A DNA stretch of 64,000 nt from Alkalibacterium sp. Its GTDB lineage: Bacteria > Bacillota > Bacilli > Lactobacillales > Carnobacteriaceae_A. Location of the stretch: assembly GCA_020832185.1 (NCBI GenBank), contig JAFIFE010000006.1, forward strand, positions 186,001-250,000, given 5' to 3'. The position numbers and the translations under genes are program-made. Every line of letters starts with the position of its first letter. The first letter of the stretch is position 1. Positions 1 through 64,000 of this stretch are shown here, one piece after another. Under the pieces are notes generated by a model. That model was not told the origin of the DNA. It ran no database searches and worked only from the letters and a program-made list of their open reading frames with translations.

Positions 1-126
1 ATTCATTTCAGTTACAGAAGCAGCTGAAATAGATAATGTACGAACCAGGTCTTTATTTGTGACCACTTGAGTCTGTCCGCCTAATTCAAAAATAGCTTTA
101 ATAAAATCTTCTTTGTTGGGTGTCAT
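1..126 (-). CDS. DtxR/MntR-family metal-dependent regulator, 5' part only
   Basis: The first 42 codons of a gene that runs off the left edge of the window. The translated start (MTPNKEDFIKAIFELGG, then VVTNKDLVRTLSISAASVTEMN) is the N-terminal winged-helix pattern of DtxR/MntR/TroR-type regulators, which repress metal uptake genes when loaded with Mn or Fe. The ATG at 126-124 is preceded on the minus strand by AAAGGGG. The gene is divergent from the metal ABC operon at 296-3871, and a palindrome between them is a natural operator for it. The metal-binding and dimerization domains are outside the window, so the metal and the exact subfamily cannot be judged. Confidence 0.8.
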   Translation of the reverse strand, partial: MTPNKEDFIKAIFELGGQTQVVTNKDLVRTLSISAASVTEMN

Positions 127-216
127 TAGTATACCCCTTTACCTTATTCGATTACTTTAAAATTGTACCACAGTTTGCTGTTTCTTATCAAAGGTGATTT
201 AAAAACGGGTCCATGG

Positions 217-250
217 TTGACTAAAAACTTTTTTTAGGATAGACTAAAAA
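217..250 (+). promoter_or_regulatory. Promoter with overlapping palindromic operator for the mnt operon
   Basis: TTGACT (217-222) and TAGACT (240-245) are 17 bp apart and make a plausible sigma-A promoter. A perfect inverted repeat, TTTTTAG-N6-CTAAAAA (231-250), covers the -10 element, and a third half-site CTAAAAA lies at 221-227. Placement on the promoter implies repression. The divergent DtxR-type gene is the likely binder; that link is inference. Confidence 0.6.
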
Positions 251-295
251 TTAATAAAACACACATTTAAATGAATGAAAAGGAAGGGTCATTTT

Positions 296-1234
296 ATGAT
301 TTTGTTAAAATATTTTAGCTTGATTTTGGGAATCAGCATGCTGGCGGCATGTGGGAATGGTCAGGAAACGGAGATTTCCGAAGAAAACCCACTGAACGTT
401 GTGGCGACTACATCTATGATCGCCGACTTAATGGAACGAATCGGGGGAGAAACAGTGGAAGTGTCTGGGTTGATGGGACCGGGTGTGGATCCTCATGATT
501 ATCAGCCATCTACATCGGATGTCAACACAATGGCAGAAGCAGACTTGATTGCCTATAACGGATTAATGCTTGAAGAACGGTTTGTTGAAGTGTTCGAGCA
601 GCTGGATCAGCGTGGAGTGCCATCGATAATCATGGCTGATGCACTGAATGAAGGGGACCTTTTAGATCCTGAGGAAGACGAAGAGAGCCTCGAATTCGAT
701 CCGCATATCTGGTTCAGCGTGACACACTGGGAAGCTGTGACAGCTCATGCAGCAGATCAGTTAAGTGAAATTGATCCGGATAATGAGGATTATTATCAGG
801 AGAATGCAGATTCGTATCTAACTGAACTGGATGAATTAAGAACATATATAGAAGAAAGAATCGAGGAAGTCCCTGAACAGTCCCGCTATTTAGTGACTGC
901 TCACGATGCTTTTCAGTATTTCGGAGAAGAATTCGGATTTGATGTTATTGGACTGCAAGGTCTAAACACTCAAACAGAAGCAGGAACGGGAGACATCAGT
1001 GGGCTCGCAGATTTTCTTGTAGATAATCAAATCAATGCCGTATTCGTTGAAAGTTCTGTGTCCCCACGAAACATTGAAGCACTGATCGAGGCAGCTAGAA
1101 GCAGGGGACATGAAGTTGAAAATGCAGGGGAGTTATACTCTGATGCACTCGGCAGTTCTGAAGCTGATGCAGACACCTATCTGAAAATGTATCGGTCAAA
1201 TATCGATACGATAGTGGATGGTCTGGCAGATTAA
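296..1234 (+). CDS. mntA: Metal ABC transporter substrate-binding lipoprotein (manganese/zinc type)
   Basis: A 312-residue extracellular lipoprotein of the TroA/ZnuA/PsaA family that captures a divalent metal for the ATPase and permeases encoded downstream. It has a signal peptide with lipobox LAAC (Cys19). Visible metal ligands are His67 (VDPHD), His137 (DPHIW), His203 (TAHDAF) and Asp285 (SDALG), the His3-Asp set of TroA. It lacks the long His-rich loop of dedicated zinc binders; that position holds an acidic stretch near 120-133. An ATG at 275 is in frame, but AAGGAAGG at 280-287 is well spaced from the ATG at 296, so I start there. Manganese is favoured by the neighbouring DtxR-type regulator; zinc is not excluded. 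Confidence 0.85.
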   Translation: MILLKYFSLILGISMLAACGNGQETEISEENPLNVVATTSMIADLMERIGGETVEVSGLMGPGVDPHDYQPSTSDVNTMAEADLIAYNGLMLEERFVEVFEQLDQRGVPSIIMADALNEGDLLDPEEDEESLEFDPHIWFSVTHWEAVTAHAADQLSEIDPDNEDYYQENADSYLTELDELRTYIEERIEEVPEQSRYLVTAHDAFQYFGEEFGFDVIGLQGLNTQTEAGTGDISGLADFLVDNQINAVFVESSVSPRNIEALIEAARSRGHEVENAGELYSDALGSSEADADTYLKMYRSNIDTIVDGLAD

Positions 1235-1275
1235 TTGTCAGTCGGATACTCCTCATACAGAAAGAAGGATCGGAT

Positions 1276-2031
1276 ATGGAACATAAAAAGGCGATAGCGA
1301 TTAATCATTTAACGGTAGCCTATGATGCAAAGCCTGTCTTGTGGGATATTTCCTGCGGGTTCAATGAAGGACACCTCACAGCAATCATAGGTCCAAATGG
1401 TGCAGGGAAGTCAACGCTGATCAAGTCAATGTTGAGCTTCATTCAGCCCATAACAGGAACGATCGATTTCACAGTATCGGGGGAGCAGAAGGTCCCTTAT
1501 AAAAAAGTGAAGAATAAGATAGCGTATGTCCCTCAAAACACAACGGTGGATTGGGATTTTCCGGCTACAGTACTGGACGTTGTACTAATGGGAAGATATG
1601 GGCACCTGGGATGGCTTAAACGTCCTGGGAAAAAAGATAAAGATGTCGCTAAGCAGATGCTGTTAAAAGTCGGCTTGCCGACATTTGCATCAAGACAAAT
1701 CAGCCAGTTATCTGGTGGTCAGAGACAACGTGTGTTTTTAGCACGTGCGCTGGCACAGGAAGCGGACATATACATTATGGATGAACCCCTGTCGGGTGTC
1801 GATATGAAAACAGAACGCATTATTATGAAGCTATTAAAAAGACTGGTCAAAAAGGGAAAAACCGTTATTGTGGTCCATCATGATTTGCAGACCGTTGAAG
1901 AATACTTTGACAACGTGGTCTTCATTAATCAGGAAGTCATTGCACAAGGCCCGATACAAACGGCCTTTACGAAAGAAAACATAGATAAGACCTACCATCA
2001 GGACAGAAATCTGGGAGAAGGAGAAGGATAA
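1276..2031 (+). CDS. mntB: Metal ABC transporter ATP-binding protein
   Basis: A 251-residue cytoplasmic ATPase that powers the metal importer. Walker A is GPNGAGKST near residue 40, the signature motif is LSGGQRQR near 146, and Walker B with its glutamate is YIMDEPLSGVD near 168, followed by the switch histidine in VVHHD. Length and order match MntB/ZnuC-type subunits. The ATG follows AAGGATCGGAT. It sits 41 bp after the lipoprotein gene and 2 bp before the first permease, so one transcript is likely. Confidence 0.9.
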   Translation: MEHKKAIAINHLTVAYDAKPVLWDISCGFNEGHLTAIIGPNGAGKSTLIKSMLSFIQPITGTIDFTVSGEQKVPYKKVKNKIAYVPQNTTVDWDFPATVLDVVLMGRYGHLGWLKRPGKKDKDVAKQMLLKVGLPTFASRQISQLSGGQRQRVFLARALAQEADIYIMDEPLSGVDMKTERIIMKLLKRLVKKGKTVIVVHHDLQTVEEYFDNVVFINQEVIAQGPIQTAFTKENIDKTYHQDRNLGEGEG

Positions 2032-2033
2032 TC

Positions 2034-2951
2034 ATGTTTGATCAAATCAGTTTACTTTTAAATGATTATACTTTTCAAATTGTTGCTCTGGGTACTGGAT
2101 TTCTCGGCTTGCTGAGTGGAGTGGTCGGGACGTATGCCACTTTAAGGAAGGAAAGTCTGCTTGGAGATGCTCTAAGCCATGCGGCGCTTCCGGGCATTGG
2201 GATTGGGTTTATCCTGATTCAGCGAAAAGAACTATCGGTTCTGCTGCTGGGTGCGCTGGTGTCCGGGTTGATCGCGACGGTGATTATTCAGACCATGAGT
2301 AAAAAAACAGTGGTCAAACTGGATAGCGCCTTGTCATTGATTTTGTCCAGTTTTTTCGGTCTGGGACTGGTTATCCTGACATCCATTCAAAATAATCCGA
2401 ATGCACAACAGGCAGGACTGAGCAACTTTATTTTCGGGCAGGCAAGTGCCATGCTCCTTAGCGATGTCCAGCTGATCGGCGTAGTTGGAGTGGTGCTGCT
2501 GGCATTGGTTGGCTTATTCTGGAAAGAATTTAAAGTCTTTACCTTTGACCCCATGTTTGGACAGACCCTTGGCTTTTCCGGGAAAATTATCGAGTCACTG
2601 ATGTCGACGATGATCGTGGTGACCATTATTTTGGGACTGGAATCAGTGGGAGTCATACTGATCAGCGCACTGCTCATCGGCCCCTCTGTCGCAGCGAGAC
2701 AATGGACGGACCGCCTAAGTATTGTTATTGTTTTAGCTGCAGTCGTCGGATTCGTCTCTGGAGTTACTGGAACATTTATCAGCTCGATGGGCGCACGTAT
2801 ACCAACGGGCCCATCCATAGTAGTCGTAGTGAGCTCCTTTGTGTTTTTCAGTTTATTCTTTTCGCCTAAGAGGGGCATTATCGCCAAACATTATGCCTAT
2901 AAAAAACGGCAGAAAGTCTTTATGAAACACATTCAAAGTTTAGAGGAGTGA
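2034..2951 (+). CDS. mntC: Metal ABC transporter permease, first subunit
   Basis: A 305-residue ABC-3 family integral membrane protein with about eight hydrophobic segments. The cytoplasmic motif LLGDALSHAALPGIGIGF near residue 42 is the ATPase-coupling and family signature region. It begins after GAGAAGGATAATC, and its last codons overlap the ribosome site of the second permease. It should pair with the next gene product as the transmembrane heterodimer of the metal importer, as in MntC/MntD of Bacillus. Confidence 0.88.
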   Translation: MFDQISLLLNDYTFQIVALGTGFLGLLSGVVGTYATLRKESLLGDALSHAALPGIGIGFILIQRKELSVLLLGALVSGLIATVIIQTMSKKTVVKLDSALSLILSSFFGLGLVILTSIQNNPNAQQAGLSNFIFGQASAMLLSDVQLIGVVGVVLLALVGLFWKEFKVFTFDPMFGQTLGFSGKIIESLMSTMIVVTIILGLESVGVILISALLIGPSVAARQWTDRLSIVIVLAAVVGFVSGVTGTFISSMGARIPTGPSIVVVVSSFVFFSLFFSPKRGIIAKHYAYKKRQKVFMKHIQSLEE

Positions 2952-2956
2952 GCGGA

Positions 2957-3871
2957 ATGAGTATGATTTTTGAAATAACATTAGTAGCCATTGTAGTGGC
3001 TGTGGCTTGTGCTCTTCCAGGCGTCTTTCTTGTCTTAAGAGGAACGACGATGGTCTCTGATGCGATCACCCATACCGTTCTGCTCGGAATCGTTCTGGCA
3101 TTCTTCATTACACAGGATTTGAATTCACCCTTACTGATGATTGGAGCAACCTTGGTTGGGGTCGCTACAGTGTGGGCAATCGAAGCCTTGCAGCAGACCA
3201 AGCTACTCTCAAATGATGCGGCGATAGGCATCGTCTTTCCTTTATTTTTCAGTTTGGCTATTATTCTGATTACGCGTTTTGCAGGCAATGTTCATTTGGA
3301 TGAAGATGCCGTACTGATGGGCGAACTGGCTTTTTCTCCGTTCAGACGTTTTCTGTTCTTAGGAATGGACCTTGGGCCCCGTGCCCTGTGGACGATGCTG
3401 GTTATCCTGTTCATCAACTCGCTGTTTATCCTTCTCTTTTACAAAGAGTTGAAAATTACGACCTTTGATGCCGGGTTTGCAGCTGCGCTAGGGTTTTCAC
3501 CCGTACTGATCCATTATGGCCTGATGACGATCGTCTCATTGACAGCGGTGGGCGCATATGACTCAGTCGGTTCGATATTAGTGGTCGGGTTCATGGTCGG
3601 CCCTCCACTGGCTGCATATTTGCTGACCAACAAACTGCATGTAATGATTGCTCTCACAGTATTGATGGCTTTCATTAATAGCATCATTGGCGTACAGCTG
3701 GCCTTTTACTTTGATACGACGATTGCTGGGATGATTGCAGTGGTCACTGGAATTACCACACTGGTGATTTTTGTTGTGTCTCCTAAAAAGGGTCTGATTA
3801 AAGCGTCTGTCAATAGAAGAAAAGAACAGAAAAAAATGGATGACCGTCTTAAACAAATCAGCAAAGTCTAA
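2957..3871 (+). CDS. mntD: Metal ABC transporter permease, second subunit
   Basis: A 304-residue ABC-3 family permease with VSDAITHTVLLGIVLAFF as the family signature near residue 35 and about eight membrane spans. An in-frame GTG at 2948 overlaps the previous stop, but AGAGGAG (2942-2948) is properly spaced from the ATG at 2957, so that start is preferred. The C-terminus is basic, with repeated lysine and arginine residues. Two different permease genes in one operon are typical of Gram-positive Mn/Zn transporters; many Gram-negative ones use one. Confidence 0.87.
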   Translation: MSMIFEITLVAIVVAVACALPGVFLVLRGTTMVSDAITHTVLLGIVLAFFITQDLNSPLLMIGATLVGVATVWAIEALQQTKLLSNDAAIGIVFPLFFSLAIILITRFAGNVHLDEDAVLMGELAFSPFRRFLFLGMDLGPRALWTMLVILFINSLFILLFYKELKITTFDAGFAAALGFSPVLIHYGLMTIVSLTAVGAYDSVGSILVVGFMVGPPLAAYLLTNKLHVMIALTVLMAFINSIIGVQLAFYFDTTIAGMIAVVTGITTLVIFVVSPKKGLIKASVNRRKEQKKMDDRLKQISKV

Positions 3872-3897
3872 AGAGACATGGTTCGACAAATAATAGA

Positions 3898-3971
3898 GTC
3901 GATCCCATCAGATGATAGACCGAAAGAGTGTAAAATACTTATTCGGTATCATTATGGGATCGACTTTTTTT
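3898..3971 (+). terminator. Terminator of the mnt operon
   Basis: An 11-bp stem, GTCGATCCCAT (3898-3908) with ATGGGATCGAC (3954-3964), is followed by seven T. A second nested pairing (GACCGAA with TTCGGT) lies in the loop. The facing regulator gene ends at 3976, so the hairpin also separates the two convergent units. Confidence 0.8.
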
Positions 3972-3975
3972 GACC

Positions 3976-4947
3976 TTATTTAGTTGAGCTACGCTGGATT
4001 AGTCTAAAGGATAAAGGAATCAGTTTATCTGATGGTTTTGCAAGTTTCTTCAATAGTAAGCGGCAGGCATTTCTTCCTTGTTCCTCTATTCCGTAATCAA
4101 TGGTGCTCATATCCATTACGTCACTGACATCGATATTATCAAAGCCTATAACTGAGACATCTTCCGGGATGGACACGCCTATCCTTCGCAGACGCGATAC
4201 GACAAGCGCGGCTATTGAATCCGAGTGAGTAACAATTGCATCGGGTTTGTCTTGTTGTTTCTTAAACCACTCTACAAAGGTGTCCACTTTTGAAGCAGAC
4301 ACGGCATTAATGAACAGTTCGGGTGAGTGGGGTGTGATGTTTTTTTCTTCACAAAAGTCAGTATACGCTTTGATACGCCGCTTTGTATTCAATCCTTTTG
4401 CTGTACCGTAGAGGTTATAAATAGACCGGCACCCGGTATCCCAAAGATAATCGAGGGCCAGACGATGGCCTTCATAATGATCGATAAAGACAGACGGAAT
4501 CTGCTCGGAATCTACATTGTGCAGAGTAACGACCGGTCCGAAATCAGCGTATTTTTCTAATACCGTCCACTCATTTGACCTGTAGATAAGGAAAATCCCG
4601 TCAATCTGTTTGGATTTTAGCAGGTCAAAGGCTTCTATTTCCCTTTTTTTATCTCCATTGGTCACAAACAAGGTCGTTGTATACCCAAAGGCATAGGCGG
4701 TGGATATGAATGAATTGATTCTGGCTACAGCAGTATCATTGAATTGTGTACTGATGATTCCGAAGTTTTTTGTTGATCCTTTTCGCAGATGCTGCGCGTT
4801 TTTATTAGGACTGTAATTTAATTTTTCGATGGCTTCTTCCACTATCCGGCGTGTGTCTTCCCCGACATATCCACTGGAGTTGATTACACGGGATACTGTA
4901 GCGGATGACACCCCTGCATATTTGGCAATGTCTAAAATAGTCGGCAT
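3976..4947 (-). CDS. LacI-family transcriptional regulator
   Basis: A 323-residue sugar-responsive DNA-binding protein. The N-terminal LacI helix-turn-helix is clear (TILDIAKYAGVSSATVSRVIN, residues 3-23), followed by the hinge helix region (LNYSPNKNAQHLRKGSTK) and a periplasmic-binding-like effector domain with the usual VSVIGFDN motif near residue 270. The ATG follows AAAGGAGC. No sugar genes are adjacent (the metal operon lies on one side, ppk on the other), so effector and targets cannot be inferred from context. It may act at a distance. Confidence 0.88.
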   Translation of the reverse strand: MPTILDIAKYAGVSSATVSRVINSSGYVGEDTRRIVEEAIEKLNYSPNKNAQHLRKGSTKNFGIISTQFNDTAVARINSFISTAYAFGYTTTLFVTNGDKKREIEAFDLLKSKQIDGIFLIYRSNEWTVLEKYADFGPVVTLHNVDSEQIPSVFIDHYEGHRLALDYLWDTGCRSIYNLYGTAKGLNTKRRIKAYTDFCEEKNITPHSPELFINAVSASKVDTFVEWFKKQQDKPDAIVTHSDSIAALVVSRLRRIGVSIPEDVSVIGFDNIDVSDVMDMSTIDYGIEEQGRNACRLLLKKLAKPSDKLIPLSFRLIQRSSTK

Positions 4948-5005
4948 TCAAGCACGCTCCTTTACTGCCTTTATTATATCAGATAATGGCGGAAGGAAGA
5001 GACGA

Positions 5006-5037
5006 TAAAAAAAAAAGAACCAGGAAGCCCTGGTTCT
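5006..5037 (-). terminator. Terminator of the ppx-ppk operon
   Basis: A 9-bp stem AGAACCAGG (5016-5024) with CCTGGTTCT (5029-5037), a 4-base loop and a run of ten A on the plus strand, which reads as ten U in the minus-strand transcript. The stem touches the ppk stop codon. Confidence 0.9.
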
Positions 5038-7175
5038 CAGCGATTGAACACGACGTTCTTGATAAAATCGACCCATGTCTGTTTTGGCGTTTGATTTGAA
5101 AGAGGCGGAGATAGTGTATGGTTGATTTCAAGCAATTCGTTTTGTGCATGAATAGACTTTTCTTCTGGAAAAGATTTTGTATAGAGTCCGTCACTAGTCA
5201 ATATCCACGCTTTTCTATTGTCGTAGAGGTAAAGGCGGAGAATCGATAAAATATGCGACTTAAGTGATGTATCAAGAATCGGAAAGGCGATTTCTACGCG
5301 CTTGATCATATTTCGGGTCATCATATCAGCGGAAGACAGGTACAAGTTTTCTTCTCCATTATGATAGAAATAATACACGCGACTATGCTCTAAAAAGCGA
5401 CCAATCACACTTCTGACTGTAATGTTTTCACTTACTCCAGGTATACCCGGTATCAGGCAGCAAATGCCTCTGACGATCAAGTCGATTTTCACTCCTGACT
5501 GACTGGCTTCATATAGCTTGAGCAACATTTTCTTATCAGTCAGTGAGTTCATTTTGGCAATAATATGCCCATTGCCGAACCGCTTATGCATGTCGATTTC
5601 CTTTTCAATATTTTCAATAAAGGCATCTCTGATATCGAAAGGGGACACATGAAGATAATGATAAGCTGGCTGATCCGAATACCCGCTTAAGTAATTAAAG
5701 AAATTAAAGACATCCTGGGTCATTTCATTATTGGAAGTGATCAGCCCCATATCTGTATAAAGCTTAGCCGTTTGTTCATTATAATTACCAGTCCCCATAT
5801 GCACATAGCGCCTGAACCCGTCTTTTTCTTTTTTGACAATTAAGGTAGCCTTGCTGTGTATTTTGAGCCCTTTCATCCCGTATAGAATATGCACGCCAGC
5901 TTCTTCCAGTTCTTTAGCCCAATGGACATTGTTTGCTTCGTCAAATCTGGCTTTCAACTCAAGCAGGACCGTCACCTGAATACCTGCTTTGGCAGCCTGT
6001 TTCAATGCCTCAATTAGTGGCGAGTCTTTGCTCACTCGGTACAAGGTCTGCTTGATCGATACGGTTTGAGGATCATCTGTCGCTTCTTTTACAAATTGGA
6101 TGATTGGCTCAAAAGAATCATAAGGGTGGTGAAAGAAGAGATCTTTCTGACGTGCCAGGGCATAAATGGACTGTTTATCATAAATGGCAGGCAGATAAGG
6201 GGTGAATGGCTGGTAAGTTTCGTTTAGTCCATTCCTCTCCAGTAATGAAATCGTATCGTTCAGGAAAGTCAAATCGATCGGTCCGTCTAGTAGATAGACA
6301 TCGTATCTCTTGATAGAAAGTGCTTTTTTAATAAAGTCTACATCGTTTTGAACGTTTACAGGCGCATCCCTCTGATCGATTTCAAGCCTGACAGCCATTC
6401 CGTTTTTGCGCTTCTCCAGGTAGTCTTCAATGACGGACAGTAAATCTTCTGCATCTTCTTCCTGCAGTTCCAAGTCTGCATTACGTGTGATTCTAAAGGT
6501 AAAGGAGTAAGTTATCTGATACCCTTTAAACAGTTCAGACAGAAAGGAGCCAAGGAGGTCTTCAATCATTAAAAGATACGTCTGCTCTTTAGTATAAATA
6601 GGATGCACTCTGTCCAGTCGTTCGGGAATAGGAACTATAGCAACATAGGGAGCTCCATTTTTTTCTAATTTAACGAATAAGTGAAGGAGCCCATCGCTTA
6701 ACTGGTGAAACGGACGATACGCATCAATTCCATAAGGTGTAATGGCCGGCAGAATGTCTTTTTCGAAAAGGAGACGTGCTTTAGTTGTATCCTGCTCATT
6801 CAGTTCTTTCACTGATTTGAAGAAAACACCGGCTTCACTCAACTGTACTTTTTTATGCTCGAACAGCTCATACTGACGCTGAACATTTTTTCTATTCTTT
6901 TTGTTGATCTCCTGAAGCTGCTTTTTAGCTGGCCACTGTTTTTTAGTATCCGGTTCGATGACGCCCATTTTCAACTGATCCTGCAGACCGGCTACACGTA
7001 CTTTATAGAATTCATCTAAGTTAGAACTTCCGATGGCCAAATATCTCAATTGTTCGAGAAGAGGATTGTCCGGGTCATTTGCTTCTTCAACGACACGTGC
7101 ATTGAAATCAAGCCAGGACAGTTCCCGATTCTGGTAATACATTGGATCTTCAATATTTAAGGTGTCCTTGACCAT
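5037..7175 (-). CDS. ppk: Polyphosphate kinase 1
   Basis: A 712-residue enzyme that reversibly makes polyphosphate from ATP. The N-terminal domain is recognizable from YYQNRELSWLDFNARVVEEA and GSSNLDEFYKVRVAGL. The autophosphorylated histidine is His440 in GLKIHSKATL, equivalent to His435 of the E. coli enzyme, and the second conserved histidine lies in GRFLEHSRVYYF near residue 605. HMGTGNYNEQTAKLYTD is another family signature. Its ribosome site GGAGGGATAGG lies inside the end of ppx, 2 bp upstream, so translation is coupled. Full-length and intact. Confidence 0.96.
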   Translation of the reverse strand: MVKDTLNIEDPMYYQNRELSWLDFNARVVEEANDPDNPLLEQLRYLAIGSSNLDEFYKVRVAGLQDQLKMGVIEPDTKKQWPAKKQLQEINKKNRKNVQRQYELFEHKKVQLSEAGVFFKSVKELNEQDTTKARLLFEKDILPAITPYGIDAYRPFHQLSDGLLHLFVKLEKNGAPYVAIVPIPERLDRVHPIYTKEQTYLLMIEDLLGSFLSELFKGYQITYSFTFRITRNADLELQEEDAEDLLSVIEDYLEKRKNGMAVRLEIDQRDAPVNVQNDVDFIKKALSIKRYDVYLLDGPIDLTFLNDTISLLERNGLNETYQPFTPYLPAIYDKQSIYALARQKDLFFHHPYDSFEPIIQFVKEATDDPQTVSIKQTLYRVSKDSPLIEALKQAAKAGIQVTVLLELKARFDEANNVHWAKELEEAGVHILYGMKGLKIHSKATLIVKKEKDGFRRYVHMGTGNYNEQTAKLYTDMGLITSNNEMTQDVFNFFNYLSGYSDQPAYHYLHVSPFDIRDAFIENIEKEIDMHKRFGNGHIIAKMNSLTDKKMLLKLYEASQSGVKIDLIVRGICCLIPGIPGVSENITVRSVIGRFLEHSRVYYFYHNGEENLYLSSADMMTRNMIKRVEIAFPILDTSLKSHILSILRLYLYDNRKAWILTSDGLYTKSFPEEKSIHAQNELLEINHTLSPPLSNQTPKQTWVDFIKNVVFNR

Positions 7176-7177
7176 TC

Positions 7178-8746
7178 CTATCCCTCCGTATCGGGTGAGC
7201 TATTAGATTCGCTATGGAAGACAATGTTCAGTGGTTTATCAAGCACACGTTCTAAATGGTTTTTATGCTTGTTTGCCCGGTATTCTTCTGCAATAGCATC
7301 CCCTTTATAGGTGATGTGCAAGTCATATCCTTCTTTATCTTCTGATTCGACCAGGTCCATATCTTTAACAAAATTGACATGAGAATCACTCAACGCTTCG
7401 GCAAATTTGATAATACAGCCCAGGTAGAGAAGGGTATCCTTTTCATCATCATCAAACCAGCTATCCACTGTTTTAACATACTGCTTGTACAGGGAACGGT
7501 TTTTGTAGCTTGACAGTAATGCCAGTCTGACTCTGTCTTTGTGACTGAATCCAAGCAGATTTGTATTGGAAATAATGTAAAAAGTGTGCTGAGACTTAGA
7601 GTCATCTTCAATGTAACTGCCTAAATAATACAAGGTGGCTCCGTAGTGAAGAAGGAAAAGATGTTCATCCTCGACTGATAAAATGTGTTTATCTTTTAAT
7701 AGTGCAAGAAGCTGATCGGCTAGCAGAATACGCTGATGAGCAGAGATCGGCCGTATATTGTATTGTTTAAACAGGCGCTGGACCGTTTGTCTTTTAATGC
7801 CGAACAAATCATAAGGTTCTTTGTAGTCATTATTCAGTCGTTCCAGTATGATGCCCTCTCTCAACCCACGGTTACTTATGGCGAAACTGGGTGCGTCCAT
7901 CACATTCACCAGCTGTTTGAATACAATCCCTGCAGGAACGATGATGTCTCTTCGGTCTTCACTCAATCCGTCCAGGTCGGACAACTCTTTCATAGATGTG
8001 CTGACCAGTAAATCAAACGTGTCCTTTAACTCTTTTGGTTTCATTTCATAATGATGAATGCCGGCAATAGGGTAATCGATTTGACGCTGATTGATTTCAG
8101 CGTAGTTGCGAGCCGACCCACCTATCCCAATCAATGGGACTTTGGCGTTTGTGACCCAGTCTAACTGCTTGAACTGATCTGTGACCCATTCAGTGGCTTT
8201 CTCGATTGCTTTTTTATCATTGTGTTTTTTTCCATCAAAGAACTGATGCTGCAAAGAAACCGTACCGAACGGGAAACTGTGTACGTCTTTGACCTCTTTG
8301 TTCTTAAATAAGGTCAATTCCGTACTCCCCCCACCAATATCGATACTGATTCCATCTAAGAGATCCATAGTGTATCTGACGGCGTAATTTCCATAGTACG
8401 CTTCTTTTTCTTCAGGTAATAGCTCGAGTTCTAACCCAATCTCATCTTTAACACGCTGTATGATGTTTAAACGATTACTGGACTGGCGGATCGCTGCAGT
8501 CGCAATAGCCTTGGAATCTTTAATTTCATATTGTCCGGCGATTTCTGTGAAGCTCTTCAATACAGAAAGAAGCACGTCGATCCCTTCTTCGGACATTTCT
8601 TTATTTTCATCCAGATACTGAACAAGGCGAGCAGGGGTCTTGATGTTTTGAAGTTCCGTCACACCCTGAAAATCATCCATTTCAAAAACAACCAGACGAA
8701 TGGTATTTGAACCTACATCAATCAATCCAAAACGTTCATTTGACAT
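7178..8746 (-). CDS. ppx: Ppx/GppA family exopolyphosphatase
   Basis: A 522-residue ASKHA-fold phosphatase that removes terminal phosphate from polyphosphate (or, in GppA relatives, from pppGpp). The N-terminus carries the phosphate-binding motif FGLIDVGSNTIRLVVFE, and the second nucleotide/phosphate motif is ISIDIGGGSTELTLF near residue 137. IGIGGSARNYAE near 207 and an HD-like helical C-terminal domain follow. Length fits the long Ppx class. It is first gene of the operon with ppk, which supports polyphosphate as substrate. The ATG follows TAGGAGCG. Confidence 0.93.
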   Translation of the reverse strand: MSNERFGLIDVGSNTIRLVVFEMDDFQGVTELQNIKTPARLVQYLDENKEMSEEGIDVLLSVLKSFTEIAGQYEIKDSKAIATAAIRQSSNRLNIIQRVKDEIGLELELLPEEKEAYYGNYAVRYTMDLLDGISIDIGGGSTELTLFKNKEVKDVHSFPFGTVSLQHQFFDGKKHNDKKAIEKATEWVTDQFKQLDWVTNAKVPLIGIGGSARNYAEINQRQIDYPIAGIHHYEMKPKELKDTFDLLVSTSMKELSDLDGLSEDRRDIIVPAGIVFKQLVNVMDAPSFAISNRGLREGIILERLNNDYKEPYDLFGIKRQTVQRLFKQYNIRPISAHQRILLADQLLALLKDKHILSVEDEHLFLLHYGATLYYLGSYIEDDSKSQHTFYIISNTNLLGFSHKDRVRLALLSSYKNRSLYKQYVKTVDSWFDDDEKDTLLYLGCIIKFAEALSDSHVNFVKDMDLVESEDKEGYDLHITYKGDAIAEEYRANKHKNHLERVLDKPLNIVFHSESNSSPDTEG

Positions 8747-8803
8747 AAAGACACGCTCCTAAATGCTATTTTTCGACTAAAAAACGACTTAACTTGCATC
8801 TTA

Positions 8804-8833
8804 ATCATACTAAAACCGATGGTATAATGTCTA
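8804..8833 (-). promoter_or_regulatory. Candidate ppx-ppk promoter
   Basis: On the minus strand TAGACA (8833-8828) and TATGAT (8809-8804) are 18 bp apart, about 60 bp ahead of the ppx ATG. Each hexamer deviates from consensus at one or two positions. Confidence 0.45.
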
Positions 8834-8846
8834 AAGGCAGGCTTTA

Positions 8847-8863
8847 ATTACAATTATATTACA
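8847..8863 (-). promoter_or_regulatory. Perfect WalR (YycF)-type box
   Basis: On the minus strand this reads TGTAATATAATTGTAAT, an exact fit to TGTWAH-N5-TGTWAH, the direct-repeat box of the essential cell-wall regulator WalR. It lies upstream of both divergent genes, ppx and the 3D-domain protein. In the ppx direction it falls about 15 bp upstream of the -35 element; in the other direction it is far upstream. Confidence 0.45.
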
Positions 8864-8948
8864 AGAAATCAGAAAGCGGTACCAAAACCGCTCTCCTTTA
8901 CAAAAAAGTCTGTTTATATAAGAATACCCCCCCTGAATCCTTTCTTTT

Positions 8949-9002
8949 TGTAATAAATTGTAAGGAAACAGAAATGTACATTGCTTTCTTTATCGGTATA
9001 AT
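8949..9002 (+). promoter_or_regulatory. Promoter and imperfect WalR-like repeat of the 3D-domain gene
   Basis: TGTACA (8975-8980) and TATAAT (8997-9002) are 16 bp apart, 68 bp before the likely ATG. Just upstream is a direct repeat TGTAAT-N4-TGTAAG (8949-8964), one base shorter in spacing than the WalR consensus. The stretch between it and the perfect box at 8847-8863 holds a small hairpin (AGCGGT 8875-8880 with ACCGCT 8887-8892) and nothing else I recognise. Confidence 0.45.
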
Positions 9003-9069
9003 AACGTGGCATTGAACATTTAATTTTAAGATATCTCAAATTCAAAATAGAAGGGTGTTCTTTAAAGCG

Positions 9070-10323
9070 ATGAAAAAGAATATAGTAGGTATGGTTGTTG
9101 CAGTATTAGCATTCTTATCTTTAGGTAATGTCACCTCTGTTTCAGCAAATACGCTAGAAGCTATTCAAGAGCAGCAAGAACAAACAAAAGAAGAAATCAA
9201 TTCATTACAGACGGAAGTAAACACTGTATTGGAAGAAATAAGTGTACTTAGTATTGAAATTGGAGATTTAAATAAAGCAATCGGTGAAAAAGAGTCAGAA
9301 ATCAAACTGACTGAATCTGAAGTAGCAGCGCAGGAAGAGATTGTTGAAGCCAGACTGGAACAAGCGCGTCAGCGTCTACAGTCCTTACAAGTGAATGAAA
9401 CGAATCAGAACATTGTACTGACTATTTTAGAATCTGAAAGTTTATCTGATTTATTCAACCGTGCATTAGTTATTATGAGATTAACAGATGCCGGGAATCT
9501 ACAACTTGAACTAGCTGAAGAAGAAGTTCAGCTTCTAGTTGAACTGGAAGACAAACTAAAAACGAGTCAGGTAGAATTAGCTGAACAATTAAGTTTAGTA
9601 GAATCACAAAAAGAAGAATTTGACGGTAAAGTATCAAATCTGCAAGTACTGATCCAAGAAAATCAGACAGAATTAACTACACTGATTGAAAAAGAAGAAG
9701 TCGAAGTTGCGCGTATTGAAGAAGCAAGACGTATAGCTAGAGAAGAAGCAGCCCGCGCAGAAGCTCAACGAGTAGCAGAAGAGAAAGCGGCAGCCGAAGC
9801 AACAGCTCGACGTGAATCGGAACAAAGAGCGGCAGCAAGAGCAACTGCTGAACAAAAAGCATCAGAACAGCAAGTATCTGTTTCTTCATCAGATGATTCG
9901 ACTGCTCAAGCAGCCTCTAAACCGGCAGCAGCACCAGCAGCTAATGCGTCGTCATCTAATGAAACAAGCAGCGCGGCTAAACCAGCGACACCGGCTCCAG
10001 CACCAGCACCTGCGCCAGCTAAACCGGCACAGAGTTCAGGTCGTACGTTACGCGTACAAGCGACTGGATATTCTACAAAACAACCTAGCTTGAGCACACA
10101 CACTGCTACAGGGATTGACTTAAGAGTGAATCCTCGTGTCATCGCAGTTGACCCATCTATTATTCCATTAGGATCAATGGTAGAGGTTGAAGGCATGGGC
10201 GTTTACATCGCAGGCGATACAGGTGGAGCGATCAAAGGAAACATCATTGATATCCACTTCACTACAGTCGCAGCCGCTTTACAGTGGGGAAGACGAAGCG
10301 TGACTATCCGTGTTCTGGATTAA
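9070..10323 (+). CDS. Secreted coiled-coil protein with C-terminal 3D domain (peptidoglycan hydrolase-like)
   Basis: A 417-residue exported protein. A signal peptide (MKKNIVGMVVAVLAFLSLG, with SVSA before the likely cleavage) is followed by a long coiled coil, residues about 30-195. Then come an Ala/Glu/Arg-rich segment and an Ala/Pro linker to about residue 325, typical of wall-spanning regions. The last 95 residues form a 3D domain (ATGYSTK, then IPLGSMVEVEGMG and GDTGGAIKGNIIDIHF), the MltA-like fold named for its three aspartates. The architecture resembles YocH- and PcsB-like cell-wall proteins. An in-frame GTG at 9055 overlaps the purine-rich ribosome site; the ATG at 9070 gives a normal signal peptide and is preferred, although its spacing is long. 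Confidence 0.88.
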   Translation: MKKNIVGMVVAVLAFLSLGNVTSVSANTLEAIQEQQEQTKEEINSLQTEVNTVLEEISVLSIEIGDLNKAIGEKESEIKLTESEVAAQEEIVEARLEQARQRLQSLQVNETNQNIVLTILESESLSDLFNRALVIMRLTDAGNLQLELAEEEVQLLVELEDKLKTSQVELAEQLSLVESQKEEFDGKVSNLQVLIQENQTELTTLIEKEEVEVARIEEARRIAREEAARAEAQRVAEEKAAAEATARRESEQRAAARATAEQKASEQQVSVSSSDDSTAQAASKPAAAPAANASSSNETSSAAKPATPAPAPAPAPAKPAQSSGRTLRVQATGYSTKQPSLSTHTATGIDLRVNPRVIAVDPSIIPLGSMVEVEGMGVYIAGDTGGAIKGNIIDIHFTTVAAALQWGRRSVTIRVLD

Positions 10324-10340
10324 ATAACTGAATGAGATAT

Positions 10341-10380
10341 GGGCTGCTTGAGATGACTAATCTCAAGTGGTCCTTTTTTT
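10341..10380 (+). terminator. Terminator of the 3D-domain gene
   Basis: A 14-bp stem with some G-T pairs (10341-10354 with 10360-10373; core CTTGAGAT/ATCTCAAG) is followed by seven T. The roughly 200 bp from here to the next ATG contain no gene I can support. Confidence 0.88.
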
Positions 10381-10585
10381 CTGTACGTCCTGCTGAGTGT
10401 GCAAGAGAAAAATCTAGTGTACCAGCCGAAAGTGGAAAGCCTGACTCGCTTGTTAGACTCAGTTGCCGGTATAGGTTTATCGCACGAGTAAGAATAGGGT
10501 GTTGCTTTCTAAATAAGAATACTGTTTAATCAAAATAGAGCAAACAAGTGACGCGAACGATTAAATAAAAGGTAAGGAGAACAAC

Positions 10586-11386
10586 ATGCATTCTAAAAAA
10601 AACTTAATTGAACATCTTAAAGCACTTGGAATCAACAAAAGAGGGACTTTGCTGGTTCATTCTTCATATAAAAGCATAGGAGAGGTCGAAGGAGGTCCGG
10701 ATACTGTTCTGGATGCATTGAGTGAATATATGGCTGATGGCAATCTTATCTTGCCCACACACACGTGGAAGTATATTGATAAAGACAACCCTCTATTCGA
10801 TGTGCAGCATTCTCCTTCGAATGTCGGTATTTTAACTGAAAAATTTAGACATAGAGAGGGCGTTGTCCGGTCCGAACATCCCACACATTCCGTGGCGGCA
10901 TTAGGGAATCAGGCGGATCTATTTGTAGAAGGGGACTATTTACATGACACGCCCTGTGCAAGAGATTCTGTATGGGGAACAATTGTTGATCAACACGCAC
11001 AGGTTTTGATGATTGGCGTAGATTTAACTCGCTGTACCTTTATTCATGGAATCGAAGAGTGGGTAGATATTCCTAATCGAATGACTGATACCCACGAAGA
11101 GCTTTACAGCATCTTACGTACAGGAGAAACAGTTGAAGTGCCTTCCCGTCGTCACTGTGGCTTGTCCTGGTCTCATCATTTCTGGAAAGTGGATGATATT
11201 CTTCAAGAAGAAGGGGCAATGACTAAAGGAGTGTTTGGCGATGCTGAAACACGCGTAGTCGATACAGTAAAGACCACTGAACTTTTGACTGAACTGCTCA
11301 CACAACATCCGGATTTGTTCTCAGATAATGAGCCTTTGGAAGAAAAGTGGCGCTATTATTTTCAACGGAAACAAAGTGAAGACTAA
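10586..11386 (+). CDS. AAC(3)-family aminoglycoside N-acetyltransferase-like protein
   Basis: A 266-residue member of the antibiotic acetyltransferase superfamily, which uses acetyl-CoA to acetylate the 3-amino group of aminoglycosides. Family features are GTLLVHSSYKSIGEVEGGP near residue 20, LILPTHTW near 55, EHPTHSVAALG near 98 (with the conserved histidine), TPCARDSVWG near 122 and LMIGVDLTRCTFIHGIE near 140. The ATG follows AAGGTAAGGAG. Chromosomal members in Firmicutes (YokD-like) often have no proven resistance role, so the substrate is open. It is followed 19 bp later by an alpha/beta hydrolase gene, probably on the same transcript. Confidence 0.88.
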   Translation: MHSKKNLIEHLKALGINKRGTLLVHSSYKSIGEVEGGPDTVLDALSEYMADGNLILPTHTWKYIDKDNPLFDVQHSPSNVGILTEKFRHREGVVRSEHPTHSVAALGNQADLFVEGDYLHDTPCARDSVWGTIVDQHAQVLMIGVDLTRCTFIHGIEEWVDIPNRMTDTHEELYSILRTGETVEVPSRRHCGLSWSHHFWKVDDILQEEGAMTKGVFGDAETRVVDTVKTTELLTELLTQHPDLFSDNEPLEEKWRYYFQRKQSED

Positions 11387-11405
11387 GTAAAAGAGGGACA
11401 CAAAA

Positions 11406-12152
11406 ATGAAACTGACTATAAGACAGCGAAAATTAGCTAATACTATTCCAGTACTGGAAGTTGTTCCGCGTGAAAGTAGAAATGATTTATTGCCGCTGAT
11501 TATTTATTACCATGGCTGGCAGTCAGCTAAAGAACTGGTATTGACGCAGGGACGCAAACTCGCACAGGAAGGATTCAGAGTGATCCTTCCAGACGCAGTG
11601 AACCATGGGGACCGCAGACAGGATATGACAAAGATTCCCTCCCTGACCTTCTGGCAGAGCATTCATACCAATTTGTTTGAATTCGGTTCTATCGTCAATC
11701 ATTTTCAGAAACAGGGTCTGGCAGATGACCGCCTGGCAGTTGGAGGCGTATCTATGGGAGGGATCACAACCTGTGCACTCCTTACTCACCATCCGGAAAT
11801 TAAAGTAGCGGCATGCGTTATGGGGTCACCCAAACCTGTAAACTATAGAGAACGTATCTTTAAGCATGCAGAAGAACTGGGACGGTTTTATCCACATGAT
11901 TACAAGTCACTCTTATCGTGGGTTCCTGAGTACGATCTTTCACTGAAACCTGACACATTGGGTGATCGGCCAGTATTATTCTGGCATGGGACTGACGACC
12001 GTATTGTCCCCTATAATGATGTGGCTGAATTTGTTGGAGAGAATCCCCGAGCTAATCTGACATTTATTCAGGAAGAGGAAAAACACTTGGTCAGAGGGCA
12101 TACGATGGATAAAATCACTGAATATTTTGTGAATGAAATGGGGAAAATTTAG
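11406..12152 (+). CDS. Alpha/beta hydrolase (YitV-like esterase)
   Basis: A 248-residue serine hydrolase. The nucleophile elbow is GGVSMGGIT (Ser near residue 117), the acid lies in WHGTDDRIVPY near 198, and the histidine is in the EEKHLVRGHT region near 230. PLIIYYHGWQSAKE near residue 28 is the oxyanion-hole region. The dienelactone-hydrolase-like pattern and length match YitV of Bacillus. Substrate unknown. It starts shortly after the acetyltransferase and ends before a shared terminator. Confidence 0.82.
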   Translation: MKLTIRQRKLANTIPVLEVVPRESRNDLLPLIIYYHGWQSAKELVLTQGRKLAQEGFRVILPDAVNHGDRRQDMTKIPSLTFWQSIHTNLFEFGSIVNHFQKQGLADDRLAVGGVSMGGITTCALLTHHPEIKVAACVMGSPKPVNYRERIFKHAEELGRFYPHDYKSLLSWVPEYDLSLKPDTLGDRPVLFWHGTDDRIVPYNDVAEFVGENPRANLTFIQEEEKHLVRGHTMDKITEYFVNEMGKI

Positions 12153-12211
12153 AAGGCCACGCTTGAAGAAATAATAGATTTTACCTTTAAATAGCCTATG
12201 AAGGACACGCG

Positions 12212-12258
12212 AAAAGCGTACTGACGACTAAGCTTAATAGTCGATCAGTACGCTTTTT
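12212..12258. terminator. Bidirectional terminator between convergent genes
   Basis: Thirteen base pairs AAAAGCGTACTGA (12212-12224) with TCAGTACGCTTTT (12245-12257), extended inward by CGACTA/TAGTCG with a one-base bulge, and T or A runs on both flanks. Confidence 0.9.
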
Positions 12259-12649
12259 AAAATTCCTTTAATTCCCAGGTGATGAGATCATTCTCTGCAG
12301 GGATAAAATCCCCGGCACCTTCATTAACCATTTCATCGTTGACTTCATATACCCAGAACATTTTTTCTTCAGGATCCTGTTCGATGCCCTCAATAGCCTC
12401 AATGAACCCGTCATCAGTCACTACAATATCGTAATGCTGCTGCATCAGTTCCATGAGAGTGGTGTCTTCAGCGATTTCAATGGTATCTTCACTCACTTCT
12501 TGGCCTTGAGCAATGATGATGACTTGGACCTCCTGATCCTGTTCGGCTGTTGATGGCGTATTTGAAGCAAGTCCGGAGGTCCAGAGTCCAACGACTATCA
12601 GGACAACAACGATCGCACTTCCAAATATAAAATTCAGTTTTTTATTCAT
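12257..12649 (-). CDS. DUF4430 membrane-anchored protein
   Basis: A 130-residue extracellular protein with one N-terminal membrane anchor (FIFGSAIVVVLIVVGLW, residues 8-24) and a DUF4430 domain. That fold is related to the C-terminal domain of the vitamin B12 carriers transcobalamin and intrinsic factor. Family marks are TTLMELMQQHYDIVV near residue 64, the glycine/isoleucine segment GFIEAIEGI, and FWVYEVNDEMVNEGAGDF near 98, ending with DLITWELKEF. The ATG follows AAAGGAGAC. It lies 34 bp downstream of an ECF S-component gene and probably delivers ligand to it; this is inference from the pairing. Confidence 0.8.
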   Translation of the reverse strand: MNKKLNFIFGSAIVVVLIVVGLWTSGLASNTPSTAEQDQEVQVIIIAQGQEVSEDTIEIAEDTTLMELMQQHYDIVVTDDGFIEAIEGIEQDPEEKMFWVYEVNDEMVNEGAGDFIPAENDLITWELKEF

Positions 12650-12683
12650 TTTCGTCTCCTTTAATGCTCTTCTATCTCTCCTA

Positions 12684-13229
12684 TCAGCCTGACTTCTTAT
12701 CGGTCAGTTGAAACACCCGCATACAAACAGGGTACAGCAAAGGTAAGAAGGCAAAATTTCCAAAAGCATGCAGTAAATCAAAGCTTAAACCGGCTAAGTA
12801 ATACGGAATAAAAATAGACCATCCAAACAGAGGGGCTTGAATAAGAGAGAGTACTAACCCGTATATTATGCCTAAAAAAGCAGCATATAGTTGCAGCAGT
12901 GGGATAGGAACGGTGTCATGATCATCTTCGAGTAAACTGGAAAGTAAGATCAGAACAGCGTACCCTCCAATCTGAGCGACCGTCCAGGGCCCCATACCTA
13001 AAAACATATTAGTCAAGACAACAGACAGCAGGGCAACTAACATGCCTACTTTCCATCCGAAATATAACGTAATGCAAAGCAGCAAAACAGTCATGGGCTG
13101 GACATTGGGCAGAAATGAAAAGGACAGCCTGCCGACAGAAACAAGGGCTGTTAATAGAGCGATTCGTGTCAATGTTCTCGTCTTATGTTTGATCTGAGCA
13201 CGCGTGTGCTTATGTGGATTGGAGCTCAT
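12684..13229 (-). CDS. ECF transporter S component (possible cobalamin type)
   Basis: A 181-residue membrane protein with about six spans, the size of ECF substrate-binding subunits. LTRIALLTALVSVGRLSF near residue 20 carries the alanine-rich first helix used to contact the energizing T subunit, and LPNVQPMTVLLLC and GMGPWTVAQIGGYAV are motifs I associate with cobalamin-like S components. No ATPase or T subunit is nearby, so it would share the cell's common ECF module. Downstream DUF4430 supports a corrinoid or similar large ligand. I see no cobalamin riboswitch in the 170 bp upstream. Substrate assignment is tentative. Confidence 0.78.
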   Translation of the reverse strand: MSSNPHKHTRAQIKHKTRTLTRIALLTALVSVGRLSFSFLPNVQPMTVLLLCITLYFGWKVGMLVALLSVVLTNMFLGMGPWTVAQIGGYAVLILLSSLLEDDHDTVPIPLLQLYAAFLGIIYGLVLSLIQAPLFGWSIFIPYYLAGLSFDLLHAFGNFAFLPLLYPVCMRVFQLTDKKSG

Positions 13230-13345
13230 CTATACTCTCCCTGCCATTCTAGTTCAGTAATGTACTGAGGGGATGATAATGATCATCAGGTTTATCCCCT
13301 ATATCCTATCTATTAATAATAACAAGGACAGCAGGCATTCACAAC

Positions 13346-13380
13346 AAAAAGAGAAACCTGACACGAGTCAGGATCCTCTT
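13346..13380 (-). terminator. Terminator of the aldo-keto reductase gene
   Basis: Stem CCTGAC (13357-13362) with GTCAGG (13367-13372), extended by AGAG/CTCT outside, with an A run at 13346-13350 that reads as U in the minus-strand transcript. Confidence 0.8.
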
Positions 13381-13401
13381 TTAAAGTAACGGTTGACTTT
13401 A

Positions 13402-14385
13402 TTAATAGGGTCCACGAATGTTATCGTGAACGTTTTTCCAGTAAAAGTCGCTTAACCTGGTCAATTCATTTTTAGAGAAGTCTTTAACATCAAGGGATTT
13501 AAGGTTATCCAGTACTTGTTTCTCATTTTTGAAACCTGGAATCACACTGGTTACAGCTTCTTGCTGCATGACCCATTTGAGTGCCGCACGTGTCATACTG
13601 CCGCGGTCATCACCGATCCATTTAAGCTGATCACTCAACTCGACCCCTGTATTAAACGGCAGTCCGCCAAATGTTTCACCGACATTGAATGCTGCGCCGT
13701 CTTTATTATAATGACGGTGATCGCTGTCTTCAAACGTATGATCTTTAGAGAACTTGCCTGTTAGAAGTCCGCTTGCCAGAGGAACACGAGCCAGAATACC
13801 GACCCCTTTTTCCTGAGCTTTGGGGAATAATTCTTTTAACGGTTTTTGTCTTAACAGGTTGAAAATAACTTGCAGTGAGCTGGCATTGGTATTTTCCAGT
13901 ACATACAGGCCTTCTTCATCTGATTCAACACTGACGCCATAACTTCTGATTTTACCTTCCTGTTTCAGCTTATCAAGAATAGGGAAAACATCTGTATTCT
14001 TGAGCATATCAAGTGGTGCACAATGAATCTGATACAAGTCGATAGTATCGCGGTTTAATCGTCTCAAGCTATTTTCAAGATACTGTCTGATCTGTTCTTC
14101 CGAATAATTTGCCGGATCATTGATATCTCCGTTACGGATAAACTTGGTTGCAATGTGAATCTTGTCTTCTTTACCTTTCGTCGCTTTGGCTAACAGCTCT
14201 TCACTGTGGCCTCCGCCATAAACGTCAGCAGTGTCAAAAAAGTTGACGCCAGCTTCCATTGCCCGGTCCAGACCTTTGAAAGCTTCTTCGTCACTATGCG
14301 TGCCCCAGTCGCCTCCTATTGCCCATGTACCAAAGCCCAGCTCGCTTACGGATAATCCAGAATCGCCTAACTGATTATACTTCAT
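13402..14385 (-). CDS. Aldo/keto reductase
   Basis: A 327-residue NADPH-dependent oxidoreductase of the IolS/YhdN-like group. Catalytic residues are visible: Asp and Tyr in NFFDTADVYGGGHSEELL near residues 50-56, Lys in IHIATKF near 81, and His in LYQIHCAP near 121. The C-terminal cofactor-binding segment is TSVIPGFKNEKQVLDNL near 285. The ATG follows AACAAGGAG. Single-gene unit with its own terminator. Substrate unknown. A CcpA-like element (AGAAAGCGTTTCAT) lies about 50 bp upstream of the start, suggesting carbon control. Confidence 0.9.
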   Translation of the reverse strand: MKYNQLGDSGLSVSELGFGTWAIGGDWGTHSDEEAFKGLDRAMEAGVNFFDTADVYGGGHSEELLAKATKGKEDKIHIATKFIRNGDINDPANYSEEQIRQYLENSLRRLNRDTIDLYQIHCAPLDMLKNTDVFPILDKLKQEGKIRSYGVSVESDEEGLYVLENTNASSLQVIFNLLRQKPLKELFPKAQEKGVGILARVPLASGLLTGKFSKDHTFEDSDHRHYNKDGAAFNVGETFGGLPFNTGVELSDQLKWIGDDRGSMTRAALKWVMQQEAVTSVIPGFKNEKQVLDNLKSLDVKDFSKNELTRLSDFYWKNVHDNIRGPY

Positions 14386-14515
14386 TATATTCTCTCCTTG
14401 TTATTAAAAGTCTAGGTTTAGTATAGCACAGAATAGAGAAAGCGTTTCATTTTAATGGCTTTCTAAATAGATAAGTAACTTTTAGTAAGTAATTTTTAAT
14501 AGACCCCTCGTAAAG

Positions 14516-14544
14516 CTGACAAATGTTCCCATTTTTGGTAAAAT
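14516..14544 (+). promoter_or_regulatory. Promoter of the small acidic gene and uvrC
   Basis: CTGACA (14516-14521) and TAAAAT (14539-14544) with an ideal 17-bp spacer, 40 bp ahead of the ATG at 14585. Confidence 0.7.
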
Positions 14545-14584
14545 AAACAGGACTTTTAGAACAGTAGAGAGGGTGCAGGGGAAC

Positions 14585-14839
14585 ATGGAAGAAGTATTTA
14601 TAGATTTTTATCGTGAAAAAGATGAACAGGCATTCTTAGACATGTGGCAGTCAGCACATGGAAAACTGAGTGATGACGAAATCGATGCCCTATATGAAGA
14701 GATCGCTGATGCAATCGATGCAGCTGTAAAGGAAGGGTCTCATGAACTGGGAAGCGTGTTTGAATATAAGGGAATCACTGTAGGGAAATCAGATTTCAAC
14801 ACATTTTATGCTCTTTATATTTTTGAACAGGAAAACTGA
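14585..14839 (+). CDS. Small acidic hypothetical protein
   Basis: An 84-residue acidic soluble protein (begins MEEVFIDFYREKDEQAFLD) with no membrane segment. I do not recognise a family. An in-frame GTG at 14573 overlaps the purine-rich site GAGAGGG, so I choose the ATG at 14585, which has AGGGG close by. It has a good promoter and ends 32 bp before the uvrC start, so it is probably cotranscribed with uvrC; a link to DNA repair is not otherwise supported. Confidence 0.65.
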   Translation: MEEVFIDFYREKDEQAFLDMWQSAHGKLSDDEIDALYEEIADAIDAAVKEGSHELGSVFEYKGITVGKSDFNTFYALYIFEQEN

Positions 14840-14871
14840 TAGCTAAATGAATGGAAAAAGGAGGTGTTTTT

Positions 14872-16662
14872 TTGTCTGTCGAAATCATTGAGAACAAATT
14901 GCAGTTGCTGCCGGATATGCCGGGGTGCTACATCATGAAAAATAAGAATGATGAAATCATCTATATTGGAAAAGCGAAGAATCTAAAAAATCGTGTCAGG
15001 TCTTACTTCCGTGGCGAACATGAGGGGAAAACTAAGCGACTAGTTGAAGACATTGTTGATTTTGAGACGATCGTGACTGGGTCAGACAAAGAAGCACTCC
15101 TTTTGGAAGTGACTCTGATTCAGAAACATCAGCCCAAATACAATATTCGGCTCAAACGGGGGACCAGCTACCCATACCTGAAAATCACAAATGAAAAAGA
15201 TCCTCAACTGGTGATTACGTCAGATGTTGAACATGATGGGGCGTATTATTTTGGTCCCTATCCAGATGTCTGGGCAGCTTCTGAAACCAAGCAGCTGATT
15301 CAGAAAATTTACCCACTCAGAAAATGTAATGGCCATCAGGGCAGAGCATGTCTGTATTATCATATTGGCCAATGCATCGGGCCGTGTGATCATGAGATTA
15401 CTAAAGAAGAATACGATCAGCAGATCAGTCGAATCAAGTCCTTTTTAAACGGGAACGTGACGGATATCAAACGTGATTTGAAACAGAAAATGCAGGAAGC
15501 TGCTGAGGAAATGAATTACGAGCGCGCAGCAGAATTTAGAGATCAAGTGTCGTATATTGAACGGACGGTTGAAAAGCAATCAATCATATCCAACAACTAT
15601 ACGCCTAGAGACTTCTTTAATTATTACATGGACAAAGGCTGGATTTCGATACAGGTCTTTTTTGTCAGACAGGCTACATTGATCAAGCGTGAAGCCACCA
15701 TGTTTCCTATATATGATACGCCCGAAGAAGAATTGATGAGCTTTATGATTCAGTATTATCAGGATAAAAACAACCGAAAGCCGAAAGAAATATATGTTCC
15801 GGAAACTGTGGATCGAGCCCTTCTGGAAGAGGCACTTGATGCCAAAGTACTAATTCCTCAAAAAGGCCGCAAGAAAGAATTGCTTGATTTGACTGGCAAA
15901 AACAGCGAGCTGGCATTGAAAGAGAAATTCCGCCTGATTGAAATGCAGGAACGTAAAACCACTGGAGCAATCGAGGAGCTGTCTCAACGTATGGGACTGC
16001 CTTACCTTGAACGCATCGAAGCTTTTGACCATTCAAATATTCAAGGGTCAAATCCTGTATCAGCAATGGTCTCCTTTAAAGACGGAACACCGGACAAAAC
16101 AAATTACCGTAAATATAAAATTAAAACAGTCGTTGGAAGTAATGAGTATGCGACCACTCAAGAGGTGATACGCAGACGGTACTCTAGATTGCTGAAAGAA
16201 AGAAAACCCCTGCCTGATCTGATATTAATGGATGGGGGGAAAGTACAGGTCAATGCGGCACTGGATGTTCTCCAGAATGAACTATCGTTGATGATTCCTG
16301 TAGCGGGTATGGTCAAGGATAATAAACACAGAACGGCTGGTCTGATCTTTGGAGAAGCTTTTGAACCGGTCATATTGGACTCGAGAAGTCAGTCGTTTCA
16401 TCTGGTTCAAAGGATCCAGGAGGAAGTGCACCGCTTTGCGATTACCTTTCACCGTAATGTACGAAGCAAAAACAGTTTTACCAGTCAGCTGGATGACATT
16501 GAAGGAGTGGGACCTAAGACGCGAACAAAAGTATTGCGCCACTTTAAATCGATGAAGCGACTGAGAGAAGCAGAGTTAGAAGAACTGACCAAACTTGGGA
16601 TCTCAAAAGGGGTCGCTGAACGCATCAAAGAAACGCTTGAACAATCTGCACCAAGCAGTTAA
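14872..16662 (+). CDS. uvrC: Excinuclease ABC subunit C
   Basis: A 596-residue nucleotide-excision repair nuclease that makes both incisions once UvrB is loaded at a lesion. Domains in order: GIY-YIG nuclease (PDMPGCYIMKN then IIYIGKAKNLKNRVRSYF, residues about 14-50), the cysteine-rich link (CNGHQGRACLYYHIGQCIGPC near 155), the UVR motif (EEMNYERAAEFRDQV near 206), the RNase H-like C-terminal nuclease (EAFDHSNIQGSNPVSAMV near 384) and a terminal helix-hairpin-helix pair (DIEGVGPKTRTKVLRHF). An upstream in-frame ATG exists at 14851, but the consensus AAAGGAGGTG (14856-14865) points to the TTG at 14872. Confidence 0.96.
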   Translation: MSVEIIENKLQLLPDMPGCYIMKNKNDEIIYIGKAKNLKNRVRSYFRGEHEGKTKRLVEDIVDFETIVTGSDKEALLLEVTLIQKHQPKYNIRLKRGTSYPYLKITNEKDPQLVITSDVEHDGAYYFGPYPDVWAASETKQLIQKIYPLRKCNGHQGRACLYYHIGQCIGPCDHEITKEEYDQQISRIKSFLNGNVTDIKRDLKQKMQEAAEEMNYERAAEFRDQVSYIERTVEKQSIISNNYTPRDFFNYYMDKGWISIQVFFVRQATLIKREATMFPIYDTPEEELMSFMIQYYQDKNNRKPKEIYVPETVDRALLEEALDAKVLIPQKGRKKELLDLTGKNSELALKEKFRLIEMQERKTTGAIEELSQRMGLPYLERIEAFDHSNIQGSNPVSAMVSFKDGTPDKTNYRKYKIKTVVGSNEYATTQEVIRRRYSRLLKERKPLPDLILMDGGKVQVNAALDVLQNELSLMIPVAGMVKDNKHRTAGLIFGEAFEPVILDSRSQSFHLVQRIQEEVHRFAITFHRNVRSKNSFTSQLDDIEGVGPKTRTKVLRHFKSMKRLREAELEELTKLGISKGVAERIKETLEQSAPSS

Positions 16663-16677
16663 ATAGGAGAGACGAGT

Positions 16678-17235
16678 ATGATTAGAGATGCCAGAAAAGA
16701 AGACGCAGAAGACATCGTTGACTTGTTTAAAGTCATTTTGACCGATATGGAGTTGCCTATTATGACCGAGGTTTCATGGGACAGATTGAAACCCGCATTA
16801 ATAGACGCAGTAAAGGGAGACAATTATAGACAAAACTATAAAAATGCCATTGTTAAAGTGATCGATGGAGAAATTGCCGGCTTCTGTTTTGGGTATAAAG
16901 GCGGGTCGGAAACGGAGTATGAATCACTCAAGACGGTGATCGATGCTCATGGATTACCGGCTTTTGAAACCTACAGTGAAAATGAAACTGTGGAAGGCGA
17001 ATGGTACCTGGACTCTATCGTGACAAAAGCCGAGTACCGAGGAAAAGGTGTCGGAAAAGAGTTGATGGCTGCTGCCTATGCCCGAGCGAAGGCCATGGGA
17101 ATACCCGTTGTCGGCTTGAACGTCGATCATGGGAATCCTCGTGCACGTGAACTCTACGAAGCGCAGGGGTTTGAGAAGACTAAAGAAATCATGATTGCGG
17201 ATCATGCCTACGACCACATGCAGAAGCACGTATAA
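16678..17235 (+). CDS. GNAT-family N-acetyltransferase
   Basis: A 185-residue acetyl-CoA-dependent acetyltransferase. The family core is LDSIVTKAEYRGKGVGKELMAAAYARAK near residues 103-130, with the RGKGVG pyrophosphate loop, followed by VVGLNVDHGNPRARELYEAQGFEKT. The ATG follows AGGAGAGACGAGT, 15 bp after uvrC, so it is likely the last gene of that transcript. Acceptor substrate unknown. Confidence 0.88.
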   Translation: MIRDARKEDAEDIVDLFKVILTDMELPIMTEVSWDRLKPALIDAVKGDNYRQNYKNAIVKVIDGEIAGFCFGYKGGSETEYESLKTVIDAHGLPAFETYSENETVEGEWYLDSIVTKAEYRGKGVGKELMAAAYARAKAMGIPVVGLNVDHGNPRARELYEAQGFEKTKEIMIADHAYDHMQKHV

Positions 17236-17238
17236 AAA

Positions 17239-17280
17239 AATGACGCTTAAGAAGATAATCTTATCTCCTTAAGCGTCATT
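17239..17280. terminator. Bidirectional terminator
   Basis: A 13-bp stem AATGACGCTTAAG (17239-17251) with CTTAAGCGTCATT (17268-17280), an inner AGATA/TATCT stem, and A and T runs on the flanks. It separates the acetyltransferase gene from the convergent LURP-one gene. Confidence 0.9.
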
Positions 17281-17297
17281 CTTTGACTTTATGGGGT

Positions 17298-17870
17298 TTA
17301 TTTTGACCAGATTGCTTTTTTAAGTCTCATCCATACGGGGTGCATAAAGCTTAAGCTGTATTTCTCCTGCTTCAACTCATTCCATACCGTTTCTTTATTC
17401 TGTTCATAATGGTCCAGAAGCTGTGAAATGAGGCAGGCTACTGGTGCGATTTTTTCATTATCAAATGTCAGGATATAAAACTCTCCTGTAAAGGAGACGG
17501 ACTTTTCAATCGTCAGTATTTTTTTTGCGAAACGCCTGACAGTAAAGACTTGGTTATCGTAATCTCCAGTGATGACCCAGTTTAACCGACTGACAGTAAA
17601 ATGAGGCTTTCTAATGCCCTGCAAGCCGGAGCGTTTTCTTATCGTGCCGATTTTATTTCCATCCTGATACAATCTGAATTTTGGAAATACAGATAAAACG
17701 ACTTGTCTGGCTTCGACAATACGCTTGCCATCCATTGAATAGACAGAAAGTTTATCCCCCATACGGCCCCATTTACCCACAATCAAATAAAGCTTTTCAC
17801 CTGATTCACTGGTGACGAGCATGCGGTCTTGAATCGTCTGATATTCTTTTTTTATAAATAGACGAACCAT
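17298..17870 (-). CDS. LURP-one-related (YxjI-like) protein
   Basis: A 190-residue soluble protein with the repeating beta-strand pattern of the Tubby-like LURP-one/YxjI family: MVRLFIKKEYQTIQDRMLV, then YLIVGKWGRMGDKLSVYSMDG, FPKFRLYQDGNKIGTIRKR and WVITGDYDNQVFTV. Molecular role in bacteria is unknown. A GTG nine bases upstream is in frame but lies inside the GAGGTG ribosome site, so the ATG at 17870 is used. Single-gene unit. Confidence 0.75.
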   Translation of the reverse strand: MVRLFIKKEYQTIQDRMLVTSESGEKLYLIVGKWGRMGDKLSVYSMDGKRIVEARQVVLSVFPKFRLYQDGNKIGTIRKRSGLQGIRKPHFTVSRLNWVITGDYDNQVFTVRRFAKKILTIEKSVSFTGEFYILTFDNEKIAPVACLISQLLDHYEQNKETVWNELKQEKYSLSFMHPVWMRLKKAIWSK

Positions 17871-17964
17871 TTTTATCACCTCTAGTTCGTGTTCCGAGTG
17901 GTTTCCTACGTCTATAGTATACCACTACCTTTGCTCAAAATTAACAGAGACCTATCCTGAAAAT

Positions 17965-17992
17965 AAAAAAAAGAGTGCGACGGGGCACACTC
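17965..17992 (-). terminator. Terminator of the pdxK-yvrJ unit
   Basis: Stem GAGTG (17973-17977) with CACTC (17988-17992), a short extension, and eight A at 17965-17972 reading as U on the minus strand, 12 bp past the YvrJ stop. Confidence 0.75.
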
Positions 17993-18003
17993 TCTCCTTC
18001 AAA

Positions 18004-18168
18004 CTAGTGTTCTCTACGTGCAGTCACCGTGGTCAGCTCGTTGAGTGCACTGACAACTGCATCCAGTTTGTTTTCCATTCTATGCAGCAGTACTAATGAG
18101 ATGAAGATCGGAAATCCAACATTCGCAATCATATCGATGACAGCTGGAAATAAGGGTATGTCAGTCAT
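18004..18168 (-). CDS. YvrJ-family microprotein
   Basis: A 54-residue protein beginning MTDIPLFPAVIDMIANVG and continuing with FPIFISLVLLHRMENKLD, so one hydrophobic helix (about residues 12-30) then an amphipathic tail. This is the YvrJ family pattern, small membrane proteins of unknown function known from Bacillus and relatives. The ATG is preceded by GAAAGGAGGCGTGACCCT, a near-perfect ribosome site at usable spacing, and the gene ends just before a terminator. It follows pdxK by 72 bp and is probably cotranscribed. Confidence 0.8.
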   Translation of the reverse strand: MTDIPLFPAVIDMIANVGFPIFISLVLLHRMENKLDAVVSALNELTTVTARREH

Positions 18169-18240
18169 AGGGTCACGCCTCCTTTCTATCCATCTACCAG
18201 TAAGAACGAAGAAAGAAGGAAGAAGTGTAACCCTGAATAA

Positions 18241-19065
18241 TCAGATGCTAGGTTGTCTGTTTAAACGGTACCCGCTGTGAAAGACTGGGCCGACGAACGC
18301 GTTGTACTCAAACCCTGCCTGGATGGCTTCTGTTACAAAGTCTTTGGCCTTTCGGATGGATTCAACGGGATCCAGGCCTTTAGCGATACCGGCAGTGATG
18401 GCGGCGGCAAAGGTACAGCCGGCACCGTGAGTTGTTGCATGAGGGACCTTCTTGGCAGTCAGCGTCGTAAACGAGTGGCCGTCGTAAATCAGATCAATCG
18501 CGTCTTCTCCTTCAAGAGCTTTGCCGCCTTTAATGACCACTATTTTAGCGCCATTATCATGAATGATCTGAGCTGCTTTTTTCATGTCTTCAAGTGTATA
18601 CAAGAGACCGAGTTCAGAAAGTTGACCAGCTTCGAACAAATTAGGTGTGATTACGGTAGCGAGTGGTACCAGCAGTTTTTTCATCACGGTGACATTCTCG
18701 GGATTGAGAACGTCTGATTCGCCCTTACAAACCATGACTGGATCAATCACAACTGGTGTGTCAGGGTGTGCCTTCAAGGTATCTGCAATAACGCTGATAA
18801 CTGATTCATTCGGCAGCATACCTGTTTTTGCCGCTTTGATTTGAGGACCCGCAAAAGCAGTGACCAGTTGATCTTTGACGATGTGTGCATCGATCGGTGT
18901 CACTCCATGACTCCAGTTGTTTTCAGGATCCATGGTCGCAATCACTGTTAAAGCAGCAATGCCGTAAGTTCCATATTCAGCAAATGTTTTTAGATCAGCA
19001 GCTATACCTGCGCCTCCGCTTGCATCATTTCCCGCAATGGTTAACGTTAATGGGGGTGTAGTCAT
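18241..19065 (-). CDS. pdxK: Pyridoxine/pyridoxal/pyridoxamine kinase (ThiD-like PdxK)
   Basis: A 274-residue ribokinase-fold kinase that phosphorylates B6 vitamers in the salvage route to pyridoxal phosphate. N-terminal TIAGNDASGGAGIAADLKTF, central VVIDPVMVCKGESD near residue 105, ITPNLFEAGQLS near 138 and the anion-hole motif THGAGCTFAAAITAGIAKG near 213 define the ThiD/PdxK family. The MDPENNW segment and the YNAFVGP end match Bacillus PdxK better than true HMP-phosphate kinases. No thiamine genes are adjacent. The ATG follows ACAGGAGGAATAACG. Confidence 0.88.
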   Translation of the reverse strand: MTTPPLTLTIAGNDASGGAGIAADLKTFAEYGTYGIAALTVIATMDPENNWSHGVTPIDAHIVKDQLVTAFAGPQIKAAKTGMLPNESVISVIADTLKAHPDTPVVIDPVMVCKGESDVLNPENVTVMKKLLVPLATVITPNLFEAGQLSELGLLYTLEDMKKAAQIIHDNGAKIVVIKGGKALEGEDAIDLIYDGHSFTTLTAKKVPHATTHGAGCTFAAAITAGIAKGLDPVESIRKAKDFVTEAIQAGFEYNAFVGPVFHSGYRLNRQPSI

Positions 19066-19187
19066 CGTTATTCCTCCTGTGTGTATAATTTAATAGACAG
19101 TAAAACTGAAAATTGAAGAATTTCGTGTTCATCCCTAGTATAATAGGTTTAAGAGTAAACAGCAAAAAGGAAAGAAAGGATAGTGAC

Positions 19188-19919
19188 ATGACTGATAAAC
19201 AAAGAATCGCTCAATGGATCAAAGAGAGTCGGAAAATAGCGGTGATTACTGGTGCGGGAATGTCTACTGAGAGTGGGATTCCAGACTTCAGATCGAGTAA
19301 AGGGTTATATAACCAGAAAACGCATCTGACGGTCCCTTTAGAAGACGTATTGAGCAGGTCGTTTTTCGAGTCAGATCCTGCATTGTTTTATTCCTTTTTT
19401 AGAGAGCACTTACGTCACCCAAGCGCCGAACCTAACGAAGGGCACTATTTTCTGAAGCGGCTGGAATTAAGTGGGATTGATATCACGATCATCACTCAAA
19501 ATATCGATGGCCTCCATCAAAAAGCTGGGAGTCGAAACGTGATCGAGCTGCATGGGAATGTCAACCGGGTGGTCACGAAGTCAGGTAAAGCCTACTCTTA
19601 TGATCAAGCAGTAGAAACAGAAAACGGGTTGAGTGTGAACGATGAATGGGCAAGGCCGGCCGTTACTTTATATGGTGAACTGCTCGATTCAGAGGCTGTT
19701 TTCAGGAGCATCAAAGCGGTTGAGGAAGCAGACATCCTCCTCGTTATGGGAACAAGTCTAAATGTCTATCCAGCTGCAGGTTTAGTGTACGATTACACTG
19801 GAAGCAGAAGCATCCTGGTGAATAAAGGACAGACGGGTATACGGTATCCATTTGCAATGACCTTTAAGGAGAGCATCACATTGTTTGCTGGAGAAGTTGA
19901 GGCAGAAATGACTGAATGA
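19188..19919 (+). CDS. Sir2-family NAD-dependent protein deacylase lacking zinc cysteines
   Basis: A 243-residue sirtuin that would remove acyl groups from lysines using NAD. The NAD-binding motifs are intact: ITGAGMSTESGIPDFRS (residues 20-36), TQNIDGLHQKAG (103-114), the catalytic His122 in IELHGN, and VMGTSLNVYPAAGL. The structural zinc module that normally follows the histidine (two C-x2-C pairs) is replaced by a short cysteine-free stretch, residues 127-156, before RPAVTLYGE. I find no cysteine anywhere in the protein. An in-frame start at 19113 lies upstream of a TATAAT (19139-19144), so the ATG at 19188 after GAAAGGA is used. Confidence 0.88.
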   Translation: MTDKQRIAQWIKESRKIAVITGAGMSTESGIPDFRSSKGLYNQKTHLTVPLEDVLSRSFFESDPALFYSFFREHLRHPSAEPNEGHYFLKRLELSGIDITIITQNIDGLHQKAGSRNVIELHGNVNRVVTKSGKAYSYDQAVETENGLSVNDEWARPAVTLYGELLDSEAVFRSIKAVEEADILLVMGTSLNVYPAAGLVYDYTGSRSILVNKGQTGIRYPFAMTFKESITLFAGEVEAEMTE

Positions 19920-19986
19920 ATTGAAAACTATGATTAACATTAATTAATAAAACGGACGCATGATGAATGGTCCATGGAGAGATGAC

Positions 19987-20607
19987 ATGTTAGAGACTAT
20001 CAGAAAAAAAATCGAAGGATACACCCCAGAACCCATTGGAAGGCAGAGAGCGTTTGCGGTGTTCCTGCCGCTTATTCGAGTAGGAGAAGACCTTCATGTC
20101 CTGTTCGAGAAGAGGAGTCAAATCGTTTCACAACCCGGGGAAACCTCTTTTCCTGGAGGAGCACTTGAAGAGGGGGAGACGTATAAAGACGCAGCAATCC
20201 GTGAAACACAAGAAGAACTGAACCTTGAGTCCAGTCAAATCAATATCTTTGGAGAAATAGACTACATTGCCACGCAATCACATATTATTCATTGTTTTGT
20301 AGGGGAACTCGTGAATTGTGAACCTGATGCGATTCGACCGAATGAAGAAGTCGAGTCAATATTTACAGTCCCACTGACCTACTTTGTCAGACATGCGCCT
20401 GAGTATCATTCAATTGATCTGAAAGTTGAACATAAAGAAGATTTTCCTTTCGAACTGATTTCTAATGGCAGCAGACACAAATGGTCTTCCAGAAAACAGC
20501 TGATTCCATTCTACCGACTCGATAATCAGTTTCTTTGGGGCTACACTGCACAGTTTACTCACCGGTTCATTGAATTGATTGAAGAGGATGAGCTGCTGCA
20601 TGATTGA
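19987..20607 (+). CDS. NUDIX hydrolase, coenzyme A pyrophosphatase type
   Basis: A 206-residue hydrolase. The NUDIX box is GGALEEGETYKDAAIRETQ followed by EELNL (near residues 61-84), with the REx2EE residues present. Upstream, FEKRSQIVSQPGETSFPGG matches the UPF0035 signature of NudL/YeaB enzymes, which cleave CoA to 4'-phosphopantetheine and 3',5'-ADP. ATGs at 19960 and 19963 are in frame, but GGAGAG (19976-19981) supports the ATG at 19987. No obvious partner genes. Confidence 0.85.
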   Translation: MLETIRKKIEGYTPEPIGRQRAFAVFLPLIRVGEDLHVLFEKRSQIVSQPGETSFPGGALEEGETYKDAAIRETQEELNLESSQINIFGEIDYIATQSHIIHCFVGELVNCEPDAIRPNEEVESIFTVPLTYFVRHAPEYHSIDLKVEHKEDFPFELISNGSRHKWSSRKQLIPFYRLDNQFLWGYTAQFTHRFIELIEEDELLHD

Positions 20608-20631
20608 CGGAATAAAAAAAGTGCTGACACT

Positions 20632-20672
20632 CGTTCAGTGAAGGCTGAGTAATTCCTCGCCTTTACTGAACG
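20632..20672. terminator. Bidirectional terminator
   Basis: About 14 bp, CGTTCAGTGAAGGC (20632-20645) with GCCTTTACTGAACG (20659-20672), extended outward by AGTG/CACT and flanked by A7 and T4. It lies between the NUDIX gene and a convergent phosphatase gene. Confidence 0.88.
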
Positions 20673-20704
20673 GATGATCAGACACTCTTTTAATGAATGT
20701 GACT

Positions 20705-21589
20705 TTACTGTTCGTAGATTTTACCAGTCAATACTCTGGAGATAGCATCTCCCACACCGTTTTGACGATTGCTGGCAGTCCGGTAGTTAGCGACTGCTTT
20801 CACTTCGTCTTCGCCATTTTCCATAGCGACTGAGTACTTGGCCCATTCCAGCATGGATAGATCGTTAATGTTATCACCAATCGTCATCACCTGATCACGC
20901 TTAAGACCCAAGTCTCTGGCTAATCTAGCCACAGCAAGTCCTTTTTGTGCTCCAAGGTGGTTGATTTCCAGATTCTTTACACTGGAAGCGGTGATAGCTA
21001 AATTATGGATAGACTCATTAAGTTCAGTTTTTAAAGGGTCCAATACGTCTTTCCCCTTTATCGAATGGACAGCAACTTTCAAAATAACGATGCTGTTGTC
21101 GTCGATCACTTCGGAGTAGTCATCGACAAATGTAATGTCCATTTCTTTAATTTTATCCTTAGCGATGTCAAGAGCCTCGTCAAAAGAAATATCGGGATTC
21201 GTATTGGAGAGCATAGAAGCAACCAATTCTTCCCGCTGATCTACATTATTAGAATAAATACCGTTAGAGGTCATGAGTTCTTCATGGAGATCCTCATACT
21301 TTGAACAGATAGAAAGCAGGTTTCGGACGGTTTTCTTTTCCAGACCGATATTGTACAGGTTTCGGCCTGCCCCATCAAAATACTGTCCGCCGTTCGAAGC
21401 GATAAGAGGGCAAAGCAGCGTATGCTCTTTCAACAGCGGAGCTGCCAGCGGATAATCTCTCCCTGTCGCGATTGCAAAATGGATGCCGCGTTCCTGTGCA
21501 CGTTTGATCAGTGACACAGTCGCTTTAGGAATTTCCATCCGTTCATTAAGCAGGGTCCCATCCATATCAGAAACTATTAATTTTATCAT
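20705..21589 (-). CDS. HAD-superfamily Cof-type phosphatase
   Basis: A 294-residue class IIB HAD hydrolase. Motif I is IVSDMDGTLLNE (nucleophile Asp near residue 8), motif II is AIATGRD near 41, motif III includes the lysine near 214, and motif IV is IGDNINDLSMLEWA near 240. The C2B cap domain sits between motifs II and III. Members such as YidA/YwpJ dephosphorylate sugar phosphates and flavin or phosphate esters; the substrate here is unknown. The ATG follows AAAAAGGAGACG. Confidence 0.9.
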   Translation of the reverse strand: MIKLIVSDMDGTLLNERMEIPKATVSLIKRAQERGIHFAIATGRDYPLAAPLLKEHTLLCPLIASNGGQYFDGAGRNLYNIGLEKKTVRNLLSICSKYEDLHEELMTSNGIYSNNVDQREELVASMLSNTNPDISFDEALDIAKDKIKEMDITFVDDYSEVIDDNSIVILKVAVHSIKGKDVLDPLKTELNESIHNLAITASSVKNLEINHLGAQKGLAVARLARDLGLKRDQVMTIGDNINDLSMLEWAKYSVAMENGEDEVKAVANYRTASNRQNGVGDAISRVLTGKIYEQ

Positions 21590-21688
21590 TCATTTCGTCT
21601 CCTTTTTATCATCAATCCTTCATACCTAGTCTACCAAAAAATAGAGTAAAAGATATAGTGATGTTCACTCATGAAAGGAAAGTGTTAA

Positions 21689-22375
21689 ATGTCTATACCA
21701 GTAGTCAATGACTGGAATCCAATATTATTGAAAGCCAGCCAGTCCTCTTCCTACGAGAAGTTGAGAGAGTTTTTAAAAGAGGAATATCAGTCGCACACGA
21801 TTTATCCAGTTAAAGAAGACATCTGGAATGCCTTCGAATGGACGCCGTATCACAAAGTTAAAGTAGTGATTTTGGGACAGGATCCTTATCACGGGAAAAA
21901 TCAGGCCCACGGGTTAAGTTTTTCTGTCAGACCGAGCGTCGCTATTCCTCCTTCACTTAAAAATATGTACAAGGAATTAGAACGCGATTTAAATATTAAA
22001 CCAGTCTCTCACGGGTATTTGAAAAAATGGGCTGAAGAAGGGGTCCTCCTTTTAAATACTGTATTGACTGTTAGAGAAGGACAAGCCCATTCGCATCAGA
22101 ACAAAGGATGGGAAGAGTTCACAAATCATGTGATTCAGGCACTGAATGAACGCGAAGAGCCGATCGTGTTTTTGCTTTGGGGGAATGCAGCCCAGAAAAA
22201 ACAGTCAATGATCGACGAGTCTAAACATGTCGTCCTAACGACCTCGCACCCAAGCCCGTTGTCTGCTTATCGGGGATTTTTAGGATCAGGGATATTTTCC
22301 AGGACAAATCAGGTCCTTAAAGAAATGGGTACGGAACCAATCGATTGGAAACTGCCTGAAAACCCGTTGGAATAA
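21689..22375 (+). CDS. ung: Uracil-DNA glycosylase
   Basis: A 228-residue family 1 UDG that excises uracil from DNA in base-excision repair. The catalytic water-activating motif is GQDPYHGKNQAHGLSFSV with Asp65, and the minor-groove loop is HPSPLSAYRGFLG near residue 189. LLNTVLTVREGQAHSHQNKG is also family-specific. Length is normal. The ATG follows AAGGAAAGTG. It lies 85 bp upstream of pta with no terminator seen between them, an arrangement known in other Firmicutes. Confidence 0.97.
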   Translation: MSIPVVNDWNPILLKASQSSSYEKLREFLKEEYQSHTIYPVKEDIWNAFEWTPYHKVKVVILGQDPYHGKNQAHGLSFSVRPSVAIPPSLKNMYKELERDLNIKPVSHGYLKKWAEEGVLLLNTVLTVREGQAHSHQNKGWEEFTNHVIQALNEREEPIVFLLWGNAAQKKQSMIDESKHVVLTTSHPSPLSAYRGFLGSGIFSRTNQVLKEMGTEPIDWKLPENPLE

Positions 22376-22394
22376 AGAAAAAAAGCGGTAGAAC

Positions 22395-22423
22395 TGTAAA
22401 AGAATCAAGAAAAGTGGTATGAT
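22395..22423 (+). promoter_or_regulatory. Candidate pta promoter
   Basis: TATGAT (22418-22423) with a weak TGTAAA (22395-22400) 17 bp upstream. The -10 contains an in-frame ATG (22419), so that upstream ATG cannot be the start if this promoter is used. Confidence 0.4.
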
Positions 22424-22460
22424 GAAGGATGTAAAAAACAAATCATGGAGGGAAATACCA

Positions 22461-23444
22461 GTGGAATTATTTGAAGAATTGAAACAGAAGATTCATGGAA
22501 AAAACCTGAAAATCGTTTTTCCAGAAGCAACAGATGAACGTATTTTAGGAGCAGCATTACGTCTGCATTATGAAAATATCCTGGAACCTGTTTTAATCGG
22601 GAAAGAAGAAGAAATCAAAGAAGAAGCCAAAGCACACGGCTACGACTTGACAGATATCGAAATCATCAATCCTGACACATATGATAAATTTGATGAAATG
22701 GTAGAGGCTTTCCTTGAGCGTCGAAAAGGAAAAGCGACCGAAGAACAAGCGAGAACACAGCTTAAAGATGTTAACTATTTTGGAACGATGCTGGTGTATT
22801 TAGACTATGCAGCTGGTTTAGTCAGTGGTGCGGTTCACTCTACAGGAGATACCGTTCGTCCGGCTTTACAAATTATTAAAACCCGTCCTGGTGTGACCCG
22901 TACGTCTGGCGCATTCATCATGCTTCGCGGAAGAGGACAAGAGAAATATTTATTCTCGGACTGTGCCATTAACCCTAACCCTGATGAACAGGTTTTAGCG
23001 GAAATCGCAGTTGAGAGTGCACGTACAGCTAAAATGTTCGGCATCGACCCTAAAGTTGCATTATTAAGCTTCTCTTCTAAAGGATCTGCCAATGCACCTG
23101 AAGCAGAAAAAGTACGTAACGCAACGAAAATAGCACAAGAACTGGCACCGGACTTAGCGATTGATGGCGAACTTCAATTTGATGCAGCTTTCGTACCGGC
23201 AGTTGCTCAACAAAAAGTGCCTGATTCAAAAGTTGCCGGTGAAGCAACAGTCTTCGTTTTCCCTGAATTACAGTCAGGAAACATAGGCTACAAAATTGCT
23301 CAGCGTCTAGGAAACTTCGAAGCAGTCGGACCAATCCTGCAAGGCCTGAACAAACCTGTTTCTGACTTGTCTCGCGGGTGTGTAGAAGAAGATGTCTATA
23401 AAACAGCCATCATCACTGCAAACCAGGCGTTATTAAGCGAATAA
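22461..23444 (+). CDS. pta: Phosphate acetyltransferase
   Basis: A 327-residue enzyme interconverting acetyl-CoA and acetyl phosphate, which feeds acetate kinase for ATP. Family signatures are KIVFPEATDERILGAALRL near residue 15, DYAAGLVSGAVHSTGDTVRPALQ near 119, RGRGQEKYLFSDCAINPNP near 158 and LLSFSSKGSA near 196. The reading frame is open back to an ATG at 22419, but GGAGGG (22447-22452) is correctly spaced from the GTG at 22461, giving the length of the short Bacillus-type Pta. Followed by a terminator shared with upp. Confidence 0.96.
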   Translation: MELFEELKQKIHGKNLKIVFPEATDERILGAALRLHYENILEPVLIGKEEEIKEEAKAHGYDLTDIEIINPDTYDKFDEMVEAFLERRKGKATEEQARTQLKDVNYFGTMLVYLDYAAGLVSGAVHSTGDTVRPALQIIKTRPGVTRTSGAFIMLRGRGQEKYLFSDCAINPNPDEQVLAEIAVESARTAKMFGIDPKVALLSFSSKGSANAPEAEKVRNATKIAQELAPDLAIDGELQFDAAFVPAVAQQKVPDSKVAGEATVFVFPELQSGNIGYKIAQRLGNFEAVGPILQGLNKPVSDLSRGCVEEDVYKTAIITANQALLSE

Positions 23445-23470
23445 CAGGGAGCTGATCTAACTCCCTATAT

Positions 23471-23520
23471 AAAAAAAGTCACTCACCATTATCTCTAAGA
23501 TAAAGTGAGTGACTCTTTTT
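23471..23520. terminator. Bidirectional terminator between pta and upp
   Basis: A 10-bp stem AGTCACTCAC (23477-23486) with GTGAGTGACT (23505-23514), inner TTATCT/AGATAA pairing, A7 on the left and T6 on the right. Confidence 0.92.
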
Positions 23521-24152
23521 TATTTTGTGCCGTATAATCGATCGCCGGCATCCCCGAATCCAGGAGTAATATAACTCTTCTCATTTAACCCGGGATCAAC
23601 TGCACCTGTAAATATCTTAACATCAGGATGCGCGTTGTGAACGGCAGCAATTCCCTCAGGAGAAGCAATAAGACAGATAAATTTGATATGTTTAGCCTTG
23701 CGTTTCTTTAAAGCATCAATGGCAGCAATCGCTGTTCCACCGGTTGCAAGCATTGGATCTACAATGAAGATCTCCCGCTTGTCAATGTCGCCTGGGAATT
23801 TAGCGTAATATTCTACAGGCTGTAACGTTTCGGGGTCTCTATACAACCCGACATGTCCGACCTTAGCTACAGGAATCATATTTAAAATCCCATTTACCAT
23901 GCCTAAACCAGCACGCATCAAAGGAATAATAGCCATCTTTTTGCCGCTTAATACATACGAAGATGTCTTGCACACGGGTGTTTCGATTTCGACTTTCTCT
24001 AAAGGCATTGATTTAGTCATTTCGTACGCCATTAGTGAAGAGACTTCCTCTACTAGTTCGCGAAATTCCTTTGATCCTGTTTCTTTCTTTCGGATCATTG
24101 TCAGCTTGTGCTGAAGCAGGGGATGATCAAAAATAAATACATCATTAGTCAA
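23520..24152 (-). CDS. upp: Uracil phosphoribosyltransferase
   Basis: A 210-residue enzyme that converts uracil and PRPP to UMP in pyrimidine salvage. Visible motifs are [21 protein letters not shown] near residue 75, [20 protein letters not shown] near 100, the PRPP loop [17 protein letters not shown] near 128 and the C-terminal uracil-binding region [17 protein letters not shown]. The start is a TTG preceded by GAAGGAGAGATTACG; no ATG in frame fits the family N-terminus. Single gene, divergent from the PucR regulator. Confidence 0.96.
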
Positions 24153-24239
24153 CGTAATCTCTCCTTCTTTTTACTAATAGTGTATGCTACAGTATAAAGC
24201 AATAATAAACAAGTAGATATTTTGAGAGAAGGTGTCAGG

Positions 24240-25892
24240 TTGAAAGTAACCGTCAAAGAGATTCTTACCCTGGAAAGTTTTCATGATGTAGAGGTGATGG
24301 CTGGTTTTAAAGGGATGAACAAAGAAGTCGAGAATGCATATGTCATGGAAGTCCCTGATATTTCAGCTTACGTCAGTGAGGGTGGATTACTTTTTACTAC
24401 ATTGTATCCTATCATCAATAACGAACAGGCGATGACTCATTTTATTACGGATTTAAAGGCACAGGGTTTAGCGGGAGTAGCCATAAAAGTCGGTCGTTAT
24501 ATTGACGACATACCTGATTATATGATCAGGCAAGGAGAGGCCCATGATTTTGCTGTTTTGAAATTACCCTCCAATGCCAATTTCTCAATATTGACTAATG
24601 ATATCCTGACTCGTTTGCTGGGGATGAAAACGAAGGAACTGGAGTTTAGAGAAAGCATATCAGCTAAACTCCATACCTTATTATTAAGCGGTGCCGATAT
24701 AAAAGATCTGGTGTCTTATGTATCTGTGATCACGGAAAAAGATATAATCGTCGTCAGCCAGCAGCTTAAGTATATTGACTCATCTATCGACAGCGAACTG
24801 ACTCATTTTACTATTCACGAGCCTGCTTTTAAAAAACTGAATGACGATTTCAGCTCTCGTGTGGAAGAGACGTCGTTAGTGGAAATCAATCACGACACAT
24901 ATCGGTATGATGAACTGATTATTCATCCAATTGATGCCGGGAACAAGATACTTGGGTACATCATCTTACTGGATAAGGAATCGAATCAGAAAGATAAAAC
25001 GGAGTACCTGAATGTGATTATTGAACAGGCCGTTATTCTGCTGGCTTTTCTACTGCAAAACAGGCAGGCGCTGCTTCAGAAAGAACGGAATTACCTTGAT
25101 AATTTCATACGAGATATGATCAATCATCAGTACTCCTCACAATCCGAACTGATACAAAAGGCCAAGGTATTTAAATGGAACCTGCATTTCCCCAATATTA
25201 TTATGCTGATCGACCTTGAAGAGCGTTCACCAGATAAAAGATTATCGAATTACTATCACATCCTTGACAGTGGGGTCATAACTGAAGAATTATCCCGTCA
25301 GTTAGAAATTTCAAAAGATAATTGTAAAGTTGCGCTATATAATAACCATATCATCTGTTTTGTCAGTGTGGCCTTGATCACCAACCTGACAACTAAATTA
25401 AACAAAGCAGGGGAGTCCATTTTGAATCGACTGAAAAAATTCAGTTTGTTGAGAGTGAGCTTTTCTAATGTGTTTTATGCGAGCAATGAAATAAAAAATG
25501 CCTATGAAGAAGCTGCCCTGGTTCAAACTATTTATAAAGATGTTGATTCTACTCACCATTTTGTCAAGTTTTACGCTAATTTAGGAACATATAAATTATT
25601 TCATTTAATCGAAAATAAAGACCCTCTGCATCAGTTTGTAGATGAGAAGCTGGGGCTTGTGCTGGTCAATGATCAAAAAAATGAAATGGAATTAATTAAA
25701 ACCTTGCAGACTCTGATAAAGAACAACTTGAATCTGAAGAAAACAGCAGGTGATTTGTTTATTCATTACAACTCTCTCAGGTACAGGGTGAGTAAACTGA
25801 AAGAGTTAGGAGTTAAGCTGGACGATGGAAATGAAATGACTGAAATTGCTGTAGCCTGTCAATTACTGACATATTTAAATGAAACTCAGTGA
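24240..25892 (+). CDS. PucR-family transcriptional regulator
   Basis: A 550-residue regulator. The N-terminal purine-catabolism (PucR_1) domain starts KVTVKEILTLESFHDVEV and has DISAYVSEGGLLFTT near residue 43. A central GAF/CdaR-like region follows, and the C-terminal PucR-type helix-turn-helix is LIKNNLNLKKTAGDLFIHYN followed by SLRYRVSKLKEL near residue 500. PucR proteins typically activate purine or allantoin breakdown genes in response to a metabolite. It directly precedes the ureido-catabolic cluster at 26.0-34.6 kb and is its probable regulator. An in-frame TTG at 24222 lies before AGAAGGTG, so the TTG at 24240 is chosen. Confidence 0.87.
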   Translation: MKVTVKEILTLESFHDVEVMAGFKGMNKEVENAYVMEVPDISAYVSEGGLLFTTLYPIINNEQAMTHFITDLKAQGLAGVAIKVGRYIDDIPDYMIRQGEAHDFAVLKLPSNANFSILTNDILTRLLGMKTKELEFRESISAKLHTLLLSGADIKDLVSYVSVITEKDIIVVSQQLKYIDSSIDSELTHFTIHEPAFKKLNDDFSSRVEETSLVEINHDTYRYDELIIHPIDAGNKILGYIILLDKESNQKDKTEYLNVIIEQAVILLAFLLQNRQALLQKERNYLDNFIRDMINHQYSSQSELIQKAKVFKWNLHFPNIIMLIDLEERSPDKRLSNYYHILDSGVITEELSRQLEISKDNCKVALYNNHIICFVSVALITNLTTKLNKAGESILNRLKKFSLLRVSFSNVFYASNEIKNAYEEAALVQTIYKDVDSTHHFVKFYANLGTYKLFHLIENKDPLHQFVDEKLGLVLVNDQKNEMELIKTLQTLIKNNLNLKKTAGDLFIHYNSLRYRVSKLKELGVKLDDGNEMTEIAVACQLLTYLNETQ

Positions 25893-25895
25893 GAA

Positions 25896-25929
25896 AAAAG
25901 CCTTGCAATGAATAGTTGCAAGGCTTTTT
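25896..25929 (+). terminator. Terminator of the PucR gene
   Basis: A 13-bp stem AAAAGCCTTGCAA (25896-25908) with TTGCAAGGCTTTT (25916-25928) and a T tail. It separates the regulator from the permease operon, which must have its own promoter. Confidence 0.92.
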
Positions 25930-25944
25930 GTTATATTATGACAA

Positions 25945-25960
25945 TAAGAAAGCGTTTTTT
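25945..25960 (+). promoter_or_regulatory. CcpA-like (cre) element ahead of the permease operon
   Basis: AAGAAAGCGTTTTTTA resembles the catabolite-responsive element (TGWAARCGYTWNCA), with mismatches at the ends. The same AGAAAGCG core occurs upstream of the aldo-keto reductase, kdgA and the TRAP operon. Binding is inferred only. Confidence 0.3.
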
Positions 25961-26053
25961 ATGTATCAACTATACAATGATAAAGAATGAAGGACATGAT
26001 ATTATCTAGTCATACATAACACATGTCATATTAATCTAAAGAAGGAGCCTAGT

Positions 26054-27595
26054 ATGATCACCAATCAGGAAAAAATCAAGATATGGCAGCGGTCGGATAT
26101 TGATGGGTTTTTTGGACTATTTACAAATAACTTAACTAATTTACTTGTAATGGCCGGCTTATTATTAACTATCGGAATCCCGGCAGATATTGCACTGGGG
26201 ACCATATTACCGGCTGTCGGATTGTCTATCTTCGTCAGCAGTTTAATCTACTCTGCTATGGCTTATAAATTAGCAACAAAAGAAAACAGAAATACCGTCA
26301 CATCATTGCCATCTGGCAGCAGTGTGACACACATGTTTTTAATCGTGTATCTGATTATGGGGCCCGTTTATCAAAGTACAGGCGATCCATATATTGCCTG
26401 GTATGCAAGTCTGGCATGGGGATTTATCGAAGGGGTCATTGAGCTGTTAGGTTCAGTATTTGGAGAAAGGCTGAGGAAACTTATTCCACGTGCCGCAATG
26501 CTGGGATCTCTAGCAGGTGCCTCCATAACCTTCATTGCGATGACGCCTGCCATGCAGACATTCTATTTGCCGTATATCGGATTCATTTCACTCATTATTA
26601 TATTGCTTGGATGGTTTGGTAAAGTAACGTTTCCATTCAGAATTCCTATCGGGTTTATAGCAATCGTTATTGGAACACTGATCGGCTGGTCAACAGGTGT
26701 AATGGATAGTCAGTCACTTTTTACTTCCTTTTCTACCCTTACTATCTCACTGCCAAGTTTTTCTATATTGAGGATTGTAACCGGTTTATCAGAGGCTGCA
26801 CCATTCTTAGTCTCAGCAATCCCTTTAGGCATTTATAATATGTTCGAAACGATCGATAATATTGAAAGCGCGGAAGCAGCAGGGGATTCGTACAACACGG
26901 TACATACCATGCTGGCTGACGGATCAACAAGTATTCTGGCAAGTCTATTCGGCAGTCCTTTTCCAACAGCTGTTTTTATCGGTCATCCGGGATGGAAAGA
27001 AGCTGGGGCAAGAATTGGGTACACATTAGCGACAGGCTTTGGTGTACTGATCATAACCTGGCTGGGGTTGATTTCACTACTCCTCACGATCATTCCTATT
27101 GAAGCGATACTGCCTATCCTAGTCTATGTCGGATTAGTAATAGGGTCACAGGCATTTCAGGAAGTTGAAAATAAATACGCTCCTGCCGTTGTCCTGGCTA
27201 TTATTCCCTGGCTTGCCGACTGGGGGAGAACACTGATCGATAATACGCTAAGTGCAGCCAATTTAAACGCAACGAGTATCGGGTTCTCAACGTTAAGTAA
27301 CATGGGTGTCGAATACAGAGGAATGGTGACTTTAGGGTCTGGAGCTATAATAGTTGGGATGCTTTGGTCAAGTCTACTGTGTTTCATTATCGACCGCAGA
27401 TTTATAAGAGCGAGTATGGTTGGGCTGATCGGTGCGCTGTTTTCATTTTTTGGAATTATACACTCTCAAGCAGTCGGATTCAATGAAGGTGGTGAGTTAG
27501 CGTTAAGTTATATCATTGTCGCAGTTATTATAGTCGGTGTACATTTTTTAAACAAAAACACTAATGGAGGAATTACCTATGACAAAAAATTATAA
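26054..27595 (+). CDS. NCS2/AzgA-like permease for a purine-related or ureido substrate (1)
   Basis: A 513-residue integral membrane protein with about 12-14 hydrophobic segments. It begins with the DIDGFFGLFTNNLTNLLVMA segment and contains RAAMLGSLAGASITFIAM near 140 and ETIDNIESAEAAGDSYN near 270, shared with the second permease of this cluster. The pattern resembles xanthine/uracil-type NCS2 transporters of the AzgA-like side. The last codons overlap the next gene by 17 bp, including its ribosome site, so expression is coupled. Substrate is unproved; the cluster suggests a ureido or amide compound. Confidence 0.78.
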   Translation: MITNQEKIKIWQRSDIDGFFGLFTNNLTNLLVMAGLLLTIGIPADIALGTILPAVGLSIFVSSLIYSAMAYKLATKENRNTVTSLPSGSSVTHMFLIVYLIMGPVYQSTGDPYIAWYASLAWGFIEGVIELLGSVFGERLRKLIPRAAMLGSLAGASITFIAMTPAMQTFYLPYIGFISLIIILLGWFGKVTFPFRIPIGFIAIVIGTLIGWSTGVMDSQSLFTSFSTLTISLPSFSILRIVTGLSEAAPFLVSAIPLGIYNMFETIDNIESAEAAGDSYNTVHTMLADGSTSILASLFGSPFPTAVFIGHPGWKEAGARIGYTLATGFGVLIITWLGLISLLLTIIPIEAILPILVYVGLVIGSQAFQEVENKYAPAVVLAIIPWLADWGRTLIDNTLSAANLNATSIGFSTLSNMGVEYRGMVTLGSGAIIVGMLWSSLLCFIIDRRFIRASMVGLIGALFSFFGIIHSQAVGFNEGGELALSYIIVAVIIVGVHFLNKNTNGGITYDKKL

Positions 27596-28244
27596 AGTCC
27601 AAGCGAAACCCTATGCATTTGAATTTGATATTGAGTCTACAGCTTTAATGATTATAGATATGCAAAGAGATTTTCTGTATCCCGGAGGCTTTGGAGAAAA
27701 ACTGGGCAATGATGTATCTACAACTAACGCAATTATCCCAAGTGTACAGAAAGTCCTGGAGACAGCTAGAGAAAAGAATATGCTGGTCATTCACACAAGA
27801 GAAGGACACAGACCAGATTTGACAGATGTACCAGCAAGTAAGGCTAAGAGAGGCGGAGGAATCGGCGAACAGGGTCCAATGGGACGTATTTTAGTAAGAG
27901 GAGAATACGGGCACGATATTGTTGATGAGTTGCAGCCTATTGAAAATGAAGTCGTATTGGATAAACCGGGTAAAGGGGCATTCTATCAAACCGATTTAGA
28001 ATCGATCTTAAGAAATCGAAATATTAAGAGTCTGATCGTCACAGGCGTAACGACACATGTTTGTGTTCAGACGACCATTAGAGAAGCAAATGACCGAGGG
28101 TATGAATGTCTGATGCTCGAAGACTGTTGTGCAGCTTTTGATCAGAAGGATCATGATGATTCTATTCGAATGATTAATCAGCAGGGAGGAATATTCGGGT
28201 GGACGACCCCATCGGATTATTTGCTGAAAGAGTTAAACCAATAA
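27579..28244 (+). CDS. Isochorismatase-fold cysteine hydrolase, biuret hydrolase-like
   Basis: A 221-residue amidohydrolase. The family triad is visible: Asp27 (MIIDMQRDF), Lys129 (LDKPGKGAF) and Cys162 (TTHVCVQTT). Segments HTREGHRPDL (72-81), GPMGRILVRGEYGHDIV (99-115) and REANDRGYECLMLEDCC (168-184) resemble, from memory, the Rhizobium biuret hydrolase more than ureidoacrylate (RutB) or nicotinamide hydrolases. Biuret hydrolase cuts biuret to allophanate and ammonia; the true substrate here could be another carbamoyl amide. GGAGG just after an in-frame ATG at 27564 fixes the start at 27579. It sits between two related permeases in the carbamoyl cluster. Confidence 0.8.
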   Translation: MTKNYKVQAKPYAFEFDIESTALMIIDMQRDFLYPGGFGEKLGNDVSTTNAIIPSVQKVLETAREKNMLVIHTREGHRPDLTDVPASKAKRGGGIGEQGPMGRILVRGEYGHDIVDELQPIENEVVLDKPGKGAFYQTDLESILRNRNIKSLIVTGVTTHVCVQTTIREANDRGYECLMLEDCCAAFDQKDHDDSIRMINQQGGIFGWTTPSDYLLKELNQ

Positions 28245-28271
28245 AGTATGGAAATTAAAGGAGAGAACGGT

Positions 28272-29810
28272 ATGCAGAACAGTCATAAATCAACGCCCTG
28301 GTTTGTTAAGGGAGATGTGAACGGGTTTTTCGGATTATTCAGTAATGTATTAACAAACTTTTTAGCCGCTATTGGCTTGCTGGCAGCTATAAATGTCCCA
28401 GCAGATATTATTTATGGAAATATTGTCCCGGGAACTGCAGTAGCTGTCGGTCTGGGCGGAATCATATTTGCTGTTCAAACGAGACGCGCTTCGATCAAGC
28501 AGAATCATTCAAATATGACGGCATTACCTTATGGCTTAAGTGTGCCCCATTACTTTATAGTCGCTTTTGGAGTCATGCTGCCAGTGTACGCTATGACAGA
28601 TGACTGGGTCATTGCCTGGTCAACAGGAGTAGCATGGAATCTGATTCAAGGCATCATTATGACACTGGGCGCTTTTGTAGGTCCGTTTATTCAGAAATAC
28701 ATTCCTAGAAGTGCCTTGCTGGGATCCCTTGCCGGTTTAGCCATCACTTATATCGCCATGAACCCTATGGGAGAAATTTTTAGTACCCCTTATATAGGCA
28801 TGCTGACGCTAGTGATCGTGTTAGGCGGATGGATCGCTCATAAAAAACTTCCCGGAAACATTCCTGCAGGTTTGCTGGCAATTATCATTGGTATGCTGCT
28901 TGCCTGGGGAACGGGCTATATGGACTTCAACGCCGTTCAAGATGCGGCATCTGGATTCTCCATTTCACTTCCATCATTTGCTTTTTCACAGTTAATGACA
29001 GGATTTGCTTATATTTCCCCATTTTTAGCTGCTGCTATTCCGTTAGCTATTTATGATTTCTTAGAAAGTTTAGACAATATTGAAAGTGCTGAGGTAGGTG
29101 GAGATAAATACCCTACTGGAATGACGTTACTTGTACCGGGATTGCTGACTATTTTAGGATCGTTTTTAGGTAGTCCTTATCCTACTATCATATACATTGG
29201 TCACCCCGGATGGAAAGCAGCAGGTGCGAGAGTCGGGTATTCACTAGCAACAGGAATAGGTGTGATTCTATTAGCATTTGTTGGACTGATGCCTTTAGTC
29301 ATGTCTATCATTCCGCTGGTAGCCTTGCTTCCAATCCTTGTGTATATCTCCATGACGATAGGAACTCAGGCTTTCACAACAGCCAATCCGAAACATGTGC
29401 CCGCTATGATCTTAGGGCTTATGCCATTTATCGGCAGCTTTGTTATTCTACAAATCAACAATGCACTCACAGCAGCTGGGACGAGCGCTAATGAAGTAGG
29501 GCTTCAAGTCTTGAGAGATAACGGCGTTTACTATGAAGGATGGAGTGTTTTAGGGGCCTCTGATATTTTAGTGTCCATGATGCTGATTACCATTGTCATC
29601 TTCCTTATCGATCGTAACTTCAAAATCGCCGCGATGTACAGCATTCTAACTGCAGGCCTTTCTTTCTTCGGCTTTATACACGCAGGTGAAATCGGCTTGG
29701 GAACAGGTGCAAGTGCAGCTCTAGGATACGGCACAATGGCTTTAGGGTTACTTGTATTCCACTTTTACAAACATCCGGATGAAAAGAACGCACTAAATCA
29801 GGAGAGTTAA
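28272..29810 (+). CDS. NCS2/AzgA-like permease for a purine-related or ureido substrate (2)
   Basis: A 512-residue paralogue of the permease at 26054, with the same opening (GDVNGFFGLFSNVLTNFL), RSALLGSLAGLAITYIAMNP and LESLDNIESAEVGGDKY. About 12-14 membrane segments. Two related but clearly diverged carriers flanking one hydrolase suggest either two substrates or uptake of one compound and export of a product. An ATG at 28248 is in frame, but AAAGGAGAG follows it and supports the ATG at 28272. The next gene begins 12 bp after the stop. Confidence 0.78.
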   Translation: MQNSHKSTPWFVKGDVNGFFGLFSNVLTNFLAAIGLLAAINVPADIIYGNIVPGTAVAVGLGGIIFAVQTRRASIKQNHSNMTALPYGLSVPHYFIVAFGVMLPVYAMTDDWVIAWSTGVAWNLIQGIIMTLGAFVGPFIQKYIPRSALLGSLAGLAITYIAMNPMGEIFSTPYIGMLTLVIVLGGWIAHKKLPGNIPAGLLAIIIGMLLAWGTGYMDFNAVQDAASGFSISLPSFAFSQLMTGFAYISPFLAAAIPLAIYDFLESLDNIESAEVGGDKYPTGMTLLVPGLLTILGSFLGSPYPTIIYIGHPGWKAAGARVGYSLATGIGVILLAFVGLMPLVMSIIPLVALLPILVYISMTIGTQAFTTANPKHVPAMILGLMPFIGSFVILQINNALTAAGTSANEVGLQVLRDNGVYYEGWSVLGASDILVSMMLITIVIFLIDRNFKIAAMYSILTAGLSFFGFIHAGEIGLGTGASAALGYGTMALGLLVFHFYKHPDEKNALNQES

Positions 29811-29822
29811 AGAGGTGAGTTC

Positions 29823-30719
29823 ATGGATATAGTCATTGACAGTATGGATGCCAAACTGCCTGCTTTGATGAATGCTGCACGAGAACGTGAGGTGGTAGGG
29901 AGTGTGGTTAATATCTTCGATAAAGTAATCAATGTCGAAACCAGCCATCCCACCGCATTAATCACCATCGCTGGCGCTAACGTGATACGAGCACCCTATA
30001 TGCTGAAAATCACAAATGAGAAGGCCTTTGAGGAGTTGAAACGGACTGTAAATATTGGGGACATTGTCCGGTTTAGAAAAGACGGCGTCATGAGTCTCAA
30101 TACGGACAGACTGATTATCCGTTCTTCATCCCTATGGGACTGTGCAATGCATTCACACCCAGCAGATGAACTCGAGATGACCAATCTACAGTATGAAATC
30201 AATCATTTCCTGAAAAACGAAGGGAAGCCAGGAGGAATATTAAATGCCTTCTTATCCCAGTCGTCGATCATAAACGGGCAGCCTCTATTTTTATCAATTT
30301 ATGATAAGTACTTTAATCGACTGATCACTCAGCTTTCCCAGACCTTTACGGGAGATAATCTGAAAAAATTCATAGGTTTGGGTGTCGGATTGACACCCTC
30401 CGGAGATGATTTTATAGTCGGTCTCTTAGCCGCATTACGCAGCAGTGAGGCCGGATATCATTTCGAGAAAACTATCAAAAGAGAGTTGACTAAAGAAAGT
30501 ATTGCCAACAAAACGACCCGAGTCAGTAGTCATATGATCAGCTACGCACTGGACGGTGATTTCAATGAAGCCTTGCTTAATCTCCTGAATGGCCGAGATC
30601 CACTTCGTACGTCACTGATGCAGGTAAACAGCATTGGATCCACTTCAGGAACGGATATGCTGGCTGGGGTCAGTTTTGCTTTAGAACACTTACTAAAAGA
30701 CTTGAAAAGGAGAGAATAA
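29823..30719 (+). CDS. allH: DUF2877 protein, AllH (YlbF)-like subunit of oxamic transcarbamylase
   Basis: A 298-residue soluble protein of the DUF2877 family, with the family hallmark GLGVGLTPSGDDFIVGLLAAL near residue 185 and NSIGSTSGTDMLAGV near 268. In E. coli the homologue YlbF was renamed AllH and is needed, with FdrA (AllF) and YlbE (AllG), for oxamic transcarbamylase activity, which phosphorolyses oxalurate to oxamate and carbamoyl phosphate. All three are adjacent here. The ATG follows AGAGGTGAG. The gene symbol is by analogy with E. coli; the substrate in this organism may differ. Confidence 0.78.
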   Translation: MDIVIDSMDAKLPALMNAAREREVVGSVVNIFDKVINVETSHPTALITIAGANVIRAPYMLKITNEKAFEELKRTVNIGDIVRFRKDGVMSLNTDRLIIRSSSLWDCAMHSHPADELEMTNLQYEINHFLKNEGKPGGILNAFLSQSSIINGQPLFLSIYDKYFNRLITQLSQTFTGDNLKKFIGLGVGLTPSGDDFIVGLLAALRSSEAGYHFEKTIKRELTKESIANKTTRVSSHMISYALDGDFNEALLNLLNGRDPLRTSLMQVNSIGSTSGTDMLAGVSFALEHLLKDLKRRE

Positions 30720-30720
30720 A

Positions 30721-32274
30721 TTGACTATAAAAGTTTTGATTGAAAAAAATGCTTACCATGATTCGGTTACCTTAATGTCACTCTCAGGTAAAGTAATGGC
30801 GAAAGAAGGAGTGATCGAAGCCGTCGTTTCGATGGCTACTGAAATGAACAAAGAGTTGTTGAATAATATTGGGCTGGTAACTGAAGAAAGCCAGTCTGCT
30901 ACAGAAAATGATTTGATCATAGCCGTTAAGGCTGAAAATGAGCAGGTAATAGAAGACGTGTTCACTTTTGTTGATGAAGAATTAAATGCAAAAAAATCTG
31001 GAAAAAATAAAAAAGGGAATCAGGCGGTCACAACATTTAATGCAGCATTAAATGCACTCCCTGAAGCCAATCTTGCAGTCATCTCAGTGCCAGGGGAATA
31101 TGCTGCCAGAGAAGCACGACTGGCTCTAAATAAAGGGCTGAATGTCATGTTGTTCAGTGATAACGTTTCACTTGAAGATGAAAAAGAGCTGAAGGAAATG
31201 GCAGTTGAAAAAAATCTGCTGGTTATGGGACCGGACTGCGGGACGGCTATGATCAATAATACTGGGCTTTGTTTCGCTAATAGTGTGAAGAAAGGCGGCA
31301 TAGGCTTAGTGGCGGCTTCAGGTACTGGTCTGCAGGAAGTGGCTGTTCAAATCGACCGCATGGGGTATGGGGTCACACACGCAATCGGAACAGGTGGCCG
31401 TGACTTAAGCGAAGCGATTGGCGGCATTATGATGCTGGAAGGTCTGAAGAGACTAGAGGCGGATGAAAACACTAAGGTGATTACACTGATTTCTAAGCCG
31501 CCGGCTAAATCAGTTCAGGAAAAAATACTCCATCAGGTAAAAGAGTCTACAAAGCCAGTAGTGGTGTGTTTCTTAGACGGTGATAAAGATGAAGTGGAAG
31601 CATCAGGTGCTCGATTTGCCTCTAATTTAATTGATGCTGCCAAACTGTCGATCAAGGCACTGGATCAATCAGCTGTCTTTAATGATGACACAAATGAACA
31701 CGTGACTGCGCAGATCAATGAGGATATCAGCAAATTGAGTGACTCTCAGCAGTTTATCAAAGGCCTGTTTTGTGGAGGGACATTAACTGCCGAAGCATTA
31801 TCCGTCCTTAGAGATAAAGTAGGAGCCGTTAAAAGTAATGTGGCAAAGAAAGCGGAAGAAGTTCTGTCAGATACCAGCTTGAGTGATACGCATATTTTAC
31901 TTGATATGGGTGACGATGAATTTACAAAAGGCAGACCTCATCCGATGATCGAACCTAACTTGAGAAACGAACGCATTATTAAAGAGGCTGAAAATCCAAA
32001 CACAGCTGTCTTGCTTCTGGATTTTGAATTAGGATATGGGGCACATATAGATCCAGTTGGGGAATCAATTGACACTTTGTCGGAAGCAAAAAATAGTGCC
32101 GAAAAAAATGGACGACACCTTTCCATCGTAGCCTATATCTGTGGAACAGCCAAAGACAAGCAAGGGTTATCTGAACAGGAAAATAAATTAAGAAACGCAG
32201 GAGTTATTGTTGCTCAAAGCAATGCTGAAGCAAGCGTAATAGCTGCATCAATAACAGACAGGGAGGTCAACTAA
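30721..32274 (+). CDS. allF: FdrA-family protein, AllF-like transcarbamylase subunit
   Basis: A 517-residue protein of the FdrA family, related to acyl-CoA synthetase/succinyl-CoA synthetase folds. Recognizable segments include the N-terminal VLIEKNAYHDSVTLMSLS, AVISVPGEYAAREARLALNKG near residue 117, VMGPDCGTAMIN near 166, GLVAASGTGLQEVAVQIDRMG near 194 and RPHPMIEPNLRNERI near 405. It starts with a TTG 2 bp after the DUF2877 stop, preceded by AAAGGAGAG, and its stop overlaps the next ATG (TAATG). With neighbours it matches the three-part oxamic transcarbamylase. Slightly shorter than the E. coli protein. Confidence 0.8.
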   Translation: MTIKVLIEKNAYHDSVTLMSLSGKVMAKEGVIEAVVSMATEMNKELLNNIGLVTEESQSATENDLIIAVKAENEQVIEDVFTFVDEELNAKKSGKNKKGNQAVTTFNAALNALPEANLAVISVPGEYAAREARLALNKGLNVMLFSDNVSLEDEKELKEMAVEKNLLVMGPDCGTAMINNTGLCFANSVKKGGIGLVAASGTGLQEVAVQIDRMGYGVTHAIGTGGRDLSEAIGGIMMLEGLKRLEADENTKVITLISKPPAKSVQEKILHQVKESTKPVVVCFLDGDKDEVEASGARFASNLIDAAKLSIKALDQSAVFNDDTNEHVTAQINEDISKLSDSQQFIKGLFCGGTLTAEALSVLRDKVGAVKSNVAKKAEEVLSDTSLSDTHILLDMGDDEFTKGRPHPMIEPNLRNERIIKEAENPNTAVLLLDFELGYGAHIDPVGESIDTLSEAKNSAEKNGRHLSIVAYICGTAKDKQGLSEQENKLRNAGVIVAQSNAEASVIAASITDREVN

Positions 32275-33692
32275 TGAACACTAACATCTTGAATGAAGAA
32301 CTTCGCGTCATCAACATTGGAACGTCTACATTTAAAACAGATTTAGATTTGCAGAATGTCGAATCTGTGCAATATGACTGGCGACCTCCTGCAGGTGGAA
32401 ACAAGGAATTAATTGAAGCACTGGACTTTTTGCAGGATAAAGAGGAAGTTGAAAAAGCGAATCAGGAAACCATTAAAGTCATCAAGGAGGCTCACCCCTT
32501 CTTAGTGGATATCGATCAGGCAATCACTGCAATACCAGGTATGCACGATAAACTGATTCTACATTCCGGGCCGCCAATAAAATGGTCAGACATGTGTGGA
32601 CCAGTTAAAGGCGCAATTATAGGAGCTTTAATATACGAGGGCTTAGCTGACGATGCGGAATCTGCAGAAGTACTGGCAGGTTCTGGAGAGATAGACTATG
32701 CACCCGCTCATCAGTACAGTGCGGTTGGACCAATGGCAGGAATTATCTCACCCTCGATGCCGGTTCATATAATTGAGAATCGGACCCATGGAAATAAAGC
32801 GTATTGTACGGTAAACGAAGGTCTAGGCAAAGTACTCAGATTTGGAGCCAACTCACCAGAAGTACTCGAACGTCTGAAGTGGATCGAAACAGTGTTTGCG
32901 CCTGCATTAAAACAAGCATTGAAACTGACAAACGGAATCGATTTAAAATCAATTACTTCTCAGTCCCTGCACATGGGAGACGAATGTCATAACCGAAATA
33001 AAGCGTCTACCAGCCTGTTCTACAGAGAAATAATCGACTATTTCCTTCAAACAGATTTGAACAAAGCTGAACTAAGAGAAGTCACGGCATTTATTAAAGA
33101 AAACGAACACTATTTCTTGAACCTGTCAATGCCAGCAAGTAAATCAGCGCTGGATGCGGCTCACGGAATCAAGTACTCAACTATTGTTACCACAATGGCA
33201 CGTAATGGAGTAGAGTTTGGGATTAGAGTAAGTGGATTGGATAAAGACAAATGGTTTACAGCGCCAGCTAACTTCGTAAAAGGAATGTTTTTCCCGGGGT
33301 ACACAGAAGAAGATGCTGCACCTGATTTAGGGGATAGTACGATTACCGAAACGATGGGCATTGGCGGATTTGCGATGGGGGCATCTCCGGCAATTGTTCA
33401 GTTCGTCGGTGGTGAAGTCCAGGATGCGACTAATTACAGTGCGCAAATGTATGAAATAACGGCAGGAGAAAACAGTAATTATTCTATACCGGCGCTCAAC
33501 TTCAGAGGCGGAGCCTTCGGAATCGATATCAGAAAAGTGATAGATACAAATATTTTACCCGTTATCAACACTGGAATGGCTCACAAAAAAGCAGGCGTTG
33601 GTCAGGTAGGGGCAGGAATCGTTCATCCTCCAGTGGCCTGTTTTGAAAAGGCAATGATTGATTTTGTAAAAGAATATAAGGGGGGCAACTGA
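32274..33692 (+). CDS. allG: DUF1116 protein, AllG (YlbE)-like transcarbamylase subunit
   Basis: A 472-residue DUF1116 protein. Its start region INIGTSTFKTDLDLQNVES and DWRPPAGGN near residue 37 are typical, as are HSGPPIKWSDMCGPVKGAIIG near 97, SQSLHMGDECHNRNKASTS near 230 and GGAFGIDIRKVIDTNI near 412. E. coli YlbE, renamed AllG, is one of three proteins required for oxamic transcarbamylase. Stop and start codons overlap on both sides, so stoichiometric translation with FdrA and carbamate kinase is likely. Confidence 0.8.
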   Translation: MNTNILNEELRVINIGTSTFKTDLDLQNVESVQYDWRPPAGGNKELIEALDFLQDKEEVEKANQETIKVIKEAHPFLVDIDQAITAIPGMHDKLILHSGPPIKWSDMCGPVKGAIIGALIYEGLADDAESAEVLAGSGEIDYAPAHQYSAVGPMAGIISPSMPVHIIENRTHGNKAYCTVNEGLGKVLRFGANSPEVLERLKWIETVFAPALKQALKLTNGIDLKSITSQSLHMGDECHNRNKASTSLFYREIIDYFLQTDLNKAELREVTAFIKENEHYFLNLSMPASKSALDAAHGIKYSTIVTTMARNGVEFGIRVSGLDKDKWFTAPANFVKGMFFPGYTEEDAAPDLGDSTITETMGIGGFAMGASPAIVQFVGGEVQDATNYSAQMYEITAGENSNYSIPALNFRGGAFGIDIRKVIDTNILPVINTGMAHKKAGVGQVGAGIVHPPVACFEKAMIDFVKEYKGGN

Positions 33693-34630
33693 TGAGCAAA
33701 ATTCTTATTGCCCTGGGCGGAAATGCTTTAGGGGAAAATGCAAAAGAGCAACGTGAATTAGCTGTGAAGGCAGCTTCAGCGATAACAGACATGGTTGAGC
33801 AGGGACATGACATCATCTTGTCTCACGGAAACGGGCCGCAAGTAGGAGCGATCAATTTAGCTTTTCAGGCCTACGCTAAGTCAAAGTCAGATGACTCCTT
33901 TGAGATGCCCTTTCCAGAATCTGGTGCCATGAGTCAAGGGTATATTGGGTACCATTTGCAGAATGCATTAAGAACAGAGTTGCTGAACAGAGGCATCACA
34001 AAATCAGTCGTTTCTCTAGTCACTCAGGTCATCGTCGATAAAGAAGATGAGGCCTTCAAGAACCCGACCAAGCCTATTGGGCCGTTTTACACTAAAGATG
34101 AATCTGAAAAGTTATCTTCTCAAACAGGTGAGACTTATATAGAAGATTCAGGTAGAGGCTATAGAAAAGTGATTCCTTCTCCCTCTCCAGTTAGAGTGGT
34201 CGAGGCAGATATGATGAAAGAACTGATCAACAATGGGCATGTAGTGATTGGTGCAGGAGGTGGGGGAATTCCTGTTATTGAAAATGATAAAAATCAGTTG
34301 ATTGGGGTCGAGGCAGTCATTGATAAAGACAACGCCAGCGAAAAGCTAGCTGAAGAGCTGGATGTTGATTTCTTCTTCATTCTAACAGCGGTTGACCGTG
34401 TAGCTGTCAATTTTGGTAAACCTAATCAGAAGGAACTGGAAAGTCTAAGCGTAGAAGAAGCGCGCAGATACAGTAAAGAGGGTCACTTCCCTGAAGGAAG
34501 CATGTTACCGAAAGTACAGGCGGCTATAAAATTTGTGGAATCAAAACCAGGAAGAAAAGCGATTATTTCTTCACTGGAGAAGGCAAAGGAAGCAGTCCTT
34601 GGAAAAACGGGTACCGTCGTTTATATGTAA
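33692..34630 (+). CDS. Catabolic carbamate kinase
   Basis: A 312-residue amino-acid-kinase-fold enzyme that transfers phosphate from carbamoyl phosphate to ADP, yielding ATP, CO2 and ammonia. Signatures are KILIALGGNALGENAKEQ near residue 3, ILSHGNGPQVGAINLAFQA near 43, VIGAGGGGIPVIEN near 186 and VEAVIDKDNASEKLAEEL near 206. It overlaps DUF1116 by TGATG. There is no arginine deiminase or ornithine transcarbamylase nearby; the partner is the FdrA cluster, as with AllK (YbcF) of E. coli. It provides the energy-yielding last step of the pathway. Confidence 0.9.
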   Translation: MSKILIALGGNALGENAKEQRELAVKAASAITDMVEQGHDIILSHGNGPQVGAINLAFQAYAKSKSDDSFEMPFPESGAMSQGYIGYHLQNALRTELLNRGITKSVVSLVTQVIVDKEDEAFKNPTKPIGPFYTKDESEKLSSQTGETYIEDSGRGYRKVIPSPSPVRVVEADMMKELINNGHVVIGAGGGGIPVIENDKNQLIGVEAVIDKDNASEKLAEELDVDFFFILTAVDRVAVNFGKPNQKELESLSVEEARRYSKEGHFPEGSMLPKVQAAIKFVESKPGRKAIISSLEKAKEAVLGKTGTVVYM

Positions 34631-34674
34631 ATGAAAAACCCGCTAATCGAGTCATTAAAATCTAAAATGTAGAT

Positions 34675-36368
<1,694 letters not shown>

Positions 36369-36395
36369 ACTTTGCAGGAAGGAGCTGACAGATAG

Positions 36396-38063
36396 ATGAC
36401 ATTTTCAGCTCAGACAAGAAAAGAGAACATAAAAAAACTGTCCACCGAAGAATTGGATGTACTGATTATCGGCGGGGGGATTACAGGTGCAGGACTGGCT
36501 CTCCAGTCAGCTGCTCGAGGCATGAAAGTCGGACTCGTTGAGATGCAGGATTTTGCCGGAGGAACAAGCAGCCGGTCCAGTAAGCTTGTTCATGGCGGCT
36601 TGCGTTATTTGAAACAATTTGATGTGGAGCTTGTAGCCGATGTGGCTAAAGAACGGGCAGTCATTGGTAAAATCGCTCCCCATATTGTACAGCCCAGTTA
36701 TATGCTGATGCCGGTATATGACGAACCGGGTGCATCGTTCAATAAATTCACAGCCGAAGTGGTTCTTCACTTATATGATTACCTTGCGGATATCGATGAG
36801 GAGTGGGCCCACTACATTGTAGATAAAGAAAAGGTGCTTGAAGAGGAACCTGGATTGACGGATGAGGGACTTTTAGCGGGCGGGTTTTATCTGGACTATA
36901 CAAATGATGATGCCAGACTGACGCTTGAAACCATTAAGAAAGCCCACGAACTCGGGGCAATCATAACGAACTATGTTAAAGCGGAAGAGTTTATATATGA
37001 TGAGCATGAGCAGATCAAAGGAATCAAAGCGATGAACACTTTATCGGAAGAGACCTTTGAGATAAAGGCTAAAGTCACTGTAAACGCTACGGGACCCTGG
37101 TCAGATGAGGTGCGCAAGAATAGAGATGGTGAGACAGATGAAAAAATGTTCCCTACTAAAGGGGTGCATTTTGTAGTCGATCATTCGAAACTCCCTGTAT
37201 CACGAACGATTTATACAGACTCAGGTCAGGAAGATAATCGTATGATTTTCATTATTCCCAGGGGAAACAAAACGTACTTTGGGACCACAGATACTCCTTT
37301 TGAAGGGGCTTATGAAGAACCTTCTATTACTGAAGAGGATATCGACTACCTTTTGAAGTCGATCAATCACCGATTCAAAGAGGCCAATATTACCGTAGAT
37401 GATATTGAGTCGAGCTGGTCTGGACTGAGACCGTTGATTCAGGATGAAAATAATAATGACCCGTCCGGTATTTCAAGGGGACACGACATTTTTGTAGAAG
37501 AAGATGGCCTGATAACGATTGCCGGGGGGAAACTGACTGATTACAGACGCATGGCGGAAGATGCCTCTGAAGTAATCGATACCCAGTTTGAAAAGCTGAA
37601 CGTCTCATTTGAACAAATCGATACTCAGACTATTCCGTTATCAGGAGGAGACGTTGAACACCCAGAGTCGTTCGATGCCTTTATTGATCAGCATATTGAA
37701 AAGGGCCTGGAGGCTGGATTGACGAAGGAAGACGCCTATCAGCTTGCAGACTGGTATGGAACGAATGTCGACAAACTTTATGGCTTGAAGGACAAGGCTG
37801 AAAATTATGACTTGCCCCTCAAGGACGCTCTTCAGCTAGCTTACGGTCTGGAGTATGAAATGGTCATGGCACCCGAAGATTTCCTCGGCAGACGGACGGA
37901 TACACTGCTGTTTGCAATGGACCGGGTGGCTTCCCTTAAACATCCTGTCATGTCTGTACTAGCCGAAGAATTAAACTGGAGCAGTCAGGAAAGAACAAAC
38001 TGGCTGGAGCATTTAGACAAAAAAATAAGAGAGACATCTCTTGAAAAATTTAAAACTGAATAG
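36396..38063 (+). CDS. glpD: Glycerol-3-phosphate dehydrogenase/oxidase (FAD-dependent)
   Basis: A 555-residue flavoenzyme oxidizing glycerol 3-phosphate to dihydroxyacetone phosphate. The FAD motif is LIIGGGITGAGLALQSAARG near residue 24, followed by FAGGTSSRSSKLVHGGLRYL near 51, NATGPWSDEVR near 229 and LTIAGGKLTDYRRMAEDA near 371. The N-terminal sequence is closest in style to the oxidase GlpO of lactic acid bacteria, yet the roughly 50-residue insertion that makes GlpO about 608 residues long is absent after GLRPLIQDENN; length is that of Bacillus GlpD. Whether it reduces oxygen to peroxide or quinone cannot be told. 27 bp after glpK. Confidence 0.93.
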   Translation: MTFSAQTRKENIKKLSTEELDVLIIGGGITGAGLALQSAARGMKVGLVEMQDFAGGTSSRSSKLVHGGLRYLKQFDVELVADVAKERAVIGKIAPHIVQPSYMLMPVYDEPGASFNKFTAEVVLHLYDYLADIDEEWAHYIVDKEKVLEEEPGLTDEGLLAGGFYLDYTNDDARLTLETIKKAHELGAIITNYVKAEEFIYDEHEQIKGIKAMNTLSEETFEIKAKVTVNATGPWSDEVRKNRDGETDEKMFPTKGVHFVVDHSKLPVSRTIYTDSGQEDNRMIFIIPRGNKTYFGTTDTPFEGAYEEPSITEEDIDYLLKSINHRFKEANITVDDIESSWSGLRPLIQDENNNDPSGISRGHDIFVEEDGLITIAGGKLTDYRRMAEDASEVIDTQFEKLNVSFEQIDTQTIPLSGGDVEHPESFDAFIDQHIEKGLEAGLTKEDAYQLADWYGTNVDKLYGLKDKAENYDLPLKDALQLAYGLEYEMVMAPEDFLGRRTDTLLFAMDRVASLKHPVMSVLAEELNWSSQERTNWLEHLDKKIRETSLEKFKTE

Positions 38064-38077
38064 AGAGGAGACTAACT

Positions 38078-38800
38078 TTGGATACGACTTTATTTCAGCA
38101 ACTACTAGGTGAGTTTTTTGGAACAATGATATTGATTTTGCTTGGGGACGGTGTCGTTGCAGCGAATGTACTTAAGAAAACAAAATCATATGACGGTGGA
38201 TGGCTCATGATCACAGTTGGTTGGGGGCTAGGTGTAGCAATGGCGGTTTATGCAGTAGGCTGGCTGTCACCTGCTCATATCAATCCGGCAGTTACTTTGG
38301 GAATGGCTGTCGCGGGCGAAATCGGATGGGAACTGGTTATCCCTTATACAATCGCTCAAATCGCTGGAGGGTTTGCAGGAGCTGTGCTTGTCTGGCTTCA
38401 CTATATTCCACACTTCAAAGCCACAGAAGATCAGGGAGCTATTCTGGCAGTATTCTCTACCGGCCCTGCGATAAAAGGGTCAAAATGGAATCTTTTGTCT
38501 GAGACAATTGCTACTGTAGTCCTGGTTTTTGGTTTGCTGGCATTTACTCAAGGAGACTTTACTGACGGTCTGAATCCGCTGATTGTAGGTCTGCTGATCG
38601 TCGCGATTGGTGTATCACTCGGCGGAACCACTGGGTATGCTATCAATCCAGCACGAGATTTAGGGCCGCGTATTGCGCATCAAATCTTACCTATAGCAAA
38701 CAAAGGCACTTCTGATTGGGGTTACGCCTGGATTCCTATTTTAGGTCCATTTATTGGTGGGGCACTAGGCGCACTGATTTTCTTACTGATGACGATGTAG
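38078..38800 (+). CDS. glpF: Glycerol facilitator (aquaglyceroporin)
   Basis: A 240-residue MIP-family channel with six membrane spans and both pore motifs, HINPAVTLG near residue 68 and YAINPARDLGPR near 187. The aspartate after the second NPA box (NPARD) is typical of glycerol facilitators rather than strict water channels. It starts at a TTG 14 bp after glpD, preceded by AGAGGAG. Cotranscribed with glpK and glpD and ended by a strong terminator. Confidence 0.94.
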   Translation: MDTTLFQQLLGEFFGTMILILLGDGVVAANVLKKTKSYDGGWLMITVGWGLGVAMAVYAVGWLSPAHINPAVTLGMAVAGEIGWELVIPYTIAQIAGGFAGAVLVWLHYIPHFKATEDQGAILAVFSTGPAIKGSKWNLLSETIATVVLVFGLLAFTQGDFTDGLNPLIVGLLIVAIGVSLGGTTGYAINPARDLGPRIAHQILPIANKGTSDWGYAWIPILGPFIGGALGALIFLLMTM

Positions 38801-38823
38801 TCACACAACTGAATTAAGAAGTG

Positions 38824-38867
38824 AAAAAGTCTGAATTCCTTATGATTAAGAGGAATTCAGACTTTTT
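38824..38867 (+). terminator. Terminator of glpKDF
   Basis: A perfect 17-bp stem: AAAAAGTCTGAATTCCT (38824-38840) with AGGAATTCAGACTTTTT (38851-38867), and a 10-base loop. Confidence 0.95.
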
Positions 38868-38888
38868 CTCATTGTTCATTGAAGATCA

Positions 38889-39262
38889 ACCGTGACCAAG
38901 CACGAAACTTGAGTGAGCCCTACAGTATTGGCTAGATTATGTAGGACTCGTGTCAAGCAACTGAAGTGAGTGCTACCTAAAAGCTTGATAGTGTAGGGCT
39001 CAAGCAGGAAATTGGAGCGAGCCCTACAATAACAGCGAGATTAAGTAGCACTCGTGTGATGCAACTGAAGTGAGTGCTACCTAAGAGTTCGATAGTGTAG
39101 GTCTCAAGCAGGAAACCGGAGCGAGTGCTACAGTAACAGCGAGATTAAGTAGCACTCGTGTGGTGCAACTGAGTTGAGTGCTACCTAAAAGCTGGATAAT
39201 GTAGGTCTCAAGCAGGAAACCGGAGCGAGTGCTACAATAACAGCGAAATTAAGTAGCACTCG
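38889..39262. repeat. Array of 52-bp palindromic tandem repeats (104-bp higher-order unit)
   Basis: Seven complete 52-bp units start at 38889, 38941, 38993, 39045, 39097, 39149 and 39201, and a truncated eighth at 39253. Each has a 9-bp left arm, a 17-18 bp loop, a 9-bp right arm and a 16-17 bp spacer. Two types alternate, giving a 104-bp period. Type B (39045) has arms GTAGCACTC/GAGTGCTAC, perfectly paired; type A (38993) has GTAGGGCTC/GAGCCCTAC, also perfectly paired, with three compensated changes. Units at 39097 and 39201 have GTAGGTCTC with two internal mismatches; the first unit has a degenerate left arm. No ORF crosses the array with support. It lies between the glpF terminator and a convergent small gene. 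Confidence 0.92.
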
Positions 39263-39405
39263 AGGCCTGCCTATCAGTCTAAGTCAAGTTAACTCAAGGC
39301 ATGACTGTTAAGGAACGATTTATAGTGCCTGTTATAAAGAATTTAAAGGCTCTCTCAAGTGTGAATTCATCCAGCTGAATTTTCCGATTAGCTTTTAAAG
39401 ACATC

Positions 39406-39443
39406 AAAAAAGACCACTACCTATTTGATTGAGGCAACGGTCT
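39406..39443 (-). terminator. Terminator of the small membrane protein gene
   Basis: AGACCACTACCT (39411-39422) pairs with AGGCAACGGTCT (39432-39443), allowing G-T pairs, with six A at 39406-39411 reading as U on the minus strand. Between the repeat array and this hairpin (39263-39405) I see nothing recognizable. Confidence 0.75.
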
Positions 39444-39462
39444 GGACATAAGTAATGAACTC

Positions 39463-39669
39463 TTAGTATGAAACCATGTCGAATAAAATGGCTACAGCAG
39501 CTAAGCCGATAGCTGTAATGCTCATACGTGTTGTGTTTGCTTTAAGGAAAAATCCAATAATACCTAATACGATGGCTACTGCACCCATGATAGTGGTCTG
39601 CCAGAAAAAGCCGATGATAGCTGCCAGGATAGCAATCCATCCAATAATTGTACCGATAGTCTGATTCAT
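39463..39669 (-). CDS. Small hydrophobic membrane protein
   Basis: A 68-residue protein with two or three hydrophobic helices (IGTIIGWIAILAAIIGFFW, IMGAVAIVLGIIGFFL, ITAIGLAAVAILFDMV). The ATG is preceded by GTAAGGAGGACGAAC, a strong ribosome site, and a terminator follows, so it is a genuine single-gene unit. No function recognised; similar small membrane proteins are common in Firmicutes. Confidence 0.75.
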   Translation of the reverse strand: MNQTIGTIIGWIAILAAIIGFFWQTTIMGAVAIVLGIIGFFLKANTTRMSITAIGLAAVAILFDMVSY

Positions 39670-39801
39670 GTTCGTCCTCCTTACCCTCTGCTAGTGATAT
39701 TATACACAATTAATTATGTTTCGATTTTACCACAAAGGAAGTGGATTGTGCTACACTAGATACCAATAAAGCTTAAGGATATGAGAAAGAAGGACACAGA
39801 A

Positions 39802-40239
39802 ATGACACCATGTGTACATAAAGTACAATATTATGAAACAGATCAGATGCAGATCGTACATCACTCCAATTATATCAGATGGTTTGAAGAAGCCCGTTCG
39901 CATCTAATGGACGAAATTGGGTATGGCTATCATCGAATGGAAACCGACGGGATTATTATTCCAGTATTGTCGGTTCATGCAGACTACAAAGGAATGGTCC
40001 GTTATGGTGAGACCGTAGAAATCGAAGCTAACATCAAAGCGTTCACCGGGGTCAAGATGGTGATCAGTTATGTAGTCAGAGATATCCTGTCAAGAGAAGT
40101 CAGAACAGTTGGAGAGTCGAAACATGCTTTCCTAAATAAAGAAACCTATCGCCCGTTATCGTTGAAACGTAAACACAAAGACTTGTTCACTCTTTTTCAA
40201 AATTTGCACTTGGAGTATATAGATGAGGGAGATAAATAA
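39802..40239 (+). CDS. Acyl-CoA thioesterase (4HBT/YbgC type)
   Basis: A 145-residue hotdog-fold thioesterase. QYYETDQMQIVHHSNYIRWF near residue 8 contains the catalytic Asp and following histidine/asparagine of the 4-hydroxybenzoyl-CoA thioesterase group, and VLSVHADYKGMVRYGETVEI near 55 is the second family block. It likely hydrolyses short or branched acyl-CoA; substrate not determinable. An ATG at 39781 is in frame, but AAGGA lies between it and the ATG at 39802. It abuts the next gene without spacing. Confidence 0.86.
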   Translation: MTPCVHKVQYYETDQMQIVHHSNYIRWFEEARSHLMDEIGYGYHRMETDGIIIPVLSVHADYKGMVRYGETVEIEANIKAFTGVKMVISYVVRDILSREVRTVGESKHAFLNKETYRPLSLKRKHKDLFTLFQNLHLEYIDEGDK

Positions 40240-40851
40240 ATGGATCTTATACTTATTGCCGGTCCTCAGGCAGTCGGAAAAATGACAGTGGGTCATGAGT
40301 TGGAAAAGAGAATAGACGCCACTCTTTTATTCAATCATGAAACGATTGATTTATTCGCTAAATTTCTAGGTTTTACCTCCAAGACCTTTCAGTTGTCAGA
40401 AAAAGTGAGACGGGATTTATTTGAAGCTTTTGTCTCTAATCCTGAAACGAATGTGACTCAAGGGATTATTTTTACAGTGGTTATCGGGTTTGATCAGGCA
40501 GGAGACTGGGACGTTCTCCAGCAGTGGTGTTCCCATTTTTTAAATGCCGAAGGGTCTGTGTATTTTATTGAGCTGGAGGCAGATGTAAGTGAAAGACTGA
40601 AAAGAAACACAAGTGAGTACCGCCTCAAAATGAAGCCCTCAAAAAGAGACACCGTGTTTTCAAATAATGAACTGCTTCAAAGCATGGAAAAGCATCGCCT
40701 GAATTCTTACGACGGCGAAGTTTCAATAAGACTACCCGAGGTCAATTATCTGAAACTCAACAACACTCAATTAACTGCTGATGAAACGGCAGAGTCTATC
40801 GTTCACTGGCTGACATCAAATGGATATGAAAAGACGACTTCTCCCGTTTAA
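40240..40851 (+). CDS. P-loop nucleotide kinase-like protein
   Basis: A 203-residue soluble protein with a Walker A motif AGPQAVGKMTVG (residues 7-18) and the HETIDLFAKFLGF segment after strand 2, typical of small P-loop kinases related to shikimate or nucleoside kinases. RLKRNTSEYRLKMKPSKRD near 125 looks like a lid region. Its ATG directly follows the thioesterase stop, with GAGGGAG as ribosome site, so the two are translated together. Substrate unknown. Confidence 0.75.
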   Translation: MDLILIAGPQAVGKMTVGHELEKRIDATLLFNHETIDLFAKFLGFTSKTFQLSEKVRRDLFEAFVSNPETNVTQGIIFTVVIGFDQAGDWDVLQQWCSHFLNAEGSVYFIELEADVSERLKRNTSEYRLKMKPSKRDTVFSNNELLQSMEKHRLNSYDGEVSIRLPEVNYLKLNNTQLTADETAESIVHWLTSNGYEKTTSPV

Positions 40852-40868
40852 AGGAAAAGTCGTCTTTT
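40829..40868. terminator. Bidirectional terminator, partly inside the kinase-like gene
   Basis: A 12-bp stem AAAAGACGACTT (40829-40840) with AAGTCGTCTTTT (40857-40868). The left arm lies within the last codons of the upstream gene; dhaM ends at 40870 on the other strand. Confidence 0.88.
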
Positions 40869-40869
40869 T

Positions 40870-41247
40870 TTACTCTTTAATAATCAATTTCTCAAGCTGC
40901 CGATTCAGTTCTTTAGGTTGAACGTCCGCCTGAAGGAGTGAAGCCGCCGTGTACGCGCCTTCTATCAAAGCGGTCCTCATTAATTCTACCTCTTTGTCGG
41001 TTGTCTCAATTGCCATTTCCAGGTTCATTTTCGCACTTCCAAGGTCATAGAAGCACAAGACAGAGTCCTCTTCAAATGATTCGAGCGTATCCGAAATCAG
41101 GTCAAAGCTCGTACCGATCTCACCGTCGTCGGTGCCGCCAGCTGTTTTGATTGTAATGTCACCCGCAATTTGATCCAGGAGTTGAACCAAACCTTCGGCG
41201 ATTTCTTTAACATGAGAGACAATCAATATTCCAGTCGATTTAGTCAT
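40870..41247 (-). CDS. dhaM: Dihydroxyacetone kinase phosphotransfer subunit DhaM (EIIA-Man domain only)
   Basis: A 125-residue single-domain protein of the PTS EIIA-mannose fold, with the phospho-accepting His12 in GILIVSHVKEIAEGLVQLL. It passes phosphate from HPr to the ADP bound on DhaL. Unlike the E. coli protein there are no fused HPr or EI-like domains, the usual arrangement in lactic acid bacteria. The start ATG overlaps the dhaL stop by 8 bp; an upstream GTG in frame at 41256 is less likely because AGGTG lies over it. Confidence 0.9.
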   Translation of the reverse strand: MTKSTGILIVSHVKEIAEGLVQLLDQIAGDITIKTAGGTDDGEIGTSFDLISDTLESFEEDSVLCFYDLGSAKMNLEMAIETTDKEVELMRTALIEGAYTAASLLQADVQPKELNRQLEKLIIKE

Positions 41248-41827
41248 CCAAAACACCTGCCTCTAATAAGGTCGAAAAGAGATAGGCACTGGATTGTGCG
41301 CCGGGATCAATGTGTCCAATCGAACGGTCTCCCAAGTAAGACGCACGCCCTTTAGTGGCTTTCATATCTTTAGTACTCTCGAGTGCTTCGTCTATATCAG
41401 ACTGAGCGAGCGTTCCTTTTTTTAGACTGTCGACAACAGGATGCCAGACATCTACCATCGTCTTTTCACCCGGATCAGCTTTCCCGCGTTTAGTGATGCC
41501 GTCTAGTCCTGCCTCTAATAACAGTGAAGGATCATCAGTTTCTTTAGAGGCTTTAGCCATTGAGATAAATGCCGATCCATATAGAGGTCCGCTTGCACCA
41601 CCAACTTTACTGACTAAACTCATTCCTATGTCTTTAAACAGATCCGTTAGCTCCTCGTAGTCTCCCTGGTCGATTTTTTCTTTGACTGCTTTGACTCCAC
41701 GGTCCATATTGCTTCCATGATCGCCATCTCCTATAGCAGAATCGAGTTGGTTCAAGTCAGCTTTGTGTTCAATAATTTGATCAGTGAATTGAGAAATCCA
41801 GCTAATCCATTTTTCTGTTGTACTCAT
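41240..41827 (-). CDS. dhaL: Dihydroxyacetone kinase subunit DhaL
   Basis: A 195-residue ADP-binding subunit. The Mg/nucleotide-binding motif is LDSAIGDGDHGSNMDRGVKAV near residue 31, with the aspartates that hold two magnesium ions, and SKVGGASGPLYGSAF near 73 and DPGAQSSAYL near 178 complete the family pattern. The bound ADP is rephosphorylated by DhaM. An ATG at 41836 is in frame, but AAAGGA overlaps it, so the ATG at 41827 is chosen. Middle gene of dhaKLM, 18 bp after dhaK. Confidence 0.93.
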   Translation of the reverse strand: MSTTEKWISWISQFTDQIIEHKADLNQLDSAIGDGDHGSNMDRGVKAVKEKIDQGDYEELTDLFKDIGMSLVSKVGGASGPLYGSAFISMAKASKETDDPSLLLEAGLDGITKRGKADPGEKTMVDVWHPVVDSLKKGTLAQSDIDEALESTKDMKATKGRASYLGDRSIGHIDPGAQSSAYLFSTLLEAGVLDD

Positions 41828-41845
41828 TCTCTTCATCCTTTCTTC

Positions 41846-42838
41846 TTACCAGCCAATCACGTCTACAGGGTAATTCAGATAATCGATCCAGGAATCCTCT
41901 TCTATTTTGAGCAATGTCAGCGAAAGACCTGCCATATCGATGGCTGTCATATAATCGCCTACTTTTTTAAACGCAAGATTCAGCTGTTCTTCACCTTCAA
42001 GTAAGGCTTTGAGATCATTTGTAAAAACAAACTGTTCCATTAAAGGGGTAGCTCCCATCCCGTTTACAAGTAAAGCAAAGCGGTCTTCTGGATTCCAGTC
42101 GATTTCCTTCTTCAGTTTAGATACGAATTCTTGAGCCAATTCTTTAGAAGGCTTCAATGTTTCCCGACTATACCCAGGTTCACCATGAATGCCGATCCCA
42201 AACTCTATTTCATCCCCGTCTAATTCGAATCCCGGTTTCCCAACTTCAGGGTTCGTCGCAGGGGATAAGGCTAGTCCGATAGAATAAACATTTGCATTGA
42301 CCCGCTCCGATAAAGCTTTGATTTCCTCTAGCGTTGCTCCTGAATCTGCTGCAGCACCCAGAATTTTGTGCATAAAGACAGTTCCGGCGACACCTCGTCG
42401 TCCTGCCGTAAACGTGCTGTCTTCTACAGCAATGTCATCGTCAACAACTATAAAATCGACGTCAATATCTTCCAGTTCAGCGAGTTCTTTGGCCATGTCA
42501 AAATTCATCACATCTCCTGTGTAGTTTTTAACGATCAGAAAGACGCCTTGACCTTCGTCAGCAGCCTTGATGCCTTCTAGTATCTGATCGGGGGTCGGGG
42601 AAGTGAATACCTGTCCGGCGACAGCAGCTGACAACATGCCTTTGCCAACGAATCCAGCGTGACTCGGTTCATGCCCGCTCCCGCCTCCGCTCACTAAGCC
42701 CACGCGTTTATCTGCCTTTAGGTGACGGGCGATCACTGTTGTATCCGGTATACGCTTGACGATGGAGTCATAGGCGAATGCCAATCCGTCAAGCATTTCA
42801 TCTACGACGTGGTCAGGCTGATTAATAATTTTTTTCAT
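41846..42838 (-). CDS. dhaK: Dihydroxyacetone kinase subunit DhaK
   Basis: A 330-residue subunit that binds dihydroxyacetone covalently through His218 (GIGIHGEPG), the same number as in E. coli DhaK. Other signatures: LVSGGGSGHEPSHAGFVGKG near 48, VKNYTGDVMNFDMA near 103 and GRRGVAGTVFMHKI near 146. With DhaL and DhaM it makes dihydroxyacetone phosphate at the expense of phosphoenolpyruvate via the PTS. No separate glycerol dehydrogenase gene is nearby. The ORF is open further upstream, but AAGGAGG near 42855 supports the ATG at 42838. Confidence 0.94.
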   Translation of the reverse strand: MKKIINQPDHVVDEMLDGLAFAYDSIVKRIPDTTVIARHLKADKRVGLVSGGGSGHEPSHAGFVGKGMLSAAVAGQVFTSPTPDQILEGIKAADEGQGVFLIVKNYTGDVMNFDMAKELAELEDIDVDFIVVDDDIAVEDSTFTAGRRGVAGTVFMHKILGAAADSGATLEEIKALSERVNANVYSIGLALSPATNPEVGKPGFELDGDEIEFGIGIHGEPGYSRETLKPSKELAQEFVSKLKKEIDWNPEDRFALLVNGMGATPLMEQFVFTNDLKALLEGEEQLNLAFKKVGDYMTAIDMAGLSLTLLKIEEDSWIDYLNYPVDVIGW

Positions 42839-42971
42839 TTTTTTGTCATTCCTCCTTAAAAGTATCTGCATTCTTATTGTACCCGTTTTCATTTTGAACT
42901 TCTAATTATTCACTTTATTCAGCCTCTTTTTGGTATACTAAACACACAAAGTAACAGGAAGGAGAATCCGA

Positions 42972-43676
42972 GTGAACACACTGATCATCATTAGTCATCC
43001 TGAAATGGATGAATCGAGCAGCCAGCAATTCCTGGTCCAATCCTTAAGCGATCCTTCACTAGAGAATGTGACGATTCATCCATTAGAAAAAACCTATCCA
43101 GACGGAATAATAGATGTTAAAAAAGAACAGCAGCTTTTGAGAGAACATGATCGGATTATTTTTCAGTTCCCGTTTTACTGGTACTCATCCCCGCCATTAT
43201 TAAAGAAGTGGCAGGACGAGGTCTTAACAGAGCATTTTGCCTTCGGATACAGAGGGAACAAGCTTAAAAATAAAGAACTGGGGCTGGTTTTGTCGATTGG
43301 CGTAGCCGAAAAGGATTATCAGGCAGGCGGACAGGAAGGGTTTAGTATAAGTGAATTAACTAAACCGTTTCAGGCGATGGCTAAAAAAACAGGCATGACA
43401 TACGTGAAGCCTTTATCTATCTTTCAATTTCCTTATAAAAGTGAAAGAGACAAAATGACATTGCTTATCGCGTATCAGCAGTATGTGACCTTATCTAAAC
43501 CCGATGCTTTAAAATCGAGGGAAGAATGGCTAGTGAACAGACTGGAAGACATTTCTTACGAGACACTGACAGGAGAAAATGCGGTATTCATTATTGATCA
43601 GGTCGTTGAACTGATTGAAGACAACCGTATGGAACTGGACGAATTACGCATGCACATCAATAACTTTCATGATTAA
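42972..43676 (+). CDS. Flavodoxin-fold NAD(P)H-dependent oxidoreductase (KefF/quinone reductase-like)
   Basis: A 234-residue flavoprotein. The flavodoxin-like N-terminus TLIIISHPEMDESSSQQFL is followed by HDRIIFQFPFYWYSSPPLLKKWQDEVL near residue 58, the hallmark of the NQO1/KefF family. The last 60 residues (from about 170) form a helical extension beyond the family core. Starts with a GTG after AAGGAGAATCCGA. Electron acceptor unknown; probably quinones or electrophiles. Confidence 0.85.
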   Translation: MNTLIIISHPEMDESSSQQFLVQSLSDPSLENVTIHPLEKTYPDGIIDVKKEQQLLREHDRIIFQFPFYWYSSPPLLKKWQDEVLTEHFAFGYRGNKLKNKELGLVLSIGVAEKDYQAGGQEGFSISELTKPFQAMAKKTGMTYVKPLSIFQFPYKSERDKMTLLIAYQQYVTLSKPDALKSREEWLVNRLEDISYETLTGENAVFIIDQVVELIEDNRMELDELRMHINNFHD

Positions 43677-43694
43677 GACGAAAGAAGGGATAAC

Positions 43695-43877
43695 ATGGAT
43701 GAACAAGAATGGATACAAGTTGAATTAAAGCGATTATTTGAAACAAGCCAGGACTATAAGCAGAAAGCATTGCTAATGGCAGCAAGTGATTTACTGAAAG
43801 AACAGGCCATACGTAAAGAACAGTTACAGGGAGAACTGGATGGGACCTTATGGAGTCCGGGTAACTGGAGCATGTAA
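43695..43877 (+). CDS. Small hypothetical protein
   Basis: A 60-residue charged protein, helical in prediction by eye (LKRLFETSQDYKQKALLM, then DLLKEQAIRKEQLQGELDG) and ending WSPGNWSM. No family recognised. It follows the oxidoreductase by 18 bp with AGAAGGGATAAC as ribosome site, so the two are probably one transcript. A small inverted repeat CCGAAT/ATTCGG follows at 43888-43911 but lacks a T run. Confidence 0.65.
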   Translation: MDEQEWIQVELKRLFETSQDYKQKALLMAASDLLKEQAIRKEQLQGELDGTLWSPGNWSM

Positions 43878-44021
43878 GTTAAGATAAACCGAATGAGAGG
43901 CCGTATATTCGGAGATTTTAAACCTATTCGGCTGTTCAGATAAAAAATCAGTCCTAAGACCGTATTCTTTCCCCAGATGATTGTATATACTAGTACCAAG
44001 ATCAAAAAAGGAGGAACGACA

Positions 44022-45731
44022 ATGAAAGTGGGTAGGAAAAAATGGGTCATCTTTTTACTACTCAGTGTGGTATATATGGCAAGCCCGTTGGAGGTACAGG
44101 CTAATACTTTACATGAAATGAATGTAGAAATGGAACTCCTTGAAAACGGAACGGCAATCATTACTGAGCAGAGAGAGATGACAATGGATGAAGGAACGGA
44201 ATTGTTTATTGTCATCAACGAAGAGCAGGGGTTAGAAGTCATCGATTTTCACGTTGAAAATATGACAGGGTTATCAGAATGGGACTCAGATCAGTCACGT
44301 GATGAAAAGGCAGATACATACGGGATACTAGATACGCGTGATGGGAAAGAGCTAGTCTGGGGAATCGGCGACTATGGCCGTCAGACATATGAACTTAACT
44401 ATACCGTTTCTAATGTGGTCAGACAGCTGAATGATGGGCAGTCCATGCACTGGAATTTTAACACATTTGGAGATATTCAACCTGAAACGATGACGATTGA
44501 AATCACAGGTCCCTTCAGTTTTTCAGATGCAGATACTCGAATCTGGGGATTTGGGTATGAAGGGCAGATCGAACTGGTCGATGGGTCCGTATATTCTTAT
44601 ACGGAAGGAGCAATTCAGTCAGATCGTCCAGCAACAGTGCTCGTTCAATTTTTAAATGATCCTTTTTTACTTTCTTATTATGAAGACCGAACACTTGAAA
44701 GTGTCCTGGAAGAAGCGGAAAGTAACGCCAGCAGAGGAGGCGGAGGGGACAGTGAGTTTGATGGACGAATTCTTGCTGCGATTTTTGGAGGAATAGCCCT
44801 TCTTTTCGGGGGGATTATAGGCCTGATCGTAAAAATCGAACAAAGCAAGAAGGAACAAGGGAAGATTCCGACTAGCCATGAGCAGCGCAAGCGCAACAAG
44901 GGACTATATTTCACGGACATTCCGTATAAAGATGGCGATATTACGGACATTGCTTTCTTCTTAAAACAACTCCAGAAAGGGTCGTTTGAGCATTATTTCT
45001 TTGCTTTTCTGCTTAAGTGGTCGAAAGACAATTGTCTGATCATTGAAGAGGAAAAAGGGAAAAAGAAAAAACAATCGCGCCTGACCTTTTTACCAGACAC
45101 ATTTAAGCGACGAAGGGAAAATTCTGTAGATGTGTCAGACGTAGAGACTCAGCTTTGGGATACCTTGATTGAGGCCTCGGATGAGAATAATCAGATGAGC
45201 AGCAAAGAAATGAAAAAATGGGCAGAGAAGAATGCTGAAAAATTGTCTTCGTTTGAAAAACTGATTTTAGATGAATCGAAAAATAAACTTATAAGTGAAG
45301 GGTACATCATAGAAGAAACGCTGTCTTTCCTGACAGTACGCATCCCTTTTACAGCGATAACTAAAAAAGGGCAGAGAACTTATGACCAATTGACTCAATT
45401 TGAGAATCATTTAGACGCTATCAGCAAAGATGACTCCTTGTCATACAGACAGCTCATTCCCGAAGAGTCTTTCCTTATGTGGGCAAGTTTATATGGCAAA
45501 GAAGAAGAAGTGATCACTCAACTGGAACAGTTACTACCAGGATGGGATGAACAGGAAATCGATTATATCCCTTACTACTATACGCATTATTATGGGCTGC
45601 ACGTTTTTTCAAGCAGTATGTCCAGCGGTTATACTAGCGCAGGGTATTCGTCCTCAGCCGGATTTGGCGGAGCCACTTCGATCGGTGGAGGAGGAGGAGC
45701 AATCGGTGGCGGCGGTGGCGGCGCACGCTGA
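44022..45731 (+). CDS. DUF2207 membrane protein with Gly-rich C-terminus
   Basis: A 569-residue protein. Signal peptide (KKWVIFLLLSVVYMASPL, near residues 6-23), an extracellular DUF2207 beta domain to about residue 235, one membrane span (ILAAIFGGIALLFGGIIGLIV, near 252-272) and a long cytoplasmic part. The C-terminus is aromatic, then Ser/Gly-rich, ending in runs of glycine. DUF2207 proteins have this layout and no established function; the domain is often predicted to be envelope-related. AAAGGAGGAACGACA places the start at 44022 rather than the in-frame ATG at 43977. Ends at a terminator. Confidence 0.83.
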   Translation: MKVGRKKWVIFLLLSVVYMASPLEVQANTLHEMNVEMELLENGTAIITEQREMTMDEGTELFIVINEEQGLEVIDFHVENMTGLSEWDSDQSRDEKADTYGILDTRDGKELVWGIGDYGRQTYELNYTVSNVVRQLNDGQSMHWNFNTFGDIQPETMTIEITGPFSFSDADTRIWGFGYEGQIELVDGSVYSYTEGAIQSDRPATVLVQFLNDPFLLSYYEDRTLESVLEEAESNASRGGGGDSEFDGRILAAIFGGIALLFGGIIGLIVKIEQSKKEQGKIPTSHEQRKRNKGLYFTDIPYKDGDITDIAFFLKQLQKGSFEHYFFAFLLKWSKDNCLIIEEEKGKKKKQSRLTFLPDTFKRRRENSVDVSDVETQLWDTLIEASDENNQMSSKEMKKWAEKNAEKLSSFEKLILDESKNKLISEGYIIEETLSFLTVRIPFTAITKKGQRTYDQLTQFENHLDAISKDDSLSYRQLIPEESFLMWASLYGKEEEVITQLEQLLPGWDEQEIDYIPYYYTHYYGLHVFSSSMSSGYTSAGYSSSAGFGGATSIGGGGGAIGGGGGGAR

Positions 45732-45743
45732 TTGCAACACTAT

Positions 45744-45778
45744 AAAAAGAGACAGATAACTAAATCTGTCTCTTTTTT
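45744..45778 (+). terminator. Terminator of the DUF2207 gene
   Basis: A 14-bp stem AAAAAGAGACAGAT (45744-45757) with ATCTGTCTCTTTTT (from 45764), followed by T. Confidence 0.92.
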
Positions 45779-45870
45779 TGATATAATCAAGTAAGGTGTT
45801 GAATCGAATGAAAGACGATCAATTAACAGTCAAATAGATGACCAGAAATGGAAGGGAATAACAGCTTCCT

Positions 45871-45919
45871 CTGACAAAGCACACATTTTATGGTATATTT
45901 TATGATATTAATATACGAG
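45871..45919 (+). promoter_or_regulatory. Promoter and weak operator copy at the GntR gene
   Basis: CTGACA (45871-45876) and TATATT (45894-45899) are 17 bp apart. TTAATATACGAG (45908-45919), at the expected transcription start, matches 10 of 12 bases of the operator core CTAATATACTAG found at uxaC, kdgA and the TRAP operon, which suggests autoregulation. Confidence 0.45.
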
Positions 45920-45949
45920 ACGACTAACCGAGAAAGTGAGTTGAAAACA

Positions 45950-46639
45950 ATGCAGAACATTACTTTACAGGATCAGACTTACGAAAAACTTAGAGAGATG
46001 ATTATTAAAACAGAGTTATATCCGGGTCAAAAAATTTCTGAATCTGACTTGATGGAGTTATTGAATGTCGGGAGAACACCAATTAGAGAATCATTGAAAC
46101 AATTAAAGAAACAGAGTCTGATTTTTACTTTTCCACAATCAGGTACATATGTTTCAAAAATAGATATGAACAAAGCTGTGCATTCTCGGTTTGTGAGAGA
46201 ATGTATTGAGAAGGAAGTCATGGTCGAACTGTGTGCTAAGATTGACGACCAGTCTCAAAATAGGCTACAGACAGTGTTGGATGCACAAAGGGTTGAATAT
46301 GAAAAAGGGAATATATCTGGTTACCATGATCTGGATAATGAATTTCATAAGACATGTTATGATATCGTAGGTAAAGGTCAAATATGGAATTGGATAAATG
46401 AAGTAAGTGTTCATTTAGATAGATTCAGATGGCTGCATTTGAAAGATGTAACCTTTGATTACAATCAGATCCTAACCGAACATGAGGAAATACTTGAGGC
46501 AATTGTCTCAAGAAAAACGGAAGACGTAAAACGTTTAATCATCAATCATATTCATTTTATGGTTCATTCACAGACTAATATTATTGAGAAGTATCCTGAT
46601 TATTTTATTGAAGAGAAAACGCCTGAGATGAACACTTAA
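45950..46639 (+). CDS. GntR-family (FCD domain) regulator, probable hexuronate regulator
   Basis: A 229-residue regulator of the FadR subfamily. The winged helix is QTYEKLREMIIKTELYPGQKI, then ESDLMELLNVGRTPIRESLK (residues about 8-50), followed by the all-helical FCD ligand domain with conserved Asp/His residues (DLDNEFHKTCYDI near 125, and HEEILEAIVSRKTEDVKRLI near 184). FCD regulators such as UxuR/ExuR respond to glucuronate or fructuronate, and this gene precedes the uxaC-uxuA operon, so that role is likely. Start chosen at the ATG at 45950; longer in-frame starts run into the promoter. Confidence 0.87.
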   Translation: MQNITLQDQTYEKLREMIIKTELYPGQKISESDLMELLNVGRTPIRESLKQLKKQSLIFTFPQSGTYVSKIDMNKAVHSRFVRECIEKEVMVELCAKIDDQSQNRLQTVLDAQRVEYEKGNISGYHDLDNEFHKTCYDIVGKGQIWNWINEVSVHLDRFRWLHLKDVTFDYNQILTEHEEILEAIVSRKTEDVKRLIINHIHFMVHSQTNIIEKYPDYFIEEKTPEMNT

Positions 46640-46654
46640 TTTCACACATATAGA

Positions 46655-46708
46655 AAACTGATCCCTCTGAGATTGTTTTAGATCTAATCTCATAGGGGTC
46701 AGTTTTTT
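46655..46708 (+). terminator. Terminator of the GntR gene
   Basis: AAACTGATCCCT (from 46655) pairs with AGGGGTCAGTTT (46693-46704), with an inner GAGATT/AATCTC stem, and is followed by T. Confidence 0.88.
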
Positions 46709-46734
46709 TGTATGCAAAATAGGACTAGATTTAT

Positions 46735-46782
46735 TTGAACATGCATGCTAGTATATTAGTATGTTAAAGAAACCGTTTTTAT
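46735..46782 (+). promoter_or_regulatory. uxaC promoter with GntR operator
   Basis: TTGAAC (46735-46740) and TAGTAT (46758-46763) are 17 bp apart. The shared operator (minus-strand reading CATACTAATATACTAGCATG, 46745-46764) covers the spacer and -10, so binding would block transcription. A poor CcpA-like sequence, AGAAACCGTTTTTA, follows at 46769. From there to the ATG (140 bp) nothing else is evident. Confidence 0.6.
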
Positions 46783-46923
46783 ATCCCTGATTCCTTCATA
46801 TCATGAGTTGAATGAGTTGGTAAGGGAAGTATGGGTAACAGTATGCGGAGGGTTGCTCTTATTATTTTTAGTAAATGACTTAGCAGAGCGAAACAGACTA
46901 CTTGAGAAAAGGAGAATGTGTTT

Positions 46924-48330
46924 ATGACATTTATTCATGATGATTTCATGCTTCAAAATGATATCGCGAAACACTTGTATCATGATTACGCTAAAGATCT
47001 GCCTATTTTTGACTATCACTGCCATCTGGATCCAAAGCAGATTGCAGAGGATCATTCATTTGAGAATATAACAGAGTTGTGGCTGGCGGGAGATCATTAC
47101 AAATGGCGAGCAATGAGAGCGAATGGAGTATCGGAACATAAAATAACAGGTCATGCCTCACCGGAAGAAAAATTTGAAGCATGGGCAAATACAGCGCATG
47201 CAGCAGTGGGCAATCCGCTCTTTCACTGGACACAACTGGAACTGAAAAAGTACTTTGACATTGATGATCTCCTTTCCGGAAAGAACTGGAAAGATGTTTA
47301 TGATAAAGCAAATGAGACATTGCGCAGAGAAAACTTATCAGCACGTAAACTGGTCGAACAGTCTAATGTGGCCTTTATCGGCACAACGGATAATCCGACA
47401 GACTCACTAAAGTACCATGAACAAATAATGAAGGATGAGTCCTTCAAGGTTAAAGTCGCTCCTTCTTTTCGCCCGGATGAATCATTCGCGATTGGGGAAG
47501 AAACATTCACACTCTTTTTGGAAAAGTTAAAAGAGGTCACAGGGCAGACAGCAGATAGTTACTCAAAACTAGTAGAGCTGCTTGAGGAACGAGTGGAGTA
47601 CTTCGACCAGCACGGCACATTGGCATCTGATCATGGGTTGTCAGAACTTATGTACGCCGAAGCAGTGGATGCAGAAGTGGAAAGAATCTATCAGAAAGCT
47701 CTAAATCAAGACGATCTGACCAAGGACGATAAAGCAAAATACGTGACCAGGTTATTGACAGATTTATCTGGAATGTATCATAAGCGTGGCTGGATTATGC
47801 AGATTCATTTCGGTGCCATACGTAATAACAATGAACAGGCATTTAATGCCATCGGGCCGGATGCGGGATTTGATTCGATCAGAGATCAGACCGATGTTGC
47901 CTACGCATTGAACAACTTGCTTAATGCCATGCACCAAAACGGAACACTACCTAAAACAATCGTCTATAATTTGAATCCTCAGTATAATCATATTGTTGCC
48001 AGTACGGTGGCCAACTTTCAGTCAAATGAAGAGGGCATCAAAGGAAAAGTTCAATTCGGAGCGGGCTGGTGGTTTAACGACACGGAACAAGGCATGTTAA
48101 GACAGATGGAAACTTTGGCAGATCACGGGATGCTGATGCATTTTGTGGGCATGTTGACGGACTCTCGCAGTTTCATCTCGTATCCACGTCACGATTACTT
48201 CCGACGCATTTTATGTCATTTTGTAGGAGAACAGGTCGCTTCAGGGAAGTTTCCTGATGATGAGTCACTGCTTAAAGAACTGATTGAAAATGTATCATAT
48301 AAAAATGCGATCCGCTATTTCAAAAAATAA
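46924..48330 (+). CDS. uxaC: Glucuronate isomerase
   Basis: A 468-residue metal-dependent isomerase that converts D-glucuronate to D-fructuronate (and galacturonate to tagaturonate), the first step of hexuronate breakdown. LPIFDYHCHLDPKQIAEDH near residue 22 holds the metal-binding HxH, and WIMQIHFGAIRNNN near 295, QFGAGWWFNDTEQGM near 378 and LTDSRSFISYPRHDYFRRI near 411 are family blocks. A GTG at 46918 is in frame, but AAAAGGAGAA (46907-46916) suits the ATG at 46924. First gene of uxaC-uxuA-SDR. Confidence 0.96.
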   Translation: MTFIHDDFMLQNDIAKHLYHDYAKDLPIFDYHCHLDPKQIAEDHSFENITELWLAGDHYKWRAMRANGVSEHKITGHASPEEKFEAWANTAHAAVGNPLFHWTQLELKKYFDIDDLLSGKNWKDVYDKANETLRRENLSARKLVEQSNVAFIGTTDNPTDSLKYHEQIMKDESFKVKVAPSFRPDESFAIGEETFTLFLEKLKEVTGQTADSYSKLVELLEERVEYFDQHGTLASDHGLSELMYAEAVDAEVERIYQKALNQDDLTKDDKAKYVTRLLTDLSGMYHKRGWIMQIHFGAIRNNNEQAFNAIGPDAGFDSIRDQTDVAYALNNLLNAMHQNGTLPKTIVYNLNPQYNHIVASTVANFQSNEEGIKGKVQFGAGWWFNDTEQGMLRQMETLADHGMLMHFVGMLTDSRSFISYPRHDYFRRILCHFVGEQVASGKFPDDESLLKELIENVSYKNAIRYFKK

Positions 48331-48364
48331 AAACGAGTGTGCTGAACACTAGGAGGATAAACAT

Positions 48365-49408
48365 ATGCAACTATCATTTCGCTGGTACGGAGAAAGTGAT
48401 CCGGTATCATTAGATTATATTCGTCAGATTCCAAACATGAAAGGGATCGTCTCTGCAATTTACGATATCCCAGTTGGTGATGTCTGGCCGATAGATAAAA
48501 TCAGAAAACTGAAACAATCGATTGAAGAGGCCGGTCTGGAATTGTCTGTAATTGAAAGCGTGCCTGTCCATGAAGATATCAAACTGGGCAAGCCTGGCAG
48601 AGATAAGTATATTGAAAATTATAAACAGACCCTTCGTCATTTAGGTCAGGAAGGCATACCTGTCATCTGCTATAACTTTATGCCGATTTTCGACTGGACA
48701 CGTTCTGACTTGAATTATGAACTTGAAGATGGGTCTCATGCTTTGATTTTTGATGAAGAAGAAGTGAATAAAATGGATCCGCGGACGCTATCTTTACCTG
48801 GCTGGGATGAAAGTTACACAGCCGAAGAAATGAATACCTTGATGGATGACTATAAGGAAGTGGACACAGAAAAACTGTGGGAAAACCTCGAATACTTCAT
48901 TAAAGCGATTATGCCGACTGCCGAAGAATCAAATGTCAAAATGGCTATTCACCCGGATGATCCGCCTTACAGCATTTTCGGATTGCCACGTATCATTACT
49001 GGGGGCGAGGCACTCAATCGTTTCATCCAGTTATATGACTCTAAATACAATGGCGTCACATTATGTGTCGGCTCATATGCTTCTGATCCTAAAAATGATG
49101 CGGTGGCTATCTTAAAAGATATGCTGGAAAAAGACCGTGTCAACTTTATGCATGCCCGTAACGTCAAACTGACAGGTAAAGGAAAATCGTTTGAAGAATC
49201 TGCTCACCTGTCAGAAATGGGATCAATCGATATGTATGAAGTCATTAAAGCTTTGCACGATCACAAATTTGACGGCGCGATCCGTCCGGACCACGGGCGT
49301 ATGATCTGGGGAGAAACAGGGAAGCCTGGATATGGACTGTATGATCGTGCACTTGGTGCAACCTACTTGAACGGATTATACGAAGCAGTTAAAAAAGCAA
49401 GTAACTAA
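48365..49408 (+). CDS. uxuA: Mannonate dehydratase
   Basis: A 347-residue TIM-barrel enzyme that dehydrates D-mannonate to 2-keto-3-deoxygluconate. Family signatures: [20 protein letters not shown] near residue 4, [17 protein letters not shown] near 99, [18 protein letters not shown] near 195 and [14 protein letters not shown] near 303 with metal-binding histidines. The ATG follows CTAGGAGGATAAACAT, 34 bp after uxaC. Normal length. Confidence 0.96.
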
Positions 49409-49431
49409 TAAAAGACCAGGAGGAGAAAAAT

Positions 49432-50277
49432 ATGACTAATCCACACGTACATGATTTTACAGGTAAGGTAGTTGTTTTAACAGGAGCCGGTGGCGTCCTC
49501 GTTTCATCTTTTGCTAAAGAATATGCGAAAGCAGGCGCTAAAGTCGCCTTGCTCGATTTAAATCAGGAAGCAGCGCAAGGGTTTGCAGATGAAATCAATG
49601 AAGCAGGTGGGACAGCCCGTGCATATAAATGTAATGTGCTGGAAAAACCTAGTATTGAGGCAGCACGTGAAGCAGTTGTCAAAGACCTTGGCGCAGTTGA
49701 TATTCTAGTGAACGGTGCAGGAGGAAATAACCCACGTGCAACGACAGACAATGAATTCCATGAAACTGAAGGACTGGAAGATATGAAAACGTTCTTCGAC
49801 TTGGATCAGGAGGGCATTTCATTCGTTTTCAACTTGAACTTCCTGGGCACTTTACTGCCGACTCAAGTATTTGCTAAAGACATGGTCAAAAGAAGAGGGG
49901 CAAGCATACTGAACATTTCAAGTATGAACGGATTCACTCCTCTAACGAAGATTCCAGCCTACTCTGGTGCAAAAGCAGCAATCTCCAACTTTACTGAGTG
50001 GCTGGCAGTACACTTTTCTCATGTAGGCATTCGTGTTAACGCGATCGCACCAGGTTTCTTAGTCAGCAATCAGAACAGAGCATTGCTTTTCAATGATGAG
50101 GGAGAACCGACTCCGCGGGCAAATAAAATTTTGAGTAATACCCCAATGGGACGCTTTGGAGAAGCTGAAGAACTGATTGGTGGCCTGCTTTTCTTAACGG
50201 ACGAAAAAACATCAAGTTTTGTTAACGGGGTCGTCTTACCTATCGATGGTGGATTCAACGCTTACTCTGGAGTATAA
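49432..50277 (+). CDS. uxuB: SDR-family D-mannonate oxidoreductase (fructuronate reductase)
   Basis: A 281-residue short-chain dehydrogenase. NAD(P) motif VVLTGAGGVLVSSFAKEYA near residue 14, NGAGGNNP near 93, catalytic Ser in ILNISSMNG near 162 and YSGAK near 180. In Firmicutes a SDR protein (YjmF of Bacillus) in this operon position replaces the polyol-type UxuB of E. coli and interconverts fructuronate and mannonate. The glycine motif TGAGGVLVSS is slightly atypical for the family. It links the UxaC product to the UxuA substrate. Confidence 0.9.
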   Translation: MTNPHVHDFTGKVVVLTGAGGVLVSSFAKEYAKAGAKVALLDLNQEAAQGFADEINEAGGTARAYKCNVLEKPSIEAAREAVVKDLGAVDILVNGAGGNNPRATTDNEFHETEGLEDMKTFFDLDQEGISFVFNLNFLGTLLPTQVFAKDMVKRRGASILNISSMNGFTPLTKIPAYSGAKAAISNFTEWLAVHFSHVGIRVNAIAPGFLVSNQNRALLFNDEGEPTPRANKILSNTPMGRFGEAEELIGGLLFLTDEKTSSFVNGVVLPIDGGFNAYSGV

Positions 50278-50309
50278 TAAGAATCGTTAGACTGAATAAG
50301 TATAGGTTT

Positions 50310-50350
50310 AATAAGGCAGCAGTCCTGATAAGGAAGGCTGCCTTATTTTC
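50310..50350 (+). terminator. Terminator of uxaC-uxuA-SDR
   Basis: An 11-bp stem AATAAGGCAGC (50310-50320) with GCTGCCTTATT (50337-50347) and a short T tail; read-through into fbp is possible. Confidence 0.8.
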
Positions 50351-50398
50351 AAACACCTTATCCAGATAAAAGCTTAGTGTCTACTTGGAGGAGAAAAA

Positions 50399-52339
50399 AT
50401 GGATCAGAACTATTTAAATTTACTCAAAGAAAAATACCCGACACCAGAAGCGGTCTACACGGAACTCATTAACCTGGAAGCTATTTCGAATCTACCAAAG
50501 GGAACTGAGCTGTATGTATCGGACGTTCATGGCGCGTCAGCGGCATTTGAACATATCCTGCGAACGGGTGCTGGGAATGTTAGAGAAAAACTGGAAAATC
50601 ACTTTCAGGATAAATGGACCGGCAAAGAGAAAGACTGGTTCAATCTGCTTATCAGCTACCCGGAATATGCCTTGAAAAGTGAAGACTTTACGGCAATCAA
50701 AACAGCCGAGTGGTACAGCGAAACCATCGTTAATCTTATTGAATTCATGGGCTTTTGTGCAATCAAATATACGCGTTCAAAACTCCGTAAAGCACTGCCC
50801 GCAAACTACACGTATATAATAGAGGAACTGCTGTATACGGATTTAAATCAGCGGGAGAAAGACTTGTATCATAAAAACATACTGACTCGACTGATCGATC
50901 TGAATCAGGCTGAACCTTTTATCATTTCTTTAAGCCACGTTATTCAACGTTTAGTTATCGACCATCTGCATCTAGTTGGGGATATTTTTGATCGGTCAAG
51001 TGGAGAACACCGGGTGATGGAACAGTTGATGGGGCATCATTCTATTGATATCCAGTGGGGCAATCATGATTTACTCTGGATGGGGGCCCGTTTCGGTTCG
51101 ACAGTCAATCTAATCACTCTGCTTAGAATTGCAGCGAGGTATGGATATCTTTTCGAACTGGAGAAGATTTATGGCTTAAATTTAAGGCCGCTTTTTCTAT
51201 ACGCTGAAGAAAACTATCAGACGGTCGAAACGTTCAAACCCAAATGCTCCGAAGACTCCACATTACTGAAAGAAGAAAGTGAAGAATTGCTTACCAAAGC
51301 ACATCATGCGTTAGCTGTTATACAGTTTAAATTAGAAGAGCAGCTGATTAAGAGACGCCCTGAATTTAAAATGGATAAAAGACTGATCCTGAGTCAAGTC
51401 GATGCCGATAGTCACGAGGTGACAATCGAGGGTGTTAAATGGCCATTGACTGATTTTCCATTTGATCAACTTGGAGAAAGTCGGGCGGAGGAGTTATTCC
51501 CAGAAGAAGAACATATTGTCAGTACGTTACAGGAGAGCTTTCAGCGCTCCGAGAAAATAAAAGAGTACTGTCATTTTCTGCTGGATAAAGGCAGCATGTA
51601 CCTGATTTATAATAACCATTTACTTTATCATGGGTGCCTGCCCCTTGATGAAAAAGGGGACTTCATTTCTTTGGAATGGGAAGGACAGCGATACGCTGGC
51701 AAAGCGCTGCTGGATGCCTTTGATAGTTACGTCAGGAAAGCTTCAAAATCTCCTGAGACAACAACTGACTTTGCTACAGATGTCCTGTGGTATGCGTGGG
51801 CCGGTGACAAGTCGCCTTTATTCGGCAGAAATAAGATGACCACGTTTGAACGTTATTACATCACTGATAAAGCCACACATACAGAAGAACGAAATCCGTA
51901 TTTTGAATTAAGAGAAGACGACAGAATCGTCAGACAGATCCTGGAAACATTTGGTCTTGAAAACGACCAATCTAGAATCATCAATGGCCATACACCTGTT
52001 AAAGTGAAAAAAGGGGAGAATCCTGTGAAGGCGAAAGGTCGTCTGATCGTCATAGATGGAGGAATGAACGAAGCGTACCGTAAAGCAACGGGAATTGCCG
52101 GGTATTCCTTGCTGAACAATTCGTACGGCTTCCAGATTGTGACCCATCAGCCCTTTGCTTCTGTTATGGACCTGTTTAAGCAAGGAAAAGATGAGACCAC
52201 ACTGAAACACATGATAGATGGAAAATTGGAGAGAACATTGATCAAAGATACAACGATTGGGGAATCAATACAGAAACAAATTGATTTGTTAGTCGAAGTC
52301 GTTCAGCACATCCAAACTGGCGAAGAACATGGAAATTAA
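50399..52339 (+). CDS. fbp: Class III fructose-1,6-bisphosphatase (Firmicute type)
   Basis: A 646-residue metallophosphatase needed for gluconeogenesis. The calcineurin-like metal motifs are visible: ELYVSDVHGASAAFEHILR near residue 38, HLVGDIFDRSSGEHRVME near 190, IQWGNHDLLWMGA near 219, and INGHTPVKVKKGENP with VIDGGMNEAYRKATGIAGY near 528-565. Length matches the long Firmicute FBPase. Growth on hexuronates yields only triose phosphate and pyruvate, so hexose phosphates must come from gluconeogenesis; its place between uxu and kdg genes is consistent with that. The ATG follows TTGGAGGAGAAAAA. Confidence 0.95.
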   Translation: MDQNYLNLLKEKYPTPEAVYTELINLEAISNLPKGTELYVSDVHGASAAFEHILRTGAGNVREKLENHFQDKWTGKEKDWFNLLISYPEYALKSEDFTAIKTAEWYSETIVNLIEFMGFCAIKYTRSKLRKALPANYTYIIEELLYTDLNQREKDLYHKNILTRLIDLNQAEPFIISLSHVIQRLVIDHLHLVGDIFDRSSGEHRVMEQLMGHHSIDIQWGNHDLLWMGARFGSTVNLITLLRIAARYGYLFELEKIYGLNLRPLFLYAEENYQTVETFKPKCSEDSTLLKEESEELLTKAHHALAVIQFKLEEQLIKRRPEFKMDKRLILSQVDADSHEVTIEGVKWPLTDFPFDQLGESRAEELFPEEEHIVSTLQESFQRSEKIKEYCHFLLDKGSMYLIYNNHLLYHGCLPLDEKGDFISLEWEGQRYAGKALLDAFDSYVRKASKSPETTTDFATDVLWYAWAGDKSPLFGRNKMTTFERYYITDKATHTEERNPYFELREDDRIVRQILETFGLENDQSRIINGHTPVKVKKGENPVKAKGRLIVIDGGMNEAYRKATGIAGYSLLNNSYGFQIVTHQPFASVMDLFKQGKDETTLKHMIDGKLERTLIKDTTIGESIQKQIDLLVEVVQHIQTGEEHGN

Positions 52340-52375
52340 TGAAAACACACACACTAGACATTTACGATAAATAGA

Positions 52376-52416
52376 TTGAGCTGATAATAAGAAAGCGTTA
52401 TACTAGTATATGAGTG
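52376..52416 (+). promoter_or_regulatory. kdgA promoter with GntR operator and cre-like core
   Basis: TTGAGC (52376-52381) and TATACT (52399-52404) are 17 bp apart. The operator TATACTAGTATATGAG starts at the -10. AGAAAGCGTTAT, a CcpA-like core, lies in the spacer. Both negative signals would act on the same promoter. Confidence 0.6.
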
Positions 52417-52437
52417 TACTGATTATAGGAGGATAAT

Positions 52438-53079
52438 ATGACTAAAAAACAAGGAATTTTATCTCAATTAAAAGAGAATTACTTATTTGCTGTAATTCGC
52501 GGAAAATCAGCAGAAGATGCTACAGCAATTTCTGAAGCCGTTTATGAAGGCGGAATCAAAAATATTGAAGTGACGTTCACTACCCCCCAAGCCGATGAAT
52601 CAATCAAGGCTCTGGCAAAAAAATATGCGGGCACTGATATGGTTGTTGGGGCCGGGACAGTTATGGATGCCATTACTGCACGCATTGCAATCATCGCAGG
52701 AGCGGACTTTATCGTCAGCCCTAACATGGTCCCAGAAATCTCAACTATATGTAATACCTACGGGGTACCGTATCTGCCTGGCTGCGGAACTGTTACAGAA
52801 GTAGCACAAGCGATGGCTACAGGAGTAGAAGTAGTCAAAGTCTTTCCGGGTGGAATCCTTGGGCCGGACTTTATCAAAAACGTTCATGGACCTATTCCTC
52901 ATGTTGAGATGATGCCTTCAGGTGGAGTAAGTTTGGATAATATGGATAAGTGGATGACTAATGGTGCATGGGCTGTGGGGATAGGCAGTGCATTGACAAA
53001 AGATGTGAAAGAAAAAGGGTTGAGCAGTGTAAGTGAACATGCGAAAGCATTTGTAGACAAATATAATGAGTTAAAGTAA
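52438..53079 (+). CDS. kdgA: KHG/KDPG aldolase
   Basis: A 213-residue class I aldolase that splits 2-keto-3-deoxy-6-phosphogluconate into pyruvate and glyceraldehyde 3-phosphate. The family pattern is complete: FAVIRGKSAEDA near residue 17, IKNIEVTFTTP near 40 (catalytic Glu), VGAGTVMDAITARIAI near 71, FIVSPNMVPEI near 91, and the Schiff-base lysine in VEVVKVFPGGILGPDFIKNV near 130. Upstream RBS is AGGAGG. First gene of kdgA-kdgK. Confidence 0.95.
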   Translation: MTKKQGILSQLKENYLFAVIRGKSAEDATAISEAVYEGGIKNIEVTFTTPQADESIKALAKKYAGTDMVVGAGTVMDAITARIAIIAGADFIVSPNMVPEISTICNTYGVPYLPGCGTVTEVAQAMATGVEVVKVFPGGILGPDFIKNVHGPIPHVEMMPSGGVSLDNMDKWMTNGAWAVGIGSALTKDVKEKGLSSVSEHAKAFVDKYNELK

Positions 53080-53091
53080 GGAAGTGAAATC

Positions 53092-54036
53092 ATGACAGAT
53101 GTAATCCTTATAGGGGAGCCGTTAGGGTTGTTTACGGCGCAGGAATATGGTGATTTAAAAGATGTGTCACTTTTCAAGCGCTCTCTCGCTGGCGCAGAGG
53201 TCAATGTGGGAATTGGACTTTCTAGATTAAACTACGACATTCAATATATTACTAAAGTGGGTGACGACCCGATAGGCGAGTATATTGTAGAAGCAATCGA
53301 GAAAGAAAATATAGGGACACGTTATGTTTCTTACGCTCCAGGTTCTCAAACTGGGCTTATGATGAAAAATAAAGTGAAAGATGGCGATCCTAAAACTGCC
53401 TATTTCAGAAAGCATAGTGCGTTTTCAACGTTATCAGAAAGTGATGTCGAAGCGATTGATTTTTCTGAAGTTAAATTGATACACGTCACTGGTATTCCGC
53501 CTGCTGTCAGTGAGACAGTAAGAACGACAGTGATTTACTTGTTAAAAAAAGCCAGAGAAGCCGGCACGTTTATTACCTTTGATCCTAATTTAAGACCGGC
53601 ATTATGGTCTTCAAAAGAACAGATGATTCGTACATTAAATGAGATAGCTGATTACGCTGATGTTGTTTTACCAGGCATATCAGAGGCCGAAATCTTAGTA
53701 GGAACAGATTCTGTTGATCAGATTGCTCAATTTTATCTAGATAAGAGGGCCAGTGTGGTCATTGTTAAGAGTGGTGAGGAAGGGGCCTTTGTTTGTGAGA
53801 AGGGAAACCCTATTATTAATGTCAAGGGATTCAAGGTCAGCAAGGTCATTGACACAGTCGGAGCCGGAGATGGTTTTGCAGTGGGTGTTCTTCATGGGTA
53901 TTTGAGTGGTCTTTCCTGGGAAGAAGCAGCTGTTCAGGCAAATGCTATTGGGTCTATCCAAGTTCAGCATGAAGGCGACAATGAAGGGTTACCTACTCTT
54001 TTAGAGCTTGATGAATACGTAAATACTAATAGATAG
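53092..54036 (+). CDS. kdgK: 2-keto-3-deoxygluconate kinase (PfkB family)
   Basis: A 314-residue ribokinase-family sugar kinase. N-terminal DVILIGEPLGLFTAQEYGDL, the AGAEVNVGIGLSRL substrate-binding glycine motif near residue 33, FDPNLRPALW near 163 and the catalytic DTVGAGDGFAVGVLHGYL near 256 are present. It phosphorylates KDG for the aldolase encoded 12 bp upstream. Context makes KDG the likely substrate over fructose or ribose. Ends before a terminator. Confidence 0.92.
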   Translation: MTDVILIGEPLGLFTAQEYGDLKDVSLFKRSLAGAEVNVGIGLSRLNYDIQYITKVGDDPIGEYIVEAIEKENIGTRYVSYAPGSQTGLMMKNKVKDGDPKTAYFRKHSAFSTLSESDVEAIDFSEVKLIHVTGIPPAVSETVRTTVIYLLKKAREAGTFITFDPNLRPALWSSKEQMIRTLNEIADYADVVLPGISEAEILVGTDSVDQIAQFYLDKRASVVIVKSGEEGAFVCEKGNPIINVKGFKVSKVIDTVGAGDGFAVGVLHGYLSGLSWEEAAVQANAIGSIQVQHEGDNEGLPTLLELDEYVNTNR

Positions 54037-54119
54037 AGTGCATGTATCGAGGCTGAACTATAGACGTGTGACAGCAGATTTTCAGAGCACATCTATCAAC
54101 TAGATTATAACTATAAAAC

Positions 54120-54178
54120 GGCATGCCTCTAAAGTCCTTCACCAAGGAAGAAGGGGGATGCCTTTTTCTTATGGACTA
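54120..54178 (+). terminator. Terminator after kdgK
   Basis: GGCAT (54120-54124) pairs with ATGCC (54168-54172), with inner CCT/GGG and TCCTT/AAGGA pairing, followed by five T. The next 100 bp are AT-rich and hold nothing I can name until the operator region. Confidence 0.7.
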
Positions 54179-54270
54179 AGTCTTATCAGCATTAAATCTA
54201 GACTAACTGGAAATGAAAAAAGATGACTATTCAATCAGATAGTGAAAATACACACAATAAATGAAAAGGT

Positions 54271-54418
54271 TTGCTAAAAACGCTAGCATTAATTATTTAA
54301 GTATGCTAATATACTAGTATACAAACAAGAAAGCGCTATTCCTTATGGTGCATGCTCATAAGGCAAGGGTGTATGACTAGAATTTAGCACAAATTGAAAT
54401 ATAAATGATAACGCTAAC
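54271..54418 (+). promoter_or_regulatory. TRAP operon control region with GntR operator and CcpA-like sites
   Basis: The operator GTATGCTAATATACTAGTAT (54301-54320) is the best copy in the window. A possible promoter, TTGCTA (54271-54276) with TATTTA (54294-54299), lies just ahead. Two CcpA-like elements follow: AGAAAGCGCTAT (from 54329) and TGATAACGCTAACT (about 54404-54417); the latter fits the consensus TGWAARCGYTWNCA at all but two positions. Confidence 0.55.
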
Positions 54419-54485
54419 TATCGTTGTGAGAAGTGTCAATTTAGTTTAAAACACGAAAGAACTATCAAAGGAATGAGGGGTAAAT

Positions 54486-55532
54486 ATGGGTAATGATAAA
54501 TGGCACTACCTTCCCAAAATGATTTTACTGGGAAGTGTAATGATTTTAATAGCAGGATGCGGCAGGGATGACTCTAGTGATAAACGGATTATTCGCGTCG
54601 GACATAATCAGTCACAGAACCATCCTACACATATGGGGATGGAGGTTTTTGAGGAATATATAGAAGAGCATCTAGGTGACGATTACGATGTACAACTCTA
54701 TCCAAGTGAACTATTAGGGACACAAACGAATATGGTTCAGCTGACACAAACTGGAGCGGTAGAAATCACGGTAGCAAGTAATTCTATTCTTGAAACGTTC
54801 AATGATCAGTTTGAAATTTTCAACTTGCCTTATTTGTTTGAAAGCCAGGAAGCCTATCGTGCAGTAATGAACGATCCAGAAATAGTCCAACCTATTTTTC
54901 AGGGGACAGCAGATTCGGGTTTTGTAACTATGGCCTGGCTTGATGCGGGGATCAGGAATTTTTATGTTACAGATACTCAAATTAATGAACCTGAAGATTT
55001 AAGAGGATTAAAAATACGTGTTCAGCAGTCTCCAACTAATGTCAGAATGATGCAGTTGCTGGGGGGATCTGCTACACCTATGGGATTTGGAGATGTGTAT
55101 ACAGCCATTCAATCGGGTGTAATTGATGGAGCAGAAAATAATGAATTGGCTTTAACAGAAAATGGACACGGTGATGTAGTCAATTACTATTCGTACACTC
55201 AACATCAGATGATACCAGATGAAGTCATAGTCAACACCGTTTTTCTAGAAGGTCTGTCATCAGAAGAAAGACGTATTTTTGAAGAAGGATTTAGCTTGAT
55301 GCAGCAAACTCAGCATGAAGCCTGGGCGCAAAAAGTAGACGAAGCGCGCGTACATGCTCAGGAAAATATGGGAGTAGAATTTAACTATCCTGATGTATCG
55401 GCTTTTAGAGAAGCGGTCCTCCCTTTACATGAAGAAGTGCTTGATAATAATCCTACACTCAAGCCTATTTACGAAAGAATACAGGAAAAAGCAGCAGAGG
55501 TTTCAGAGACTGAGGAAGGGGAGACAGAATGA
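54486..55532 (+). CDS. TRAP transporter substrate-binding lipoprotein (DctP family)
   Basis: A 348-residue extracellular receptor. Signal peptide with lipobox IAGC (Cys near residue 22), then the DctP domain: RVGHNQSQNHPTHMGMEVF near 37, YPSELLGTQTNMVQLTQTGA near 77, and the conserved carboxylate-binding arginine region LRGLKIRVQQSPTN near 174, then TAIQSGVIDGAENN near 210. The C-terminus is acidic. In this cluster it probably binds a hexuronate (glucuronate, galacturonate or an oligomer). Being a lipoprotein fits a Gram-positive cell, where TRAP systems are less common. Confidence 0.9.
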   Translation: MGNDKWHYLPKMILLGSVMILIAGCGRDDSSDKRIIRVGHNQSQNHPTHMGMEVFEEYIEEHLGDDYDVQLYPSELLGTQTNMVQLTQTGAVEITVASNSILETFNDQFEIFNLPYLFESQEAYRAVMNDPEIVQPIFQGTADSGFVTMAWLDAGIRNFYVTDTQINEPEDLRGLKIRVQQSPTNVRMMQLLGGSATPMGFGDVYTAIQSGVIDGAENNELALTENGHGDVVNYYSYTQHQMIPDEVIVNTVFLEGLSSEERRIFEEGFSLMQQTQHEAWAQKVDEARVHAQENMGVEFNYPDVSAFREAVLPLHEEVLDNNPTLKPIYERIQEKAAEVSETEEGETE

Positions 55533-56050
55533 TGGATAAAATCAGACGAGTGTTGGACAAAATGATGAGAGCTTTTAACGTCATCGTTTTCTCGGTTCTA
55601 ACACTGCTTACTATATGGCAAGTTCTTACACGCTATTTATTGAGTAATCCAAGCACCTGGTCGGAAGAGCTGGCTTCTTACTTATTCGCATGGGTCACTT
55701 TGTTAGGTGCAGCCTATGTATTTGGGAAAAGGGAGCACATGAATATACCTATTTTACTAGATAAAGCTTCGGCAAAAGTCCAAAGGGTACTATCCATATT
55801 TAATGAATTGATCATTCTACTATTTGCTCTGGTCGTTTTAGTTTATGGTGGAATCACTATCACCTTACTAACTATGTCTCAAATGTCTTCATCTTTACCC
55901 GTTGCCATGGGCTATTTTTATGTAGCCATTCCAATTAGTGGCCTGTTTACAGCTATATACTGCGTTTTAAACATACATGACATTGTTAAAAATAGAATTG
56001 ATTTAGAGTCTTCTGACAGCCAGCTGTCTACTGAAGACTCACATAGTTAA
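55529..56050 (+). CDS. TRAP transporter small membrane subunit (DctQ)
   Basis: A 173-residue protein with four membrane spans. LLTIWQVLTRYLLSNPSTWSE near residue 20, followed by ELASYLFAWVTLLGAAYVFGKREHMNI, is the DctQ signature. It overlaps the receptor gene by ATGA, so translation is coupled. It associates with the large DctM subunit to form the Na+-driven importer. Confidence 0.92.
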   Translation: MMDKIRRVLDKMMRAFNVIVFSVLTLLTIWQVLTRYLLSNPSTWSEELASYLFAWVTLLGAAYVFGKREHMNIPILLDKASAKVQRVLSIFNELIILLFALVVLVYGGITITLLTMSQMSSSLPVAMGYFYVAIPISGLFTAIYCVLNIHDIVKNRIDLESSDSQLSTEDSHS

Positions 56051-56062
56051 GGAGGGGAAAGC

Positions 56063-57367
56063 ATGGCTTTAGAATCGTTAATCATTATGTTAGTTGTTTT
56101 AGTATTACTATTGGCTTTGGGGACACCCATTGCTATTGCAATCGGTATTGCTGCTATAGGAGCAATCGCGCCTACAATGTCTTTAGATGTCGCCATGGTG
56201 ACATCTGCTCAACGTATATTTACGGGAACGAGTACGTTTACCCTAGTAGCTATACCCTTCTTCATATTAGCAGGTAATATCATGAACCAGGGTGGGATAG
56301 CCAAGCGCTTAGTAGATTTTGTGCAAGCGTTAGTGGGAAAAATACCTGGCTCACTTTTGCTGACTAATGTGGGTGCAAATGCACTATTTGGCGCGATATC
56401 TGGTTCAGCTGCAGCTGCTGCAGCTGCCGTTGGTGGAATGGTTCGTGATGGAGAAAAAGAGGCTGGATATGATATGAACCTTGCGGCTGCAACGAATGCA
56501 GCGTCCGCCCCTAGTGGATTGCTTATCCCACCAAGTAATGCTTTGATTACTTATTCCTTAGTATCAGGAGGAACATCGATTGCAGCTCTATTTTTGGGAG
56601 GGTATATCCCAGGATTAATCTGGACATCCGGTGCTATGCTCGTTGGATTCTTTTTTGCTAAACGAAAAGGATACACTGGAGAACAAGGTCCGTTTGATTG
56701 GGCTCGTCTAGGAAAAACATCGCTGGAAGCCTTGTTACCATTGTCGCTGATCGTTATAGTTATTGGCGGAATCGTCGCTGGTATTTTTACAGCTACAGAG
56801 GGATCAGCTATTGCTGTCTTGTACGCGTTAATTCTCTCAATGCTAGTCTATCGCTCAATTAATTTGAAAGATTTGTATTCTATACTAGTAGATAGTGCTG
56901 AGACTAGTGGGATGATTGTTTTCCTTATCGGGGTATCAAATATCTTGAGTTGGGTAATGGCCTTTACTGGAATACCACAAACCATTGCCGCTTTATTATT
57001 GGGCGTAACTGAAAATCCAATGGCTATTATACTCATCATTAACGTCATACTACTAGCCGCAGGAACATTTATGGATGTGACCCCGGCGATTTTGATCTTC
57101 ACACCGATCTTTTTACCTATAGTGACCTCTATAGGTATAGGCCCAGTGCATTTTGGTATCATGCTGGTTTACAACCTGTGTATCGGAAACATTACGCCTC
57201 CAGTTGGGAATACTCTTTTTGTAGCCATCAAAGTGGGCAGAACGAGTCTTGCGAAAGTTCTTCCCTATATGCTGGGCTATTATGGAGCGATACTCGTGGG
57301 ATTAGTACTGGTTACTTATATTCCAATGTTGAGTACATGGTTGCCTGAACTAGCGGGTGTGTTATAA
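56063..57367 (+). CDS. TRAP transporter large permease subunit (DctM)
   Basis: A 434-residue integral membrane protein with about 12 segments, the ion-coupled transport subunit. Family blocks include LALGTPIAIAIGIAAIGAI near residue 17, FILAGNIMNQGGIAKRLV near 68, ISGSAAAAAAAVGGMV near 112, SGLLIPPSNALITYSLVSGG near 151, and NLCIGNITPPVGNTLFVAIK near 372. The ATG follows AAGGAGGGGAAAGC. Last gene of the three-gene operon. Confidence 0.95.
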   Translation: MALESLIIMLVVLVLLLALGTPIAIAIGIAAIGAIAPTMSLDVAMVTSAQRIFTGTSTFTLVAIPFFILAGNIMNQGGIAKRLVDFVQALVGKIPGSLLLTNVGANALFGAISGSAAAAAAAVGGMVRDGEKEAGYDMNLAAATNAASAPSGLLIPPSNALITYSLVSGGTSIAALFLGGYIPGLIWTSGAMLVGFFFAKRKGYTGEQGPFDWARLGKTSLEALLPLSLIVIVIGGIVAGIFTATEGSAIAVLYALILSMLVYRSINLKDLYSILVDSAETSGMIVFLIGVSNILSWVMAFTGIPQTIAALLLGVTENPMAIILIINVILLAAGTFMDVTPAILIFTPIFLPIVTSIGIGPVHFGIMLVYNLCIGNITPPVGNTLFVAIKVGRTSLAKVLPYMLGYYGAILVGLVLVTYIPMLSTWLPELAGVL

Positions 57368-57459
57368 GCAGTTACGAAATAAACTAATGGGTCACGTCTT
57401 AACTGACGTATCCATGTCGAATATGCTGCTTCTATTAGTTTAATAGGTACGAATGAAAC

Positions 57460-57508
57460 CTCAGGGTCACTTGCTTAGTCAGGAGTGAGTGACCCTGAGG
57501 ATTTTTTA
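57460..57508 (+). terminator. Terminator of the TRAP operon
   Basis: An 11-bp stem CCTCAGGGTCA (57460-57470) with TGACCCTGAGG (57491-57501), followed by A and six T. Confidence 0.92.
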
Positions 57509-57593
57509 CTCTAGTCTATAAAAGCGCTCTAGCTTGCTTTATCAGGGTGTTATTGACAAAATATAAGAAAGAATGAAAGGAAGGCGATCACAC

Positions 57594-59873
57594 ATGCATG
57601 AACTGATTGAAAATGGGACACCCTGGACGCTTAAAGAAGTTGGAACTGACCCTGAAGTCATTAAACAAAATGAAACGCTCTTCTCACTGTCAAACGGACA
57701 TATTGGAACGCGAGGGAGTTTAGAAGAAGCCCACCTGACTCCTGACTACAGCCACAGTAAGAGTACACTGATGAACGGATTCTATGACACTGAGCCCATT
57801 ACGTATGGCGAGTGGGCGTATGGGTACGCTACTCACCACCAGACGACTATACCGATTCCAGACGGCAAAAAGATGGAAATGAAATGTGATGGGGAAGTAT
57901 TTGATTTAGCGTCTTCGGATGTTCAGGCTCACTCTCGGGTGCTCGACTTGAAAAAAGGGGTGCTGACACGAGCGTTCACCTGGAACACCTCGAGTGGAAA
58001 TAAAATAGATGTATCGATCGAACGCTTTGTTTCGTATGATTTTCCTGAGATAATAGCGCAAAGATTCGTTCTGACTCCAACAAAAGACAACAGCGCGCTC
58101 GAATTGTCTTTTGAACTGGATGATCTTGAAAAAATGGGAAATGAAGTCAGTAAAGAGGATGACCCCGATCCAAGGAAAAAAGAACAGGCCAGCAGACGGT
58201 TCGAATCAGCAGATTTAGAATTTCATGATGCAGGAATGATTCATATCACGACACATGCATCCGGACTCCATGCTGTGGTTGGAAATAAAGTAATGACAGA
58301 AAATGATGTGCATCAGCAGATTGCTGATAAAAAAAGAGACAGTCTCTCCTTACACTCAAAAGCAGATGAGTCGATCGTCATTGACCGGTTTGTAGCTTAC
58401 AGTGACCTATTCAAAGAAGCCTCTTTAAAAGATGAGGTGACAGATGAGTTGGTGCGTACCTTAAAAACGGTGAGCCAATATGGATATGAAGAGCTGTTAT
58501 CTAAACACATTCAAAAAATGGCCTCATTCTGGGACAAGAGCGACATTCAGATCGAAGGGGAGCAAGCGCTGCAGTTAGGATTGAGGTTCAATCTGTTCCA
58601 TCTGCATCAGGCTGCCGGACGTGACGGTAAAACAAACATGTCCGCTAAGGGATTGACAGGGGAAGGATATGAAGGGCATTATTTCTGGGATACTGAAATG
58701 TATATGTTCCCCTTCTTCCTTTATACTCAACCAGACATTGCCAGATCGCTCCTGATGTACAGATACAGTATTCTACCTCAGGCGAGAGAACGTGCAAGAA
58801 CTATGGCGATCGACAAGGGGGCTCTCTTTGCATGGCGGACTATTAACGGAGAAGAAGCTAGCCCATACTATCCTGCCGGAACAGCACAAATCCATATCAA
58901 TGCGGATATTGCCCATGCAATATACTCTTACGGTGAAGTGACAGGAGATAGTGCCTTTATGCTGAAGGAAGGAGTGGAAATGCTAGTTGAAACGGCTCGC
59001 TTCTGGATGGAATGGGGACATTTTGATGATGAGCGAAACGAAGCATTTGTCATTAATGATGTCACTGGCCCGGATGAGTATACGGCAATCGTCAACAATA
59101 ACTACTATACGAATCTGATGGCTAAGAAAAATCTGACGTATGCGATCGAGTGGGTAGAGAAAAGCGGAGATCAGTCCACTGGGGACAATCTGAACGTGAG
59201 TGCGGATGAACTGGCTGGGTGGAAAAAAGCAGCAGAAAAAATGTTCCTGCCTTATGATAAAGACAAACAGTTGACGATGCAGGATGACAGTTTCTTCCAC
59301 AAAAAAGTGTGGGATTTTGATCAGACACCGAAAGAGAATTACCCGCTGCTTTTAAATTACCATCCACTCACGATTTATAAACATCAAGTCTGTAAACAGG
59401 CAGACACTGTTCTTGGGCAGTTTTTATTCCTGGACGATTTCTCACTGGAACAGAAAAAAAGAGATTATGCGTACTATGAAAAAGTGACGACTCATGATTC
59501 GTCATTATCACGATCTGTGTTTGGAATGATGGCAAGCCAGATTGGTGAAGACAAAAAAGCCTATGACTACTTTATGGACACCGCTTTGATGGACATCACG
59601 GATTTACAGTCGAATACGAGAGACGGTGTCCATGCGGCCAATATGGGTGGGACCTGGATGAGTATGGTGCAGGGATTTGCTGGATTGAGAGTGAGCGAAG
59701 GGACATTGCACTCTTCACCGCATTGTCCACTCAAATGGGACCGTGTGGCATTTAAAGTCAGCTTCAAAAAGCGTCTCATAGAGATATCAATGACTCCTTC
59801 TTCAACAGATTACACCCTGTTAGAAGGAGAATCACTGACGATTATCGAAAATGGAAAAGAAATCACCCTTTAA
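57594..59873 (+). CDS. Glycoside hydrolase family 65 phosphorylase
   Basis: A 759-residue (alpha/alpha)6-barrel enzyme. GH65 members phosphorolyse alpha-glucosidic disaccharides such as maltose, trehalose, kojibiose or nigerose to beta-glucose 1-phosphate and glucose. LSNGHIGTRGSLEEAH (32-47) is the N-terminal hallmark, HYFWDTEMYMFPFFLY (362-377) lines the active site, and Glu495 in NDVTGPDEYTAIVNNNYYTN is the general acid. The specificity loop GALFAWRTINGEEASPYYPA (409-428) is not one I can assign. No beta-phosphoglucomutase or sugar transporter is adjacent. AAGGAAGG (57577-57584) supports the ATG at 57594 over 57573. Confidence 0.9.
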   Translation: MHELIENGTPWTLKEVGTDPEVIKQNETLFSLSNGHIGTRGSLEEAHLTPDYSHSKSTLMNGFYDTEPITYGEWAYGYATHHQTTIPIPDGKKMEMKCDGEVFDLASSDVQAHSRVLDLKKGVLTRAFTWNTSSGNKIDVSIERFVSYDFPEIIAQRFVLTPTKDNSALELSFELDDLEKMGNEVSKEDDPDPRKKEQASRRFESADLEFHDAGMIHITTHASGLHAVVGNKVMTENDVHQQIADKKRDSLSLHSKADESIVIDRFVAYSDLFKEASLKDEVTDELVRTLKTVSQYGYEELLSKHIQKMASFWDKSDIQIEGEQALQLGLRFNLFHLHQAAGRDGKTNMSAKGLTGEGYEGHYFWDTEMYMFPFFLYTQPDIARSLLMYRYSILPQARERARTMAIDKGALFAWRTINGEEASPYYPAGTAQIHINADIAHAIYSYGEVTGDSAFMLKEGVEMLVETARFWMEWGHFDDERNEAFVINDVTGPDEYTAIVNNNYYTNLMAKKNLTYAIEWVEKSGDQSTGDNLNVSADELAGWKKAAEKMFLPYDKDKQLTMQDDSFFHKKVWDFDQTPKENYPLLLNYHPLTIYKHQVCKQADTVLGQFLFLDDFSLEQKKRDYAYYEKVTTHDSSLSRSVFGMMASQIGEDKKAYDYFMDTALMDITDLQSNTRDGVHAANMGGTWMSMVQGFAGLRVSEGTLHSSPHCPLKWDRVAFKVSFKKRLIEISMTPSSTDYTLLEGESLTIIENGKEITL

Positions 59874-59885
59874 AATGATTATAAG

Positions 59886-59921
59886 AAAATCAGCGAAGAG
59901 AGACTCTTTGCTGATTTTTTT
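59886..59921 (+). terminator. Terminator of the GH65 gene
   Basis: AAAATCAGC (59886-59894) pairs with GCTGATTTT (59910-59918), with an inner GAAGAG/CTCTTT stem and further T. Confidence 0.9.
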
Positions 59922-59979
59922 ATGAAATAAAATCAGGTGAACAGACCACGGAAAAGATTCTGAATCCTCAGTAGAGACC

Positions 59980-60034
59980 TTGACACTGGACTTTGTGAAT
60001 GGTATAACTTATATGAAAGTGATAATCATTCTCA
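59980..60034 (+). promoter_or_regulatory. Promoter and Fur box of the iron operon
   Basis: TTGACA (59980-59985) and TATAAC (60003-60008) are separated by an ideal 17 bp. TGATAATCATTCTCA (60020-60034) matches the 7-1-7 Fur box TGATAATNATTATCA at all but one defined position and sits at the expected transcription start, so iron-loaded Fur should repress. Confidence 0.8.
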
Positions 60035-60053
60035 ATTATAAAAGAGGGGTAAC

Positions 60054-61082
60054 ATGCATGACTCGAACGTAACAGATTGTACGATCATAGGGGGCGGTCC
60101 AGCTGGACTATATGCTTCATTTTACGCTGGAATGAGAGACATGTCCGTGCGGCTGATCGAAATCAAGGCTTCTTTAGGTGGGAAGCTGCATTTTTACCCT
60201 GAAAAAAAGATATGGGATATCGGAGGCATGCCCCCGACCCATGGGTTAAATGTAATGGAACAGCTGATCGATCAGAGCAGTACATTCGAACCTGAAATCA
60301 TACTTAATACACGAATTGTCAATATTGAAAAAATAAACGATCAGTTATTCAAAGTCATCAGTGAAGATGGAGGGAGCTACTTTAGCCGGTCCGTTATCAT
60401 TGCGACGGGGGGTGGAATCGTCTACCCAAGAAAACTGAAAACAGACAAAGCCCATCAGTATGAGAAAACCAACCTGCATTATACAATTTATCGCTTGAAC
60501 GATTTTAAGGATAAAAAAGTGGTCATTGTAGGAGGGGGAAACTCAGCCATCGACTGGGCTAATGAACTTAAAGACACAACAGCTGAACTGCACCTGATTC
60601 ACCGCAGTGATACATTTAGAGCACATGAATCACAATTAAGAAAACTGAAAGAATCAAATGTCCATATTCATGCGTACACGTCAATTGAAAAGTTGGTACC
60701 GGGTGCTTCCAATAATCGCATCCAGGCTATCGAAGTGAAAAATACGCAATCTGAAACGTCATACCAGCTGTCACTTGATGATTTGATTGTCAATATAGGC
60801 TTTGACAGTGAACCGAATTTTCATCAGACGGATGGACTGGATTTGTCATTAAAAGATAATTATTATATTGAAGGCACTTCACTGGCGCATACCTCTTTAA
60901 AAGGCGTGTATGCCATTGGAGATATCATTAATTATGAAGGAAAAGTCAGATTGATCGCAGGTGCATTTCACGATGCCGTCAATGCCGTCAATCAGATTAA
61001 AGAATCGGTCCTCCCTTCAGAGACACCCCAGACGATCATGTCTTCGTTTCATGAAGGATTACAGAATAAATCAACTGACTAA
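60054..61082 (+). CDS. Ferredoxin--NADP reductase-like flavoprotein (type 2 / YumC-IruO group)
   Basis: A 342-residue two-dinucleotide-domain flavoprotein. FAD motif TIIGGGPAGLYASFYAGMRD near residue 10 and NAD(P) motif VVIVGGGNSAIDWANEL near 157; C-terminal GVYAIGDIINYEGKVRLIAG near 282. The redox CxxC of thioredoxin reductase is absent, and ASLGGKLHFYPEKKIWDIGG near 39 resembles YumC-type FNR. First gene of a Fur-controlled siderophore operon, so a ferric-siderophore reductase role like that of staphylococcal IruO is likely; general FNR activity is the alternative. The ATG follows AGAGGGGTAAC. Confidence 0.85.
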   Translation: MHDSNVTDCTIIGGGPAGLYASFYAGMRDMSVRLIEIKASLGGKLHFYPEKKIWDIGGMPPTHGLNVMEQLIDQSSTFEPEIILNTRIVNIEKINDQLFKVISEDGGSYFSRSVIIATGGGIVYPRKLKTDKAHQYEKTNLHYTIYRLNDFKDKKVVIVGGGNSAIDWANELKDTTAELHLIHRSDTFRAHESQLRKLKESNVHIHAYTSIEKLVPGASNNRIQAIEVKNTQSETSYQLSLDDLIVNIGFDSEPNFHQTDGLDLSLKDNYYIEGTSLAHTSLKGVYAIGDIINYEGKVRLIAGAFHDAVNAVNQIKESVLPSETPQTIMSSFHEGLQNKSTD

Positions 61083-61111
61083 TTAAGGCGAGTTAAGGAA
61101 AAGGGATAGCC

Positions 61112-62170
61112 ATGGAGCAGATCAGAAAAAATCAACTGACAAAAAAGGATACACAAAAACGCCTGATGAAACGCTTAAGTGCGCCTCATCCGGCTGCTTT
61201 GATTTTAACGATGAGTGTGATTGCACTGATTCTTCTAATGGGGGTGTCCGTATCGATTGGTGTCTCTGATATCAGCTGGAGAACCATTTTGGACGCTCTC
61301 TTTGCTTTCGATGAAACACATACGAGTCACGTGATTCTAAGGGATCTGCGGATTCCAAGGATATTAGCAGCTAGCCTTGTCGGGGCTTTCTTAGCCGTTT
61401 CAGGTGTGATCATGCAGGCACTGACGCTTAATCCACTGGCTTCTCCTTCTATAATGGGGGTGACGTCCGGGTCGGCATTTATGATTGCGATTGCATTTGC
61501 CTTTTATCCGCAGTCTAATTACTACCAGTTGATTCTCTGGTCATTTGCTGGAGCCGCATTAGGGGCAGGTATGGTGTTTACTATCGGCACGTTCAGTAAA
61601 AGGGGCCTCACGCCTGTCAAACTGGCATTGGCTGGAGCGGCAGTCAGCGCATTGCTGCAGTCATTGTCAACGATCATTGCCCTTCACTTTAACGTCGCTC
61701 GTGATATCAGTTTCTGGTACGCAGGAGGTGTCGCAGGTGTCCGTATGGAAAGCGTCCGGATCGTCAGCATGATTGCGCTTATCGGATTGATCATTGCCTT
61801 TGCGCTGTCCCGTTCGTTAACGATAATGGGCTTGGGAGAAGAGATGGCTAAAGGGCTTGGGATTAAAATTGGCTGGATCAAGTTCGTGTCCACTCTTATA
61901 GTACTGATTTTAACGGGTGCAGCAGTTTCTATTGCTGGAACTGTCGGTTTTATCGGACTGATCATTCCTCATATTTCTAAGAAAGTGATGGGTATGGACT
62001 ATAGATGGGTAATTCCCAGTTCCGCTGTATTTGGAGCCATGCTTCTTGTCCTGGCAGATATTGCAGCCCGCACGATCAATCAGCCTTACGAAACACCTGT
62101 CGGAGCTTTAACCGCTATGATAGGCGTCCCATTCTTTTTAGTGCTGGCTCGTAAAGAAGGGAGAGGGTAG
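61112..62170 (+). CDS. Iron-siderophore ABC permease (FecCD family), first subunit
   Basis: A 352-residue membrane protein with about nine to ten spans. The family motif is LRDLRIPRILAASLVGAFLA near residue 81, then SGVIMQALTLNPLASPSIMGV near 101 and the ATPase-coupling loop LGLGEEMAKGLGIKI-like segment near 246, with AGTVGFIGLIIPHISKKVMG near 273. A basic leader of about 25 residues precedes the first helix. It forms a heterodimer with the next gene product. No ATPase gene is within the window; it may lie beyond the right end. Confidence 0.93.
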   Translation: MEQIRKNQLTKKDTQKRLMKRLSAPHPAALILTMSVIALILLMGVSVSIGVSDISWRTILDALFAFDETHTSHVILRDLRIPRILAASLVGAFLAVSGVIMQALTLNPLASPSIMGVTSGSAFMIAIAFAFYPQSNYYQLILWSFAGAALGAGMVFTIGTFSKRGLTPVKLALAGAAVSALLQSLSTIIALHFNVARDISFWYAGGVAGVRMESVRIVSMIALIGLIIAFALSRSLTIMGLGEEMAKGLGIKIGWIKFVSTLIVLILTGAAVSIAGTVGFIGLIIPHISKKVMGMDYRWVIPSSAVFGAMLLVLADIAARTINQPYETPVGALTAMIGVPFFLVLARKEGRG

Positions 62171-62173
62171 CAT

Positions 62174-63217
62174 ATGACACATGTGGATGATCATTCTCCT
62201 TTAAAGGATAAGGTATTTAAACGGTCTTTATTCCTGTTTTTATTCTTACTCTTTCTGCTGGCCGTGCTGATTTTGATCAGTCTCGGGTCAGGTCACTTGT
62301 CTCTGACACCAGCAGACATCTGGCTCACATTAACAGGGTCAGGGACTGGCGCTCAGGAACTGCTTTTATATCAGTTCAGACTGCCGCGCATTATTTTGGC
62401 TGTCTTAGTCGGCATTGGAATGGCCTCCGCGGGTGCAATCTTTCAAGGGGTCACTCAAAATGGATTAGCGGACCCGGGCATTATCGGAATCCATTCAGGC
62501 TCTGGATTTTTTGTCGTGCTGTTTCTGTATTTAGTGTCATTAAGTCAGGATCAGCCCCCTGTCTGGGCAAACATCGGGTTGCCGTTTGTTGCCTTTGCTG
62601 GAGGGACTACAGCTGCCCTACTTATTTATGTTCTTGCTTGGAAAGAGGGCATCACTCCTGTTCGGCTGGTATTAGTTGGGATAGGCATCAATGCTGGATT
62701 CTCAGCTGCTTTGCTCCTGATTCAACTCAGAATGAGTGAAAGTGATTTTAACCGGGCGATCATCTGGCTGTCCGGTTCCATATGGAATGCATCGTGGGCA
62801 ACTGTCCTGCGACTGATTCCATGGATCCTTATTTTTTTACCTCTGGCTCTATATAAAGCCAGAATACTATCAGTCATGCAGCTGGGAGAAGAAATGGCTG
62901 TAGGACTTGGAACAGCTGTTGAAAAAGAACGGGTCAAATTACTGATTATCGCAGTCGCGCTCTCAGCCGCAAGTGTCTCAGTGGCAGGAGGGATTGCCTT
63001 TGTCGGATTGGTGGCCCCGCATTTAGCTCGTCGGTTAGTTGGGGGGAAATTTCAGCGGATGATTCCAGTTTCAGCCATGATCGGTGCGATACTGATCGTT
63101 TTATCAGATAGCATCGCACGAACGGTTCTTGCACCTTCAGAAATACCCGTTGGCCTGATCGTTTCGGTGATCGGCGCCCCTTACTTTATTTACTTATTAA
63201 TCACAATCAAAGAATAA
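62174..63217 (+). CDS. Iron-siderophore ABC permease (FecCD family), second subunit
   Basis: A 347-residue FecCD permease: FRLPRIILAVLVGIGMASAGAIF near residue 69, QNGLADPGIIGIHSGSG near 95, QLGEEMAVGLG near 237 as coupling loop, and GGIAFVGLVAPHLARRLVG near 272. It starts 3 bp after the first permease stop, with GGGAGAGGG as ribosome site. The paralogous pair is the FhuB/FhuG-like arrangement of Gram-positive siderophore importers. Confidence 0.93.
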   Translation: MTHVDDHSPLKDKVFKRSLFLFLFLLFLLAVLILISLGSGHLSLTPADIWLTLTGSGTGAQELLLYQFRLPRIILAVLVGIGMASAGAIFQGVTQNGLADPGIIGIHSGSGFFVVLFLYLVSLSQDQPPVWANIGLPFVAFAGGTTAALLIYVLAWKEGITPVRLVLVGIGINAGFSAALLLIQLRMSESDFNRAIIWLSGSIWNASWATVLRLIPWILIFLPLALYKARILSVMQLGEEMAVGLGTAVEKERVKLLIIAVALSAASVSVAGGIAFVGLVAPHLARRLVGGKFQRMIPVSAMIGAILIVLSDSIARTVLAPSEIPVGLIVSVIGAPYFIYLLITIKE

Positions 63218-63230
63218 TGGAGGAAAAATG

Positions 63231-64000
63231 ATGAAAAAACTAGTATTAAGTACCTTGTCACTAACGCTTTTTTTAGCAGCGTGTAATGGAAACGAAGAAG
63301 AAACGGTTAACGAGCCTGCAGATGAGGGTGTTGAAGAAGGAGTTACAGAAGAAGATGGGGAGGAGACTGCTGAAACAGAAAGCCGTGTCTTAACGGATGG
63401 GTTAGGAAATGACGTTGAGATTCCTGAAAACCCTGAGGCGATCATTGCATCTTATCTTGAGGATTATTTACTGGCACTGGACGTTATTCCAGCTGCACAG
63501 TGGTCAATCAGTGACGGAGAAGGCGTTCAATTTTATCTTCAGGATGAATTAAGCGATGTGCCAACGATTCCTTACGACCTCCCCTATGAAGCTGTTATGG
63601 AATTCGAACCGGATTTCATCATGATTCGTGACCAGCTGGAACAGGACATGGTCGATCAGTATAACCTGATTGCACCGACGTATGTTTTAAATGCAAGCCC
63701 GACAGACTGGCGCGAAACGATGCGAGAAATTGGAACGGTTCTCGATCATGAAGAAGCCGCAGAAACAGTTATAGACGAATATGATACGCGTGCTGAAGAA
63801 ACAGCATCGCTCGTGGAAGAACAAGCGGATGGCGAATCAGCAGCAGCTATCTGGATGATCGATACTAGCTTATTCGTTGTTCACCCTGAACGTTCAAGCG
63901 GAGCTGTATTATATGGAGATGCCGGGTTTGAGATTCCTAGTGTCGTGGATCAGCTGTCAGATGATGCTGACTGGGCAGCCGTGTCTTTAGAAGAATTAGC
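63231..64000 (+). CDS. Iron-siderophore ABC transporter substrate-binding lipoprotein, 3' truncated by window
   Basis: Open to the right edge; 256 codons visible. Signal peptide with lipobox LAAC (Cys near residue 18) is followed by a highly acidic linker (residues about 21-50) and a periplasmic-binding-protein type III domain: RVLTDGLGNDVEIPENPEAI near 54, the helical-backbone segment EFEPDFIMIRDQLEQ near 125, and AIWMIDTSLFVVHPERSSG near 205. This is the FhuD/FepB-like receptor for ferric siderophore. GGAGG is better spaced for the ATG at 63231 than for the adjacent one at 63228. Confidence 0.9.
   Translation, partial: MKKLVLSTLSLTLFLAACNGNEEETVNEPADEGVEEGVTEEDGEETAETESRVLTDGLGNDVEIPENPEAIIASYLEDYLLALDVIPAAQWSISDGEGVQFYLQDELSDVPTIPYDLPYEAVMEFEPDFIMIRDQLEQDMVDQYNLIAPTYVLNASPTDWRETMREIGTVLDHEEAAETVIDEYDTRAEETASLVEEQADGESAAAIWMIDTSLFVVHPERSSGAVLYGDAGFEIPSVVDQLSDDADWAAVSLEEL

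Follow-up and report, generated by a model that had tools for sequence, protein, structure and literature searches.

The window, a 64,000-nucleotide stretch of an Alkalibacterium sp. contig (JAFIFE010000006.1), carries on its + strand a tightly packed set of genes whose order, confirmed from the open reading frames (ORFs), is pucR, permease-1, an isochorismatase-like hydrolase, permease-2, AllH, AllF, AllG and carbamate kinase. The first gene (24222..25892) encodes a PucR-type regulator, matched by PF07905 (97.2 bits, cut-off 33.5), PF13556 and PF17853. Between it and permease-1, also on the + strand, lies a terminator-like hairpin with a 15-pair stem and a T-rich tail (25895..25929); 8 such sites were found across the region vs 7.9 expected, so that only its own length argues for this one. 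A weak candidate operon promoter (25977..26005, +) matches the consensus at 9/12 positions with a TG before the second hexamer, in a scan that gave 37 sites across the region vs 28.0 expected (sd 5.7). Permease-1 (26054..27595) is overlapped by 32 bases by the start of the hydrolase ORF (27564..28244), and permease-2, of the same family, occupies 28248..29810. They are followed by an AllH-like subunit (DUF2877; 29823..30719; PF11392 80.7 bits, cut-off 25), a short-form AllF/FdrA-like subunit with a TTG start (30721..32274; NF004760 525.9 bits, cut-off 433, plus PF00549, PF02629 and PDB 3dmy), a long-form AllG-like subunit (DUF1116; 32274..33692; PF06545 324.7 bits, cut-off 27) and the carbamate kinase gene arcC (33692..34630; TIGR00746 382.3 bits, cut-off 358.25), all on the + strand. 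These four profiles bear out the preliminary description, which had likened the genes to AllH-AllF-AllG-AllK, and the ORFs and PF07905 do the same for its placing of two permeases and a hydrolase first, under a PucR regulator. Three adjacent subunits plus a carbamate kinase are what we took to mark an AllFGH-type transcarbamylase, and the operon has them. Beside it, on the - strand, is a second uracil phosphoribosyltransferase gene (upp paralogue; 23520..24152; TIGR01091 280.9 bits, cut-off 208.35), another copy being present elsewhere in the genome. Of the loci fetched, 18 others have a upp gene close to the operon, and they belong to two separate clades; this extra gene travels with the operon and may point to a pyrimidine connection.

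Identity to the E. coli proteins is 41% for the window AllF and 46% for AllG, and E. coli AllFGH, which takes oxamate and carbamoyl phosphate as substrates, is required to break down oxalurate, according to the available part of PMC11326118. These points and the PucR-type regulator would suit an ordinary oxamic transcarbamylase acting on imported oxalurate, with the hydrolase acting on oxamate or another amide, as the preliminary description had offered as one option. We consider this route improbable, in part because of AllG itself. The N-terminal ~52 residues of the window AllG are the counterpart of the C-terminal end of E. coli FdrA (AllG residues 3-54 match positions 504-555 of the FdrA model and PDB 3dmy). 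In a tree of 80 AllG rows (ORFs >350 residues from long-flank loci, minus three fused or long ones of >900 residues and identical copies), the 9 allantoin-linked rows form a separate group with support 100/100, with the unlabelled L118 inside. Position 277, the cleanest of the five AllG positions that passed our filter, to which the residue table is confined, is Thr in 9/9 allantoin-linked rows and Asn in 66/66 rows linked to a hydrolase of the triuret hydrolase (TrtA) type or to cyanuric acid hydrolase (CAH). The window AllG has Asn at this predicted specificity site, where E. coli K-12 AllG has Thr225. It shows none of the three marks of the allantoin type (the tree group, a short AllG paired with a long AllF, and Thr277), and its group, subunit boundary and position 277 all stand against the oxalurate route. 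On the other side, L165, L167 and L168 have six AllG genes between them, all of the short form.

The gene content of the genomes argues in the same direction. No allantoin genes lie within the operon, as the preliminary description had stated, and at curated cut-offs allantoinase, AllD (ureidoglycolate dehydrogenase) and allophanate hydrolase (AtzF) were each found in 0/43 genomes carrying all or some of the operon, the Alkalibacterium genome included. In the latter, the best matches reach 259 bits for allantoinase (cut-off 358), 154 for AllD (cut-off 496) and 206 for AtzF (cut-off 511), and the allophanate hydrolase C-domain PF21986 is absent. Matches under the cut-offs, which we take for related enzymes, occur for allantoinase in 42/43 genomes and allophanate hydrolase in 38/43 (both at E up to 0.001), and for AllD in 10/43 (E up to 1e-20); an AllD homologue in G408, the genome of L013, scores 397 bits vs the cut-off of 496. 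The preliminary description had named allantoin-pathway genes elsewhere in the genome as the sign of a standard allantoin pathway; this survey covers part of that proposal, and its result disfavours such a pathway. The operon versions of an E. coli plasmid and of Photobacterium include a free-standing PF21986 domain, and phmmer finds a similar C-domain in L051, L062, L066, L069 and L081.

The hydrolase is 57.7% identical to TrtA and 52.8% to the biuret hydrolase BiuH over the aligned segments. At ten diagnostic sites (24, 35, 41, 72, 129, 132, 160, 162, 202 and 205 in TrtA numbering) it reads DFNEKKHCQI, where TrtA has DFNEKKECQI and BiuH DYYEKKDCQV. Thus, the catalytic Asp24, Lys129 and Cys162 and the substrate residues Glu72, Lys132 and Gln202 of TrtA are all kept, as are three of the four second-shell residues Phe35, Asn41, Glu160 and Ile205, Glu160 being replaced by His. 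The Phe, Asn, His and Ile at positions where BiuH has Tyr35, Tyr41, Asp160 and Val205 rule out a biuret hydrolase, and the NCBIfam biuret hydrolase model gives 282.6 bits, under its cut-off of 370. By these residues the enzyme appears to belong with triuret hydrolases and not with biuret hydrolases, matching TrtA in its specificity residues except for E160H, and its first product would then probably be carboxybiuret, with allophanate second. The operon was first described as having no known entry enzyme, a statement that no longer holds, the TrtA-type hydrolase being the likely one. His160 recurs in the TrtA-type enzymes of L002-L049; this form occurs with AllG in 42/52 rows (duplicates counted) and with AtzF in none, and no alignment row places it beside allophanate hydrolase. 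The Glu160 form adjoins allophanate hydrolase in 11 loci that have no AllG. Changing the second-shell Glu160 of TrtA to Asp halved its activity (PMC7948467), and the His at this position suggests that the natural substrate of the window hydrolase may not be triuret. The conserved triuret-binding residues and, indirectly, the company kept by the Glu160 form also count against an oxamate-directed hydrolase, as does the finding that none of the fetched allantoin-linked AllFGH loci has a TrtA-type hydrolase.

A further argument against oxalurate comes from CAH, which, like TrtA, releases carboxybiuret (PMC7948467, PMC6219798). A survey of 398 genomes gave 13 CAH matches, from which 11 Bacillota loci were fetched, two weak fragments being left out. 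AllF and AllH genes lie near CAH in 9/11; 8 of these 9 show AllG, L163 ending at a contig edge, and 8 have no isochorismatase-like hydrolase. In total, AllHFG stands beside CAH without a TrtA-type hydrolase in 9 loci. In the AllG tree, CAH-linked and TrtA-linked rows interleave in supported sets: L162 joins L025/L041 (100/99), L158-L161 join L031/L034 (100/100), and the CAH-linked L112 falls within a 35-row, otherwise TrtA-linked set (98/93). We conclude that CAH can stand in for the TrtA-type hydrolase on one AllHFG core. As a point against the ATP-yielding reading given below, the kinase is absent from the fetched stretch of 10/61 AllG loci, among them 4/9 of the CAH loci having AllG without TrtA (L161, L165, L167 and L168).

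Neither permease matched a Pfam family at E 0.001, and we predicted the structure of permease-1, for which permease-2 shows 42% identity, with AlphaFold2 (mean pLDDT 89.1). Among the best 50 PDB matches listed, the model resembles SVCT1, UraA and SLC26-type folds with TM-scores of 0.43-0.57 by query length; a profile built from four permease rows gave no match in the PDB. Permease-1 is thus predicted to have a UraA-like fold, at modest TM-scores, and the fold does not give the substrate. Within the fetched stretch, the permease family is present in 72/81 loci with a TrtA-type hydrolase (by a motif that missed L048 and L051, both placed with the TrtA type by alignment) and in 0/18 CAH loci without TrtA, showing that the transporters follow the entry enzyme. 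Further, the order permease, hydrolase, permease, AllH, AllF, AllG, kinase is seen again, for instance in L002, L005-L008 and L010, giving the recurrence that the preliminary description had asked about, and with the permease counts this indicates that the arrangement is not due to chance.

The predicted UraA-like fold, the upp paralogue that accompanies the operon in 18 loci of two clades and the His160 of L002-L049 could together mean that the hydrolase naturally takes another ureide, for example a pyrimidine-derived one, with upp and the permeases marking a pyrimidine link. We give this little credence: the annotated neighbour-gene clusters, a part of the total, include no known pyrimidine-degrading enzyme inside the operon, and the ring-opening genes of five loci (L007, L020, L040, L046 and L047) belong to the CAH family. 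Two of these were scanned on NF052395, scoring 543 bits (L040) and 540 bits (L007) against a cut-off of 360, and the other three were assigned by clustering with them; against the PDB, the L040 protein scores 492 bits for CAH and 316 for barbiturase. Barbiturase is ruled out for L040 and L007 by the NCBIfam scores, and for L040 also by the PDB scores.

Taken together, the operon probably encodes the breakdown of triuret, or of a polyureide close to it, with a gain of ATP; AllFGH would act here as a carboxybiuret/allophanate transcarbamoylase feeding carbamate kinase. The permeases would import the substrate, and the TrtA-type hydrolase would take one ammonia off triuret to give carboxybiuret (H2N-CO-NH-CO-NH-COO-), which resembles oxalurate (H2N-CO-NH-CO-COO-), the known substrate of E. 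coli AllFGH. With phosphate, AllFGH would cleave the terminal carbamoyl group of carboxybiuret, giving carbamoyl phosphate and allophanate, and would probably act again on allophanate to yield carbamoyl phosphate and carbamate. Carbamate kinase would make ATP from the carbamoyl phosphate, so that each triuret would end as 4 NH3 and 3 CO2, with a gain of at most 2 ATP. We infer the AllFGH substrate, the direction of its reaction, the ATP yield and the permease substrate from the genes and their neighbours. The earlier idea of import, cutting to a carbamoyl acid and phosphorolysis fits this evidence; its biuret-like hydrolase gives way to one of the triuret type.

The half-life of carboxybiuret, which breaks down to biuret, is about 20 minutes, and biuret could then be the real substrate of AllFGH, giving urea. 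In this variant only biuret or allophanate would arise, either from the hydrolase or as carboxybiuret loses CO2 spontaneously, and AllFGH would act at one step for one ATP (biuret + Pi to carbamoyl phosphate + urea, or allophanate + Pi to carbamoyl phosphate + carbamate). The Rhodococcus BiuH takes both triuret and biuret (PMC7948467), and L016 has a BiuH-type enzyme beside AllFG and the kinase. Even so, we regard the variant as unlikely, although less so than the oxalurate and pyrimidine alternatives. Urease exceeds its curated cut-off in 1/43 genomes, so that urea would be a wasted product, and the window enzyme is without BiuH-type residues. The locus table (n=101) omits L011 (the other copy in L010's genome) and also L119 and L131, which we equate with L039 and L033, and keeps the near-identical L015-L017; AtzF was called at an amidase score >200 bits and AllG at >150 bits. 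In it, 59 loci have only AllG, 18 only AtzF, two both (L056 and L075) and 22 neither (Fisher 3e-7, with kinship ignored and loci partly picked by similarity to the window). Many of the 22 run into a contig end or lie in GC-rich DNA where ORFs were poorly picked; L003 has only permeases and hydrolase with 10 kb present on each side. A BiuH-type hydrolase occurs in 2/61 AllG loci (L016 and L075) vs 13/18 AtzF-only loci (Fisher 3e-9, with the same limits of kinship and locus choice). The AllG core thus nearly excludes BiuH and AtzF.

The triuret route may belong to a wider, modular one, although here we put the chances at somewhat below even: such AllFGH enzymes would be carboxybiuret and allophanate transcarbamoylases, and triuret and cyanuric acid would be fermented for up to two ATP each, by one phosphorolytic core on which entry enzymes and transporters can be swapped, in bacteria of gut, sediment and soil and in more than a quarter of all complete E. 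coli genomes. The laboratory strain E. coli BL21(DE3) has an intact related cluster, which K-12 MG1655 does not have at the corresponding ysgA-metE site, and DNA similar to the cluster is found in 1547/5426 E. coli genomes; if true, our proposal would give that cluster a function, and the recently described AllFGH family more than one substrate class. Both compounds have reported sources, triuret in urea fertiliser and human urine (available part of PMC7948467) and cyanuric acid as a Paramecium secretion (available part of PMC12342508). A study of expression in urinary E. coli (PMC7439467) was set aside, as its available part concerns allantoin genes instead, and a search on biuret in the rumen gave nothing of use.

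Compared with AllFGHK of E. coli, the operon shares the three subunit families, the kinase and the path from carbamoyl phosphate to ATP, but its AllG is of another group, AllF is short and AllG long rather than the reverse, and a TrtA-type hydrolase or CAH is nearby in place of AllB/C/D/E. YgeW/YqeA of E. coli also cleave a ureido group phosphorolytically to carbamoyl phosphate for ATP (available part of PMC12507026), but AllFGH has no similarity to YgeW, as stated in the available part of PMC11326118. Region GR29 of E. coli BEN2908 (PMC12928451, 2026) resembles the BL21/pCh101 cluster, judged by its listed gene families, but was described through homologies to RutB, cytosine permease and oxalurate genes. 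In nitrifier contigs (PMC12625717, 2025), biuH, and in comammox also trtA and atzF, lie beside allFGHK; in the available part of that report, the triuret/biuret and oxalurate pathways are read as separate, allophanate being assigned to atzF or a gatA-like gene, and no joined triuret-AllFGH pathway was found. The Herbaspirillum triuret pathway (TrtA, BiuH, AtzF; PMC7948467) has the same type of entry enzyme, but in our operon AllFGH and carbamate kinase replace BiuH and AtzF, and Glu160 is His. Finally, the cyanuric acid pathways (AtzD followed by BiuH, or AtzDGEHF; PMC6219798) share the carboxybiuret intermediate. In the open-licence papers that we consulted, triuret and cyanuric acid are broken down by pathways ending in hydrolysis, whereas the phosphorolytic branch formed by AllHFG and the kinase would conserve energy.

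In the window, pucR is followed by a terminator-like hairpin and then by seven densely packed genes encoding permease-1, an isochorismatase-like hydrolase, permease-2, AllH, AllF, AllG and carbamate kinase. The genome itself (G000; 28 contigs totalling 2.64 Mb, 95% complete) carries a single AllG gene. Among solved structures the best match of the hydrolase is triuret hydrolase (TrtA, 262.9 bits; biuret hydrolase, BiuH, 239.0 bits), and its identity over the aligned segments is 57.7% to TrtA and 52.8% to BiuH, figures that, taken alone, discriminate poorly. Residues distinguishing the two enzymes are given in the portion of the TrtA paper considered here (PMC7948467). The window hydrolase has the TrtA residues at positions 35, 41 and 205 (TrtA numbering) and His where TrtA has Glu160. 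We call it TrtA-type on these residues, with His160 as the chief doubt. The His160 set is found in every TrtA-type enzyme of the fetched loci L002-L049 (Bacillota, Mycoplasmatota, Spirochaetota and one Actinomycetota), the exact TrtA set in the TrtA-type rows of L050-L081, L133 (an E. coli plasmid) and L134 (Photobacterium), and the BiuH-type set in some other rows, Bacillota among them. At L003, permeases and a His160 hydrolase occur with neither AllHFG nor kinase nearby despite 10 kb on each side, and in Solirubrobacter (L052, L053 and L054) a highly divergent AllG homologue lies close to a TrtA-type hydrolase and permease.

Inferring every step from homology, residues and context, we consider it fairly probable that the operon makes ATP from triuret via carboxybiuret and carbamoyl phosphate. 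Permeases of predicted UraA-like fold would bring in triuret, which the TrtA-type hydrolase would convert to carboxybiuret. AllFGH, the three-subunit enzyme resembling oxamic transcarbamylase, would phosphorolyse carboxybiuret to carbamoyl phosphate and allophanate and would next act on allophanate, giving carbamate and a second carbamoyl phosphate; ATP would then come from carbamate kinase.

We counted co-occurrence in 101 loci that include a member of the window hydrolase family, a cyanuric acid hydrolase (CAH) or both. In counts that ignore common descent, over loci in part picked by similarity to the window, AllG occurs without allophanate hydrolase (AtzF) in 59, AtzF without AllG in 18, both in 2 and neither in 22. 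A BiuH-type enzyme is present in 2 of the 61 AllG loci versus 13 of the 18 AtzF-only loci, and the fetched stretches of the AllG loci include kinase in 51/61 and AllF in 56/61. With duplicates counted, 42 of the 52 His160 rows have AllG, 10 have neither gene and none has AtzF, whereas the Glu160 rows comprise 11 with AllG only, 11 with AtzF only, 2 with both and 10 with neither. Among 398 evenly drawn Bacilli genomes, 11 have the hydrolase family (E 1e-40); G000, G037 and G141 also have AllG, in seven (G061 and six others) the neighbourhood includes CAH, AtzF and a BiuH-type enzyme, and in G220 TrtA-type and BiuH-type enzymes share a stretch that contains neither AllG nor AtzF.

Permease-1 (26054-27595) and permease-2 (28248-29810) matched no Pfam family, and a search of PDB sequences with the permease-family profile found none; permease-1 is predicted to have a UraA-like fold. 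This family is present in 72 of 81 TrtA-type loci versus 0 of 18 CAH loci without TrtA; another transporter, TR12, is confined to CAH loci and present in 11 of the 23. The choice of transporter tracks the entry enzyme, and the permeases are an uncatalogued transporter family accompanying TrtA-type hydrolases.

Thirteen CAH matches, 9 of them above the cut-off, came from 398 Bacillota genomes, and we fetched the loci of the 11 long ones. AllF and AllH lie close to CAH in 9 of these 11, with AllG too in eight of the nine; the ninth (L163) sits at a contig edge. The isochorismatase-like hydrolase is absent from 8 of the 9. Of the other two fetched loci, L164 has allophanate hydrolase and a BiuH-type enzyme along with CAH, and L166 has neither AllG nor AtzF beside its CAH. 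An AllG survey of Bacilli added L112, a CAH-AllHFG-kinase locus without the hydrolase, and five loci originally found via the hydrolase also have a CAH-family gene. Nine CAH loci have AllG but no TrtA-type hydrolase; carbamate kinase is in the fetched stretch of five of them (L112, L158, L159, L160 and L162) and not in that of four. Since CAH yields carboxybiuret, the same product as TrtA, in the parts of PMC7948467 and PMC6219798 considered, and since the two are swapped beside AllHFG, we read them as unrelated entry enzymes exchanged on one downstream core. A bolder reading, which we put forward tentatively, is that AllFGH homologues like these are carboxybiuret and allophanate transcarbamoylases and that triuret and cyanuric acid are fermented, with up to two ATP each. 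A cytosine-deaminase-like amidohydrolase adjoins CAH in L040 (4245-5417), L047 (2721-3890) and L162; at a guess, it might supply cyanuric acid from ammelide or ammeline.

A second uracil phosphoribosyltransferase gene (upp) accompanies the operon in the window (23520-24152, minus strand, beside pucR) and in 18 fetched loci. It takes three positions overall, including the operon 3' end in Acholeplasmataceae-type loci and a divergent one in Bacilli. G000, the genomes of L002, L005, L006 and L008, and those of several Acholeplasmataceae have a further copy elsewhere. The operon-linked copies form two separate groups; L175, a second copy of one genome, first labelled housekeeping, groups with the Bacilli set. 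In L015, L016 and L017 a deaminase-like gene (PF00383) lies 3' of upp, after the hydrolase. The triuret route has no need of a second upp, and the natural hydrolase substrate could instead be another ureide, for example a pyrimidine-derived one, which we regard as improbable. Because some loci lack the kinase and the AtzF link belongs to the Glu160 and not the His160 form, we rate this alternative higher, and hold both the triuret route and the bolder reading less firmly, than we otherwise would.

None of the 43 genomes having the operon or part of it, G000 included, reached the curated cut-off for allophanate hydrolase, allantoinase or AllD (ureidoglycolate dehydrogenase), and one had urease; many are metagenome assemblies, some maybe incomplete, so absence in any single genome is weak evidence. 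Sub-cut-off homologues are common, the strongest AllD (G408, 397 bits against 496) being near. Of 14 controls, 1 passed for allophanate hydrolase, 2 for allantoinase, 1 for AllD and 3 for urease.

In a tree of 80 AllG proteins, several of them long-branched or of odd composition, supported sets mix CAH-linked and TrtA-linked rows at three places, and the closest to the window AllG is that of Alkalibacterium putridalgicola (84% identity). The nine allantoin-linked AllG, beside allantoin-pathway genes, form one group (support 100/100) that also contains the unlabelled L118. The CAH loci L165, L167 and L168 have two short AllG genes apiece in different tree regions, one beside the allantoin group (95/73, not firm). 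Allantoin-linked loci have AllF of 555-594 residues and AllG mostly of 419-424 (others measure 442, 465 and, once, 1002), and TrtA- or CAH-linked loci have AllF mostly of 504-550 and AllG mostly of 460-522. Exceptions to the latter AllG range are three short TrtA-linked proteins, a single one of 1126 residues, and both short copies in each of L165, L167 and L168, six in all. The AllF/AllG boundary has shifted, the final ~52 residues of E. coli FdrA corresponding to the N-terminal start of the window AllG. Position 277 of AllG is Asn in 66/66 TrtA/CAH-linked rows, Thr in 9/9 allantoin-linked rows, and Ser (7) or Thr (1) in the remaining 8. E. coli K-12 yahE, yahF, yahG and yahI (yahE-yahJ, L135 3926-10508) resemble a third AllHFG-kinase type; YahG clusters with Bacilli loci L124-L127, L129 and L130, and the yahJ amidohydrolase adjoins yahE-yahI.

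Searching plasmids with the hydrolase uncovered a TrtA-type AllHFG-kinase cluster in E. coli, found on plasmids and chromosomes (L133 9983-17193; L208 4001-11214). In the plasmid version the hydrolase, AllH, AllF, AllG and kinase are accompanied by an allophanate hydrolase C-domain that is free-standing, together with an NCS1-type permease and a LysR regulator. Of the 5426 complete E. coli genomes, 1547 contain similar DNA, most of it 90-95% identical (in 1543 it covers at least 80% of the query), at 1488 chromosomal and 127 plasmid places. In BL21(DE3) the seven genes from hydrolase through permease have no internal stops and the hydrolase has the TrtA motif; at that site in K-12 MG1655, ysgA directly adjoins metE. 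The allophanate hydrolase C-domain strips CO2 from N-carboxycarbamate, and a free-standing copy fits a carboxylated-ureide pathway. In allophanate hydrolase the N and C domains work sequentially, as described in part of PMC5770610.

No single route linking TrtA or CAH with AllFGH was found in the open-licence literature searched. In the portion considered of PMC11326118, the assay substrates for E. coli AllFGH were carbamoyl phosphate and oxamate. The E. coli region discussed in part of PMC12928451 resembles the BL21 cluster, and is treated there via RutB, cytosine permease and oxalurate homologies. Finally, comammox carry biuH, trtA and atzF beside allFGHK, and ammonia-oxidising archaea biuH with allFGHK (PMC12625717); the relevant portion of that work interprets the triuret/biuret and oxalurate pathways as separate.
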